Part shown: piece after piece, positions 1-49,573 of the stretch | How positions within the stretch are numbered: the stretch's first letter is position 1 | Layout: every line of letters starts with the position of its first letter | From: Bacteroidaceae bacterium | GTDB taxonomy: Bacteria > Bacteroidota > Bacteroidia > Bacteroidales > Bacteroidaceae | Reading direction: 5' to 3' | Length of the DNA: 49,573 nt | Assembly: GCA_017467885.1 (NCBI GenBank) | Contig: JAFUKC010000028.1 | Coordinates: 1 to 49,573 of the forward strand | Program-made: the position numbers and the translations under genes | Notes under the pieces: model-generated | Databases searched by the model: none | What the model saw: only the letters and a program-made list of their open reading frames with translations | Told to the model about the DNA's origin: nothing

Positions 1-124
1 TATGCTTGCCTTTTTATGTTCTTTTTTGTCTGTTTTTCCCTTTTTTGCAGTTACATAGCCCGCTATGCGCCTTTGAAAAATGAAAAAACATACTAAAAAA
101 GACCTATAAAAATTTCAAGGATAT

Positions 125-164
125 AAATTTAAACAACTTCTAAGAAATTTAAACCGCTTCTTAG
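125..164. repeat. 20-bp tandem duplication at the end of the GH20 gene
   Basis: Two adjacent 20-bp units (125-144 and 145-164) differ at three positions. Each reads AAATTTAAAC, two variable bases, CTTCT, a variable base, AG. The second unit contains the stop codon (161-163) of the minus-strand hexosaminidase gene. Bases 1-124 are T-rich and hold no gene that I can support. A similar TTTAAACAGCTTCTTA string lies just after the six-gene cluster near 12433-12449. Confidence 0.75.
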
Positions 165-2197
165 TACACCTCAATTTCGTCGGTAAACATAAAGCCTCCG
201 AAATTACTACGTTGTGCTTTGTAGCGGATGTAACGTGCCTTGGTGTTGCCTTGCCAGCCATATTTCTTGAACGAGAGGGTGTCGTCGCGCACCACTGTAT
301 GTTCAATATGTGCAAGTTCTTCGAATGTGATGCTGTCGCAAGATGCAGATATTGTCACCTCGGCAGGGTGGAATATCCCGGGGTTGCACAGTTGCATAAA
401 TGTGGCCGAGATGCTTTTTATCTGCTTCTGTTGTTCCAGGTCTATTGTTACATCTATTCCGCCTCGGCCTATGAATCCCTGCCACACTCCATCGTTGTTG
501 TTCCAAGAGCCATGCTCTCCATCGGTAAGCGCACCTTTGCCGCTTGCTGCGTACCCCGGATAATAGGGCGAACCTTTTGCATATACAACCTGCTTACCAC
601 GTGCGATGTGGTTGGAGGTGTGTTCTGCCTCGGGGCGGTTGCCAACCTCGCCGGAAAGATCGAAAGAGTTGTATCCTCTGTTGCGCAATCGCATGTTTTC
701 TTGCAGTGCACGACGTCTGAAGTCTTTGTAATTTTTCACCTCGGGGTTGCTCCATGCTACTTCGGCTATTGCAAGCAGTCGCGGGTAGAGCATATATTCG
801 GCATGTTTGGCGGTAGGGATATATTCGGCCCACAAATTGCCTTGTACACCATAGATGAGGTGGCGTTTGTCGGCAGCAATGCTGTCCGGTATCGGGTCGT
901 AGGAATATACCTTTTTCAATGGCAGATATCCGCCTATGGCTTCGGGCTGGGTGTGTGGTGCATCCTGATATTGGTCGAGGTAGCAGTGTGTGCCGGGCGA
1001 CATTATTGCTTTGTGTCCGGCTTCTACGGCCTTAATGCCTCCCTCGGTACCTCGCCACGACATTACAGTGGCGTTTGGAGCAAGCCCGCCATCCAAAATT
1101 TCGTCCCAACCTATTATTTGACGTCCTTTCCCGTTCAGATACTTTTCTATACGATGTATAAGATAGCTCTGCAGTTCATTTACATCCTGCATCCCCTCGT
1201 CGTGCATACGTTTCCGGCACAACGGGCACGAGGGCCACGATGCTTTTCCGGCTTCGTCGCCACCAATGTGTATGTATTCCGAAGGGAACAGTTCTGTTAT
1301 TTCATCGAGTACATTTTGTAAAAACTCGAAGGTTTTTTCATTGCCCACGCAAAAATCGGCCTGTTTGTACGGCTCGTGTGTGCACGACAGCTCGGGGTAT
1401 GCGGTAAGCACCTCCTCGGAGTGAGCCGGCATCTCAATCTCGGGAATAATTGTGATGTATCGTTCTGCAGCATAGGCTGCCAGCTCGCGTATTTCGTCCT
1501 GTGTTAAATATCCTCCATGCGCATCGCTGCTGCCTTCCTCGGCATACTCCCGTTTGTCGTTCCACCAATCTTTCCATACAGGTTGTTTGCGCCATGCGGC
1601 AAATTGTGTAAGGCGCGGATATTGTTTTATCTCAACACGCCAGCCGGCAGCATCGGTAAGATGAAGGTGCAAACGGTTAAGTTTGTAAGCTGCCATTGCG
1701 TCTATCTGCTTTTTTATAAACTCTTTCCCAAAGAAGTGACGGCTTACATCGAGCATTATTCCGCGATAGGCAAATCGTGGCTCGTCGGTTATGGTTCCGT
1801 ATGGCATGCCGCTTCCGCCTGCACACTGTTGCAGAACAGTCTGCACTCCATAGAAAAGCCCGGCTCCTGTTGCAGCCGATATTTTAATTCCGTTTCTGTC
1901 GGTTGTAATTCTGTATCCCTCGGGATGTGTCACCTCTTTGCTTATTTGCGCAAGAATACAGTTGTCTGTTACTTTGTCGGCGGTCTGTAAACCAAGCGGT
2001 TGCAATGCTTTATGCAATCTGTCGTAGTCTTCATTGCCGGCATTTACGACAATTACGGTAGAGCGGTCTGCCGTAAAGACTCCGTTACCTGTTTCAACTT
2101 TCTGTGGAACCGGGGTGATATTGGTTGCAGTTTGTTCTTTGTTTGTGCAGCCTGCAAAAGCAAGCATCATGATAATGGTGAAAAGTGTATTTTTCAT
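161..2197 (-). CDS. Beta-N-acetylhexosaminidase, GH20 family, lipoprotein
   Basis: This enzyme should release terminal N-acetylglucosamine or N-acetylgalactosamine from glycans outside the cytoplasm. The 678-residue product starts with a lipoprotein signal whose lipobox cysteine is residue 17 (AFAGC). A GH20 N-terminal domain spans about 25-140 and the TIM-barrel catalytic domain about 142-500, including GIMLDVSRHFF near 146. The catalytic Asp-Glu pair is D314-E315 in HIGGDE. The last 140 residues look like a discoidin (F5/8 type C) sugar-binding domain. It is transcribed alone on the minus strand. Host glycans or recycled cell-wall sugars are both possible substrates; the sequence does not decide. 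Confidence 0.95.
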   Translation of the reverse strand: MKNTLFTIIMMLAFAGCTNKEQTATNITPVPQKVETGNGVFTADRSTVIVVNAGNEDYDRLHKALQPLGLQTADKVTDNCILAQISKEVTHPEGYRITTDRNGIKISAATGAGLFYGVQTVLQQCAGGSGMPYGTITDEPRFAYRGIMLDVSRHFFGKEFIKKQIDAMAAYKLNRLHLHLTDAAGWRVEIKQYPRLTQFAAWRKQPVWKDWWNDKREYAEEGSSDAHGGYLTQDEIRELAAYAAERYITIIPEIEMPAHSEEVLTAYPELSCTHEPYKQADFCVGNEKTFEFLQNVLDEITELFPSEYIHIGGDEAGKASWPSCPLCRKRMHDEGMQDVNELQSYLIHRIEKYLNGKGRQIIGWDEILDGGLAPNATVMSWRGTEGGIKAVEAGHKAIMSPGTHCYLDQYQDAPHTQPEAIGGYLPLKKVYSYDPIPDSIAADKRHLIYGVQGNLWAEYIPTAKHAEYMLYPRLLAIAEVAWSNPEVKNYKDFRRRALQENMRLRNRGYNSFDLSGEVGNRPEAEHTSNHIARGKQVVYAKGSPYYPGYAASGKGALTDGEHGSWNNNDGVWQGFIGRGGIDVTIDLEQQKQIKSISATFMQLCNPGIFHPAEVTISASCDSITFEELAHIEHTVVRDDTLSFKKYGWQGNTKARYIRYKAQRSNFGGFMFTDEIEVY

Positions 2198-2217
2198 GTT
2201 CTTGGAAACTCTTTATG

Positions 2218-2225
2218 CAAACATA
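2218..2225 (-). promoter_or_regulatory. -7 element for the GH20 gene
   Basis: The minus strand reads TATGTTTG here, a perfect match to the Bacteroidetes -7 consensus TAnnTTTG. Transcription would begin near 2211, about 14 bases before the start codon. No clear -33 TTG is present at the usual distance. Confidence 0.5.
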
Positions 2226-2349
2226 CGCAAAAAACAGTGGATAACCTTGCTGTATGTGAATAAATTTCAAGCAGCCTGTTTTTCGTGCTTCTTTTGTTCG
2301 CCGTTGTCAACTTTTAACATTATTGTTTCCGATTTTAAAATAAATTATA

Positions 2350-2357
2350 TAAATTTG
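2350..2357 (+). promoter_or_regulatory. Possible -7 element for the six-gene cluster
   Basis: TAAATTTG matches TAnnTTTG exactly. The nearest upstream TTG is 24 bases away, longer than usual. If used, it gives a 5' leader of about 410 bases that contains the hairpins at 2624-2705. No better candidate was seen nearer the gene. Confidence 0.3.
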
Positions 2358-2623
2358 CGCCATCTTCACGCCGAGGGTTAAATTTTGATGTTCGATTTTT
2401 ACATTTAATATTGGAACATCCGGTAGTGGGGATACCATTATATGATAGGCGTTTACTTGACGCTTTGTTCTTGACGTCCGGAAATCTCGCAAATTTTAGG
2501 TATTGTCTTGAATTAAGCAACAGTAGATGTCCCGGGTATGATTTTATACATTTTCCCTTGCTTTATATTGCCGATTGGTTATATAAGTAGGGCTTGTGTT
2601 TTTTTTTCATATCGGCGTGGGGA

Positions 2624-2705
2624 CTCTGCGTTGCTCGTTCAACAATATCGGGCAATGCGAGAGCCTCTGGACGTGGGACGGGTAACAGGTACGATTTCCC
2701 ACGTC
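2624..2705 (+). promoter_or_regulatory. Two adjacent hairpins in the cluster's leader
   Basis: Hairpin one pairs CTCT plus GCGTTGCTCG (2624-2637) with CGGGCAATGC plus AGAG (2649-2663), with one bulged G. Hairpin two pairs GACGTGGGA (2670-2678) with TCCCACGTC (2697-2705). They end about 70 bases before the start codon. No U-tract follows, so a plain terminator is unlikely. A leader controlling expression is possible, but I recognise no known riboswitch class. Confidence 0.5.
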
Positions 2706-2774
2706 TTTCGTATATGGTTGTTTTATAGTTACCATTGGAAATAATGGCGGTTAGGGGAAATGCCGTATATTACT

Positions 2775-4640
2775 ATGAAAATGTTGCGTAATTACCCTAT
2801 CAGTCTGTTATTACTGTTTACATTCTTTTTATTGCAGTTACCATCTTCGGTATCGGCCCAGCGTAAGTTGAATGTCAGTGTCAAAAGTTTTACGCTGGAT
2901 CCTTTTGACGGCACAGCTTCAAACCCCGATTACAGGTTGAGCGATGCCAGCGGCAACCTCTATGCAATAATCAAAGTTCGTCCGGGTGCAAGTGAATTCG
3001 ATTTTAATTTCGGAGCTCTCAAGTGTATTGTAGACCCTGTCGACCACGATGACGAAACGTGGATCTATGTTCAGAAACATGCTAAAACCGTTACAATAAA
3101 ACGTGACGGCTACAAGACAATAAAGAATTACGACCTTGGCATGACTATCGAGGCCGGCAAGACATATATCATGGAACTGACATCCGACCAAATAACCACA
3201 ATTGTTAAGGCCGAACTTAATATGCAGATGTTGGAGTTCCGTCTTTCTCCTGTGGTAAATGGAGCCATGGTCATGATTAAGAATGCCGATGCCACCGACT
3301 ATGAAATATTCGGAAGCATAGATGTCACCGGCTGTGTTTCGAAAAACATGCCATTCGGCGAGTATGATTATCAGGTTCTTGCCACCAATTACAACACAAC
3401 CGAAGGTCGTGTAAACCTAATCTCTTCCGATTCGACATACATCGAGAATGTCACTCTAAAATCGAACTTCTCACAAATAACTTTGAATGCAGGTTCCGAT
3501 GCCAACATATACATAAACAACGAATATAAAGGCCGTCGTATCTGGACAGGTGCACTTAAGGCCGGCGAGTATGTGGTGGAGTGCCGCCAAGAGAATCATC
3601 GCAGCACAAGCCGGCGAATACTTGTACACGCCAACAATAACGAAACCATAGAGTTGCAGCAGCCTATTCCTATCACCGGAAACCTCTCGCTGATATCAAA
3701 TCCTGCGGGAGCATCAATAGCAATCGACGGAAAGCCTTACAATGACCGGACACCCTGCAATATTAAGGACCTGCTCATCGGTCGCCACACAATAACCGTG
3801 TCAAAGCCGCAATATGCACCGGCAACAAAAGTTGTGGAGATAAAAGAGGGCGAGATAACAAATGCTCATGTAACATTAAGCAATATAGGCAATGTTAAAA
3901 TAGAGTGCGACCCTTACGGAACATTATACGTAGATGGAAAGCATGTAGGTTATACCCCACAAACAATATCTGTGGCAAGCGGATATTACAATATAGAACT
4001 TCGAAATTATAGCCGTAAATATAAGAACATAAAAAAGAGAGTATATATCGATACCTCTAAAGGTACTTATAATTTCAAAATGAAACGCATGTATCAGTAT
4101 CGCAACTATTTCTATGTGCAAGGTGCAATGCAGTTCGGTTCGTTGCCGGCATTCGGCGGCGGTATAGGTTTCTTTGCCGGTAACTTCAATATGCAGGCCG
4201 ATTACATGATTGGTACAAAAGAGTCCAATGCATATTGGAACGAAGTCAACCCCACGACAGGCCAGATGAGTGAACCTTTGGAGTTCTCCTACGAGCCTAC
4301 ATTCATAGGCGGTCGTGTTGGTTATGGCTTCATTTTGGGCTCTCGCTTCAGGTTTACACCGCAGGCCGGTGGCGGTGTTGTTTCCATCGCAGGCAAATAT
4401 GATTACGCCGATGAACAGACATCGTTCTCAATGGAGATGGATGGCTATGCAGCTGTTATGACATTTGGAATGCGTATGGATTTTGCATTTGCATCGTGGA
4501 TAGGCCTGACGGTAACTCCCGAGTTGTGGGTTCCGCTTAAAAAGTCCGATACCTTCGATGCGCTGTCCGAAGTTTCGAAGGATATTAAAGGTTGGGCAAG
4601 CGGTTTTAATTGCCGTTGCGGATTATACATAGGTTTCTAA
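2775..4640 (+). CDS. PEGA-repeat protein with C-terminal barrel-like domain
   Basis: I chose the start at 2775 because it gives a clean signal peptide ending near VSA-Q; in-frame ATGs at 2760 and 2781 also exist. The 621-residue product has a beta-rich N-terminal half, then PEGA-type repeats at about 235-295 (divergent), 304-368 and 372-430. Each good repeat has the pattern of a short strand, a D-G-K turn, TPC/TPQ, and a G-x-H/Y-x-I strand. From about 440 to the end, alternating strands rich in Gly and aromatic residues end in GLYIGF, as in outer-membrane barrels. PEGA domains are small beta domains found in surface proteins. A role as outer-membrane anchor for the cluster is inference. It is the first gene of six, 25 bases before the next. 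Confidence 0.8.
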   Translation: MKMLRNYPISLLLLFTFFLLQLPSSVSAQRKLNVSVKSFTLDPFDGTASNPDYRLSDASGNLYAIIKVRPGASEFDFNFGALKCIVDPVDHDDETWIYVQKHAKTVTIKRDGYKTIKNYDLGMTIEAGKTYIMELTSDQITTIVKAELNMQMLEFRLSPVVNGAMVMIKNADATDYEIFGSIDVTGCVSKNMPFGEYDYQVLATNYNTTEGRVNLISSDSTYIENVTLKSNFSQITLNAGSDANIYINNEYKGRRIWTGALKAGEYVVECRQENHRSTSRRILVHANNNETIELQQPIPITGNLSLISNPAGASIAIDGKPYNDRTPCNIKDLLIGRHTITVSKPQYAPATKVVEIKEGEITNAHVTLSNIGNVKIECDPYGTLYVDGKHVGYTPQTISVASGYYNIELRNYSRKYKNIKKRVYIDTSKGTYNFKMKRMYQYRNYFYVQGAMQFGSLPAFGGGIGFFAGNFNMQADYMIGTKESNAYWNEVNPTTGQMSEPLEFSYEPTFIGGRVGYGFILGSRFRFTPQAGGGVVSIAGKYDYADEQTSFSMEMDGYAAVMTFGMRMDFAFASWIGLTVTPELWVPLKKSDTFDALSEVSKDIKGWASGFNCRCGLYIGF

Positions 4641-4665
4641 CAAAAGAATAAACGATATTATACGT

Positions 4666-6882
4666 ATGAAAAAGTTTCTTTACATATTGCTTTCATGCTG
4701 CACTCTGTTTTGTGTATCGTGCAAAGAAGAAAACCCGTTTTTTGAGGATGAATCCAATACCGATTGGGAGTATTTCCCCTCTGTTGTTGCACGATACCTC
4801 ACCACAAGTCAAAAGGAATATTATGCGGAATCGTCTGCCGGTACATACTACATGTATATAACATCGATAGAAACTCCTTGGGTGTTTAACAGTACTCCGG
4901 AGTGGATTTCTCTTACTCCTTCAGCGGGCAGCGAAAGTGCAGATGTGTCAATGAATGTACAAGAGAATAAATCGACCACTTCGGGCCGAACAGCAGTGTT
5001 TGATTTGGCTTCGGCCGATAGTGAGTGGGATTATTCCATCCCCATCAGCGTTACACAATCGCAGGCTTCTCCCTACATTTATATTACCAAAAATGATGAG
5101 CACTATCTGAATGTAACATTTACCGGTGCAGCTGCCAATGATGAATATACGGTAAATGCAAACTTTTCATGGACTGCAGTAGCGTATAATGATGAAAAAT
5201 TCCTTCAGTCTTGCGATTGGATAAAATTAAGCAAGACGGCCGAAGATAAAATTCGCATATCGGTTGATGCTAATACCACCGGTAATTGGCGCTATGGTAA
5301 TGTGGTGTTCTACATTTATGATAATGAACCTGTTCTATATTTAGATGTGTCGCAAAGTGCACCTAATATGACAATATCTACCGACACTTTGTCTTATGAG
5401 CGTGCCGGCGGTGTAAAAAACCTGACAATTACCTCCGATGCTCCTTGGAGTGCAACAACCCGGCAGGCTTGGATAGAGTTGGAGCCTTCGAGCGGAAAGG
5501 CCGGTGAATCTACACTGAAAATTTCTACAACCCCCAATACATCTACAGCCTCTCGAACAGGTTATGTGGATATTGCTATCGGTGAAAAGGTTACATCGAT
5601 TGTGGTAGAGCAGGATGGTGAAGTGGTGGCTGTTTCACCGACTTATATTTCTATAGATGCCGATGGTGGCAAGGCTACCGTAAATGTCACCAGTAACACC
5701 GATTGGAAGGTTAGTTTAGGTAAAGATGATTATATGTTAATTGGTGGAAATGATTATATTCCTGCTACAAGAGTAAAGATAATAAAGCCAATAGTAATAC
5801 ATGATTTACCTGTAGAGTCGGTTCATTTAAGCGACACTGTTGGCAGTGGCAACGGTTCGTTTACTGTTACGGTTGATAAAAACACCACTTCACTCGAGAA
5901 CAGGTCGTTAAGGATTTATGTAAGTACAACAAGCGGAAGCGCAAGTAAATACGTGCGCCTGTCGCAAGCGGCACGTACATTGAAGCCCGATGAAACGATT
6001 CTGCAATTTGGCAGCAGTGCAGGCTCTCGCAAAGTCTTTGTCAATGCCGATGCCGCATGGACCGTATCCGACAATCAGGATTGGGTAGAGGTCAGCCCCT
6101 TATCGGCCACAGGCAGCGATTCACTCACTGTTTCGGTAAAAGAGAATTTCTCGGGAACGGAACGCAACGACACCGTATATCTTAATATGGGCGATGGCAA
6201 TGTCAAGTTGTATATACAACAACAAGGGAAATATTTTAACATTGCCGACCCCGAACTGCAGTTTACATCCAAAGGCGGTGTACATGCCATATCTATAAGC
6301 AGCGACGCCGAGTGGAGTGTGAAAGTGAGTGATGCCGGTTACGGAACCGATTGGATAACTCTTTCCGAAACTTCGGGCAAGGGCGATTGCAATATCGATG
6401 TTACAGCAGCCGATAATCCCTCGTTGTCTGCGCGCGAGGTAGAGGTGCAGTTATCATCGGGGTTCAGAATCTATAACTTCTTATTTACACAGGCGGGCCG
6501 TTATCTGAAACTTAACACAAACCGTTTGACATTTGCAAAGAAAGGTGGCACACTGAATGTGCAGGTGCTCACCGATGGCGAATTTGAAGTATCTACCACC
6601 GATTCGTGGTACAACTATACTGTCAACGAAAAAGTTGTGACAATTACAGCCGAGGAACATACAGGCGATACTCCGCGAAGCGGTTCTCTGCAGTTTGTAT
6701 TGAAAGGTCTTAAGGCCGGCGAGGTTGCCACTCCCGTAACCCTCTCGATAGAGCAATATGCGAAGCCTGTTTATATTGTTCTGGAGGAGTATGACGAAGA
6801 GATAAGCCTTGATGATATATCCGATGGCAACGTAGTGATAACCATTGGAGGTTTTAAGGATGATGTTAGTTTGGATTATTAA
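4666..6882 (+). CDS. BACON-repeat lipoprotein
   Basis: The 738-residue product has a lipoprotein signal with lipobox cysteine 19 (FCVSC). The rest is a chain of about seven all-beta units of 80-115 residues, roughly 58-135, 136-233, 234-318, 322-438, 443-522, 525-612 and 614-700. Most show the BACON pattern: an N-terminal strand, a G-G or A-G turn, TSDAPWS/SSDAEWS, W-I/V-x-L/V, S-P/E-x-S/T-G, and a final Q-x-G/A strand. The fourth unit carries an insertion near 352-395. BACON domains are often linked to carbohydrate or mucin binding in Bacteroidetes, but no enzyme domain is attached, so a structural or adhesive role at the surface is more likely. It is the second gene of the cluster. Confidence 0.85.
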   Translation: MKKFLYILLSCCTLFCVSCKEENPFFEDESNTDWEYFPSVVARYLTTSQKEYYAESSAGTYYMYITSIETPWVFNSTPEWISLTPSAGSESADVSMNVQENKSTTSGRTAVFDLASADSEWDYSIPISVTQSQASPYIYITKNDEHYLNVTFTGAAANDEYTVNANFSWTAVAYNDEKFLQSCDWIKLSKTAEDKIRISVDANTTGNWRYGNVVFYIYDNEPVLYLDVSQSAPNMTISTDTLSYERAGGVKNLTITSDAPWSATTRQAWIELEPSSGKAGESTLKISTTPNTSTASRTGYVDIAIGEKVTSIVVEQDGEVVAVSPTYISIDADGGKATVNVTSNTDWKVSLGKDDYMLIGGNDYIPATRVKIIKPIVIHDLPVESVHLSDTVGSGNGSFTVTVDKNTTSLENRSLRIYVSTTSGSASKYVRLSQAARTLKPDETILQFGSSAGSRKVFVNADAAWTVSDNQDWVEVSPLSATGSDSLTVSVKENFSGTERNDTVYLNMGDGNVKLYIQQQGKYFNIADPELQFTSKGGVHAISISSDAEWSVKVSDAGYGTDWITLSETSGKGDCNIDVTAADNPSLSAREVEVQLSSGFRIYNFLFTQAGRYLKLNTNRLTFAKKGGTLNVQVLTDGEFEVSTTDSWYNYTVNEKVVTITAEEHTGDTPRSGSLQFVLKGLKAGEVATPVTLSIEQYAKPVYIVLEEYDEEISLDDISDGNVVITIGGFKDDVSLDY

Positions 6883-6905
6883 TAAACGGATAAAAATAGA
6901 ACATT

Positions 6906-8324
6906 ATGAATAGATTTAAAGAATTTTTCTCACTGCTTATTATTGTTGCACTATTCTGTGCATGTGACTCGGACAGAAACGAACCTGTGTTGGATGGTGA
7001 TACGTCGGCTTCAACCGAGCAGTTCAATACATGCAAAATGCATTTTAACGGCATAATAGATGATTACGACGGCCAAACACGTGCAACCACCGGTTACGCA
7101 TGGGCCAATGGTGATAAACTTTTTATCCGTTTCAACAACGAAGAGAAGTACGACGTATGTGGCTTTGCAACCTATTCCACATCAACCAAGGATTGGACTG
7201 TAAGCTATGCCGGTTCGCTCGAGAAGGATAAGACATTGCCTTGCGAGGTTTACTTCTTTACCAATTATACAGCCGATGGTTACTATGGTGTGCAGCTTAC
7301 AGCCAACAGTGCCATATATGTCGATTCCATAGGCAGTTACAGTGTTTCGGGCGGTACAATAAACCTCTCGGCCAAATTGGAGCCGAAAACTGCACGCTTG
7401 AGATTTATCTCGGCCAACACAACCAAACATCATGTTTTTGGTTTGGGATACTATAACTCATTCGATCTTGAGAGTGACGAGTTTACATATTCATCGGAAA
7501 GAATGGACTTAACTTATAGTTATTCTTCTACAGCAACCGATGGCTTTAGCTATTCCACAGACTATATATATGGTTTCATCGATTATGACAACCTTTCCAT
7601 ATTGTCTTCGGTAGACGATGGAGTAGTATATCAGAAGAGTAGCGAAGATATGCTGCTCGAGCCGGGGGTAAGTGCTTATCTTACAACTCCATCCACTGCG
7701 GTAAACAAGGGATGGTCGGTTTATTCCACAGTGGCAATGTTGAATGTTACTTATGAAGATCTTATCACCGATGGCGGCATCAGTGGTAGTGCGGATGATT
7801 ATTCCGAGGTTGATTATTTGGGCCTTAGTGTAAAATGGGGATTGACAAATGTCGGTGCAACCACCACATCCGAATATGGAACATATTATGTGTGGGCCGA
7901 TCCTTACGGAACAGTATCACCCGGAAATTATGCTTCAGGTTATAGTTCGTATTCCTATATCTCGGGACTCACCAATTATGATGCTGCAGCCTACAATTGG
8001 GGCAATGGTTGGCGTATGCCTACAACAAGCGAGGTTGAAGAACTCGCGAATAAATGCATCTTCAGAGAGTGTACGTACAATGGTGTTGACGGTCTCGCGT
8101 GTATAGGAGTCAGCGATATTACCGCAATATTCTTTCCATACAGTGGGTATCAAACGGCTCTTACTTCTTATTCCAAACGTGGTTCGTCTGCATATTTTTG
8201 GACCGGTGATTATTATTATAGTAGTAGTAACTATGCCTATTGTTTTTACTCTGCTAATAGTGACAAACTTAGTTACGTTTATAAAAAATATGCAATGCCT
8301 ATCCGCCCTGTAAAGGATAAATAA
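6906..8324 (+). CDS. Fimbrillin-like lipoprotein with Fibrobacter-type C-terminal domain
   Basis: The 472-residue product has a lipoprotein signal with lipobox cysteine 20 (LFCAC). The region from about 45 to 270 resembles fimbrillin-like Bacteroidales proteins: an early TRAT string, then W-A-x-G-D and many short strands rich in Tyr, Ser and Thr. From about 295 the protein matches the Fibrobacter succinogenes major paralogous domain (DUF1566-like): YLGLSVKWGLTNVGA, YVWADPYG, WRMPTTSEVEEL, a gap, FWTGDYYYSSSNY, and a final PIRPV. The domain is found on many surface proteins of this phylum and its role is unclear. The protein sits third in the cluster and may be an exposed component. Confidence 0.75.
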   Translation: MNRFKEFFSLLIIVALFCACDSDRNEPVLDGDTSASTEQFNTCKMHFNGIIDDYDGQTRATTGYAWANGDKLFIRFNNEEKYDVCGFATYSTSTKDWTVSYAGSLEKDKTLPCEVYFFTNYTADGYYGVQLTANSAIYVDSIGSYSVSGGTINLSAKLEPKTARLRFISANTTKHHVFGLGYYNSFDLESDEFTYSSERMDLTYSYSSTATDGFSYSTDYIYGFIDYDNLSILSSVDDGVVYQKSSEDMLLEPGVSAYLTTPSTAVNKGWSVYSTVAMLNVTYEDLITDGGISGSADDYSEVDYLGLSVKWGLTNVGATTTSEYGTYYVWADPYGTVSPGNYASGYSSYSYISGLTNYDAAAYNWGNGWRMPTTSEVEELANKCIFRECTYNGVDGLACIGVSDITAIFFPYSGYQTALTSYSKRGSSAYFWTGDYYYSSSNYAYCFYSANSDKLSYVYKKYAMPIRPVKDK

Positions 8325-8338
8325 TAATGATGTTGCCT

Positions 8339-10177
8339 ATGAAACAGATTATTTTTGTTGCAGTCGGTCTGTTATTGTCGTTTGGTGCGGTTGCCCAAAA
8401 TTGGGACTATGTAACCGGCTCGGGCGAATATTACTATGGCATAGGTGTCGGTGAAACAATGGAAGAGGCCGATAAGGCGGCCTTGGAGGATTTGATTTCG
8501 TCGATTTCCACGAGTGTTTCAAGTGAGTTCACCTCGATAGACGAGGTTACCAATAAAAACGGCGATGTAGATACAAAAAGCTATGCAAGAAGTTGCATAA
8601 ACACATATTCGCAAACCTCCTTGCGCAATACCCAAAAGCAGGTTGTGGGCAAGGAACCGCGTATAACCGTTCGTCGATGGATAAAATGCAGTGAAATATC
8701 CGCAATATATGAAGATAGAATTGCCAAGGCAAAGGATATGATTCCTTATGCGATTGAAGCTGAGCAGAACGGCAAGCTTGATATGGCACTTCAGTACTAT
8801 TATTGGGCCTACTCGCTGATTCGTTCCACACAAAACCCCGACAGGGTGAAGATGAACGACAAGGTACTTATGAATTGGATACCTATGCAGATGGAGAATA
8901 TTCTCTCCAATGTTGATGTACGTTTCGAGGGGTGCGAGGATAATTTTGTCGATTTGCTTTTTACATATAAAGGCAAGCAGGTGTCGAGCATCGATTTTCT
9001 CTACTCCGACGGGCGTTCCGATTGTACAGGTACGGCACGCGACGGCAGGGGTATGATTGAGATGGCTCCCGGGCATACAGCGGAATACTATCATATTACG
9101 TTGGAATATGAATACAAGGGCCTGGCACGTGGCGACTCCGAGATGAACAGTGTGCTTGATGTTGTACAAAAACGTTCTTTCCCAAAGGCCGAAAAGGTAA
9201 TATCGGCCAAAGATGTATCGGCTGCCAATAAAGTAAAACAAGAAAAGGCTGCTGCCAAGAATGAGATGGTGGTTACGGCAAGCAGTGGAGCCGACGAGGG
9301 TGTATCTTCCACTCAATTGGTCGAGGACAATACAAAATATCTTGAAACCTTCAATAAAGTGGTGAAGGCTGTCTCTGCACGCGAGTATAAGAATGCGCAG
9401 AGTTGCTTCACCATCGATGGCCTTGATATGTATAATAAACTTATATCTTACGGCTCGGGACGTGTAGTGGGTGTTCCTCAACCGGTTTTCTACAAGGGTG
9501 CAGCCAACAAGGTTGTCGTACGTGGCTTGCAAATGTCGTTCTCGTTCTCTCATGGAACAAAGAAAACATTTGTCGAGGATGTGGTTTTTACCTTCGACAA
9601 CGATGCGCGTATATCGAATGTGGCTTTCGGCCTCGGAGATATTGCCCAAAATGCAATATTGGTGAAACCTACAGGCTGGCGCGAAGATACCCGCGAGTTG
9701 ATACTCGAGTTTATGGAGAACTATAAAACAGCCTATTGCTTGAAACGTATCGATTACATCGAGAGTATTTTCCACGATAATGCCACCATTATAACAGGTA
9801 ATGTTGCACGAGTTACAAATAGGTCGCTTATGAGCGATTCGCGTGTAACCGATCTTGGTAAGTCGGTCATTACATATAACAAACAGACAAAAGCCGAGTA
9901 TATAAAGAATCTTCGCAGGGTATTCTGTAATAATGAATTCATTAATATACGTTTTACCGAGAGTGATGTTATGTGGCTCGAAGGCGAGGAGGGCGAAGTG
10001 TTCTCGATACAGATAGCACAGGACTACAACTCTTCGAGGTATGCCGATAAGGGATATCTTTTCCTTATGGTTGATGTTACAAACCACGACGAGCCGTTGA
10101 TAAAGGTGAGAACATGGCAACCCGATAAGGACCCGAATTTCGGTTTGTATGGTCCGGGGCACTTTTACGATTTTTAA
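8339..10177 (+). CDS. Exported LPP20-like protein with NTF2-like tail
   Basis: I prefer the start at 8339, which gives a standard signal peptide (MKQIIF to AVAQ, about 20 residues); in-frame ATGs at 8327 and 8330 are possible. The 612-residue product has an LPP20/FlgT-N-like domain at about 25-115 (G-x-G-E-T-x-E-E-A-D-x-A-A-L pattern, then a conserved strand ending VRRWIKC). A helical segment follows at 120-170. The last 130 residues (about 470-605) resemble an NTF2/SnoaL-like fold, with FMENYKTAY and FHDNATI. LPP20-type domains occur in outer-membrane assembly proteins; no catalytic motif is visible. It is gene four of six and is related at its N-terminus to the next gene. Confidence 0.7.
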   Translation: MKQIIFVAVGLLLSFGAVAQNWDYVTGSGEYYYGIGVGETMEEADKAALEDLISSISTSVSSEFTSIDEVTNKNGDVDTKSYARSCINTYSQTSLRNTQKQVVGKEPRITVRRWIKCSEISAIYEDRIAKAKDMIPYAIEAEQNGKLDMALQYYYWAYSLIRSTQNPDRVKMNDKVLMNWIPMQMENILSNVDVRFEGCEDNFVDLLFTYKGKQVSSIDFLYSDGRSDCTGTARDGRGMIEMAPGHTAEYYHITLEYEYKGLARGDSEMNSVLDVVQKRSFPKAEKVISAKDVSAANKVKQEKAAAKNEMVVTASSGADEGVSSTQLVEDNTKYLETFNKVVKAVSAREYKNAQSCFTIDGLDMYNKLISYGSGRVVGVPQPVFYKGAANKVVVRGLQMSFSFSHGTKKTFVEDVVFTFDNDARISNVAFGLGDIAQNAILVKPTGWREDTRELILEFMENYKTAYCLKRIDYIESIFHDNATIITGNVARVTNRSLMSDSRVTDLGKSVITYNKQTKAEYIKNLRRVFCNNEFINIRFTESDVMWLEGEEGEVFSIQIAQDYNSSRYADKGYLFLMVDVTNHDEPLIKVRTWQPDKDPNFGLYGPGHFYDF

Positions 10178-10242
10178 TTTATTCCGATATTCATAAATAA
10201 AGTAAATTATTAAAACTGATGTTTAATATTAAAATTACCGCT

Positions 10243-10935
10243 ATGAAAAAGATTATTATGTTGTGTATGGCAGTCGTAATGTCGTCTGTCGTAGCTTTAG
10301 CACAGGATGCACGTGAATTGGCAAAGCAGCAGAAGGAACTGAATAAGGTTCATGCAGATTTGATTAATCAGAAACCTCTGAAGGATGCAAAAAAACAGGC
10401 TAAAAGGTTGCGTAAAGATAAGTATCAGGTAGCTGCCGGCGACCTTGAGATGGAGAAGCAGATAACCTACTCAATGCTTCTCAAGCAGGAGTTGATGTTG
10501 GACGAAGCAGGTTCGCCTGTTAAACGTTATATAACTTCTTCGGGTAATGCAACAGCCGGAACATTCAAAGCTGCACGTGCTGCTGCACGCGAAAGTGCAA
10601 TGGCCGATATTGCTGCAAGCATCGAGACCAAATTGGCTTCGGCAATGCAAAGCAAGGCTGATAATGCACAGTCGAACAGTGAAATGGCAACAACCGTAGA
10701 TAAATATAACGAGCGCAGCAAGGCTATTGTACGTGGTGTTTTGACACGAAGCATCACCACTTTGGTTATCTTCAAAGAGTTGCCCAATAAGAATATCAAT
10801 GTTCGTGTAGATATTGCTTTCGATAAGAAAGAGTTGGCTGCACAGTTGAAACGCAAAATGCAAGAGGAGTTGGAGAAAGAGGGTGACGAGGCATTGGGCG
10901 AAATTGTCGATGAAGCATTGAACAGCATAGAATAA
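10243..10935 (+). CDS. Small exported LPP20-like protein
   Basis: The start at 10243 gives a signal peptide of about 21 residues (MKKIIMLCMA to ALAQ); an in-frame ATG at 10219 would add eight residues in front of it. The 230-residue product has a charged helical stretch (25-75), then an LPP20-like region with TSSGNATAGTFKAARAAARE near 100 and a closing strand VRVDIAFD. The last 30 residues are acidic and helical. It shares the domain idea of the previous gene (repeated Ala-rich helix after a short strand), so the two may pair. The next gene starts only 7 bases after its stop, which supports co-transcription. Confidence 0.65.
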   Translation: MKKIIMLCMAVVMSSVVALAQDARELAKQQKELNKVHADLINQKPLKDAKKQAKRLRKDKYQVAAGDLEMEKQITYSMLLKQELMLDEAGSPVKRYITSSGNATAGTFKAARAAARESAMADIAASIETKLASAMQSKADNAQSNSEMATTVDKYNERSKAIVRGVLTRSITTLVIFKELPNKNINVRVDIAFDKKELAAQLKRKMQEELEKEGDEALGEIVDEALNSIE

Positions 10936-10942
10936 TTCCGTA

Positions 10943-12421
10943 ATGAAACGCAGTTTTATTATCTTGAGCCTGTTGCTGGGAATAACTCTTCCCGGTACGG
11001 CTCAAGATGATTTTGATGATTTCGATAAGGGGTTCGAAGATTTTGTGAAGTCGATAGAAAAGGATTTCGAAGATTTTCGCCAACAGTGTATCGATGAATA
11101 TAACGAGTTTCTTCGCAATCCCTGGAAAGAGTTCGAGAAGGAGAAACCTCGTCCAAAGCCTATAGAGGAGGACGTACCTCCTGTTGTGGCACCAATAGAG
11201 GATGACAAGCCTATAGAAACAAATCCGCAGCCTATAAAGGATGTGGTTCCCGTTGTACCTCCGCAACCTCAGCCTCAACCGGTTGCACCTATCGAGGATA
11301 CCCCGGCACCTCATATACCGACGGTGTCGTTCGAATTTTTCGGCACCGACGCCGAGGTTCGCTGGTCCAATGATATGCGTTTCAGAATTGCTTCTATCTC
11401 GGAAGATGCTTTTGCCGATGCGTTGAATGAAATATCTTCATCATCTGAATACGATAATCTGTTGTACGATTGCCTTAAAATACGTAAAGAGCTTGCTTTG
11501 AGCGATTGGGCCTATCTTTTAATGCTCGATAAGGTTGCAGCGTCGTTATACGGCAAAGACTCGAACGAGGCCACGTTGTTGGTTGGTTATCTGTATATGC
11601 AGTCGGGATATAGAATGTGTTACGGGCACGATGGCTACAGATTATATATGTTGTATGCCAGCCGACACACTATATATGAAAAATCGTATTATAAACGTGA
11701 CGGATACGACTTTTATGTATTCGGGGATAACACGCCCGAAAGAATGTTCTTGTGCTCTGCAAGTTTTCCGAAGGAAGAGAGCTTGTCGTTGTATATTCAC
11801 AACGAGCAGAAACTTGGGTATAAACCCGATGTTAAAAATCGTGAGATAAAATCGGCTCGTTACCCCGAGATGAGTATAAACGTTTCTGTGAACAAGAACC
11901 TTATGGATTTCTATAATACATATCCTTCGTCGTGCATAGATAACAACTTTATCACGCGTTGGGCCATGTATGCAAATACTCCTTTGGACAGCCACATAAA
12001 GGAGCAGATATATCCTACGTTGAAACAGAAACTTGCCGGCTTGTCCGAGCTTGAAGCTGTGAACCGCTTGTTGAATATGGTTCAGACCGGTTTTGTGTAT
12101 GAATATGACGATAAAGTATGGGGCGACGACAGGGCCTTCTTTGCCGAGGAGTCTCTCTATTATCCTTATTGCGATTGCGAGGATAGAAGTATACTCTTTA
12201 CACGCCTTGTCCGCGATTTGTTGGGGTTGGAGTGTGTTTTGATTTACTATCCGGGGCATTTGGCCGCTGCCGTACATTTTACATCGGCAGTTCCGGGCGA
12301 TTACTTCTACTACGCGAACAAGAGATTCACCGTCACCGACCCTACATATATCGGTGCTCCTGTGGGCAGTACCATGACAGGTATGGATAACGCGAGTGCT
12401 ACATTTATCCTGTTGGAATAA
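10943..12421 (+). CDS. Exported transglutaminase-like protein
   Basis: The 492-residue product starts with a signal peptide of about 21 residues. Residues 24-65 are acidic and aromatic (repeats of D-F), then a Pro-rich linker runs to about 125. The C-terminal half carries a transglutaminase-like set: Cys410 in YCDCEDRS, His439 in GHLAAAV and Asp466 in TVTDPTY. Such folds act as cysteine proteases, crosslinking enzymes or peptide-binding scaffolds, and the intact triad makes an enzyme plausible. It closes the six-gene cluster and is followed by a strong terminator. The idea that it processes or crosslinks the other surface proteins is inference only. Confidence 0.75.
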   Translation: MKRSFIILSLLLGITLPGTAQDDFDDFDKGFEDFVKSIEKDFEDFRQQCIDEYNEFLRNPWKEFEKEKPRPKPIEEDVPPVVAPIEDDKPIETNPQPIKDVVPVVPPQPQPQPVAPIEDTPAPHIPTVSFEFFGTDAEVRWSNDMRFRIASISEDAFADALNEISSSSEYDNLLYDCLKIRKELALSDWAYLLMLDKVAASLYGKDSNEATLLVGYLYMQSGYRMCYGHDGYRLYMLYASRHTIYEKSYYKRDGYDFYVFGDNTPERMFLCSASFPKEESLSLYIHNEQKLGYKPDVKNREIKSARYPEMSINVSVNKNLMDFYNTYPSSCIDNNFITRWAMYANTPLDSHIKEQIYPTLKQKLAGLSELEAVNRLLNMVQTGFVYEYDDKVWGDDRAFFAEESLYYPYCDCEDRSILFTRLVRDLLGLECVLIYYPGHLAAAVHFTSAVPGDYFYYANKRFTVTDPTYIGAPVGSTMTGMDNASATFILLE

Positions 12422-12457
12422 TACAAACTAATTTTAAACAGCTTCTTACAGGTCTCA

Positions 12458-12503
12458 CGAGACTGTGTTAAAAAACGATTTTAACACAGTCTCGTTTTTT
12501 ATT
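12458..12503 (+). terminator. Terminator of the six-gene cluster
   Basis: A perfect 16-bp stem (12458-12473 with 12479-12494, loop AACGA) is followed by six T residues. It starts 37 bases after the last stop codon of the cluster. The minus strand has no T-run after the stem, so it acts in the plus direction. Confidence 0.95.
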
Positions 12504-12515
12504 GTGCAGTATCGG

Positions 12516-12540
12516 AGTGTGCAAAAATTGCACACTTTTT
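12516..12540 (+). terminator. Second terminator-like hairpin
   Basis: AGTGTGCAA (12516-12524) pairs with TTGCACACT (12528-12536) around a three-base loop, followed by a short T-run. It lies 13 bases behind the main terminator and may back it up. Confidence 0.55.
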
Positions 12541-12570
12541 GCAAAAAAGGTGCGATTATATAATTTTTTC

Positions 12571-12601
12571 TTGTGCTTTGTTTTTGTCGCGTTTAAATTT
12601 G
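12571..12601 (+). promoter_or_regulatory. Promoter of the ABC permease gene
   Basis: TTG at 12571-12573 and TAAATTTG at 12594-12601 are spaced by 20 bases, matching the Bacteroidetes -33/-7 pattern. Transcription would start near 12608, about 40 bases before the start codon. Confidence 0.65.
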
Positions 12602-12645
12602 CATGTAAAGTTTGCAAAAACGGGTATTAAAAAAGAAACATCTCT

Positions 12646-15021
12646 ATGATTAAGAACGCGATAAAACAACTCCTGCGCTACAGAAAGTTTACATTGTTGA
12701 ATATTCTGGGCCTTACGGTAGCCTTTACGGTTGCTTATGTATTCTTTACGGCGGCAATCTTCGACCTGACTTTTAACGATGGTATAAAAGACAGCGATGA
12801 AATATTTGTAGTAACATATAAGCATGCTGATATAAGCCCGGGGAGATTACCATCTGCCATGGTACGTATGTTGGTCGATGACAATCCCTATGTAGAGAAC
12901 TATCATTATGGGCCAAGTATGGTTGTACAACAGTATTATGATTCCAACGGAGAGGAAGAGTATCTTTTTTCGGGTGAATACACACGTAAAACAGTGGATA
13001 TGCTGGGTGTGCAGTTGCTCGATGGTGATTGGAATTTTGTATACGAACATGGGGCAATTGCGCTGAATACTACTACAGCCGATGAATTAGGGGTTAAGGT
13101 TGGCGATGATATTGTGTTGAAGGTAGATGATGGAAGAAAGAATATCATGGTGGGTGCAATATTCGATGATTTTCCAAAGAACAGTGATTTTCGCAATATA
13201 AATTCTATTGTGAGGAAGTCCTACGATCCGGAATATTACGACTCCTCCGATTGGCAGATGTTGCTTATGTTCTTAATGGTGAAACTGAATGACGATGCCG
13301 ACAAGGATGATTTTCTATCGGTCTTTTCCCGTCGGTTGGCCGAAAACAGGCCCGATGAACCAATAATAGAGGGGATGACACCCGATAATGTGGCAGAAAA
13401 ATTCGACTTGGTTCCTCTGACCGACTCGACAAGGCTTCCCGAGGTGTTTTTTCATAGAACCGACATTGCAAAGTCCTACATATATCTCTCTATTTCGCTG
13501 CTTATTCTGGCCATTGCCTTCATAAACTTCTTTAATATGTTTGTGGCACTTGTTCCGCGTCGCATACGCAGCATAAACACACAGAAAGTGTTTGGTGCAA
13601 GCACGGCTGCATTGCGTCTGGAACTTGCCATAGAGGCCTTGCTGCTTGTTGCCGGTGCCATGTTGCTGTCGGGGGGCATAATTACACTTTTGGAAGATTA
13701 CGAGTTGGTTATTAACGATTTTGGCACATACTCTCCTTTTGTCAATAGCGATGCCGCTCTTCTGCTTTTGTCGGTGGCCTTGGTCGGGACGCTGCTTGTT
13801 ACCGCCTACCCCTTGTGGTACATAACTTCGTTTCAACCGGCCTTTGTGCTTAAAGGGCATTTCGGCTCGTCGCCCGTCGGCAAAATGCTGCGAAATACAT
13901 TGATAGGCCTGCAATTTGTGGTTTCGTTTGTTTTTGTCACAGTGACACTGCTTATAAACAGGCAGTACGATTTCATGTGTGACCAAGACCTTGGGGTGGA
14001 TTTTAAGAATACATATTTCGGAAGTGTTTCGTATCACTTGGACCACCCTGTCACGCAATCGATGCTGCCCGAACTGCGCGATGCGCTGATGAGCCATCCG
14101 CAAATAGTGGATGTGACATTCTCGCAATCGCTCTTCTCTTCAGAAAGGGTCGGCAAGATGCGTTTCCTCGATCTCCAAAATGAAGAGAAACGCGACATAA
14201 CCATTAATGCGTATAGAGTAAGCAGGAATTTTCTCGATTTCTTGAAGGTGGATATTGTTGAGGGACGGAATCTTAACGAGACGGAAGAGAGTATCGGTCG
14301 ATGTGTGGTGTTTAACGAAACCGCCCGGGATATGTTCGGCATTAAGGTGGGCGACGTTGTGAATGGCTTCCTTACGGTAGGCTTCTGTCGCGATTTTCAT
14401 CAGGAGTCGGTGCAGCAAGAGATAATTCCCTCGGGATATTTCTGCGGCCCGTTGCAGGCTGAAGCCGATTTTTTCAGCGGTTGTTACATAAGAACCACCG
14501 ACGATTGCAATTTTTCTTCGTTGTATGAACATTTCAAGAACGAACTCAAGGCTATTCAACCTATGACTCCCGAGGCGGTTTTCTTGAACGATTTTAAGAC
14601 GTGGAATGAACATAACTGGTATAGCAGCGAACTTGCATGGATGCGTGTAATGTTTCTTGCTTCGTTAATATCCATTATGGTTTCGTTGCTTGGCGTATTC
14701 GGGTTGATTGCCTACGAAACAGAATACAGAAGTCGCGAGATTGCCATCAGACGTGTGAACGGAGCAACGGTGGGAGAAATCCTTTCGCTGTTCAACTGCA
14801 GTTTTATCCGTATTCTTACTCTGTGCTTCGCCGTATCGTTGCCGCTGTCGGTGTATGCCATGAATCTGTGGCTGTTGGAATTTAAAAGCAAGGTGCCCTT
14901 CTCGCCGACGCCTTACCTGTTATCTTTTCTATTGGTATCGGTGGTTACTATTCTTGTTGTGACGTTGAGTGCATGGCGGGTGGTGAACCGTAATCCGGTG
15001 GAGGTACTTGGCAAAGAGTGA
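12646..15021 (+). CDS. ABC transporter permease, MacB/FtsX type
   Basis: The 791-residue product has the eight-helix double-FtsX layout common in Bacteroidetes. One membrane segment lies near residues 15-40, a periplasmic MacB-like domain at 45-275, three helices at 280-400, a second single helix near 420, another periplasmic domain at 440-655, and three more helices at 660-785. The final motif NPVEVLGKE matches the usual ending of this family (NPVEALRYE). Such permeases need a separate ATPase, and none is adjacent; the ABC-F gene nearby is a soluble translation-type protein and not a partner. Possible substrates include lipoproteins, peptides or antimicrobials. It has its own promoter and shares a terminator with metA. 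Confidence 0.88.
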   Translation: MIKNAIKQLLRYRKFTLLNILGLTVAFTVAYVFFTAAIFDLTFNDGIKDSDEIFVVTYKHADISPGRLPSAMVRMLVDDNPYVENYHYGPSMVVQQYYDSNGEEEYLFSGEYTRKTVDMLGVQLLDGDWNFVYEHGAIALNTTTADELGVKVGDDIVLKVDDGRKNIMVGAIFDDFPKNSDFRNINSIVRKSYDPEYYDSSDWQMLLMFLMVKLNDDADKDDFLSVFSRRLAENRPDEPIIEGMTPDNVAEKFDLVPLTDSTRLPEVFFHRTDIAKSYIYLSISLLILAIAFINFFNMFVALVPRRIRSINTQKVFGASTAALRLELAIEALLLVAGAMLLSGGIITLLEDYELVINDFGTYSPFVNSDAALLLLSVALVGTLLVTAYPLWYITSFQPAFVLKGHFGSSPVGKMLRNTLIGLQFVVSFVFVTVTLLINRQYDFMCDQDLGVDFKNTYFGSVSYHLDHPVTQSMLPELRDALMSHPQIVDVTFSQSLFSSERVGKMRFLDLQNEEKRDITINAYRVSRNFLDFLKVDIVEGRNLNETEESIGRCVVFNETARDMFGIKVGDVVNGFLTVGFCRDFHQESVQQEIIPSGYFCGPLQAEADFFSGCYIRTTDDCNFSSLYEHFKNELKAIQPMTPEAVFLNDFKTWNEHNWYSSELAWMRVMFLASLISIMVSLLGVFGLIAYETEYRSREIAIRRVNGATVGEILSLFNCSFIRILTLCFAVSLPLSVYAMNLWLLEFKSKVPFSPTPYLLSFLLVSVVTILVVTLSAWRVVNRNPVEVLGKE

Positions 15022-15033
15022 AGGATAAAAGAT

Positions 15034-15065
15034 AAAAAACGAACCGCTATCGTGGTTCGTTTTTT
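15034..15065. terminator. Bidirectional terminator between permease and metA
   Basis: AAAAAACGAACC (15034-15045) pairs perfectly with GGTTCGTTTTTT (15054-15065) around an 8-base loop, and both strands carry a T-run. One arm encodes the last residues of MetA, whose stop codon (15047-15049) is in the loop. Confidence 0.92.
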
Positions 15066-15940
15066 GTCTTGCAATAGTACTTCAGCCAATTACCGAAAAG
15101 CTTTCGGGCATCTTTTTGCCATCGGTTCACAGGTGGCAGTGCCGGGTTGTTGTCGGTGTAGTAGTTTATCGGCAATTCTATCGGCAATCCCTTGGAAACA
15201 TCGCGTTTATACTCGCCATCGAGGGTGTAAAGAGCATATTCGGAATGTCCTGTTATAAAGAAGTTGCGTGTGCCTCGTTCGTGCATGATATATACTCCCG
15301 ATTCGTCCGATTCGGAAAGCAACTCTATGCGCTCTTCGGCAATAATATCTTCGCGGTGCAATTCGGTGTGGCGGCTGTGCGGCACGTACAGCACTTCGCT
15401 TATTCCGTCGAACAGCGGTGTAGAGGGTTTCAGCAGCCGATGCGGAAAAATTCCGAACATCTTCTTCGGCAACAGGTATTTCTGTATTCCGAATTTTTGG
15501 TACAAACCGGCTTGTGCAGCCCAGCAGATGAAAAGTGTGGATGTTACGTTGCTCTTTGCCCATTCGAAAATTTCGCATAGTTCGTCCCAATAGGTAACCT
15601 CCTCGTACTCTATTTTTTCTATGGGCGCGCCGGTGATGATTAGTCCGTCGAAGCGGTTGTTGCACACCTCGCCGAACCCCTTGTAATAGCGTTGCATGTG
15701 TTCGGCCGATGCGTGTTTGGGAGTGTGTGTGTCGAGTTTCATCAATGTAAGCTCAATCTCTTCGTCCGACGAAGCAAGCAAGCGTATGAAGTCCATCTCG
15801 GTGGTCTCCTTCATGGGCATTATGTTAAGCAGTGCAATGCGCAAGGTGGCATCGCCAACGGTTTTTAATTCCGTCAGCGATACTCCCTCGTTTTTTACTG
15901 TTTGCAATGCGGGCAGTCCCGCAGGTACTTTTAGGGGCAT
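15047..15940 (-). CDS. metA: Homoserine O-acyltransferase (MetA family, probably acetyl)
   Basis: MetA activates homoserine in the first committed step of methionine synthesis. The 297-residue length and the order of motifs fit the family. The catalytic cysteine is C139 in FICWAAQAG, and H232 and E234 lie in GHSEYA, equal to C142, H235 and E237 of the E. coli enzyme. Residue E108 (GAPIEKIEY) aligns with position 111 of E. coli MetA, where Gly goes with succinyl-CoA and Glu with acetyl-CoA use, so this is probably a homoserine O-acetyltransferase. It starts one base after the stop of the M13 peptidase gene, which suggests one transcript with it. Confidence 0.95.
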   Translation of the reverse strand: MPLKVPAGLPALQTVKNEGVSLTELKTVGDATLRIALLNIMPMKETTEMDFIRLLASSDEEIELTLMKLDTHTPKHASAEHMQRYYKGFGEVCNNRFDGLIITGAPIEKIEYEEVTYWDELCEIFEWAKSNVTSTLFICWAAQAGLYQKFGIQKYLLPKKMFGIFPHRLLKPSTPLFDGISEVLYVPHSRHTELHREDIIAEERIELLSESDESGVYIMHERGTRNFFITGHSEYALYTLDGEYKRDVSKGLPIELPINYYTDNNPALPPVNRWQKDARKLFGNWLKYYCKTKNEPR

Positions 15941-15941
15941 A

Positions 15942-17972
15942 TTACCAGATATTCAGTCGTTTGTCGGCCGGTATATACAACGGGTCGTTCTCGGTTATTC
16001 CGAATGCTGTGTACCAATCGTCGATGTGGGGCAGTGTACCGTTTACACGCCAACGGCTCAACGAGTGCGGGTCGCTTTTTGTGCGGTTGCGAATCTCTTC
16101 GTCGCGAATGTTGCCTGCCCACACATTCGAGTAAGCAAGGTAGAAACGCTGTTCGGGAGTGAATCCGTCTATCACCGTCAGCGGGCTCTCTTTCGTGGCG
16201 TTGCGGAATGCCTGCATCGAAATCATAAGGCCGCCATGGTCGGCAATATTCTCTCCAACCGTAAGCTCGCCGTTTGCCTTCAGACCGGGCAATACTTCGA
16301 TATTGTTAAAATGGTCTATTATTACTTTTGTGCGTGCGTTGAAACTTGTTGCATCATCGGCTGTCCACCAATCGCGGAAGTTACCCTCTTTGTCGAATAA
16401 GCGGCCTTTGTCATCGAAACCATGTGTCATCTCATGTCCTATGACAACGCCTATTGCTCCGTAGTTGAATGCATCGTCGGCATTCATGTCGAAGAATGGA
16501 TATTGCAGAATTCCGGCAGGGAAGCATATTTCGTTTGTTGTGGGGTTGTAGTAGGCATTAACGGTTTGCGGTGTCATGAACCACTCCTCTTTGTCGACGG
16601 GCTTGTTCAGCTTGCGTGCAATATGGTCGTCCCACATGAAGCGCGAAATACGTCGGCAATTCTCGGCATAACTTTCCTTGCCGTCTATAACAAGTTTGCT
16701 GTAGTCTTTCCATTTGTCGGGGTAGCCTATTTTCACACTGAAGGCATTCAGTTTTTCGTGTGCTGCCTTTTTGGTGCTGTCGCTCATCCATTCTTGTGCA
16801 TCTATTCGCTCGCCAAGTGCTATTTGCAAGTTCTTTACGAGTTGCACCATACGTTCTTTTGCAGCAGGGGGGAAATGCTTCTCGACATAGAGTTGGCCGA
16901 TAACCTCGCCAAGTGTTCCGTTTACTGCACCTAAAGCACGTTTCCAACGCGGCTGTTGTGCCTGCTTGCCGGTTAGCGTGCGGCCATAGAAATCGAAATT
17001 CTGTTCACCAATCTCGTCACTAAGTTCGTTTGCCGTACTGTTGATAACATTCCATTGCATATATGCAATAATATCTTCAATGGGTGTATCGTTAACTATT
17101 TTGCCCACCTCTGTAATGGCGTCGGGCTGTGATACATTAACCTCGCCTACACCGGTGATACCCAATTTACCGAAGTAACAGTCCCAATCGATTGCGGAGT
17201 ATTGCTCCTTAAGTTCGGCATACGATATTTTGTTATAGTTGGCTGCGGGGTCGCGCAGTTCTACACTGTTCTTCGATTTATCGGCAATACGTGTCTCTAT
17301 TTTCATCACTGCCTGCATCTTCTTTACAGCCTGTTCGTGTGTGTAGCCGCATAATTCGAACATCTTGACAACATGCTCCATGAACTTGTTGCGTATGTTG
17401 GTTGTGGCCTCATCGGTGTCGAAGTAGTATTCCTTCTCGGGTAGTGACAACCCTCCTTGGTACAATCCCAACAGGTTGTTGTCGCTGTTCATTATATCGG
17501 CGCCCACACCGGTGTGGAAGAATCCGCCTATACCTTCACGAACGAGTGTTGCCGAAAGGGGCAGTACCTCGCTCTTCTCCTTAAGGTCTGCAACCTGCTC
17601 AAGCATAGGTTTTATAGGTGTATAGCCAAGCTCGTTGCGGCGTGTACTGTCCATCACAAGGTTGTAAAGGTCGCCAATCTTCTGTGCATTGCTGCCGAAT
17701 TCGCTTTTTATTGCAGCCTGCTCCAATACAAGCTCTTTCAACTGTTCGCGGTTACGCTCGGCAAGGTCGTCAAACTGTCCGTATCGGGCATATTCATCGG
17801 TTAGCGGGTGGCTTTTATTCCATCCGCCTGTTGCATACTCATAGAAATCGCTACCGGGGGCAGCCTCGGTATTCAAATTTGCCAAATCGATTCTTGATTC
17901 CATAGGTTTGTTTCCTGTTGTGCAACCGACCAATCCTAATGTGATGGCGGTGCAGATAAAAATTCTTTTCAT
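15942..17972 (-). CDS. M13 family zinc metallopeptidase, lipoprotein
   Basis: PepO/neprilysin-type endopeptidases cut short peptides outside the cytoplasm. The start at 17972 gives a lipoprotein signal with lipobox cysteine 17 (GLVGC); a longer frame would overlap the ABC-F gene and lacks a signal. In the 676-residue product the zinc site is H513-E-M-T-H517, and the third ligand is E574 in GENIADHGG (a His replaces the usual Asn). The N-terminal M13_N domain covers about 45-420. The last residues are RLNIW, close to the conserved CxVW end of the family without the Cys. It lies between the ABC-F gene (37 bases upstream) and metA. Confidence 0.95.
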   Translation of the reverse strand: MKRIFICTAITLGLVGCTTGNKPMESRIDLANLNTEAAPGSDFYEYATGGWNKSHPLTDEYARYGQFDDLAERNREQLKELVLEQAAIKSEFGSNAQKIGDLYNLVMDSTRRNELGYTPIKPMLEQVADLKEKSEVLPLSATLVREGIGGFFHTGVGADIMNSDNNLLGLYQGGLSLPEKEYYFDTDEATTNIRNKFMEHVVKMFELCGYTHEQAVKKMQAVMKIETRIADKSKNSVELRDPAANYNKISYAELKEQYSAIDWDCYFGKLGITGVGEVNVSQPDAITEVGKIVNDTPIEDIIAYMQWNVINSTANELSDEIGEQNFDFYGRTLTGKQAQQPRWKRALGAVNGTLGEVIGQLYVEKHFPPAAKERMVQLVKNLQIALGERIDAQEWMSDSTKKAAHEKLNAFSVKIGYPDKWKDYSKLVIDGKESYAENCRRISRFMWDDHIARKLNKPVDKEEWFMTPQTVNAYYNPTTNEICFPAGILQYPFFDMNADDAFNYGAIGVVIGHEMTHGFDDKGRLFDKEGNFRDWWTADDATSFNARTKVIIDHFNNIEVLPGLKANGELTVGENIADHGGLMISMQAFRNATKESPLTVIDGFTPEQRFYLAYSNVWAGNIRDEEIRNRTKSDPHSLSRWRVNGTLPHIDDWYTAFGITENDPLYIPADKRLNIW

Positions 17973-18009
17973 TATAAAATAAATTTCGCGTATAATTGTT
18001 TTTCTTTTT

Positions 18010-19938
18010 CTACATGAAGGCTTCGAGTTGCTCCATATTGTGCTCCCAATCCTCTTCGGCTGCGGCAAGCTGTTTCTTTAGCGAAGCGTATCGTTCGTAA
18101 TTATCGTTATTGTTGCCCTCGGGTGTGCTCATCAACGCCTCCAGTGCTGCTATGGCCGATAATAGTTCGTTTACGGCCTCCTCGCTCTGTTCTACAAGAC
18201 GTTCCAATTTGCGGCGTTGTTTCTGCAATTGCTTTTCGGCTTCATAATTGAGGCGGCTCTCGCTTACAGCCGGCTTGCTTTGCTGCGTGTTCTTGATAGT
18301 GTTGCCTGTTGCCAATGCCTCGTTTATATTTTCGGCATTCTTCTTCGATAGGTAATCGTATATGCCGCCAAGATGCTCGTGTACCTTGCCATTGCCGAAT
18401 TCATACACCTTTGTAACCAATCCGTCGAGGAAGTGACGGTCGTGACTCACTATTATAACTGTACCGTCGAAGTCGCGTATGGCCTCTTTCAGCACATCCT
18501 TCGATTGCATGTCGAGGTGGTTGGTCGGCTCGTCCAATATAAGAAGGTTCATCTGTTGCAACAGCAGGCGTATCATGGCAAGGCGGCTTCGCTCGCCACC
18601 CGACAAGACACGTACTTTCTTTTCCGAGGCCTCTCCACCGAACATGAATGCACCCAAAATATCGCGTATACGCAGGCGAATATCTCCTGTTGCCACGTTG
18701 TCGATGGTCTGGAATACTGTAAGGTTTTCGTCGAGAAGTTGTGCCTGATGCTGTGCAAAATAGGCAATCTGTACATTATGTCCTATTGTTATTGTCCCTT
18801 CGTGGCTTAACTCTTGTAATATGCAACGCACAAGGGTTGTCTTTCCCTCGCCGTTGCGTCCCACAAATGCAACCTTGTCGCCTCGGTTTATTGTGAAATT
18901 CACACCTTTGAATACGGTGTGTTCGCCAAACGACTTCGATACATCCTCGCAAATGACGGGGTAGTTGCCGCTGCGTGTGGCCGGAGCAAAACGCAGGCGA
19001 AGACGGCTTGTCTCCTCCTCGTCAATCTCTATCGGAATCATCTTCTCGAGTTGCTTTATGCGGCTTTGTACCTGTACAGCCTTCGTGGGTTTGTATCTGA
19101 AACGCTCTATAAACTCCTTTATATCGGCTATCTCTTTCTGCTGGTTCTCGTAGGCACGTATCTGCTGTTCGCGTCGCTCTTTACGTGTCTGCATGAATTT
19201 GTCGTACGACAATTTATAATCGTATATGCGTCCGCAGGAAATTTCAACGGTTCTGTTGGTGACGGCATTCAAGAATGCGCGGTCGTGGCTTACGAGCAAT
19301 ACCGCATTGCTGCTGCGTGCAAGAAACTGCTCGAGCCATTGGATACTCTCTATATCCAAGTGGTTGGTGGGCTCGTCGAGCAAAAGAACATCGGGGTGAC
19401 GCAACAACAATTTTGCAAGTTCGATTCTCATGCGCCATCCTCCACTGAACTCTCCTGTAGGCCTGTCAAAATCGCTGCGACGGAACCCGAGGCCGGTAAG
19501 TGTGCGCTCTATCTCGGCTTCGTAGTGGCTGCCGCCCATCATCGTGTATTGCTCGTTCAGGTGGGTATAATCTTCAATCAACTGATGATAGCTCTCACTT
19601 TCATAGTCGGTGCGTGACGAAAGTTCGTCGTTCATCTTCTGCAACTGCACTTCCATCTCGTGTATATGCTCGAAAGCCTGCTCGGCCTCCTCGAATACAC
19701 TTCTACCATCTTTGTGTGTCATCACCTGCGGCAGATACCCGACGGTGATGTTGCGTTGTCTTGAAACGGCACCTTCGGTTGGCGATTGCTCGCCGGACAG
19801 AATACGTAGCAACGTAGTCTTTCCGGCTCCGTTCTTGCCAATCAGAGCTATGCGGTCCTTTTTGTTGATGATGAAACTTACATCGTGAAAAAGATTTGTT
19901 CCACCAAAATCTACACGTATATTGTCTATCGAAATCAA
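18010..19938 (-). CDS. ABC-F family ATPase
   Basis: ABC-F proteins are soluble twin-ATPases; studied members act on ribosomes to relieve stalls or protect against antibiotics. The 642-residue product has Walker A G34-KNGAGKTT, signature FSGGWRMR near 163, Walker B LLLDEPTNHLD near 186, then the interdomain linker (about 240-320), a second Walker A (GRNGEGKTT), LSGGERSR and LILDEPTNHLD. The C-terminal 80 residues form a Gln/Glu-rich coiled coil. No membrane segment is present. The overall shape is closer to Uup/YheS-like housekeeping members than to known resistance types, but that is not decided here. It is the first gene of the minus-strand group with M13 peptidase and metA. Confidence 0.92.
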   Translation of the reverse strand: MISIDNIRVDFGGTNLFHDVSFIINKKDRIALIGKNGAGKTTLLRILSGEQSPTEGAVSRQRNITVGYLPQVMTHKDGRSVFEEAEQAFEHIHEMEVQLQKMNDELSSRTDYESESYHQLIEDYTHLNEQYTMMGGSHYEAEIERTLTGLGFRRSDFDRPTGEFSGGWRMRIELAKLLLRHPDVLLLDEPTNHLDIESIQWLEQFLARSSNAVLLVSHDRAFLNAVTNRTVEISCGRIYDYKLSYDKFMQTRKERREQQIRAYENQQKEIADIKEFIERFRYKPTKAVQVQSRIKQLEKMIPIEIDEEETSRLRLRFAPATRSGNYPVICEDVSKSFGEHTVFKGVNFTINRGDKVAFVGRNGEGKTTLVRCILQELSHEGTITIGHNVQIAYFAQHQAQLLDENLTVFQTIDNVATGDIRLRIRDILGAFMFGGEASEKKVRVLSGGERSRLAMIRLLLQQMNLLILDEPTNHLDMQSKDVLKEAIRDFDGTVIIVSHDRHFLDGLVTKVYEFGNGKVHEHLGGIYDYLSKKNAENINEALATGNTIKNTQQSKPAVSESRLNYEAEKQLQKQRRKLERLVEQSEEAVNELLSAIAALEALMSTPEGNNNDNYERYASLKKQLAAAEEDWEHNMEQLEAFM

Positions 19939-20060
19939 ATTCTTCTGTTTTTTTCGCCCGCGAAGTTACTCTTTTTGTACGATAAATGCAAGTATAGAGT
20001 TGTGCTGTATGGTAATTTGTGAATTTCTATAATGTGGCAGTGTCTGTTGCCACTGTGAAA

Positions 20061-20068
20061 CAAAATTA
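20061..20068 (-). promoter_or_regulatory. Possible -7 element for the ABC-F gene
   Basis: The minus strand reads TAATTTTG, a full match to TAnnTTTG. It would place the RNA start near 20054, about 115 bases before the start codon. No -33 element is evident. Confidence 0.35.
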
Positions 20069-20109
20069 TTCTTTAGGATAAGTTATTATTTGCTTTCTGA
20101 TTCGTATCT

Positions 20110-20120
20110 TTACGGCATCG
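20110..20120 (+). promoter_or_regulatory. Weak -7-like element before the GH-G-like gene
   Basis: TATCTTTA in this segment matches TAnnTTTG except for the last base. The surrounding string (TTTGCTTTC, then ATT, GTATCTTT and CATC) closely resembles the promoter region at 21795-21824, downstream of the same gene. Confidence 0.35.
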
Positions 20121-20206
20121 TAAAAATGCAAACTGTTTCTAAACTTTGGATGCTGGCTTTTCCATTGTAAAGTTTAGGCTTAAAATAACACCGAATTATA
20201 GAGATT

Positions 20207-21784
20207 ATGTTTTCCGTAAAAAAGATATTTGCAACTGCAGCAGCATTGCTTCTTATTGCTTCCGCAATATCAGCGCAAGAGAATAAAACACGTGGCTCTT
20301 ATTTTCACAAGAAGAGGTATATACCTGCAGAATTGCCTCTCTTTCAAAAGAGTCGTACTCTGTTGCCACGTCCGATATATGACGAGAATCCACAGTGGGT
20401 GGAACTTTATTGGAAAGCTTGGGAAATAGCATTTTCCAACCTGAAACAGCCACCAAAAGGCTCGCCGCTTGTTGCCAATTGGATAGACGAAGGGCTTTCG
20501 CCACAGATATTTCAATGGGATACTCATTTTATGGTAATGTTCGGGCGATATGCCGCACACATATTCCCTTTTATCGATTCTCATGACAATTTCTACGCAC
20601 GACAACACGAAAACGGAATGATTTGCCGTATTTTAAACGAAGCCGACGGTGCCGATCATCATTGGGGGTTGGGTGCCAACCATGCAAGAACAATAAATCC
20701 ACCCCTTTTCAGCTGGGCCGAGATGGAGTATTTCAGATTTACGAAAGATACTGCACGTCTTGCTCAAATAATAACGCCTATTGAAAAGTATGTAGATTGG
20801 GTTGAAAAGAACCGTAAAGCAACAAACAGCGAACACAAACTATATTGGTCGAACGGGCAGGCGAGTGGGATGGATAACACTCCGCGTGACATCGGACGCT
20901 ATGCCCCCGATGGTGACATTCACTCATCGACAGATGCAATGGGTTGGGTAGATATGTCGTCGCAGATTAAGATGTGTTACGACAACCTTGCCGAAATATG
21001 TGATATTCTTGGAAAGAAAAAGGATGCAAAAGAGTATAAAAAGAGGGCCGCTTCACTTGCAAAGCGTATAAATCGTTACATGTGGGACAAGAAAAGTGGG
21101 TTGTACTACGATGTTGACACAGCCTCGGTGCGTACACAATGGGTTACAATAGCAACCTTCTGGCCTATGCTTGCCGGTGTTTCATCATCAAAGCAGACTG
21201 CACGCCTTGTTGCAGCAATAAAGGATGATAATCTTTTTTGGCGTCCTTTACCTTTGCCCTCACTTGCAGCCAACCAACCCTGCTACGACAGGCGTGGCCG
21301 TTATTGGAGAGGCGGGGTATGGGCTCCCACTACGTATATGACGGTGAAAGGACTGCAACGCAATGGCTACGAAGAACTTGCAACCGATATTGCTAAAAAG
21401 AACATGGCGGTTATGTACAAGGTCTATGAAACCACAGGGACAATATGGGAACTTTATTCACCCGAAATGCCGATTCCTGCCACCGATGCAACCGGCGTGC
21501 AAACGGTGAAACCTGATTTTGTAGGCTGGAGCGGCCTCATTCCAATATCGATGTTCATAGAAAATATTATCGGAATAAATGCCGATGCTGTAACGAATAA
21601 AGTAGTATGGCACAGCAGAAGTGAGAAACGCCATGGTGTTGAGGGGCTGAGGTTTGGCGATGTTGTTACTTCGCTTGTACGCAGTGGCAACCGCGTATCA
21701 GTGGAATCGAACAAAGAGTATATTCTCATACTCAACAATAAAAAGTATAGAATATTAAAAGGTAAGCAGGTTTTTGAACTTTAG
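20207..21784 (+). CDS. Secreted glycoside hydrolase, clan GH-G-like (GH37/GH63 type)
   Basis: The 525-residue product has a signal peptide of about 23 residues (ending ISA-Q). The mature part has the alpha/alpha-barrel pattern of trehalase, GH63 and MGH1-type enzymes: FQWDTHFMVMFGRYA near 100, DSHDNFYARQHENGMI near 125, SGMDNTPRD near 220, YMWDKKSGLYYD near 285, GRYWRGGVWAPTTYM near 360 and WELYSPE near 405. These enzymes hydrolyse alpha-glucosides or alpha-mannosides by inversion. I cannot tell trehalase from the related alpha-glycosidases by eye. The length is near that of a single catalytic domain. It is a lone gene on the plus strand. Confidence 0.8.
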   Translation: MFSVKKIFATAAALLLIASAISAQENKTRGSYFHKKRYIPAELPLFQKSRTLLPRPIYDENPQWVELYWKAWEIAFSNLKQPPKGSPLVANWIDEGLSPQIFQWDTHFMVMFGRYAAHIFPFIDSHDNFYARQHENGMICRILNEADGADHHWGLGANHARTINPPLFSWAEMEYFRFTKDTARLAQIITPIEKYVDWVEKNRKATNSEHKLYWSNGQASGMDNTPRDIGRYAPDGDIHSSTDAMGWVDMSSQIKMCYDNLAEICDILGKKKDAKEYKKRAASLAKRINRYMWDKKSGLYYDVDTASVRTQWVTIATFWPMLAGVSSSKQTARLVAAIKDDNLFWRPLPLPSLAANQPCYDRRGRYWRGGVWAPTTYMTVKGLQRNGYEELATDIAKKNMAVMYKVYETTGTIWELYSPEMPIPATDATGVQTVKPDFVGWSGLIPISMFIENIIGINADAVTNKVVWHSRSEKRHGVEGLRFGDVVTSLVRSGNRVSVESNKEYILILNNKKYRILKGKQVFEL

Positions 21785-21812
21785 AAATTGTAATAGTTTG
21801 CTTTCAAAATTG

Positions 21813-21820
21813 TATCTTTG
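21813..21820 (+). promoter_or_regulatory. -7 element of a structured RNA
   Basis: TATCTTTG is a perfect match to TAnnTTTG. It lies 29 bases behind the stop codon of the glycosidase and points into a gene-free but structured segment. Confidence 0.6.
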
Positions 21821-21824
21821 ACAT

Positions 21825-22054
21825 CACAGCGAAGAAGGGTAAACATGACCGGGGTGTTTCCACCTGTAAACCGGCTGTTGATATGTAATGGCTTGCGACT
21901 ACGATGTGCAATCAATGTACTAAATAAACCTTTAAATCTCCGACATCTTTGTATAAGAGGATGAATTTAAGGGTGGATAAAAACTTTCTCATCATAATTT
22001 AATTCAAATTTTCAACTTCTTGGGGTTACTTCACTGTGAGTCTCGAGTTTTTTA
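21825..22054 (+). ncRNA. Candidate structured non-coding RNA
   Basis: The 304-bp gap between the glycosidase and the ATPase gene holds no reading frame that I can support but strong pairing. CACAGCGAAG (21825-21834) pairs with CTTCACTGTG (22029-22038), nine of ten pairs, closing the whole element. Inside, ACCTTTAAAT (21928-21937) pairs with ATTTAAGGGT (21965-21974), and CATC (21944-21947) with GATG (21960-21963). A small hairpin GGTG-TTTC-CACC lies near 21853. The 5' end falls at the expected start for the -7 element at 21813, and a T-run (22048-22053) follows the closing stem. I considered 6S RNA because of the closing stem and length of about 215, but cannot assign it. Confidence 0.45.
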
Positions 22055-22088
22055 CTAATAATTTAACAATCTAATAGTGCTGAATGCC

Positions 22089-23501
22089 TTATTCTGTAAA
22101 CAAATCGTCAAGCACCACTTCACTCTGTATATTTCCGCTATACATATTCTTCTTCAAACCGTATGTGGTAACAAAGGTTTGATGCAGCGCTTTACGAGTT
22201 TTGGTTACAATACGGAACATTTCTGCTCGTTCACGCAGACGCTCATCATATTGTTTTGTAATTTCAAATTCGCTTTGTGAGAATTTCATTTCACAGAGAT
22301 TGATTGTTTGGTCTCTACGGTCAATCAATAGATCTATTTGCGCCCCATCACCTTTCCACCCGCAAATATCACTTTGTACTCCACTTATACCAAGTTTTTG
22401 TTTTATCTGTCGAATATGGTGTAGGGCTAACTGCTCAAAAGAGTAGCCGCTCCACGCTCTACGAGATGGGGAGTCAATCATATTTTGCCAATGATTTTCA
22501 TCCTGCCCTCGATAGCCTTTGACATAACGCAAATGAAATAATGTAAACAAGTCTGTTAGTTGATATATAGTTCCTCGCTCTGTTTTACCAAACGCCGTAT
22601 ATTGACGAATGAAGTCGCAGTCGCACAAATTTCGTAGAGCCTTTGTTAAAGCTCCTCCATCATCTATCTTTGTAGTTGCCATAATTTCAGCACGAGTCAA
22701 CCCTGTGGCTTTATTTGCCAATGCTTCAATAATTTGCTTGTGGAGTGTTGCTTCGTTAAACAGCGATCGAAACAAAAAGTTATATTCTCGCGATAGTGGT
22801 GCATTTTGTACAAAGAATAGATTATCCACATTTTGTGTTAAGCTCTTGTCTCGTTCAAGCATTTGCAAGTAAAGAGGTGTACCACCAAGTATCATGTAAC
22901 ATTCGGCTATTTGATAACGATTCCATTTAATACCTCTAGATAAGAGGTATTGTTCTGTTTCATACAATGTGAAAGGAGCAAGGTAGATACTTCGTGTAGT
23001 TCTATTATACAAACCACCTTTATCAGAAAGTACATTCTCACGCATCCAAGTGGTTGCGCTTCCACATACAATAAGTTTCAAACGGTTATTCGTTGCACCC
23101 CATGAGTTCCAAAAGAACTCAAAAGCTTTAATGAATCGGCTTTTTTGGGTGTCCATCCATGGTAATTCATCGAGGAAAACTACAATTGGGTTATCTCCAT
23201 TTATGGATTCAAGATATTCACGCAATTGAGCAAATGCATCAAACCAGTCTTTAGCAAGTTTCCATTTGCGTCCCGAATAGTACTCTAACTGACGATTAAA
23301 CTCACCAAGTTGTTCTTTCTTTGTGCCTTGGTAAATTCCTGTCGAATAAAAATGGAATGTGTCATTAAAATATTGACGAACAAGGAAAGTCTTACCGATA
23401 CGGCGTCTTCCATAAATCGCAATCAATTCCGGTGACTTTGACTCGATACGCTGACGTAATATTTCTTGCTCAACACTTCTTCCTATTATAGTATCTGCCA
23501 T
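22089..23501 (-). CDS. AAA ATPase with C-terminal nuclease-like domain (DUF234 type)
   Basis: The 470-residue product starts with an archaeal-type AAA ATPase domain: Walker A G31-RRRIGKT, Walker B VVFLDELPW (D111-E112), and sensor-like VCGSATTWM near 146. A winged-helix region follows at about 250-330. The C-terminal part (about 345-460) looks like the DUF234 / PD-(D/E)xK fold, with D390, then E404-M-K406. Such genes occur in many scattered copies in Bacteroidetes and archaea, and their role is not settled; defence, toxin-like or mobile functions have been considered. The gene stands alone between two structured segments. It is more A/T-rich to the eye than its neighbours, which fits acquisition. 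Confidence 0.88.
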   Translation of the reverse strand: MADTIIGRSVEQEILRQRIESKSPELIAIYGRRRIGKTFLVRQYFNDTFHFYSTGIYQGTKKEQLGEFNRQLEYYSGRKWKLAKDWFDAFAQLREYLESINGDNPIVVFLDELPWMDTQKSRFIKAFEFFWNSWGATNNRLKLIVCGSATTWMRENVLSDKGGLYNRTTRSIYLAPFTLYETEQYLLSRGIKWNRYQIAECYMILGGTPLYLQMLERDKSLTQNVDNLFFVQNAPLSREYNFLFRSLFNEATLHKQIIEALANKATGLTRAEIMATTKIDDGGALTKALRNLCDCDFIRQYTAFGKTERGTIYQLTDLFTLFHLRYVKGYRGQDENHWQNMIDSPSRRAWSGYSFEQLALHHIRQIKQKLGISGVQSDICGWKGDGAQIDLLIDRRDQTINLCEMKFSQSEFEITKQYDERLRERAEMFRIVTKTRKALHQTFVTTYGLKKNMYSGNIQSEVVLDDLFTE

Positions 23502-23524
23502 ATTGAAATTGTTTTATCTTGTCA

Positions 23525-23532
23525 CAAAAGTA
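23525..23532 (-). promoter_or_regulatory. -7 element for the AAA ATPase gene
   Basis: The minus strand reads TACTTTTG, a full match to TAnnTTTG, which would start RNA near 23518, about 17 bases before the start codon. No -33 element is evident. Confidence 0.45.
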
Positions 23533-23642
23533 AGAAAAGTTTTTCGATTCTTTATCGGTAACTGCATTGTTTTTTGATTTACCGACACAAAATATAATAT
23601 TTCTTGCAAAACTAGAACATACTTTGACATATCGAAAACAAC

Positions 23643-23727
23643 TTGCCGGATTGGCAATCATCTTCACAATAAGGATTTTTCCGTTGTGAAAACACTTAAA
23701 GCGGAGATTTAATCTTCGCTTTTTTTT
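23643..23727 (+). ncRNA. Candidate small RNA ending in an intrinsic terminator
   Basis: Three stem-loops follow each other on the plus strand. TTGCC (23643-23647) pairs with GGCAA (23653-23657). TTCACAA (23663-23669) pairs with TTGTGAA (23684-23690), with GGA/TCC inside. AAAGCGGAGA (23698-23707) pairs with TCTTCGCTTT (23713-23722, one G-T), followed by a T-run to 23727. The last is a canonical terminator in the plus direction, yet no plus-strand gene lies upstream. That implies a short transcript. I could not find a clear promoter; TACTTTG near 23631 is one base short of the consensus. Confidence 0.45.
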
Positions 23728-23774
23728 ATAATGATATGAGCGATGTGCATGCACATCGCTCATATCATTATAAA
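23725..23774. repeat. 50-bp perfect palindrome
   Basis: The two 25-bp arms are exact complements centred at 23749/23750 (GCATGC core), with no unpaired loop. It begins in the T-run of the small RNA terminator and ends 12 bases after the stop codon of the SIMPL gene. It may end transcription of that gene as a long hairpin, although no T-run follows on the minus strand. Compare the palindrome at 41826-41881. Confidence 0.9.
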
Positions 23775-23786
23775 TTGTTTTTTGCC

Positions 23787-24509
23787 TTATTTCAATTCAA
23801 AACGCACATTGACATTCACCGAATAGGTGAGCTTGCTTATTGATATAGCTTGTGGCGTTACGCCTGCTGCATCAACAGCCGCCTCTTCTGTTGTCATGGC
23901 GCGTGCAGCCTTGTACAGCCTTGGTTGAGGATTATTGTGCGACATCCACGAGTTGATGCTTATGGCCTTGCCTATCTCTTGCCCTATTGCTCCGGCAAGT
24001 GCAATGGCCTGTGATTGTGCCTTTTTCATGGCTTCTATGCCTAATTCGGTTTTAAGCTCGTCCTCCTTGGTGTATTTGGTCTCTTCCAATTCGATGTTGG
24101 AGATGTTTGCATCCTCAAGGTCGTATATTATTTTTTGCATTATGGCTGCATCGTTTAACTTTAGTATATATCTTGCCTGGCTTTTAGGTATCATTCTGCT
24201 CGAGAAAATTTTGTAGCTGACGTTGCTTCCCATAAAATCGAGTGTGAGGCACTCGGGTACATCTATACGATTCCTTTTAAGTACACCAAGCATGGCTTCC
24301 TGCATGTCGGCGAGGCTTTTTTTGCCTTTATAATCGCTCTCTTTTATTGTTATTGATATATACAATTCATCGGGGGTGACTTCTCGTTCCACATTTGCCT
24401 GCATGTCGATGTATGGCTGTTGGGTGGTTTGTGCGGCAACATCCGTCGGCATTAATGCCATTATGACTGTTACTGCAGCAATACAGATTAATGTTGATAT
24501 ACGTTTCAT
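23787..24509 (-). CDS. SIMPL (DUF541) family exported protein
   Basis: The 240-residue product has a signal peptide of about 26 residues (to DVAAQ). The remainder fits the SIMPL/DUF541 family: VEREVTPDELYISITI near 40, then helix-strand repeats, an Ala-rich helix (AMKKAQSQAIALAGAIG near 160-176) and a closing strand VNVNVRFEL. The family is periplasmic or outer-membrane associated, with no known enzyme activity; distant members include oxidative-stress and surface proteins. It lies 55 bases after the AraC-type gene on the same strand and may be co-transcribed with it. Confidence 0.85.
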   Translation of the reverse strand: MKRISTLICIAAVTVIMALMPTDVAAQTTQQPYIDMQANVEREVTPDELYISITIKESDYKGKKSLADMQEAMLGVLKRNRIDVPECLTLDFMGSNVSYKIFSSRMIPKSQARYILKLNDAAIMQKIIYDLEDANISNIELEETKYTKEDELKTELGIEAMKKAQSQAIALAGAIGQEIGKAISINSWMSHNNPQPRLYKAARAMTTEEAAVDAAGVTPQAISISKLTYSVNVNVRFELK

Positions 24510-24564
24510 TATATTTCTGTTTTGTTGTTATAGAAAGAACGTTTTTGCAGCCCGTTTGTTTTTA

Positions 24565-25491
24565 CTATGCATATTCGGCCGATGTTTCGTGCGATATTCG
24601 TTTGCGATATTCCAACGGTGGTACGCCCATACGTTTCCTGAAAAATGTCGAGAACTGTCCCAGGCATTCAAAATGGAGCTTTTTTGCAATTTCGGCTATA
24701 CTCAAGTTGGTCGAGCGTAACAGTTCTTTTGCTTTTGCAACTTTAAGTTCCTGACAATATTGTCCGGGTGATATTCCGCATTGCAGCCTGAATTCGCGAC
24801 GAAACAACGAATAGCTTACATTTAACTCTCGGGCAATATCCTCCAACGATTTTTGTCCGCCTAAATCCTCTTTTATTATTGTTTTTGCTTGGTTGATTAT
24901 TCGAGATATGTAGCTGTCATTGTGAACGTGGTTTTCGGCTTTGTAGTAGACACGTCCCAGAATATTCTGTAATATTCCCGAGGCCAATTGCTGATATCCT
25001 TTTTGTGCTTCGCACACAGTATCGTATATTTCGTTGTATGCATCGGTTATGTGGTTGTCGATGCCGATGTTGAAAACACACTGCTTGAATGTTATGTTCC
25101 CGTTTCGAATAAGATTGTCGATATTGTTGCCGTTGAATCCTATCCAATATTCGTCCCATCCTGTTGACGGATCGGGGTAGTAGGAGTGCCATTCGCCGGG
25201 GTATAAAATAAATACACAGCCTGCCTCGATGCGTCTTTTCGAACAGGAACTGCTTTCGAAATATCCTGCACCTCTTGTTATGTATACCAACTGATACTCG
25301 TTGAGTGTGCGTTTGCCGTCTTTTGCAAAATTGTATCCTTGCGGGTGTAACGAAAGAGGATATTTTTCTTTTGCAGGTATATATTGGCAGCCGACTGTGG
25401 TTATTGCTACTCCCCAAGAATAGTCGTGTTGTGTAGGTTGCAGATATTTTATTTTCTCTATATTGCTGTTTTCGGCATGCTGTTTGCTCAT
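24565..25491 (-). CDS. AraC family transcriptional regulator
   Basis: The 308-residue product has an N-terminal cupin-like ligand-binding domain (about 20-170, with LVYITRGAGYF and GCVFILYPGEWHSYYPD) and a C-terminal pair of helix-turn-helix units (about 205-300), including LEDIARELNVSYSLFRREF and SIAEIAKKLHFECLGQFS, then FRKRMGVPPLEYR. This layout is usual for regulators that bind sugars or related small molecules. The porin gene starts 311 bases away in the opposite direction and the SIMPL gene follows on the same strand, so either may be a target; the sequence does not prove it. Confidence 0.92.
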   Translation of the reverse strand: MSKQHAENSNIEKIKYLQPTQHDYSWGVAITTVGCQYIPAKEKYPLSLHPQGYNFAKDGKRTLNEYQLVYITRGAGYFESSSCSKRRIEAGCVFILYPGEWHSYYPDPSTGWDEYWIGFNGNNIDNLIRNGNITFKQCVFNIGIDNHITDAYNEIYDTVCEAQKGYQQLASGILQNILGRVYYKAENHVHNDSYISRIINQAKTIIKEDLGGQKSLEDIARELNVSYSLFRREFRLQCGISPGQYCQELKVAKAKELLRSTNLSIAEIAKKLHFECLGQFSTFFRKRMGVPPLEYRKRISHETSAEYA

Positions 25492-25802
25492 TTGTTTCTG
25501 TTTTGTGCTGTATTTGGTAAAACAACTTTACTTGTGTCGATTAAGATGTGTTTCGGCAATATAACACTTTTAAATTTATTATGACTTGTGATTGCCGTAT
25601 CTTAATTGTTGCAAAGGTATACAAGATATATGTATAAATGATTTAAAAAATCAAAAAATGTTACAAATTTACATAAAAGCATGGTTTGTTTATTGTGCTT
25701 TGTTGCCGCGATTCGGTTTCTGCTGTCTGTGTTTGCAGAATCTTCGGGAACATTTACAGCTGTTTTGTTGTTTCTTTTGCTGTAAACTTCAAAAAACATA
25801 AA
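25492..25802. other. Intergenic region between araC-type gene and porin
   Basis: The only clear element is a minus-strand -7 sequence TACCTTTG (25612-25619), which would give the AraC-type gene a leader of about 115 bases. I found no matching promoter for the porin. In-frame codons upstream of the porin (from 25686) give no signal peptide and are not counted as coding. Confidence 0.5.
25612..25619 (-). promoter_or_regulatory. -7 element for the AraC-type regulator
   Basis: The minus strand reads TACCTTTG, an exact TAnnTTTG match. A -33 TTG is not seen at the usual distance. Confidence 0.45.
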
Positions 25803-27083
25803 ATGATGAAAAAACTTTTAAATGCAATTTTTGCAATTGCTCTTGTGTTGCTTCCTGCAATTCAGGTCGGTGCTCAAAGTGCTTCGCGCTGGCCACGAAC
25901 TCCGGTTTCTGTTGTATATATTAACGAAACCATTAATGAAGCACCTAATATCGTTGAGATTTTTCATAACTCGCGCAGTGAATATTTTCACTCTCCGGGT
26001 GCTCCCCGCTTTGTACTTGTAGATCAACAGGAGCGTTGGGCGCTTGGTGTAGGTGGATTCGTGCAGGCTAAAATAGGTTACGATTTCGATGGTATTGTGG
26101 ATGATATCGATTTTAATCCTTCGTCCATCGAACGCGGTAATGGCCCTTCGACACAATACCGGATGGATGCCACCACCTCGACCTTATTCCTTAAATTGGT
26201 CGGGCGCAGTTCTCTTTTTGGCGATTTTATAATATATTCGGCCGGAAATTGGCGCGGTTCGGACGATACCTTTCAAATGCTCGATGCATACATTAAAACA
26301 AAGCATCTGACTTTCGGTTATACAACAGGTGCTTTTATGGATTTGGCAGCAGCACCTCCCACCGTGGATTATGCAGGTCCTTGCGGAATGACATTCTATC
26401 GTTCCACGCAGTTTGCATTCAATTATAATTCCGATTGGGGCTTGTCGATGGGGATGGCATTGGAAACACCTGATATCGATGCAACCGAGAATGAGTATGT
26501 GAGTGTTGGCGCACAGCGTTTTCCCGATATTCCTGTATATGTGAAATATAATTTTGCTCCTAACACACATGTTCGCCTCGCGGGTATAATGCGTGATATT
26601 TCTTATAGGAATCTGCTTACGGGGCGTCAGCACGAACGTATAGGTTGGGGTGCGCAGGCAAGTACGCTACTCACATTCGGGAAATTGCAGCTGAGTGGTC
26701 AATATACGATAGGTGAGGGTATCGGCTCGCTTATGAACGATGTTTCGAATGTTGGAATGGATATTGTGCCCAACCCGCGCAGCGAAGGTAATATGATGAT
26801 GTTGCTTACCGATGGTTGGTTTGCAAGTGTTCTCTATAATATAACTCCACGCCTGTTCGCCTCGGCTACATACAGTCAAAGCAACATTCGTTCGCGTCGC
26901 GGTTTTGCCGGTGCCAACCCCGAGATGTATAAACGTGGGCAATATCTGGTGGCAAACATGTTTTGCAATGTGAGTAACAATCTGCAACTTGGTCTTGAGT
27001 ATCTGCATGGGTGGCGAGTAGATTTCAATCGTGATACTTATAATGCAAACCGTATAAACTTCTCGGCACGTTATAATTTCTAA
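25803..27083 (+). CDS. Outer-membrane porin, DcaP-like
   Basis: The start at 25803 (or 25806) gives a signal peptide of about 24 residues ending VGA-Q. The 426-residue product resembles DcaP-type porins: LGVGGFVQAKIGYDFDG near 80, FNPSSIERG, a strand-rich core, QMLDAYIKTKHLTFGYTTG and FMDLAAAPPTVDYAG, and an end with Phe as the last residue (FSARYNF), as usual for outer-membrane barrels. Such channels pass small, often anionic, solutes in other bacteria. The neighbouring phosphate transporter gene downstream could hint at a role in anion uptake, but a terminator separates the two. Confidence 0.8.
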   Translation: MMKKLLNAIFAIALVLLPAIQVGAQSASRWPRTPVSVVYINETINEAPNIVEIFHNSRSEYFHSPGAPRFVLVDQQERWALGVGGFVQAKIGYDFDGIVDDIDFNPSSIERGNGPSTQYRMDATTSTLFLKLVGRSSLFGDFIIYSAGNWRGSDDTFQMLDAYIKTKHLTFGYTTGAFMDLAAAPPTVDYAGPCGMTFYRSTQFAFNYNSDWGLSMGMALETPDIDATENEYVSVGAQRFPDIPVYVKYNFAPNTHVRLAGIMRDISYRNLLTGRQHERIGWGAQASTLLTFGKLQLSGQYTIGEGIGSLMNDVSNVGMDIVPNPRSEGNMMMLLTDGWFASVLYNITPRLFASATYSQSNIRSRRGFAGANPEMYKRGQYLVANMFCNVSNNLQLGLEYLHGWRVDFNRDTYNANRINFSARYNF

Positions 27084-27096
27084 ACAACTGTTATAA

Positions 27097-27141
27097 ATCG
27101 GCAAATGCAGCCCTCATTCTGCATTTTGCCGATTTTTTTTG
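27097..27141 (+). terminator. Terminator of the porin gene
   Basis: AATCGGCAAATGCAG (27097-27111) pairs with CTGCATTTTGCCGATT (27120-27135), with one bulged T, followed by eight T residues. It begins 13 bases after the stop codon. Confidence 0.93.
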
Positions 27142-27158
27142 AAAAAGGTTGCTTCTGT

Positions 27159-27189
27159 TTGTATTTGTAATTAATTTGTATATATTTGC
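27159..27189 (+). promoter_or_regulatory. Consensus promoter for the PiT gene
   Basis: TTTG (27159-27162) and TATATTTG (27182-27189) are spaced by exactly 19 bases, a complete Bacteroidetes-type promoter. RNA would start near 27196 and carry a leader of about 250 bases. Confidence 0.75.
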
Positions 27190-27220
27190 AGGGTTGCGAA
27201 TATCGTAACGGTGGTTGTAA

Positions 27221-27247
27221 GACGAAATTTATTTTAAATTTCGTCTG
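27221..27247 (+). promoter_or_regulatory. Stem-loop in the PiT leader
   Basis: AGACGAAATTT (27221-27231) pairs perfectly with AAATTTCGTCT (27237-27247) around a five-base loop. No T-run follows, so it is not a simple terminator. A second -7 match, TATTTTTG, lies at 27339-27346, about 100 bases before the start codon. The rest of 27142-27448 shows nothing else. Confidence 0.5.
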
Positions 27248-27338
27248 TTCTGCCCGCTTGTTGTGTTGTTTGCTGTTTGTGAAAATGTATGTAATATTTT
27301 TGTAACAATTTTGCAATTATTAAGTAATTGTTTTGCTT

Positions 27339-27346
27339 TATTTTTG
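27339..27346 (+). promoter_or_regulatory. Second -7 element before the PiT gene
   Basis: TATTTTTG matches TAnnTTTG. Upstream TTTTG is 25 bases away, longer than usual. If active, the PiT gene has two promoters with and without the stem-loop leader. Confidence 0.4.
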
Positions 27347-27448
27347 CAACGGTATATTGTTTGTTGGCGGCGGGTGTTGCCTGTCTGATAAACCAATATG
27401 CCATAATACGTTGAGATATAACACAAAATATAACAAATTAATTACATT

Positions 27449-29734
27449 ATGGAGATTGCTTATCTTATAATTATGGCGTTTATGTTTCTGCTGGCCGTAA
27501 TCGATCTTACGGTTGGTGTCAGTAACGACGCTGTGAATTTTCTCAGTGCGGCTGTAGGTAGTAAGGCCGCAAAACTGAAGCATGTTTTGTTGGTGGCATC
27601 GTTGGGTGTTTTCATTGGTGCGGCCTTCAGTAGCGGTATGATGGATATTGCTCGTCATGGAATATTTCAGTCGCAGTATTTCTATTTTAGCGAGGTTATG
27701 TGCATATTCCTTGCAGTTGTAATCAGTGATGTGTTTCTGCTCGACTTGTTCAATTCGTTGGGCCTTCCCACATCTACAACCGTTTCTATGGTGTTCGAGC
27801 TGTTGGGTGCGGCGTGTGTCATAGCGCTGATAAAACTCATTAGCGGTACATTCCCGGCAGCTGCAAACGTCGAAAATGTCATGGATTTGCTCAATACCGA
27901 GAAGGCCTTTACAATGATTATATCTATTTTCCTTTCTGTAGCCATTGCTTTTGCCTTCGGTCTTGTGGTACAGTGGATTTCTCGTGTTATTTTTACTTTT
28001 CACTTCCGTCGCAATCTTAGTGCCAAAATAGGTATATTCGGTGGTATTGCCGTTACCTCTATCATATACTTTATGCTGATTAAAGGATTAAAGGGTAGCA
28101 ACCTTATATCTTCTGACATTAAGACATTTATAGATGAGAATACAACGATGCTGATGCTTGGCGCATTTGTGTTCTTCACAGTCCTTATGCAGTTGTTGCA
28201 TTGGTGTAAGGTAAATGTTTTCAAGATAATAGTGCTTATAGGAACTTTCTCGCTCGCTCTTGCTTTTGCAGGAAACGATTTGGTCAACTTTATCGGTGTG
28301 ACTTTGGCCGGATTATCATCGTTTCAGGATTTCTCGGCAAATGCCGGTGGCTTGTCGCCCGACCAATTCGTCATGACTTCGTTAACCGGTTCGGCCGTTA
28401 CTCCTGTGTACTTCCTTGTGGGAGCCGGCGCCGTTATGGTTTTTGCTCTTTGTACAAGCAAGAAGGCTCGCAAGGTGTTGCAGACATCTATAAATCTCTC
28501 GAGTCAGCAGAACGAAGAGAACGATATGTTCGGTTCTTCGTCTATTGCCCGAAATATAGTTCGCACAACCACCAAGTTTGTCGATAATGTTTCGCGCAAG
28601 ACACCGCAGGGTGTAAAGAATTGGGTGAATTCTCGTTTCCGTCCGTTGGAGGAGCGTGAGGATGTAGCTTTCGACCTTGTGCGTGCATCGGTGAACCTTG
28701 TGCTTGCCGGGTTGCTTATCGCATTGGGTACATCGTTTAAATTGCCCCTCTCTACAACATACGTTACCTTCATGGTTGGTATGGGTTCTTCGCTTGCCGA
28801 CAGAGCATGGGGTCGCGAGAGTGCTGTCTATCGTGTGACAGGTGTAGTTTCGGTTGTCGGTGGTTGGATTGTTACTGCTGTTGCCGCATTTACATTGGCT
28901 GCGTTGGTTGCAACTATCATGTATTATGGTGGTCTGCCTGCAATGTTCATTATGATTGCATTGGTGATATATCTGCTTGTACACAGCCACATGAGTTATA
29001 ATAAAAAGCAGCAGAAGCAGCAGGAGGATACAAAGATGCAGTTGATTATGACATCGGAGAGTCCTGCCGAGGTTTGGGATTTGCTTAAGGTGCATAGTGC
29101 CGAAACGCTTACCCATTCTCTCGTGTTCTCGGCCGAAACATACAAAAACATTTTAGAGGCATTTACAAAGGACGAATTGCGTCCTCTGAAGCTTTCTCTC
29201 ATCAAAATTATAGAAGAGAAAAACTTCATAAAGAAGATGCGTCGTTTCGAGACACGTGGTTTGCAACGTATCGATCAATCACTTGCATTCGAACGCAGCA
29301 CATGGTATCACTTGTGTACAAACAGTTGCCAGCAGATGCTGAACACGCTGACACGTATCGGAGAACCCATTAAGGAGCATGTGGAGAACAGCTTCAGCCC
29401 GTTGTCGAAAGGATACATCGAGGAGTTCTCGCCCTATTGCCGCGATATATACAATGTGTTGGTTGATATTAACAATATAATATCGTCGGGTGATTATTCT
29501 TCTGCAAACGAGGTTTCGGAGCGTGCCAAAGACCTGAAACATGCTCTTGCCGGTTTGAGAAAGACACAAACAATGCGTTTGCACCAAAGTTCGGGCAGTC
29601 TGCGTATGGATTTTGTCTATCTGAATCTTATACAGGAGTCGCATGAGTTACTTAGCGAGGTGCGTAACCTGTTGCGTGGTAGCAATAAACTGTTTGCTAC
29701 AGCTGATGTGGCTTCGGTGATTGCCGAAGGCTGA
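27449..29734 (+). CDS. Inorganic phosphate transporter, PiT family, with PhoU-like tail
   Basis: PiT proteins carry phosphate (often as a metal complex) with cations across the inner membrane. The 761-residue product has the two family signatures in inverted halves: GVSNDAVNFLSAAVGS near residue 24 and AGNDLVNFIGVTLAG near 270. About twelve hydrophobic segments cover residues 1-510, with a charged cytoplasmic stretch at about 330-410. From about 530 the protein is soluble and helical, like PhoU/DUF47, which may sense or limit transport. Such a fused tail is common in Bacteroidetes PiT proteins. The response regulator and kinase 1-4 kb downstream may belong to the same phosphate circuit. Confidence 0.9.
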   Translation: MEIAYLIIMAFMFLLAVIDLTVGVSNDAVNFLSAAVGSKAAKLKHVLLVASLGVFIGAAFSSGMMDIARHGIFQSQYFYFSEVMCIFLAVVISDVFLLDLFNSLGLPTSTTVSMVFELLGAACVIALIKLISGTFPAAANVENVMDLLNTEKAFTMIISIFLSVAIAFAFGLVVQWISRVIFTFHFRRNLSAKIGIFGGIAVTSIIYFMLIKGLKGSNLISSDIKTFIDENTTMLMLGAFVFFTVLMQLLHWCKVNVFKIIVLIGTFSLALAFAGNDLVNFIGVTLAGLSSFQDFSANAGGLSPDQFVMTSLTGSAVTPVYFLVGAGAVMVFALCTSKKARKVLQTSINLSSQQNEENDMFGSSSIARNIVRTTTKFVDNVSRKTPQGVKNWVNSRFRPLEEREDVAFDLVRASVNLVLAGLLIALGTSFKLPLSTTYVTFMVGMGSSLADRAWGRESAVYRVTGVVSVVGGWIVTAVAAFTLAALVATIMYYGGLPAMFIMIALVIYLLVHSHMSYNKKQQKQQEDTKMQLIMTSESPAEVWDLLKVHSAETLTHSLVFSAETYKNILEAFTKDELRPLKLSLIKIIEEKNFIKKMRRFETRGLQRIDQSLAFERSTWYHLCTNSCQQMLNTLTRIGEPIKEHVENSFSPLSKGYIEEFSPYCRDIYNVLVDINNIISSGDYSSANEVSERAKDLKHALAGLRKTQTMRLHQSSGSLRMDFVYLNLIQESHELLSEVRNLLRGSNKLFATADVASVIAEG

Positions 29735-29770
29735 TAATAAAGATTTACCTTGTGGTAAAACGGATATAGG

Positions 29771-29823
29771 GTATCGGGATGGTGCAAGATGAATTATATC
29801 GGAATCTTGTGTCGTGCCGATAC
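29771..29823 (+). promoter_or_regulatory. Long RNA stem-loop between the PiT gene and nfo
   Basis: Bases 29771-29790 pair with 29804-29823 over 20 positions, with one mismatch and four G-T pairs, around a 13-base loop. The ends are GTATCGG/CCGATAC and CAAGAT/ATCTTG. The G-T pairs work only in RNA made from the plus strand. Smaller hairpins flank it: TTTACC/GGTAAA (29744-29759) and CGGTTT/AAACCG (29841-29854). It may end the PiT transcript or control nfo. Confidence 0.5.
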
Positions 29824-29889
29824 TTCGTTTAAAATATAAGCGGTTTAGAAACCGTTTAAATATATATATATAACTATTCTTGTAATTGT

Positions 29890-30723
29890 ATGAAATACAT
29901 AGGAGCTCATGTTTCGGCCGGCGGCGGTGTGGAGAATGCACCTTTGAATGCTGCTGCTATTGGTGCAAATGCATTTGCACTGTTTACAAAGAATCAGCGT
30001 CAGTGGGTCTCTGCAGCACTTACCGACAAAAGTATATCGTGTTTTAAGAGGAATTGTGATGCAGGTGGTTTCGATACTGCTTTTATCTTGCCCCACGATA
30101 GTTATCTTATAAATCTTGGAAGCCCCGATGAAGAGGGTATAATGAAGTCTCGTGTAGCTTTCATCGACGAAATGCAACGTTGCGAGCAGCTTGGTCTTAA
30201 GTTGCTTAACTTTCATCCGGGAAGCCATTTGAACAAGATTTCTGTTGAAGAGTGTTTGGATAGGATTGCAGCGAATATTAATCTTGCTCTTTCGATGACA
30301 AAAGGGGTGACAGCCGTTATAGAGAATACAGCAGGCCAGGGAAGTAACGTTGGCAACAAACTCGAGGAGATACGGTATATAATTGAGCGTATAGATGATA
30401 AAAGCCGCGTTGGTGTATGTATCGATACGTGTCACTTCTATTCGGCCGGTTATGATATCGTAAACGATTATGACGGTGCTTTTGGTGAGGTAGAGCGTGT
30501 TATTGGCTTGGAATACCTGAAGGCAATTCATCTCAATGATACAAAGAAACCCTTGGGTTCGCGTGTCGACAGGCACGAGAGTATCGGTCTTGGTCTGCTG
30601 GGAATGGGATTCTTCTCCCGATTTATGAAAGATTCCCGTTTTGATGATATACCCATTGTATTGGAAACTCCGGATGATACTCGCTGGGCCGAGGAGATTG
30701 CTCTTCTGCGCAGTTTGGAATAA
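29890..30723 (+). CDS. nfo: Endonuclease IV (AP endonuclease)
   Basis: Nfo cuts DNA at abasic sites in base-excision repair, using three zinc ions. The 277-residue length is usual. Family motifs are in order: [11 protein letters not shown] at 3-13, FTKNQRQW near 33, [13 protein letters not shown] near 60, NFHPGSH near 110 , ENTAGQG near 144, [13 protein letters not shown] near 178 and [16 protein letters not shown] near 214. The zinc-binding His, Glu and Asp residues are all present. It lies 31 bases before the response regulator gene and may share its transcript. Confidence 0.96.
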
Positions 30724-30754
30724 TGATTGTTTGGTTTTAAATCCTTATTTTTGT

Positions 30755-31450
30755 ATGGCACGTATTTTGGTTGTTGACGATGAGGCCGACCTTTGCGAGA
30801 TATTAAAATTCAATCTTGAGAACAGCGGATTCGACGTTGATACGGCAACTTCGGGTGAAGAGGCTGTCATGATGGATTTATCGGTTTACGATCTTTTTCT
30901 GCTCGATGTCATGATGGACAAGATGAGTGGCTTTATGCTTGCTGCACATATACGTAAACAGCCTGCAACCGAACGTACACCAATAATTTTTATCACCGCC
31001 AAATGTGGTGAAAATGATGTGCTTACAGGCTTTAATGTGGGCGCTGATGATTATATCCATAAGCCGTTTAGGATAAGTGAAGTTATTGCACGTGTGAGGG
31101 CTGTACTTAAACGCATGCAATCGTCCGATGCCGTGTCGGCAGAGCTTGTGTTTGGTGAACTCTCCTTAAGCCCCGATACCAAACGAGCCTCCTTGGCCGG
31201 AAGTGATATCTCGCTTACGAAAAAAGAGTTCGAGGTGTTGTATCTTTTGTTGTCAAAGCCCGGGAAAGTGTTTTCCCGCGAAGAGATTCTGCTTAATGTG
31301 TGGCCCGATGATGTAAATGTTCTTGAGCGTAGCATAGATGTAAGCATTGCACGCTTGCGAAAGAAGCTTGGAACGTATGCCGCCTATTTGGTATCGCGCA
31401 GCGGTTACGGTTATTGCTTTGTCAAAAAGCAACCCTCGGGTGAGGAGTAA
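30755..31450 (+). CDS. Response regulator, OmpR/PhoB type
   Basis: The start at 30755 gives a 231-residue protein that begins directly with the receiver domain (MARILVVDDEADL). Acidic pocket residues are D8 and D9, and the phospho-acceptor is D51 in LFLLDVMMD; the Lys is in HKPF near 107. A winged-helix DNA-binding domain covers about 130-228 (SLTKKEFEVLYLLLS, REEILLNVW, RSIDVSIARLRKKLG). The kinase follows after 23 bases, so this is a two-component pair. The nearby phosphate transporter makes a PhoB-like role possible, but target genes are not shown by the sequence. Confidence 0.93.
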   Translation: MARILVVDDEADLCEILKFNLENSGFDVDTATSGEEAVMMDLSVYDLFLLDVMMDKMSGFMLAAHIRKQPATERTPIIFITAKCGENDVLTGFNVGADDYIHKPFRISEVIARVRAVLKRMQSSDAVSAELVFGELSLSPDTKRASLAGSDISLTKKEFEVLYLLLSKPGKVFSREEILLNVWPDDVNVLERSIDVSIARLRKKLGTYAAYLVSRSGYGYCFVKKQPSGEE

Positions 31451-31473
31451 TTTACTTTAACCTTGAAAGAATA

Positions 31474-33123
31474 ATGCCAAATTTTGTCAAATATTTTATC
31501 TCGGCACTCACCATGCTGTTGCTTTTTACGGCTCTCTTTCTTTTCTACAACTATAACAAGGAGAAGAGTATGCGTGAGTTGCACATGAAAAACCATCTCT
31601 ACAACATTAACGAGTATGTGTATAATCTTTTGGACGCCCGTTACGACGGCATTTTCGACCGAGATTGTGTTGACGCCTTGGCCGAGTATGTGAATGGTGA
31701 CAGATACAGCGCATTGCGTCTTACCATTATTTCGGCAAAAGACGGCAAGGTTCTTTTCGATTCCTCGGCCGATAGTACAGTGGTACTCGACAATCACCTG
31801 CAACGCCCCGAGGTGGTGGCTGCCCTGCTTGGTGGTGTGGGGGAGGATATAAGGCGTTTCTCCTCTACGTTTGGCGAGGAATTCTTCTATGTGGCAACCT
31901 ATGATAAATCCTATAGCTATTTAGTGCGTAGTGCGATACCTGTTGCCTCTTTACCGGTTGGCGAAGATGTCCCTGCCGAATATCTGTTTTTTTGTGTGGC
32001 GATTATCGTAATTGTTTTTTTGGTGGTGATTTTCTATCGCGTGGTGCGCCACATGGGTAGCTCGCAGTTTGCCACCCAAAAATTGCTTACGCATTTGCGA
32101 ATTGCACAGGAGGGGCTTGCTGTGTTCGATACGAACGGTAATCTTGTGATTGCAAATAATCTCTTCAGCAGATATTGCGACCTGATTTCGGCTCATCATC
32201 TTTCCGATATTTCAATGTTACTCGAGCAACCCGAATTTCGTGCGATAGAGAAATTTCTCGAGAGTGAGAAAACAGCAGTTACGGGTAAAGAACCATGTTT
32301 CTCCGATAAAATAGAGAAGGACGGGCGAACTTATTCGCGACGGTGTGTGCGTTTTGTCGATGGCGGTTTCGAGATTTCGATTAATGATATTACGCAAAGC
32401 GAAGAGCAGTCGCGTCTTAAACAACAGCTGACGCAGAATGTGGCTCATGAGTTCAAGACTCCGGTGAGCAGTATACAGGGGTACTTGGAGACCATAATAC
32501 AAAACTATCCGCATAATCTTAAAGAGGAACAACTGAAGCATTTTTTACAACGCTGTTACAGTCAAAGCAATAGGTTGAACAGTCTTGTTGCCGATATATC
32601 GCAACTGAATGAAATGAGCGAATCACCACAGACTGTAAAGAAAGAGGTTGTGGATTTATCGGCAATGGTGGACAGTATGCTGCAGGAGATAAACAACCGT
32701 TTGGTTGCCCATGGTATAAAAGTGAACAATGGCCTGCCCGATAAATTGCTTCTTGTGGGTGATGCTTCGTTGCTTTATTCGGTGTTCCGTAATCTTTTCG
32801 ACAATGCCATTGCGTATGCCGGCGACGGTTCAACTATAAGGCTTTCCTGTTATCGTAACGATGAACGTTTCTATTATTTCAGTTTCTCGGATAATGGCAC
32901 AGGTGTTCCCGAGGAGCATCTGACACGTATTTTTGAACGATTCTACAGGGTAGACAAGGGACGTAGTCGCAAACTTGGCGGTACAGGCCTGGGGCTTGCC
33001 ATTGTGAAAAATGCAGTAGTGCTGCATGGAGGTACAATATCGGCCCGTCGTTCGCACGAGGGTGGCTTGGAACTTGTGTTCACCCTTCAGCGTCTATCTC
33101 CTGGTGTCGGCTCCAAGCATTAG
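31474..33123 (+). CDS. Sensor histidine kinase, PhoR-like
   Basis: The 549-residue product has a first membrane helix at about 8-28, an extracytoplasmic sensor domain at 30-165, a second helix at about 168-192, a PAS-like domain at 205-300, then the HisKA domain with H325 in NVAHEFKTPVSSIQGYLE. The ATPase domain follows with N-box NLFDNAIAYA, G1 DNGTGVPEEH, F-box FERFYRVD and G2 GGTGLGLAIVKNAV. The order (TM-sensor-TM-PAS-HisKA-HATPase) is that of PhoR-type kinases. Its last 30 bases overlap the end of the convergent nadK gene. Confidence 0.93.
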   Translation: MPNFVKYFISALTMLLLFTALFLFYNYNKEKSMRELHMKNHLYNINEYVYNLLDARYDGIFDRDCVDALAEYVNGDRYSALRLTIISAKDGKVLFDSSADSTVVLDNHLQRPEVVAALLGGVGEDIRRFSSTFGEEFFYVATYDKSYSYLVRSAIPVASLPVGEDVPAEYLFFCVAIIVIVFLVVIFYRVVRHMGSSQFATQKLLTHLRIAQEGLAVFDTNGNLVIANNLFSRYCDLISAHHLSDISMLLEQPEFRAIEKFLESEKTAVTGKEPCFSDKIEKDGRTYSRRCVRFVDGGFEISINDITQSEEQSRLKQQLTQNVAHEFKTPVSSIQGYLETIIQNYPHNLKEEQLKHFLQRCYSQSNRLNSLVADISQLNEMSESPQTVKKEVVDLSAMVDSMLQEINNRLVAHGIKVNNGLPDKLLLVGDASLLYSVFRNLFDNAIAYAGDGSTIRLSCYRNDERFYYFSFSDNGTGVPEEHLTRIFERFYRVDKGRSRKLGGTGLGLAIVKNAVVLHGGTISARRSHEGGLELVFTLQRLSPGVGSKH

Positions 33124-33966
33124 CTTTTCGCGTAGGCTTTTAATGAATGATGTGCCCTTGCTGCGTATGATACGTTGTTTGTACGGTGCTTTTTTTATTG
33201 TAAGAATCACATCTTCGTTGCAACTCTCGTTGCGTCCGTCTATTGCAATAAGGAAGTTGTGGCTGCGGCTGTTGGCCTTTATTCTTACAGTGGTACTGTC
33301 GTTTACCACAATGGGGCGGGCATTCAAGCTGTGCGATGCAATGGGGGTGAGCACCATGACGCTTGCATCGGGAGCTATGATGGGCCCTCCAACGCTTAAC
33401 GAATAACCTGTGGAGCCGGAAGGTGCCGATACTATAAGCCCATCGGCCTGATAAGTTATGCAATCACTGCCGTTCAGTGTCGCTTCAAGTGTCATCATGG
33501 CCGAACTGTCGTGCTTCATTATGGCAATTTCGTTAAGGGCAAAAGGGTAGTTCGAAAGTGTTGTTCCTTCGGCTTTGAGCTCTATAAGATTGCGCTCCTC
33601 TATTTCGTATTCGTCAAGATGTATGTTACGTATGGTTTGTGATATGTCTTCATTCGATATTGTAGTCAGGAAACCCAATCGTCCGCCGTTTATGCCTAAT
33701 ATGGGGATTCCTTTATTGCCGACTTTGCTTGCTGTACGCAACAATGTACCATCACCGCCGTAGCTGATGGCAATATCGGCATTAAAATCGGAACTATCGA
33801 TTATTTCGATTTTTTCGCCGGTCGCAATTCCGTTATCGAGCAGGAAACGGTAATAATTCTGTTCGATGGCGTAAGTATCGTTCCATTCTCTTAATGCTGC
33901 GAAAAGTTCATTTATCTTTTCGCATTTCTTAGCTTGATGGCAATTCCCGAATATCGCAAACTTCAT
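33094..33966 (-). CDS. nadK: NAD kinase
   Basis: NadK phosphorylates NAD to NADP and is the only route to NADP in most bacteria. The 290-residue product has the diagnostic ISYGGDGTLLRTA (GGDGT at 70-74), NGGRLGFL near 103 and YQADGLIVSAPSGSTGYSLSVGGP-type signature near 175, with the conserved substrate-binding Asp and Ser-Thr. It is transcribed away from pdxJ. This arrangement, nadK divergent from pdxJ-exbB-exbD-tonB, is familiar from other Bacteroidales. Its 3' end overlaps the histidine kinase gene by 30 bases. Confidence 0.95.
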   Translation of the reverse strand: MKFAIFGNCHQAKKCEKINELFAALREWNDTYAIEQNYYRFLLDNGIATGEKIEIIDSSDFNADIAISYGGDGTLLRTASKVGNKGIPILGINGGRLGFLTTISNEDISQTIRNIHLDEYEIEERNLIELKAEGTTLSNYPFALNEIAIMKHDSSAMMTLEATLNGSDCITYQADGLIVSAPSGSTGYSLSVGGPIIAPDASVMVLTPIASHSLNARPIVVNDSTTVRIKANSRSHNFLIAIDGRNESCNEDVILTIKKAPYKQRIIRSKGTSFIKSLREKLMLGADTRR

Positions 33967-34037
33967 AATTATAATAATTTTCAGTTATATGCTTCTTTTT
34001 TTTGAAGTCGTTTTCGTTGTTTTGTGTAATGCGTTTG

Positions 34038-34045
34038 CAAATTTA
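34038..34045 (-). promoter_or_regulatory. -7 element for nadK
   Basis: The minus strand reads TAAATTTG, an exact TAnnTTTG match, about 72 bases before the start codon. It is divergent from the pdxJ element 35 bases away. Confidence 0.5.
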
Positions 34046-34079
34046 AGATAAATTATCATCTTATTATTTAAAAATATAC

Positions 34080-34087
34080 TACTTTTG
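34080..34087 (+). promoter_or_regulatory. -7 element for the pdxJ operon
   Basis: TACTTTTG is an exact TAnnTTTG match. RNA would start near 34094, about 69 bases before the start codon. The -33 region is A/T-rich without a clear TTG. Confidence 0.5.
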
Positions 34088-34162
34088 CCTTTTAAATGAA
34101 TAAAATGTTTTTCTAAGGAGAGTTATACACCCCTTCAGAATATAAACATAAAAAGAATAGAA

Positions 34163-34882
34163 ATGACTAAATTAAGTGTAAATATCAATAAAGTTGCAAC
34201 GATACGCAATGCGCGTGGTGGAAATAATCCCGATATCTTGCAGGTTGCAAGGGATTGCGAAGTTTTCGGAGCCGACGGTATTACCGTGCATCCGCGTCCC
34301 GACGAACGTCACATACGTCGTGCCGATGTGACAGCTTTGCGTGCTGTTGTAAAAACCGAATTTAATATCGAAGGCTATCCGTCGCGTGAGTTTGTCGATA
34401 TGGTTTTGCGTGTGAAACCAACACAGGTGACACTTGTACCCGATAAACCGGAGCAACTTACTTCCAACTCGGGTTGGGATACCGAGAAGGAGTTCGATTT
34501 TCTTCGTGATGTGTTGAACGATATTCGTGCGGCAGGCATACGCAGTTCGATTTTTATTGCAGCCGACATAAAAATGGCCGAATATGCAGCAAAGGCCGGG
34601 GCCGACAGGGTGGAGCTGTACACCGAACCTTATGCATCGGGATATGGCAAGAATCGTGAGGCTGCCATAGCTCCTTTCTACGAAACAGCCAGGCGTGTGC
34701 GCAGTTTGGGCATAGGGCTTAATGCCGGGCACGATTTAAGCCTTGAGAATCTGCGTTATTTTGTTGAAACCATCCCCTGGGTCGATGAAGTGTCCATTGG
34801 TCATGCGCTTATCTGTGACGCACTGTATATGGGATTGAAAGATACCATTGCTGCATATAAGAAATGTTTGATTAAATTATAA
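34163..34882 (+). CDS. pdxJ: Pyridoxine 5'-phosphate synthase
   Basis: PdxJ joins 1-deoxyxylulose 5-phosphate and 3-amino-2-oxopropyl phosphate to form vitamin B6 phosphate. The 239-residue length is right for the family. Motifs include LSVNINKVATIRNARGG at the start, DGITVHPRPDERHIR near 36, FNIEGYPSREF near 70, VTLVPDKPEQLTS near 93, DRVELYTEPYA near 149 and LGLNAGHDLSL-type text near 190 (here GIGLNAGHDLSLENL). It leads an operon with exbB, exbD and tonB; the next gene starts 13 bases after its stop. Confidence 0.97.
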   Translation: MTKLSVNINKVATIRNARGGNNPDILQVARDCEVFGADGITVHPRPDERHIRRADVTALRAVVKTEFNIEGYPSREFVDMVLRVKPTQVTLVPDKPEQLTSNSGWDTEKEFDFLRDVLNDIRAAGIRSSIFIAADIKMAEYAAKAGADRVELYTEPYASGYGKNREAAIAPFYETARRVRSLGIGLNAGHDLSLENLRYFVETIPWVDEVSIGHALICDALYMGLKDTIAAYKKCLIKL

Positions 34883-34895
34883 TAACAATATTGAT

Positions 34896-35612
34896 ATGAT
34901 ATTACTTACAGAAACTTTACAGGTTGCCGGAGTTGCAGTTCAGGATACAACGGCATTGGTAGCCGATACCGTTGCTACAGCCGAGACAATGAATGTTTGG
35001 GAATTGGCCGTTAAGGGCGGATGGATTATGATTGTGCTGGCAATATTGTCGGTTGTCGGTGTTTTTATATTCTTCGAGCGTTTTTTGACGTTGCGAAAGG
35101 CTATGCAACGCAATCCGTTATTCATGGAACGTATTCACGATAATATAAAGGATAATGATTTTAAGTCGGCAGCAAACTATTGCCGTAACGAGAATACTCC
35201 TTTGTCGCGTGTAATAGAGAAAGGTGTAAAAAACTTTAAGTTGTCGGCGACTGCCATACGTGAAAGTGTCGATAACAGTGCAAACCTGGAGATTGCCACA
35301 TTGGAGAAAGGTATGCCTATTCTTTCAACTATTGCTGCGGTAGGTCCTATGATTGGCTTCCTGGGTACTGTTACCGGTATGGTACGTGCATTCTGGGAAA
35401 TGGCCAATGCCGGCAACAATATCGATGTGTCGTTGCTTTCGGGCGGTATATACGAGGCCATGATTACCACTGTTGGCGGTCTTATCGTGGGTATCATTGC
35501 TCTTTTCTCCTATAACTATCTGGTTACATTGGTCGACAAGGTACAGAATGATATGGAGGCACAGATAATAACCTTTATGGAGGTTGTTCACGAGAAGAAA
35601 GAATTAGGTTAA
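34896..35612 (+). CDS. exbB: ExbB/TolQ-type proton channel subunit
   Basis: ExbB forms the pentameric core of the motor that passes proton-motive force to TonB. The 238-residue product has a hydrophobic helix at about 43-62 (GWIMIVLAILSVVGVFIFFERF) and two more at about 140-165 (STIAAVGPMIGFLGTVTGMV) and 185-210 (GIYEAMITTVGGLIVGIIAL). The conserved GLLGTVxGM-like motif appears as GFLGTVTGM. It is followed by exbD after 20 bases. The first 40 residues are soluble with Thr/Val-rich text. Confidence 0.93.
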   Translation: MILLTETLQVAGVAVQDTTALVADTVATAETMNVWELAVKGGWIMIVLAILSVVGVFIFFERFLTLRKAMQRNPLFMERIHDNIKDNDFKSAANYCRNENTPLSRVIEKGVKNFKLSATAIRESVDNSANLEIATLEKGMPILSTIAAVGPMIGFLGTVTGMVRAFWEMANAGNNIDVSLLSGGIYEAMITTVGGLIVGIIALFSYNYLVTLVDKVQNDMEAQIITFMEVVHEKKELG

Positions 35613-35632
35613 ACAATCTCGACGTTTATGCT

Positions 35633-36043
35633 ATGTTGAAGAGAAAGACCAAGACAATAGACAGTTTTTCAATGTCGTCGATGACAGACATCATCTTTCT
35701 GTTGTTGATTTTTTTCATGATAACATCTACGATGGTAACTCCGAATGCCATTAAGGTGTTGTTGCCGCAGGGCAGTCAGCAAACATCGGCAAAGCCTTTG
35801 GCTCGTATAATCATAGACAAGGAACTTAATTTTTACTCGGCTTTTGAAGGTGATGAAATGCCTATTGATCCCGAGAATATAGCATCGTTCCTTGTAGATT
35901 GCGCATCAAAAAGCCCCGACATGTATGTTGCTCTGTATGCCGATGAGAGTGTGCCGTATCGCGAAATTGTGAAAGTGTTGAATATCGCAAATGAAAACAA
36001 CTACAAGATGGTGCTCGCAACGCGCCGTCCCGATAAGAAATAA
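35633..36043 (+). CDS. exbD: ExbD/TolR-type proton channel subunit
   Basis: ExbD sits inside the ExbB ring and carries the proton-binding Asp. The 136-residue product has a short cytoplasmic start and one membrane helix at about 17-37, opening with the key Asp (D19 in SSMTDIIFLLLIFFMI). The periplasmic part (40-136) ends in the usual swapped strand-helix region. Its stop codon overlaps the start of the tonB-like gene by one base. Confidence 0.93.
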   Translation: MLKRKTKTIDSFSMSSMTDIIFLLLIFFMITSTMVTPNAIKVLLPQGSQQTSAKPLARIIIDKELNFYSAFEGDEMPIDPENIASFLVDCASKSPDMYVALYADESVPYREIVKVLNIANENNYKMVLATRRPDKK

Positions 36044-36864
36044 TGAATAAACCTAACAAGGAACAGATATATAGTGCATTGTGCACACTTGTTGTGCACA
36101 TTATAGCATTGCTTATCTTGCTGTTTGTGGTGATAGAGAAACCGATGCAGCAGGAAGAGGCCGGTGTCTCTGTTGTAATGGGTAATGTTGATGCGGCGAC
36201 AGGCGACAACTATGCATATACCGAGGTAGAGGTGGCACCTCCGGCCAAGATAAAGGCCGATGCACCGCAGCCGTTGCCGGGCAGGAATGAACAGTTGATA
36301 ACCCAGGATGATGAACCGTCGGTGGATATTGAGAGTGGTGAGAGCAACCGCAAAGAGAACGAAAAACCTGTAAAGGACCCATTGCAGGAGCAACGCGAAC
36401 GTGAAGCTCTTGAGGCTGAACGCAAACGCAAGGAGGCTGAAGAGATAGAGCGACGTGCCAATGCGTTGATTGCCGGCGCATTCGGTAAAGGCAGTAAAAT
36501 GAAGGATAGTGGCTCTTCCGATTCAGGAAAAGGGAATGAAGGGTCGCCGCAGGGTAACGAGACCACAGGGGTAAAGACAGGCGTGGGTGGCTATGGTACA
36601 TTCGATTTGAACGGTCGCTCTTTGGGCGAGCAGGGTCTGCCCCGTCCGGCCTATAATGTACAGGACGAAGGTCGTGTGGTTGTAAATATTACGGTGAATC
36701 CCGCCGGCCGGGTTATCGACACATCAATAAATTCCCGTACAAATACCCAGAACAGTTCGTTGCGTCAGGCTGCACTAAAGGCAGCCAAACGTGCTGTATT
36801 CAATCGTATCGATGCGGTAAATAATCAGATGGGAACAATTACCTACTACTTTAAGTTAAAGTGA
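36043..36864 (+). CDS. tonB: TonB-type energy transducer
   Basis: TonB spans the periplasm and drives outer-membrane receptors. The 273-residue product has one membrane helix at about 13-33 (LCTLVVHIIALLILLFVVI), then a variable charged region rich in Glu, Lys and Arg (about 95-145) and a Gly/Ser/Thr-rich linker. The C-terminal 75 residues look like a TonB_C fold (GRVVVNITVNPAGRVIDTSI, then an Ala-rich helix and a final strand). A TolA role is a weaker option. It is the last gene of the pdxJ-exbB-exbD group; a DJ-1 family gene follows after 43 bases. Confidence 0.88.
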   Translation: MNKPNKEQIYSALCTLVVHIIALLILLFVVIEKPMQQEEAGVSVVMGNVDAATGDNYAYTEVEVAPPAKIKADAPQPLPGRNEQLITQDDEPSVDIESGESNRKENEKPVKDPLQEQREREALEAERKRKEAEEIERRANALIAGAFGKGSKMKDSGSSDSGKGNEGSPQGNETTGVKTGVGGYGTFDLNGRSLGEQGLPRPAYNVQDEGRVVVNITVNPAGRVIDTSINSRTNTQNSSLRQAALKAAKRAVFNRIDAVNNQMGTITYYFKLK

Positions 36865-36907
36865 TATGGCCTATCCCGTTATTATAAACGATTAAAATTA
36901 TGTAATT

Positions 36908-37453
36908 ATGAATAAGATTTATCTGTTTTTGGCCGATGGATTCGAAACTGTCGAGGCGCTGGCTCCGGTAGATGTTATGCGTCGTGCCGGCCTAAATGTA
37001 ATAACAGTCTCGGTAATGGGGCGTAAAGGTGTGGTTTCGTCGCACAATGTTACGGTCGAGGCAGATGCTCTTCTTGCCGATTGTGATTTTACCGATGCCG
37101 ATGCTCTTGTGTTGCCCGGTGGACTCGTGGGAACGGATAACCTATCGGCATGCGAGCCTTTATGTAAAGAACTTGCCCGCATGAACAACGAGAATAAACT
37201 TATTGCAGCAATATGTGCTGCACCCACTTTGTTTGGTCGTATGGGATTGCTCGCGGGACGCAAAGCAACATGTTATCCAGGTTGCGAGGCCGCACTTACC
37301 GGTGCCGAGTATACTGCTGCCAAGGTTCAGCAAGACGGTAATATTATAACCGGTTGCGGTCCCGGTGCATCATTCGATTTCGGCTTTGCAATAATCGAAT
37401 ACTTCTGTGGCGAAGAGATAGTGGCAACACTGCGTTCGCAGATGCAATTCTAA
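36908..37453 (+). CDS. DJ-1/PfpI family protein (YajL-like)
   Basis: The 181-residue product has the DJ-1 fold: FLADGFETVEALAPVDVMRRAG at the start with conserved E15, LVLPGG near 68, and the reactive Cys103 in AAICAAP. The length and motifs are those of the YajL/DJ-1 branch (ThiJ-like), not of PfpI peptidases with a Cys-His-Glu triad. Family members are linked to protection against reactive carbonyls or oxidative stress, although the exact activity is debated. It lies between tonB and ispD on the same strand, with about 100 bases before ispD. Confidence 0.9.
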   Translation: MNKIYLFLADGFETVEALAPVDVMRRAGLNVITVSVMGRKGVVSSHNVTVEADALLADCDFTDADALVLPGGLVGTDNLSACEPLCKELARMNNENKLIAAICAAPTLFGRMGLLAGRKATCYPGCEAALTGAEYTAAKVQQDGNIITGCGPGASFDFGFAIIEYFCGEEIVATLRSQMQF

Positions 37454-37550
37454 AGTTGTTTGGGGTGTTCGGTAGTTGAACCTGTAGACACCGGATAACC
37501 TTTGCAACTCTTATACATAATTCCTATAATCTTTAATATCCGAATAAGTA

Positions 37551-38249
37551 ATGAAGAGATATTTGATAATAGTTGCCGGTGGCAAAGGATTGCGCATGGG
37601 AGGCGAAATACCTAAACAATTCCGTCTGGTTTGCGGTCGTCCTGTTCTTATGGTAACCATTGAACGTTTGTATGCAATGGATTCATCGTTGCAGATTGTT
37701 CTGGTGTTGCCAAACGAACACATGTCTCTATGGCACGATTTGTGTAAACAATATTCTTTCGAGGTACCTTTGCAACTTGCCGAAGGTGGAAATACACGTT
37801 TCCATTCGGTGCAGAACGGCCTTGAGATGATAGATGATATAGAGGATGCGTTAGTGGGTGTACATGACGGTGTGCGTCCTTTTGTATCGCAGGAGGTGTT
37901 CGATACGGTGTACCGCGAAGCCTTGTCGCATGGTGCAGCTATTCCAATGATAGACGTACAGGATAGTTTGCGCCACATTGTTGGCTGTAACGGTGCAAGT
38001 GAGATTGTTCCGCGCGACCGTTATCGTCTTGTTCAGACACCGCAGGTTTTTAAATTGTCGCTGTTGCGTCGGGCTTATATGCAACGATACGTAGAAGCGT
38101 TTACCGATGATGCATCTGTTGTAGAGGCGTTGGGCGAACAGGTGTACGCTGTAGAAGGTAACCGTGAAAATATAAAACTGACAACACCTTTCGACCTTAT
38201 GGTTGCAAAGACTCTTATGGAATGCTGGACCCAACAACCCGAAGCATAA
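37551..38249 (+). CDS. ispD: 2-C-methyl-D-erythritol 4-phosphate cytidylyltransferase
   Basis: IspD transfers CMP to methylerythritol phosphate in the non-mevalonate isoprenoid pathway. The 232-residue product has the nucleotide-binding start VAGGKGLRMGGEIPKQF near residue 7, then LVLPNEHMSLW near 56, AEGGNTRFHSVQNGL near 80, VHDGVRPFV near 105 and RYRLVQTPQVFKLSLL near 157, and TDDASVVEALG near 187. All are usual for IspD. Its last 28 bases overlap the recG start, so the two are probably translated from one message. Confidence 0.96.
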   Translation: MKRYLIIVAGGKGLRMGGEIPKQFRLVCGRPVLMVTIERLYAMDSSLQIVLVLPNEHMSLWHDLCKQYSFEVPLQLAEGGNTRFHSVQNGLEMIDDIEDALVGVHDGVRPFVSQEVFDTVYREALSHGAAIPMIDVQDSLRHIVGCNGASEIVPRDRYRLVQTPQVFKLSLLRRAYMQRYVEAFTDDASVVEALGEQVYAVEGNRENIKLTTPFDLMVAKTLMECWTQQPEA

Positions 38250-40324
38250 AGTATCTGCCCGGCGTAGGCGAGCAACGTGCCACGCTTCTTAACAGAGAGT
38301 TGAATATACACTCCCTGTACGATTTATTGTATTATCTTCCCTATCGCTATGTAGATCGCAGCCGTCTGTTTCGTGTCAATGAATTAAGCGGCAATATGCC
38401 TTATGTGCAGTTGTGTGGCGAGATTCGCAGTTTCGAAGAGATGGGCGAGGGGGCATCTCGCCGTCTTGTGGCCCATTTTACCGATGGTACAGGTTTTGTC
38501 GATTTGGTGTGGTTTCGTGCATTGAAGTTTGTACGCAATCGTTTGAAGATAGGTACTAAATATATTGTATTCGGTAAACCGTCGTTGTTCAACGGGAGAA
38601 TAAACATTGCTCACCCCGATGTGGATGCTTCCGAGTCGGTGCAGTTGAGTACAATGGGGTTACAACCATATTACAATACAACCGAAAAAATGAAGCGTGC
38701 GGGTTTGAACTCGCATGCAATGGCAAAACTCATGGCGAGCTTGTTTAAGGTGCTCGGAAAGGATTTTGTCGAGGAGACGCTTACTCCCGAAATTATACGC
38801 AAACACAATCTTATGCCTCTCTCCGAGGCGCTTGGCATTATTCATTTTCCAAAGAATATGCAGGAGCTTGCTGCTGCCGAATATCGTCTTAAGTTCGAAG
38901 AACTGTTTTATGTTCAGTTAAGTATTCTGCATTATGCCAAGGATAGAATGCTTAAGTATGTGGGCCACCGTTTTGCCAAGGTGGGCGAGATATTTACCCG
39001 CTTTTATAATGAAAAACTTCCGTTCGAGCTTACAAATGCTCAAAAGAGGGTGGTGAAGGAGATACGTCGGGATGTGAACAGTAATCACCAGATGAATCGT
39101 CTTGTACAGGGCGATGTGGGTAGCGGAAAAACATTGGTAGCTTTGCTCTCGATGCTTCTTGCCAAGGATAATGGCTTTCAAGCGTGTATGATGGCACCTA
39201 CCGAGATTCTCGCCGAGCAACATTATGCAACATTATGTAGGATGCTGAAAGGTTTGCCGGTAAGGGTGGAACTGCTCACCGGCAGCACAAAACCAAAGGA
39301 TCGCATTCCAATATTGGAGGGTCTTGCCGATGGAACGTCGGATATATTGGTTAGTACTCATGCTGTACTTGAAGATAATGTCCTGTTCTCCAATCTTGGG
39401 TTGGTGGTTATCGACGAACAGCATCGTTTCGGGGTTGTTCAGCGTGCCAAGATGTGGGCCAAGAACAGGATTCCGCCACATATTTTGGTGATGACGGCTA
39501 CACCCATCCCCCGTACTTTGGCAATGACGTTGTATGGTGATTTGGACGTTTCGGTTATCGATGAATTGCCGCCCGGACGTAAACCCATATCCACTATGCA
39601 CATATTTCGCAACAAAATAGATGCAATGTATGGTTTTCTGCGGCAACAGTTGCATGAGGGGCGTCAGGTATATGTTGTCTATCCGCTTATAAGCGAAAGT
39701 GAGAAACTCGACCTAAAGAACCTTGAGGATGGATATAAGCAGCTGTGCAACATATTTTGCGATTATCGAATAAGCAAACTGCATGGAAAAATGAAACCGA
39801 AGGAGAAAGACGAGGAGATGCGACGCTTTGCTTCGGGTGAAACACAACTGCTTGTTTCTACAACGGTTATTGAGGTTGGTGTTGATGTTCCCAATGCAAC
39901 GGTGATGGTTGTTGAGAATGCCGAACGGTTCGGTTTGTCGCAGTTGCATCAGTTGCGTGGGCGTGTCGGTCGTGGAGGAAATCAATCCTATTGCGTGCTT
40001 GTGACCGGCGACAAATTGTCCGAGGATACCCGTAAACGAATGGAGATAATGACGGCTACAAACGATGGCTTCGAGATTGCCGAGGCCGATCTTAAATTAC
40101 GTGGCCCCGGCGATATCGAGGGTGTTCAGCAGAGTGGCATGGCTTTCGACCTGAAGGTGGCCAACCTTGCAAAAGACGAACAGTTACTGCAATATGTGCG
40201 CGAAGTTGCCGGGGAGATTGTAGAAGCCGACCCTTCGTGTACAAATCCGGCTTACAACATTGTTTGGGAGCGTTTGCGCATAATTAAACGCAACAACAAC
40301 CGCTATTGGGGGGCAATTTCGTAA
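38222..40324 (+). CDS. recG: ATP-dependent DNA helicase RecG
   Basis: RecG remodels stalled replication forks and Holliday junctions. The 700-residue length is right. The N-terminal wedge/OB domain covers about 50-170 (YLPYRYVDRS, VQLCGEIRSF). Helicase motifs follow in order: Walker A GDVGSGKT near 300, MAPTEILAEQH near 323, STHAVLEDNV near 380, DEQHRFGVVQR near 398 and TATPIPRTLAMT near 423, then domain 2 with VVYPLISESEKLDLK, HGKMKPKEKDEEM, STTVIEVGVDVPNA and QLRGRVGRGG. The start is within the end of ispD (28-base overlap); no better later start is seen. Confidence 0.96.
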   Translation: MLDPTTRSIKYLPGVGEQRATLLNRELNIHSLYDLLYYLPYRYVDRSRLFRVNELSGNMPYVQLCGEIRSFEEMGEGASRRLVAHFTDGTGFVDLVWFRALKFVRNRLKIGTKYIVFGKPSLFNGRINIAHPDVDASESVQLSTMGLQPYYNTTEKMKRAGLNSHAMAKLMASLFKVLGKDFVEETLTPEIIRKHNLMPLSEALGIIHFPKNMQELAAAEYRLKFEELFYVQLSILHYAKDRMLKYVGHRFAKVGEIFTRFYNEKLPFELTNAQKRVVKEIRRDVNSNHQMNRLVQGDVGSGKTLVALLSMLLAKDNGFQACMMAPTEILAEQHYATLCRMLKGLPVRVELLTGSTKPKDRIPILEGLADGTSDILVSTHAVLEDNVLFSNLGLVVIDEQHRFGVVQRAKMWAKNRIPPHILVMTATPIPRTLAMTLYGDLDVSVIDELPPGRKPISTMHIFRNKIDAMYGFLRQQLHEGRQVYVVYPLISESEKLDLKNLEDGYKQLCNIFCDYRISKLHGKMKPKEKDEEMRRFASGETQLLVSTTVIEVGVDVPNATVMVVENAERFGLSQLHQLRGRVGRGGNQSYCVLVTGDKLSEDTRKRMEIMTATNDGFEIAEADLKLRGPGDIEGVQQSGMAFDLKVANLAKDEQLLQYVREVAGEIVEADPSCTNPAYNIVWERLRIIKRNNNRYWGAIS

Positions 40325-40375
40325 TATACGAATACTATTTCGTTAGTTGTTTTTAACATAAAACATCTTGATTTA

Positions 40376-40407
40376 TTTGTAGTTGAATGGCTTTTTTATT
40401 ACCTTCG
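40376..40407 (+). promoter_or_regulatory. Promoter of ndk
   Basis: TTTG (40376-40379) and TACCTTCG (40400-40407) are spaced by 20 bases. The -7 element differs from TAnnTTTG by one base (C for T). RNA would start near 40414, about 50 bases before the start codon, inside the 141-base gap behind recG. Confidence 0.55.
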
Positions 40408-40465
40408 CCATCGGAAATAATTTGCCTTTTAACCATAACGGTTTCATCTTGACGAAAACACTATT

Positions 40466-40939
40466 ATGGAAAAAACACTTATTCTTATAAAACCTAATGC
40501 AATACAGCGTGGATTGATGGGTGATATCGTTACCCGTTTCGAACGTAAAGGTTTGCGTATTGTGGGCCTTAAGATGATGTATCTTACCGATGATTTGCTG
40601 AAGGAGCACTACGCTCATTTGGTTGAACGTCCTTTCTATCCCTATCTGAAAGCTTCGATGCAGGTTGCCCCTGTTGTGGCATGTTGCCTCGAGGGTGCCG
40701 AGGCCGTTGAAACAGTACGTCTTATGGTGGGTGTCACAAACTCACGTAAGGCTCTTCCCGGAACAATCCGTGGCGATTTTTCAATGAGTGGCGAACAGAA
40801 TGTTGTTCATGCTTCCGATTCGATAGAGAATGCATTGGTAGAGATTAAACGTTTCTTCCGCGATGATGAATTATTTGATTATGAATCGGCTGTCACACAC
40901 TTCGAGTATGGAGGTGAAGAGAGCATAAAATTTAAATAA
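40466..40939 (+). CDS. ndk: Nucleoside-diphosphate kinase
   Basis: Ndk keeps nucleoside triphosphate pools balanced through a phospho-histidine intermediate. The 157-residue product starts with MEKTLILIKPNAIQRGLMG. The active His is H115 in QNVVHASDS, and the usual ERPFYP (residues 54-59) and GTIRGDF (99-105) are present. It is slightly longer than the typical 140-150 residues because of a short insert and a C-terminal tail, as in other Bacteroidetes. The next gene starts 5 bases after its stop with TTG. Confidence 0.96.
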   Translation: MEKTLILIKPNAIQRGLMGDIVTRFERKGLRIVGLKMMYLTDDLLKEHYAHLVERPFYPYLKASMQVAPVVACCLEGAEAVETVRLMVGVTNSRKALPGTIRGDFSMSGEQNVVHASDSIENALVEIKRFFRDDELFDYESAVTHFEYGGEESIKFK

Positions 40940-40944
40940 ATCCA

Positions 40945-41805
40945 TTGAAAGCACTATTTAAATCTTTTCTTATAGCGGGTCTGTTGTCGACAACTCTTGG
41001 TGCAAAGGCACAGGATTTGCTGGCCGAGCAGGCGCCGCTCGACAAACAGATGATGCTTGTCGATTCCATAGCTTTAAGAGATATGCTGTTGAACGAAGCA
41101 TACATCTTTCCTGCAAGCGAGCTTTATCCCACCTGGGAGAACGAGAAGGTGCATTTTGGAGCCCAGTTGCCCGATTCTTTCAGAGTCGATTTGCGGGGTT
41201 TTGTAATGCCTACCAAAAATACAAAGATAACATCGAAATTCGGTCCCCGTCGCCGTCGTATGCATAAGGGTATCGATGTAAAAGTACAGAAGGGTGATAC
41301 AATATATGCCGCATTCGATGGTAAGATTCGTATTACAGCCTATCAGCGCCGGGGCTACGGACATTATGTGGTGATACGTCACGATAATGGAATAGAGACG
41401 CTTTATGCCCATTTGTCAAAGAAACTCGTTGCCGAGAATCAATACGTTAAGGCCGGCGAACCAATAGGCTTGGGTGGTAATACAGGGCGCAGTACCGGTT
41501 CACATCTTCACTTTGAGACGTTGCTTTGCGGTAATTCCATAAATCCCGCATTGATGTTCGATTTCGAGAATCAGGATGTTACAGGCGATTTTTATGTTTA
41601 TAGGAAAAATAAATATCAATCTGTAGATAAAAAGACGGGTAAGGTTGTCGATAGCGAGTTGCAACAGTATCATAAGGTACGCAAGGGTGAGAGCCTTTCG
41701 GTTATTGCACGAAAATGTGGTGTTTCTGTAAATACACTATATCGATTGAATAAATTGAATTCCCGTTCGGTTATACGTCCCGGACAGGTTATTCGTTATA
41801 GATGA
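40945..41805 (+). CDS. Exported M23 peptidase with LysM domain, TTG start
   Basis: The 286-residue product should be a cell-wall endopeptidase or an inactive regulator. The start is TTG, because it directly begins a good signal peptide (MKALFKSFLI to GAKAQ, about 23 residues) and no in-frame ATG precedes it. The M23 domain spans about 90-200, with zinc ligands H107 and D111 in HKGID and H189 in SHLHFE, and H187 beside it. All family residues are present, so activity is likely. A LysM domain binds peptidoglycan at about 242-286 (HKVRKGESLSVIARKCGV). It overlaps nothing and follows ndk by five bases. Confidence 0.93.
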   Translation: MKALFKSFLIAGLLSTTLGAKAQDLLAEQAPLDKQMMLVDSIALRDMLLNEAYIFPASELYPTWENEKVHFGAQLPDSFRVDLRGFVMPTKNTKITSKFGPRRRRMHKGIDVKVQKGDTIYAAFDGKIRITAYQRRGYGHYVVIRHDNGIETLYAHLSKKLVAENQYVKAGEPIGLGGNTGRSTGSHLHFETLLCGNSINPALMFDFENQDVTGDFYVYRKNKYQSVDKKTGKVVDSELQQYHKVRKGESLSVIARKCGVSVNTLYRLNKLNSRSVIRPGQVIRYR

Positions 41806-41825
41806 TAGGAAAATATTCCCTGACT

Positions 41826-41881
41826 CCATTATAAGACATTAAAGGGAGCGCAATTGCGCTCCCTTTAATGTCTTATAATGG
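41826..41881. terminator. 56-bp perfect palindrome between convergent genes
   Basis: Two 28-bp arms are exact complements centred at 41853/41854 (CAATTG core). It lies 20 bases behind the M23/LysM stop and 9 bases behind the alaS stop on the other strand. A long hairpin serving both transcripts is the simplest view. No T-run flanks it on either side. Its outer bases (CATTATA) resemble those of the palindrome at 23725-23774. Confidence 0.8.
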
Positions 41882-41890
41882 CTTTCTGTA

Positions 41891-44509
41891 TCAGATTTCG
41901 GCCAATTCGAGTACTTTGTCGATTGCACTGCGCAATCCGTTTATATCTTTACCACCGGCTGTTGCGAAGTGAGGTTGGCCACCGCCGCCGCCTTGCATAA
42001 GTTTTGCGGCCTGTCCTACAACCTTTCCGGCATTGAATCCTTGCTCTACAAGGTCGGCTGTAGCCGATATTGTAAGTTGCGGTTTATCGTTGTGTACACT
42101 GCCTATTACAACTAAAAGGTTCTCGGTCTGTTCGGCGCGAATCATGAAAGCAATATCTTTTACGGTCGCAACCGGCAAGGGAAGTATGGCACTGATGTAT
42201 CGTAGGCCGTTCTTCTCTTTTATCTCCTTCAACAGAAAATCTTTTGTCTGTATTGCCTTCTCTCGTGCATACTCCTCAATCTCTTTCTTCAATTCGGCAT
42301 TCTCGGCTACCGACTTCATTATGGTAGCCTTAAGATTGGGTACATTATTAAATAGTGCACGTATCTCGTTAAGCAACTCTTCGGCTTTGTATAAATAGTC
42401 TTCAAGAATTTCGCCTGTAACAGCCTCGATACGTCTTACACCTGCAGCCACAGATGTCTCTGTTGCAATTTTCACCATTCCTATCTGTCCTGTGGCCTGG
42501 ACATGTGTTCCACCGCAGAATTCTATTGAACTACCGAACTTCACCACGCGTACATGGTCGCCATATTTCTCGCCAAATAGGGCGATGGCTCCCAATTTCT
42601 TTGCTTCTTCGATAGGGATGTTACGGTAATCGGTAAGTGGAATGTTTTGTCGTATGCGTGCATTTACTATTCGTTCCACCTGCTTAATCTCCTCGGCTGT
42701 CATTTTCTGGAAGTGCGAGAAGTCGAAACGTATTCCTTCGGGTGTTACAAGTGAACCCTTTTGCTCGACGTGTGTTCCCAATACCTCGCGTAAGGCCTGG
42801 TCTAAAAGGTGGGTGCATGAGTGGTTTGCAGCACAAGCCATGCGTTTTTTTACATCAACTTCGGCGCGTACTGCTGCGTCGGGTGCTGCAGGCAGAGCTT
42901 TTGTTATATGTATCGGCAGGTTGTTCTCCTTCTTTGTGTCGATAACCTCTATTCGTTCACCACCACAGATGATGACTCCGGTATCACCTACCTGTCCACC
43001 GCTCTCGGCGTAGAAGGGTGTCTCTTTCAATACAATTTGGTAAAGTGTTTGGTTTTTCTGCTTTGTTTGGCGATAACGAAGTATTACGGTGTCATACTCG
43101 GTGTTATCGTATCCGACAAATGTGCTGTCGCCTTCACTTACTGTCACCCAATCGCCATTCTCTACGGTTGCGGCGTTGCGTGCACGTGTTTTTTGTTTCT
43201 GCATCTCTTCGTCAAACTGCACCATGTTTACGGTGAGGTTGTTCTCGCGAAGAATAAGCTGTGTCAGGTCAATGGGGAAGCCGAATGTGTCGTACAATGT
43301 GAATGCCTCCACACCGCTGATTTCGTTCTTGCCTTCGCTTTTTGTACTTGCAATAATCTTATCGAGCATGTTCATTCCGGTTGCAAGTGTTCGCAAGAAC
43401 GAATCTTCTTCTTCCTTAATGACTTTTGTTATAAGCTCCTGTTGCAGCTGCAATTCGGGATATGCGTCACCCATGTTCTCTATAAGTGTGGGTACCAATT
43501 TGTACATGAAAGCTTGTTTGCAGTCGAGGAATGTGTAACCGTAGCGTACTGCACGACGCAGGATACGACGGATTACATATCCGGCCTTTGCGTTCGAGGG
43601 CAGCTGCCCGTCGGTTATAGAGAATGAGATGGTGCGTATGTGGTCGGCAATAACACGCATAGCAATGTCTACCTGCTCGTTCTCGCCATATTTTCTGCCC
43701 GATATTTCGCCTATGGCCTTAATTATAGGCTGGAATACATCTGTGTCATAGTTCGATTTCTTTCCTTGTAAAGCCATGCAAAGACGCTCGAATCCCATTC
43801 CTGTGTCGATAACCTTGGCCGGTAGTTCCTCCAGATGTCCGTCGGCCATGCGGTTATATTGCATGAATACGAGATTCCATATTTCAATTACCTGTGGGTG
43901 TGAGCCGTTTACAAGGTTGCGTCCCGGAATTGCTGCACGCTCTTCATCGCTACGCAGGTCGATGTGAATCTCCGAACAAGGTCCGCAAGGTCCTGTATCG
44001 CCCATCTCCCAAAAGTTATCTTTAAGATTTCCGTTCAGAATTCTGTCTTCGGGAAGGTGTTTTGCCCAAATGTTTGCAGCCTCGTTGTCGCGTTGCAATC
44101 CTTCGCTTTCAGCTCCCTCGAACACTGTTGCATACAGGCGATCTTTGTCCAATTTTACAACCTCTGTAAGATATTCCCACGCCCAATTAATAGCATCTTC
44201 TTTGAAGTAATCTCCAAATGACCAGTTGCCAAGCATTTCGAACATTGTGTGGTGGTATGTATCGTGTCCCACTTCCTCAAGGTCGTTGTGTTTCCCGCTT
44301 ACACGCAGACACTTTTGCGAGTCAGCAACACGCTTGCTTTTCGCCGGGCTGTTACCCAATATTATATCCTTGAATTGGTTCATTCCGGCATTGGTAAACA
44401 TTAGTGTAGGGTCATCCTTGACCACCATTGGAGCAGAAGGAACAATAAGGTGTCCTTTCTCCTCAAAGAATCTTTTGAATGATTCTCTAATCTCTTTTGA
44501 TGTGAGCAT
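41891..44509 (-). CDS. alaS: Alanyl-tRNA synthetase
   Basis: AlaS loads alanine onto its tRNA and edits Ser and Gly errors. The start at 44509 gives [20 protein letters not shown], the usual beginning; a frame upstream lacks family sequence. The 872-residue product contains the catalytic core (1-460: [23 protein letters not shown], then [22 protein letters not shown]) and the editing domain with HSCTHLL near 565 and the CGGTH zinc/editing motif near 665. The C-terminal Gly-rich region ([15 protein letters not shown]) is as expected. It is divergent from the second M23 gene. Confidence 0.98.
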
Positions 44510-44546
44510 AGATATATTTTTTTTATTTTTTTCCGTTTGTAGGTGG

Positions 44547-44554
44547 CAAAGGTA
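44547..44554 (-). promoter_or_regulatory. -7 element for alaS
   Basis: The minus strand reads TACCTTTG, an exact TAnnTTTG match, about 38 bases before the alaS start. No clear -33 TTG is seen at the usual distance. Confidence 0.5.
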
Positions 44555-44741
44555 CAACAATTGAGCGAAAAAATGAATAAAAATTTATATAAAGATAATA
44601 AGCTGTTTTGAATTTTATAAAAAGGGTTTGTCCGTTGCTGCAAAATATAGTTTAGGCTTATTTGAGGTTCTTTTTTGACATTTTGAGTAAATTAATTATA
44701 GCTTTAACAATTAATACAATATTCGATATATCGAAAATTTG

Positions 44742-44772
44742 TTGCATAAAATACATTGTTTTATTAATTTCG
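44742..44772 (+). promoter_or_regulatory. Promoter for the membrane M23 gene
   Basis: TTG (44742-44744) and TAATTTCG (44765-44772) are spaced by 20 bases. The -7 element has one mismatch, the same C as in the ndk promoter. RNA would start near 44779, about 48 bases before the start codon. Confidence 0.5.
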
Positions 44773-44826
44773 CATCATCAAAGTTTTGTGCCGGCCTGGT
44801 ATATGCCGGCACGCAATTCAAGAAGA

Positions 44827-45795
44827 ATGCGAAAAGTATATTACATATTCAACCCCGCTACCCGAACATACGATAGGGTGTATCCTAACTTTGCACAGCG
44901 TTTCTTTACGAATCTGCGCCGTCTTTTGATGTTCATAATATTCGGTGGATTGTCGTTTCTGCTGTTCTATCTGTTTGTCGATACGCCTACGGTGAGCGAG
45001 GTGCAAGAGGAGAATTCAAAATTGCTGGCACAATATAAAATTCTTTCGCATAGGCTCGATGAAGCTATGGAGGTGTTAGGCGAGTTACAGCAACGCGATG
45101 ATAATATGTATCGTGTGCTCTTCAACAGTGAACCTGTTTCGGCCGATGTGCGTAATGCCGGCTACGGTGGAACAAATCGTTACGACGAACTCATGCACAT
45201 GGATAATTCGGGGTTGGTGATAGAGACCACGCAAAAGATGGATATGCTTGCAAAGCAACTCTATTTGCAGATAAAATCGTTCGACGAGCTTGTTAAGTTA
45301 AGCAACGAGCAAGAGGATATGTTGCGTCATCTTCCTGCAATACAGCCTATCTCGAACAAAGACCTTAAAAAAACAGCCTCGGGATATGGCCGTCGTATCG
45401 ACCCTGTATATAAAGTTCCAAAGTTCCATTATGGCATGGATTTCTCGTGCGACATGCGCTCTCCGGTTTATGCGACAGCCGACGGAAAGGTTGTTTCGGC
45501 TAAATGGGAATCGGGCTACGGGTATACTGTAGAGATAGATCATGGCTACGGATACAGGACAAGATATGCTCACCTGCATAGTTTTACATGCAAAAAGGGC
45601 CGGGAGGTTGTGCGTGGCGAGCAGATAGCCTTAAGTGGTAATTCGGGCAAGAGTACAGGCCCGCATCTGCACTACGAGGTTGTTGTCAAGGGTAAAAAGG
45701 TGAACCCCATCAACTACTATTTTATGGATTTGGATGCCGACGGCTACGACGAGATGTTGCGTATGGCCGAGAATCATGGCAAGGTTTACGATTAA
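44827..45795 (+). CDS. Membrane-anchored M23 peptidase
   Basis: The start at 44827 gives MRKVYYIFNPATRTYDRVYP, a beginning I know from Bacteroidales M23 proteins; a longer frame has no such start. The 322-residue product has one membrane helix at about 31-50, a coiled-coil segment at about 55-100, and an M23 domain from about 185, with H201 and D205 in HYGMD and H280 and H282 in GPHLHYEV, so the zinc site is complete. It should cut peptidoglycan cross-bridges or activate other enzymes at the inner membrane. The MerR-type gene follows after 11 bases. Confidence 0.92.
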   Translation: MRKVYYIFNPATRTYDRVYPNFAQRFFTNLRRLLMFIIFGGLSFLLFYLFVDTPTVSEVQEENSKLLAQYKILSHRLDEAMEVLGELQQRDDNMYRVLFNSEPVSADVRNAGYGGTNRYDELMHMDNSGLVIETTQKMDMLAKQLYLQIKSFDELVKLSNEQEDMLRHLPAIQPISNKDLKKTASGYGRRIDPVYKVPKFHYGMDFSCDMRSPVYATADGKVVSAKWESGYGYTVEIDHGYGYRTRYAHLHSFTCKKGREVVRGEQIALSGNSGKSTGPHLHYEVVVKGKKVNPINYYFMDLDADGYDEMLRMAENHGKVYD

Positions 45796-45806
45796 CGTAT
45801 ATTAAT

Positions 45807-46157
45807 ATGGCACTGAATAAGGAGAAAGATTTAAAAATGTACTACTCGATTAAAGAGGTGGCTGCAGAGATAGGTGTCAGTGAACCCACTCTGCGCTATT
45901 GGGAAAGTGTATTTCCGCAAGTCTCTCCTAAAAAGGGTGGTAACGGCGTGCGTCACTACACCAAGGACGATATAAAAACAGTGCGTATGGTATATCATCT
46001 TGTTAAAGAGCGTGGAATGACGTTAGCCGGCGCAAAACGCTATCTTCGCGGTAATGGTAACCGCGAGGCGGCCGAGACTAATAGCGAGGTGATAGAGCGT
46101 CTTAAGGCCATACGCGAAGAGCTTTTAGGTATTAAATCGGCGCTCGATTTCTTATAA
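45807..46157 (+). CDS. MerR family transcriptional regulator
   Basis: The 116-residue product has a MerR-type winged helix at about 11-80: YSIKEVAAEIGVSEPTLRYW, then F-P-Q-V-S-P-K, RHYTKDDIKTVRMVYHLV and GMTLAGAKRYL. A short helix follows (about 85-116), which is smaller than the effector domain of classical MerR proteins; many Bacteroidetes copies of this size lack metal sites. No Cys pattern for metal binding is seen. It follows the membrane M23 gene by 11 bases and probably shares its transcript. Its targets are unknown. Confidence 0.92.
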   Translation: MALNKEKDLKMYYSIKEVAAEIGVSEPTLRYWESVFPQVSPKKGGNGVRHYTKDDIKTVRMVYHLVKERGMTLAGAKRYLRGNGNREAAETNSEVIERLKAIREELLGIKSALDFL

Positions 46158-46478
46158 TAGAATGGATTCTTAATACAAAAATTATTTTATCGCTTCACTC
46201 CCTCTTGCTTTTTTATGCCTGTGTGGCATGAAATCCTGTAATAACCCTAATATTCACATCTTATCCTTTTAATAATAAGAATAGAGCAGAGATCCTCCCG
46301 GATGTCTGCTCTGAAAACCTTATTTATTAATTTAATTAATGGGTCACATGAGAATATGACCCATTAAAGTGTAGTCAAAAACTCGTTAAAAGTATCTTGT
46401 TTCGACCAAAGCCCTTGTTGACGAGTTAAACCAAACTTGTTGGGTCAACAACGAGTGCAACCGGGGTTCGGAGTAAAT
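46158..46478. other. Intergenic region with hairpins, no gene
   Basis: This gap between the convergent MerR and small-peptide genes has two stems: AGAGCAGA with TCTGCTCT (46283-46312) and an 11-bp stem TTAATGGGTCA with TGACCCATTAA (46336-46367). An inverted repeat TTGTTGAC/GTCAACAA lies at 46415-46451. These could end transcription from the right (minus strand). No reading frame that I can support is seen. Confidence 0.55.
46283..46312 (-). terminator. Hairpin downstream of the small-peptide gene
   Basis: AGAGCAGA plus ATCC pairs with GGAT plus TCTGCTCT, with a G-G mismatch between the two blocks and a 4-base loop. On the minus strand it is followed by ATTCTTATTATT, a weak T-rich end. A second stem lies at 46336-46367. 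Confidence 0.45.
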
Positions 46479-46643
46479 TTATTTATTCCAAAGATTACCC
46501 CACTCACCGCGACGATCATTTACATACTGACCACCGTTCTTTGTGTCTACTGTTTCGTTGAGCATGTTAAGACTCGCTGCAATCATGCTCTCAGCCTCAA
46601 TGTTCATTTCTGCAATTGCAGGTGCTATATATGTCTTTTTCAT
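46479..46643 (-). CDS. Small peptide of 54 residues, Bacteroidales type
   Basis: The minus strand encodes a 54-residue peptide starting MKKTYIAPAIAEMN, with an ATG directly after an A-rich stretch and a TAA stop. It is acidic at first (NIEAESM), then has IAASLNMLNE, a Gly/Gln turn and a final DRRGEWGNLWNK rich in Trp. Short peptides with an N-terminal MKKxYxxPxxxxxxI and later IAAS are, as I recall them, frequent in Bacteroidales genomes and often unannotated. It has no signal peptide. It follows the large surface-protein gene on the same strand, separated by the hairpin and repeats. Function is unknown; a regulatory, antimicrobial or precursor peptide is possible. Confidence 0.6.
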   Translation of the reverse strand: MKKTYIAPAIAEMNIEAESMIAASLNMLNETVDTKNGGQYVNDRRGEWGNLWNK

Positions 46644-46680
46644 TTTTTTTCTTTATGTTAAAATGTTAACCGTTATTTGT

Positions 46681-46717
46681 TTTCCTAATCCCTGCACACA
46701 GGGCAGGGATTAGGAAA
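46681..46717 (-). terminator. 15-bp hairpin between the surface-protein gene and the peptide gene
   Basis: TTTCCTAATCCCTGC (46681-46695) pairs perfectly with GCAGGGATTAGGAAA (46703-46717), loop of seven. It lies after the repeats and before the small-peptide gene on the minus strand, and probably ends or slows transcription from the surface-protein gene. No T-run follows. Confidence 0.55.
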
Positions 46718-46733
46718 TTTCAAACTCTCAATT

Positions 46734-46898
46734 ACTTAATCACAACCACTGACTTCGTCGAAGTTGTTGTCGTTCGGCAATGTTTAATTAAGCAAGCTTA
46801 TTAAATCATTGCTCTCACTTAATCACAACTTTGACTTCGTCTAACTTGTTGTCGTTCGGCAATATTTAATTAAGCAAGCTTATTAAATCATTGCTCTC
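46734..46898. repeat. Two tandem 82-83 bp repeats copied from a gene end
   Basis: Copy A (46734-46816) and copy B (46817-46898) share long identical blocks, such as TTGTCGTTCGGCAAT and AATTAAGCAAGCTTATTAAA; they differ mainly near 46747-46768. Copy B runs into the end of the surface-protein gene. Read on the minus strand, copy B carries AAAGTTGTGATTAAGTGA, which is the same as the gene's last codons (KVVIK, stop). The unit therefore looks like duplicated 3' coding DNA plus spacer. Confidence 0.9.
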
Positions 46899-49473
46899 AC
46901 TTAATCACAACTTTGTTACCGTTAACAATGTAGATACCGGGAGCACTGATGCTCTCTACGCGACGGCCTGTGAGGTCGTAGATAACCTGCTCGCCGGCCT
47001 CGGCAGCCTCAACCTCATCGATGGCTGTTGTACCCTCGGCATAGCGTACACCGTAGGCAGCAATACCCTGTGCACCTGTTTCGGGAGCGGGAAGATATGC
47101 TTTGAAACCATTGCTGTAGTTCTCGGCAGCCTTGTAAAGACCAATAACAGGATTGGCTGCATCGTTACCGATACCAAGTACATAAATATCGCTCTCCTCT
47201 ACATTTTTGCTCTCGATTGTACCGCGGAAGTCGTTAACAACACCCTCTTCGAGTGTTCCCTCGAAATCGTAAACAATCTGCAAATTGGTGCAACCGTCAG
47301 AGGTAAGTTCTGTATCAGATGTCACACGCTCCAAATAAACGGGAGTATTTGCAGGAATAACAATTGCTGTAATATCGGTGCCCCATTCATTTTTAATATC
47401 TGACTCTGTTGTAATCTGTGTGAGAGTTACATAACCATCCTTTATTTCACCGGTATATGCTTTCACACGCTGGCTCCATGTGTTGGTTGAGATAGCTACG
47501 GGAGAGTAGAATGTTGCGACATTAATACTGCTGCTGTTCGTCTTAACGGGCAAGTAAGACATCTCCTCGACAATCCAATCGTATCTTTCACCTGTAGCAC
47601 CGGCACCGGCAGCATCAATTGTACCTCCGTTATCATTTCCGTTGTCATACAACTGGCGACCGCTGATTGCAATTCTGAATGTACCCTCAGCTGAACCTGC
47701 CTCGAAGACAGCAGCACCTACACTGCTGCTTGCATGCGAGAAGTTCCATGTGCCACTGCTGTTTTGTGCTATCAACAGATAAAGGCCGGTGGCAAATGAC
47801 ATCAGTTTACCATTCTCATCCAAGTATATTGTTGTTTCGTATATCTCTTGGTCGGATGTCATGGGGTTTTTGCCCGAAGCTGCAGTTGTTTTGATATATT
47901 TACCCGAGGTGTTTCCTTTAAGACGATAGAATTTACCGTTTGTGGGTACATTCATAATGAGGTGACTTGTCAAAGTGGTTGCAGTGTTATATTTTTCAAT
48001 AAGTTCTTCAATTGTTGTTGTGCTTGACACACCTTCAACAAACGACTCCAACTCGGTTACAATGCCGTCAAACTCTTCGTCTGCGGAATATTTCCCGCAT
48101 CCGGTTCCTATCTTTGCTTTTGCGGCATTTACAACTGTGGTAATATCTTGTGCAAGCAACGGTTTCTCATTTTCAATAAGTGTGGCTATATCGGTAACCT
48201 CGGTAAATTGAATTGTTGAACCAACGTCTGTTGCACCCCAACTGCTGTTCCATATAGCCATATCGGGTTGATGGTCGTTAAGATAACCGGTTTCAAATCC
48301 GTTAAGACGGAATACATAGCCGCTTGTTCCGTTTGCAGTGAGCATCCATCTGTTGCCATTAGTTGCCGATTTCTCGGTAAAGAATACACGACCCTGGTCT
48401 GTTGCATCAGCTCTCCAGAAAACTTTGTTTGCACCGGCTACATAATTGTATATTTCGAAACCATTAACCGGGTCACCTGCAAAAGCAAAGAGGTTGCGTG
48501 CAGCCTTTGTTGTTACGTTGCCGGTGAGCACTTTGTCGGTAGTAATGTCGTATGTAACGTTCTTTGTAGGATCACGCTGAATATCCATGTAATACCATTT
48601 GACATCGTCGCCGAATGTACCATCGATATTAGAAATCTCAAAAGGCAGTTCGCTGTTAAGGGTATATGTAATGCTGATTGTTGTGCCCTCTGCAACAGTT
48701 TCGGCTGAATAAGAAGGTGTACCGGCTGTAAGTCCCAAAATGCTTAATGCTTCAACTGTAACATCTGCAGTGTTGCTACCGGCTGCAGCATATAAAGTTT
48801 CTGTTTTGAACGTTGTTCCGTTGTATATGTGGTTGAGTGAAACAGGAGTTACATCTGCAACATCTACAGAATAGAATGCATAAGGATAACCGCTGACCCA
48901 TGTTGCGAAACTGTTGGTATTTGCATACCAAAAATCTCCGGAACCTATGTTTGCGCGTACGGTCCAAACCTTGTTATCGGCTGTTATACTTGATGCAACT
49001 GTACTTGTTGTCTCATCTGCATTTTCAGATGAACAATCGTCTCCCAAAGCATGTCCGCCATAAGTAAGAGAGAAACTTTGAACATAAAGATTTACAGCTT
49101 CGGTATTATCTGTTGTACCATTTGTGCCCAAATAACTATTCGACCCGTTTGTGATATTCAATACATGGTAAGCATTACCGGATTCATCGGTCATTTCCTC
49201 ACAAGCTGTAATATTCCATATACGTGCATCACCATCTGTTACATATAAATTGGAAGGCTTAGCTTTGTTCAGGTCTACAGACGAACCGTTATCCATTAAG
49301 AAACCGGTTCTGTCTTGTCCATAACTCGGCACCAATGTTGTACAGTAGATAAAGACTTTATCACCAACATTGAATGATGATTTGCGCTCACCCGGTTTGT
49401 AATAGGTGGTCTGCGCCATCGCCGTTGCGACGAATGCCACCAACAGCGAGAGAATAAAAGTAAATTTTCTCAT
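46897..49473 (-). CDS. Large secreted surface protein with T9SS-like C-terminus
   Basis: The 858-residue product has a signal peptide of about 20 residues (to AMAQ). The bulk is beta-rich and full of Asn, Thr, Gly and aromatic residues, with repeated patterns such as W-I-N-I-x-N-G-S-x-x-Y-L and NRWMLTANGTSGYVFRLNG, which resemble beta-trefoil (ricin-type) units at about 30-170, 290-430 and 510-640. A helical spacer lies near 435-505. The C-terminal 35 residues (VIYDLTGRRVESISAPGIYI, then VNGNKVVIK) have the pattern of type IX secretion sorting tails, L-x-G-R-x-V and GIYIV. No catalytic motif is seen. It may bind carbohydrate on the surface. I do not recognise a specific gene name. Confidence 0.75.
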   Translation of the reverse strand: MRKFTFILSLLVAFVATAMAQTTYYKPGERKSSFNVGDKVFIYCTTLVPSYGQDRTGFLMDNGSSVDLNKAKPSNLYVTDGDARIWNITACEEMTDESGNAYHVLNITNGSNSYLGTNGTTDNTEAVNLYVQSFSLTYGGHALGDDCSSENADETTSTVASSITADNKVWTVRANIGSGDFWYANTNSFATWVSGYPYAFYSVDVADVTPVSLNHIYNGTTFKTETLYAAAGSNTADVTVEALSILGLTAGTPSYSAETVAEGTTISITYTLNSELPFEISNIDGTFGDDVKWYYMDIQRDPTKNVTYDITTDKVLTGNVTTKAARNLFAFAGDPVNGFEIYNYVAGANKVFWRADATDQGRVFFTEKSATNGNRWMLTANGTSGYVFRLNGFETGYLNDHQPDMAIWNSSWGATDVGSTIQFTEVTDIATLIENEKPLLAQDITTVVNAAKAKIGTGCGKYSADEEFDGIVTELESFVEGVSSTTTIEELIEKYNTATTLTSHLIMNVPTNGKFYRLKGNTSGKYIKTTAASGKNPMTSDQEIYETTIYLDENGKLMSFATGLYLLIAQNSSGTWNFSHASSSVGAAVFEAGSAEGTFRIAISGRQLYDNGNDNGGTIDAAGAGATGERYDWIVEEMSYLPVKTNSSSINVATFYSPVAISTNTWSQRVKAYTGEIKDGYVTLTQITTESDIKNEWGTDITAIVIPANTPVYLERVTSDTELTSDGCTNLQIVYDFEGTLEEGVVNDFRGTIESKNVEESDIYVLGIGNDAANPVIGLYKAAENYSNGFKAYLPAPETGAQGIAAYGVRYAEGTTAIDEVEAAEAGEQVIYDLTGRRVESISAPGIYIVNGNKVVIK

Positions 49474-49513
49474 CGATTTAATTATTTAAGGTTAATAAAA
49501 CATTGATTATTAC

Positions 49514-49545
49514 ACAAGTATGCTTGTATCTCTTAAAAAGAGATA
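49514..49545. repeat. Two small inverted repeats upstream of the surface-protein gene
   Basis: ACAAG/CTTGT (49514-49527) touches TATCTCTT/AAGAGATA (49527-49545, 3-base loop). They lie 41-72 bases ahead of the start codon, in its 5' region. They may be an operator or a leader hairpin. No clear -7 element was found in the 100 bases available. Confidence 0.4.
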
Positions 49546-49573
49546 TAGCTTTTCGATAAAAAAGCATCTATCA

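Follow-up and report, generated by a model that had tools for sequence, protein, structure and literature searches.

The window is a 49,573-nucleotide stretch from a Bacteroidaceae bacterium (contig JAFUKC010000028.1 of assembly GCA_017467885.1). Near its start are six co-directional genes on the + strand, which span 2760–12421 in the ORF listing (the first start being 2760 or 2775). A structured leader RNA lies upstream of these genes and an intrinsic terminator lies downstream:

2350–2357, + strand: candidate Bacteroidales -7 box (TAAATTTG) upstream of the leader; weak, and a pattern without enrichment in the window
2442–2543, + strand: leader 5' domain, with stacked helices and a conserved loop (94 bits with our R2 model, whose training set includes this copy)
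2486–2491, + strand: half A of the kissing loop, CUCGCA
2612–2713, + strand: leader 3' domain, with three nested helices and a weak U-run, CUUUCGUAU (100.8 bits with our R1 model, whose training set includes this copy)
2656–2661, + strand: half B of the kissing loop, UGCGAG
2760–4640, + strand: gene 1, with a signal peptide, an N-terminal domain, three PEGA repeats, and a C-terminal barrel-like region ending in Phe (alternative ATG at 2775)
4666–6882, + strand: gene 2, a lipoprotein with CKEE at the lipobox Cys (surface-export-like) and seven BACON units
6906–8324, + strand: gene 3, a lipoprotein with a C-terminal FISUMP/Lcl_C head
8327–10177, + strand: gene 4 (LPPa), exported, with an N-terminal LPP20 domain and a C-terminal NTF2-like domain (Pfam Cds6_C)
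10219–10935, + strand: gene 5 (LPPb), a small exported LPP20-like protein
10943–12421, + strand: gene 6 (TG), an exported transglutaminase-like protein with conserved Cys-His-Asp
12457–12495, + strand: intrinsic terminator, a 17-pair stem followed by a U-run

An initial annotation of this DNA described six close-set genes on one strand that end at a strong terminator, and both the ORFs and the 17-pair stem with its U-run agree. The gaps are indeed short, but not the 7–65 bases given there: first-ATG calls yield 25, 23, 2, 41, and 7 bases from gene 1 to gene 6, and the values depend on the choice of starts. All six proteins carry an export signal, as had been proposed. By eye, the N-termini show a lipobox in genes 2 and 3 alone; the other four genes (1, 4, 5, and 6) encode ordinary signal peptides. 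Upstream of the leader, we found no complete match to a Bacteroides-type promoter; TAAATTTG was assigned using what we take to be the -7 box consensus. The structured leader (2442–2713) falls outside the region that the initial annotation covered.

Gene 1 matches PEGA in three stretches (Pfam, E = 2.3e-29), as expected from the initial annotation. The evidence for the barrel-like end proposed there is the C-terminal Phe, which is present in 29 of 30 homologues. Gene 1 is probably an outer-membrane anchor. The seven BACON-like units of gene 2 were recovered by Pfam (seven stretches, E = 1.3e-47). Gene 3 had been called fimbrillin-like with a Fibrobacter-type domain. Pfam lends the first part no support: none of the 18 members of its family (including the window's) matches a fimbrillin family at E ≤ 0.01. 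For the second part there are matches to FISUMP (NCBIfam, E = 5.2e-6) and to Lcl_C (Pfam, E = 2.3e-4), both under the curated cut-offs. Across those 18 proteins, 11 match FGE-sulfatase and five match Lcl_C.

Genes 4 and 5 had been described as LPP20-like. Their own Pfam LPP20 matches are under the cut-off (E = 3.1e-4 and 2.3e-3, respectively), but for gene 4 the assignment is supported by its family, with LPP20 matches at E ≤ 0.01 in 20 of 22 members (including the window's), and by a match of the LPPa profile to PDB entry 4kzs, an "LPP20 lipofamily protein" (E = 1.2e-5). Gene 6 matches Transglut_core in Pfam at E = 0.059, and its catalytic-type residues are kept: in 30 sequences (including the window's), C412 and H439 are invariant and D466 is at least 90% conserved. 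It also contains an Asp-Cys-Glu-Asp motif. Pfam scans of gene 6 found no LapG-type family (Peptidase C93), and its profile found no relative in the PDB. The conserved Cys-His-Asp would be compatible with the protein-processing role suggested for this gene.

The exact six-gene order is kept in Paraprevotella xylaniphila YIT 11841 (locus L173/L062, with a leader copy at 3837–4122 of L173), and the same order, with gene 3 split, is found in one metagenome-assembled genome (L157/L064). The initial annotation had asked whether relatives share the order; since it is present at these loci, the objection that it is kept in no relatives fails. The exact order is rare, however: among 79 named loci it occurs at one, plus the one with the split gene, and elsewhere the modules are reshuffled. 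(The 79 are 80 named loci minus L158, which has no LPPa call. Some loci are one contig in two collections, such as L062/L173, L064/L157, and L081/L154, and the count uses named loci.) A block of PEGA-barrel, BACON, and gene-3-type genes recurs at 11 of the 79 loci, and LPPb and TG are adjacent at 17. The strand is nearly always shared. Counting genes on the same versus the opposite strand relative to LPPa, we found 36 and 0 for TG, 43 and 0 for LPPb, 27 and 0 for BACON, 19 and 0 for the gene-3 type, and 30 and 1 for PEGA-barrel.

The genes also co-occur. TG matches are present in all 26 family genomes whose LPPa match is full-length (about 570 amino acids or more), versus 37 of 175 others (Fisher test, 1e-15, ignoring kinship); the 63 TG-positive genomes take in a few partial or weak matches. 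Distance matrices for LPPa, LPPb, and TG from 30 loci are correlated (r = 0.60–0.72, reached in 0 of 5,000 permutations; kinship is again ignored). Linkage and co-occurrence support the view that the six genes belong to one modular Bacteroidales system of the outer membrane or surface, as the initial annotation had it. Its further idea, that the six gene products build a surface structure, is conceivable.

The clusters of relatives additionally contain a caspase-like protease, an ECF-like sigma factor, and a candidate anti-sigma factor, and PEGA-FGE proteins occur in related clusters. At many TG loci there is LPPb and a DUF4384-like or DUF5683-like gene (labels that reflect a presumed resemblance) without a BACON gene. 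The initial annotation contained neither the leader RNA, nor the relatives' caspase/sigma/anti-sigma module, nor the FGE/FISUMP-type heads.

In one relative, an intact diversity-generating retroelement (DGR) is aimed at two cluster proteins, one of which is a gene-3 homologue. The window's own genome, which is only 63% complete, yielded no RVT_1 match and no template copy of the 3' end of gene 3. We ruled out a DGR in the window, which has neither reverse transcriptase nor template. We also surveyed 11 further loci around the best reverse transcriptase matches, out of 63 matching genomes. Ten of the 11 have template/variable pairs whose mismatches fall mostly on template A (or T, read on the other strand). 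In stretches of 4.7–20 kb around these best 11 of 63, LPPa, LPPb, TG, and PEGA all went unmatched, and we therefore do not regard a DGR as a regular component of the system.

In the leader (2442–2713), a kissing loop connects two hairpin domains. The folding energy of 2360–2760 is -134.6 kcal/mol, versus -103.5 (standard deviation 5.7) in shuffled sequences, and none of 100 shuffles was as low. In an alignment of 20 sequences, 94.7% of 874 cells can pair, versus 40–49% after sliding, and two-sided changes occur at 20 pairs, versus 11.0 (standard deviation 1.8) in shuffles (0 of 500 reached the observed number). In the same alignment, the kissing helix is 99.2% paired, with double changes at four of its six pairs. 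We also considered two competing folds. A local 3' terminator hairpin has 81.5% of cells paired and a covariation score that 74 of 500 shuffles reached; an alternative 5' hairpin has 92.9% and a score that 14 of 500 reached. Covariation gives no clear sign of a two-state terminator/antiterminator switch.

A match to the 5' domain was found in 49 of the 52 sources that have the 3' domain (all but L185, L287, and L288), and by coordinates it lies upstream on the same strand. To examine the kissing loop outside of the training sequences, we dropped these three, L126, L289 (a repeat copy), and L266 and L271 (repeats of training copies), and used the window as the ruler. All 45 remaining copies and the window align (46 of 46), but this set was pre-selected and retains near-duplicates. 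The two 6-mers are perfectly complementary in 43 of the 45 copies, although the R1 and R2 models favor consensus loops and so may favor matching 6-mers. Non-consensus 6-mers are present in 26 copies, and 24 of these are still perfectly matched. Overall, 265 of 270 kissing pairs form, versus a mean of 233.6 and a maximum of 249 when the halves were permuted (0 of 10,000 permutations). A long-range helix closes the 3' domain, and in 44 of 46 copies it runs into a U-run (at least six U in the last nine positions). The window's copy, with CUUUCGUAU, is one of the two exceptions, and this weak U-run makes termination at the window's leader doubtful.

The 3'-domain model matches 141 of 201 family genomes at E ≤ 1e-3, with up to 17 copies each. 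An ATG reading frame begins within 131 nucleotides after all 39 copies that we examined, and at 35–131 nucleotides in 37 of them, as counted without a control set. Where the leader occurs in cluster loci, a cluster gene is among the next five same-strand genes for 34 of 36 matches, and is immediately next for 19 of 36 (counting L062 and L173 separately and excluding the window). In most cluster loci no leader copy is seen (81 sources gave 22 matches, and 80 sources gave 15), though contig ends cut many of the loci. Many leader copies precede other, diverse genes, often for surface, exported, or adhesin-type proteins. Some of the genes behind a leader are cytosolic: LytTR by Pfam, and glycosyltransferase-like and HTH-like genes by eye. 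In an unblinded inspection by eye, 28 of 39 first products seem to be exported; a crude signal-peptide score gives 17 of 39 versus 33 of 107, with no clear excess.

Scanning the window and 20 loci with other copies against Rfam 15 gave no matches at the gathering cut-offs. Permissive scans of two copies gave four matches far under gathering for one (E = 1.2–4.9) and none at E ≤ 1 for the other. A known Rfam RNA was ruled out by these scans. In our literature search we recognized no paper as describing the gene set or the leader RNA, though the candidate HMP2_1881 (PMC8040213) might overlap with it; the accessible part of PMC7160235 contains nothing on a leader RNA.

We somewhat favor the view that the locus is one transcription unit, in which an attenuator-like leader is followed by a surface-display operon of six genes and a terminator. 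The leader, the genes, and the terminator would share one transcript, and the leader would act in cis, by attenuation or in the manner of a riboswitch. When the kissed form folds, the terminator-like helix would be completed and transcription would stop; if a ligand or a protein disturbs the fold, or if the state of transcription or translation does so, RNA polymerase would read into the operon. Gene 1 would anchor the assembly in the outer membrane, with its PEGA repeats in the periplasm; gene 2 would be a stalk lipoprotein built of BACON units, and gene 3 a lipoprotein at the tip that bears a C-type-lectin-like head. Genes 4 and 5 would form a periplasmic scaffold of the LPP20 type. Gene 6 would be a periplasmic enzyme, similar to cysteine proteases, by which partner proteins are matured or released. 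Points that count against this view are the weak U-run in the window's copy, the cluster loci where no leader is seen, the diverse and partly cytosolic genes behind other copies, and the rarity of the exact gene order. More tentatively, and with slightly less than even confidence, we propose that these RNAs are an undescribed class of two-domain kissing-loop leaders, with up to 17 copies per genome, that control a Bacteroidales regulon of largely cell-surface genes. The PEGA/BACON/LPP20/transglutaminase-like operon would be a recurrent target, and one common signal would act via transcription attenuation.

Two other explanations concern the RNA. It might be an independent family of trans-acting small RNAs with its own terminator, near surface genes by chance or because of a common promoter architecture. 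The terminator-like helix and U-run that end 44 of 46 copies, the multiple copies (up to 17 per genome), the diversity of downstream genes, and the many cluster loci without the RNA would all fit. We consider this unlikely: an independent small RNA would not need a same-strand start codon within 131 nucleotides in 39 of 39 copies, and the U-run of the window's copy is poor. That poor U-run, together with the compact kissing-loop fold and the narrow distance to the start codon, would suit a 5' UTR that stabilizes the message or controls its translation without any control of termination, for instance by shielding long surface-protein mRNAs from decay. But a stability element has no need for a U-run right after the closing helix, which is kept in 44 of 46 copies, and we think that such a 5' UTR is distinctly unlikely.

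For the genes, it is somewhat unlikely that they are a loose neighborhood of surface genes instead of one assembly. TG and the LPP20 proteins would then have a separate periplasmic function, and the BACON and FISUMP genes would be interchangeable cargo. This would account for the reshuffled modules, for the many TG loci with LPPb and a DUF4384-like or DUF5683-like gene but no BACON, and for finding the exact order at just one of 79 loci. It sits less well with the same-strand linkage, the recurring three-gene block (11/79) and LPPb-TG pair (17/79), the co-occurrence of genes, and their correlated distances. Or the cluster could be a type V-like pilus locus, with gene 3 as the tip and the other genes as assembly or anchoring parts. 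Like many of its relatives, gene 3 encodes a lipoprotein whose C-terminal head is of the FISUMP/FGE type, a similarity to the tip pilins in the accessible description of these pili (PMC12632263), and the DGR in one relative is aimed at a gene-3 homologue. Yet none of the 18 family members matches a fimbrillin family, we did not recognize a stalk pilin gene in the gene maps, and gene 1 ends like an outer-membrane barrel. We doubt the pilus explanation strongly.

Where a leader RNA is found many times in one genome, a common physiological signal usually lies behind it. The leader described here matches no Rfam family, is widespread in the window's family, and is often followed by genes for exported or adhesin-type proteins; its signal, once found, could account for the way in which these gut and rumen bacteria switch their surfaces. 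The operon behind the leader appears to be a modular envelope system to which the sources that we searched assign no function. In relatives, the system combines a sigma/anti-sigma pair with a caspase-like protease, and one of them also has a retroelement that diversifies the system's heads. Specific predictions can be tested in a named species, P. xylaniphila.

Structured RNAs from Bacteroidetes have been reported before, including Bacteroidales-1, Bacteroid-trp, and others, some of which were rated as cis-regulatory (PMC2864571, accessible part). The Rfam RNAs from Bacteroidetes come from the same bacterial group as the leader, but the leader does not match any Rfam 15 family. HMP2_1881 is a 108-bp candidate that is predominantly from Bacteroidetes, is commonly near radical SAM domains, and was expressed in 13 of 13 instances (PMC8040213, accessible part). 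Comparing by description only, its size is near that of the leader's 3' domain (102 positions), and the copies at L298 and L194 lie ahead of operons in which the fourth or third gene seems, by eye, to encode a radical SAM enzyme. The accessible description of HMP2_1881 does not name a 5' domain, a kissing loop, or a role as a leader. If it is the same element, then an anonymous candidate entry already existed for the leader's 3' domain.

The type V pili of Bacteroidales have DGR-diversified tips (PMC12632263). They differ from the window's genes in that the gene 3 family has no fimbrillin family match, and PEGA-barrel, BACON, LPP20, or transglutaminase-like partners are not named in the accessible part of that description. 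Bacterial FGE-domain proteins related to OCTIN can have PEGA and other N-terminal extensions (PMC5915273). These resemble the PEGA-FGE proteins of related clusters, although the accessible part of that paper does not mention a gene cluster; in the window there is no PEGA-FGE, but a PEGA-barrel and a FISUMP/Lcl_C head. LPPa and LPPb have LPP20-like domains that would liken them to the FlgP/LPP20 family, and the LPPa profile matches 4kzs, but neither protein has a lipobox (by eye). Finally, although the Pfam scans gave no Peptidase C93 family for it, gene 6, which is exported and has Cys-His-Asp and Asp-Cys-Glu-Asp, may resemble the transglutaminase-like cysteine proteases of the LapG type in these features.

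The span between the divergent upstream gene and the first gene of the cluster contains a leader RNA (2442–2713, + strand). This span folds far better than shuffled sequences (z = -5.4), and blastn over the collected loci found leader relatives in 20 distinct loci (E < 1e-5, 61–81% identical), mostly upstream of cluster genes. The alignment shows three parts: stacked helices and a conserved loop make up the 5' domain, the middle is variable, and three nested helices form the 3' domain. A 6-mer of the 5'-domain loop has its complement in the apical region of the 3' domain, and the two covary. When 44 pairs are scored in 20 sequences, 94.7% of the cells are paired, versus 40–49% for slid versions, and the observed values were matched by none of 500 shuffles on any of five measures. 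Because the structure was drawn from these same 20 sequences, we tested it outside the training set. Of 45 such copies in which both domains were aligned, 43 have perfectly matching kissing 6-mers; of the two imperfect copies, one (locus L286) looks like an alignment shift and the other has a gap. The 5' domain was matched in 49 of the 52 sources that hold the 3' domain, the other three being locus L185 and two weak copies from the window's own genome. (In L302, L303, and L308, the 3' domain scores on the opposite strand as well; that is, it is partly palindromic.)

R1, our model of the 3' domain, matches 141 of 201 family genomes (E ≤ 1e-3). It also matches 33 of the 198 order-set genomes, many of them weakly. 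At E ≤ 1e-6, the one match among 296 phylum-set genomes is the window's own genome, which has five copies of the leader. Loci fetched with LPPa (gene 4) or the transglutaminase-like TG (gene 6) gave 22 leader matches across 81 sources and 15 across 80; no copy was seen in the majority of cluster loci, in part due to contig ends. Among the 36 matches that we mapped, 34 have a cluster gene no more than five same-strand genes downstream, and in 19 it follows immediately, but these loci were selected for holding the cluster, so the counts describe position and not enrichment. A start codon lies at most 131 nt downstream of the leader in the 39 copies examined, which came mostly from a genome-wide score ranking and are best-scoring picks rather than a random sample. 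Behind these copies lie, for example, genes for BspA-type repeat proteins, Big_2 proteins, a DUF4595 lipoprotein, and PEGA, LPPb, and BACON proteins, but cytosolic proteins, LytTR regulators among them, are encoded there too. In one locus (L304, 1–5662), a leader copy and a LytTR gene are followed by FHA-like, phosphatase-like, and Ser/Thr kinase-like genes (the latter by eye).

A U-run directly follows the closing helix in 44 of 46 copies; our first reading is therefore that the leader may act by attenuation, which we hold with slightly better than even confidence. Together, this helix and the U-run would be like an intrinsic terminator whose completion depends on the whole fold. However, the window's own copy has a poor U-run, and the competing local hairpin has no clear covariation support. 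It is possible that the leader is instead a separate small RNA, or that it is a stability element.

Full-length LPPa, our marker for the cluster, is present in 26 of 201 family genomes, all of which also have a match to TG, as do 37 of the remaining 175 (a few partial only; kinship is ignored in this comparison). LPPa matches, partial ones counted, were obtained in 23 of the 198 order-set genomes. A separate scan of named genomes gave at least 80 LPPa loci, of which 79 were usable and only 35 of these were at least 18 kb long. Among the matches listed for the 79 loci, the numbers of loci with a partner on the same and on the opposite strand as LPPa were 30/1 for the PEGA-barrel (gene 1), 53/6 for any PEGA or PEGA-protein N-terminal domain, 27/0 for BACON (gene 2), 19/0 for the gene-3 type, 43/0 for LPPb (gene 5), 36/0 for TG, 10/0 for caspase, 10/0 for sigma, and 9/0 for anti-sigma. 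Also among the matches listed, 11 of the 79 loci have PEGA-barrel, BACON, and gene 3 as an ordered block, 17 have LPPb-TG, and 6 have LPPa-LPPb-TG. The initial annotation viewed the six genes as a possible single system whose order relatives might share: all six are kept in Paraprevotella xylaniphila (L173), but this is only 1 of the 79 loci among the matches listed. In L157, all six are in order, but gene 3 is split in two. The distances of LPPa, LPPb, and TG are correlated (r = 0.60–0.72 over 30 loci, ignoring kinship). We also noticed a recurrent family of about 330 amino acids (L057, L029) with signal-like N-termini, which has the C-terminal NTF2-like part of LPPa without the LPP20 part.

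In 8 of the 79 loci, among the matches listed, a caspase, sigma, and anti-sigma block lies immediately before LPPb-TG. An example is:

L154, 11953–16373: genes for a caspase-like protein, an ECF-like sigma factor, and a membrane anti-sigma candidate, followed directly by LPPb and TG

One member of the caspase-like family matches Peptidase_C14 (7.8e-15); His98 and Cys172 are kept in 10 of 10 proteins, and the N-terminus is hydrophobic and signal-like in 13 of 13. Sigma70_r4_2 is found in 8 of 11 sigma-like proteins and Sigma70_r2 in 5 of 11 (E ≤ 0.1), and the anti-sigma candidate has a single hydrophobic segment (alignment, by eye). A tempting model is that a periplasmic caspase would cleave the anti-sigma factor. 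The block is absent from the window, and a sigma search of its 63%-complete genome found no copy. Other TG loci combine LPPb and TG with a partner of 280–300 amino acids, which we take to resemble DUF4384 or DUF5683 proteins, and often with PEGA genes. The window's genome has a second TG operon:

L109, 9467–15423 (contig C33): leader RNA copy, LytTR-domain gene, LPPb, presumably DUF4384-like gene, two uncharacterised genes, TG

In the gene-3 family, FGE-sulfatase matches 11 of 18 members and Lcl_C matches 5 of 18; FGE-like domains are also present in many barrel-less PEGA proteins. A related cluster, on the same contig as L154, contains:

L081, 9291–14462: complete diversity-generating retroelement

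Its parts are a reverse transcriptase, a gene that we take to be HRDC-like, one template repeat, and two variable repeats. In the variable repeat of the PEGA-FGE gene, 16 of 16 mismatches are at template A, as are 18 of 22 in that of the gene-3 homologue. These variable repeats argue, from this single case, that the heads bind variable targets. Among 11 other loci around reverse transcriptase matches, 10 have template/variable pairs, but cluster genes were seen in none.

All six exported genes of the initial annotation were confirmed, with lipoboxes now limited, by eye, to genes 2 and 3, which are the lipoproteins; genes 1, 4, 5, and 6 of the window have ordinary signal peptides. A terminal Phe, a hallmark of outer-membrane barrels, is found in 29 of 30 gene-1 relatives. 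The PEGA repeats of gene 1 would be periplasmic if the barrel has its two ends on the periplasmic side. By a simple pattern, 18 of 28 BACON homologues and 15 of 23 gene-3 homologues carry two or more acidic residues immediately after a lipobox, and no homologue of gene 1, LPPa, LPPb, or TG does. We take such residues to be the kind of signal that routes lipoproteins to the surface in these bacteria. The surface-sending lipoprotein signal of this group is treated in a section of PMC12632263. Just past the cluster's terminator is an FtsX/MacB-type permease gene (12646–15021).

The leader RNA has no match in Rfam 15, and we recognized no description of the gene set or of the RNA in the literature searched, which included few subscription papers. 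Copies of the leader in L298 (1259 onward) and L194 (4525 onward) precede operons with exported proteins and a radical SAM-like gene (by eye). The 3' domain may overlap HMP2_1881, an anonymous published candidate, as judged from its description (PMC8040213). Structured leader RNAs in front of surface operons are already known as a kind; what appears new to the sources searched is this RNA family, with its kissing architecture and copy number, and the type of operon.
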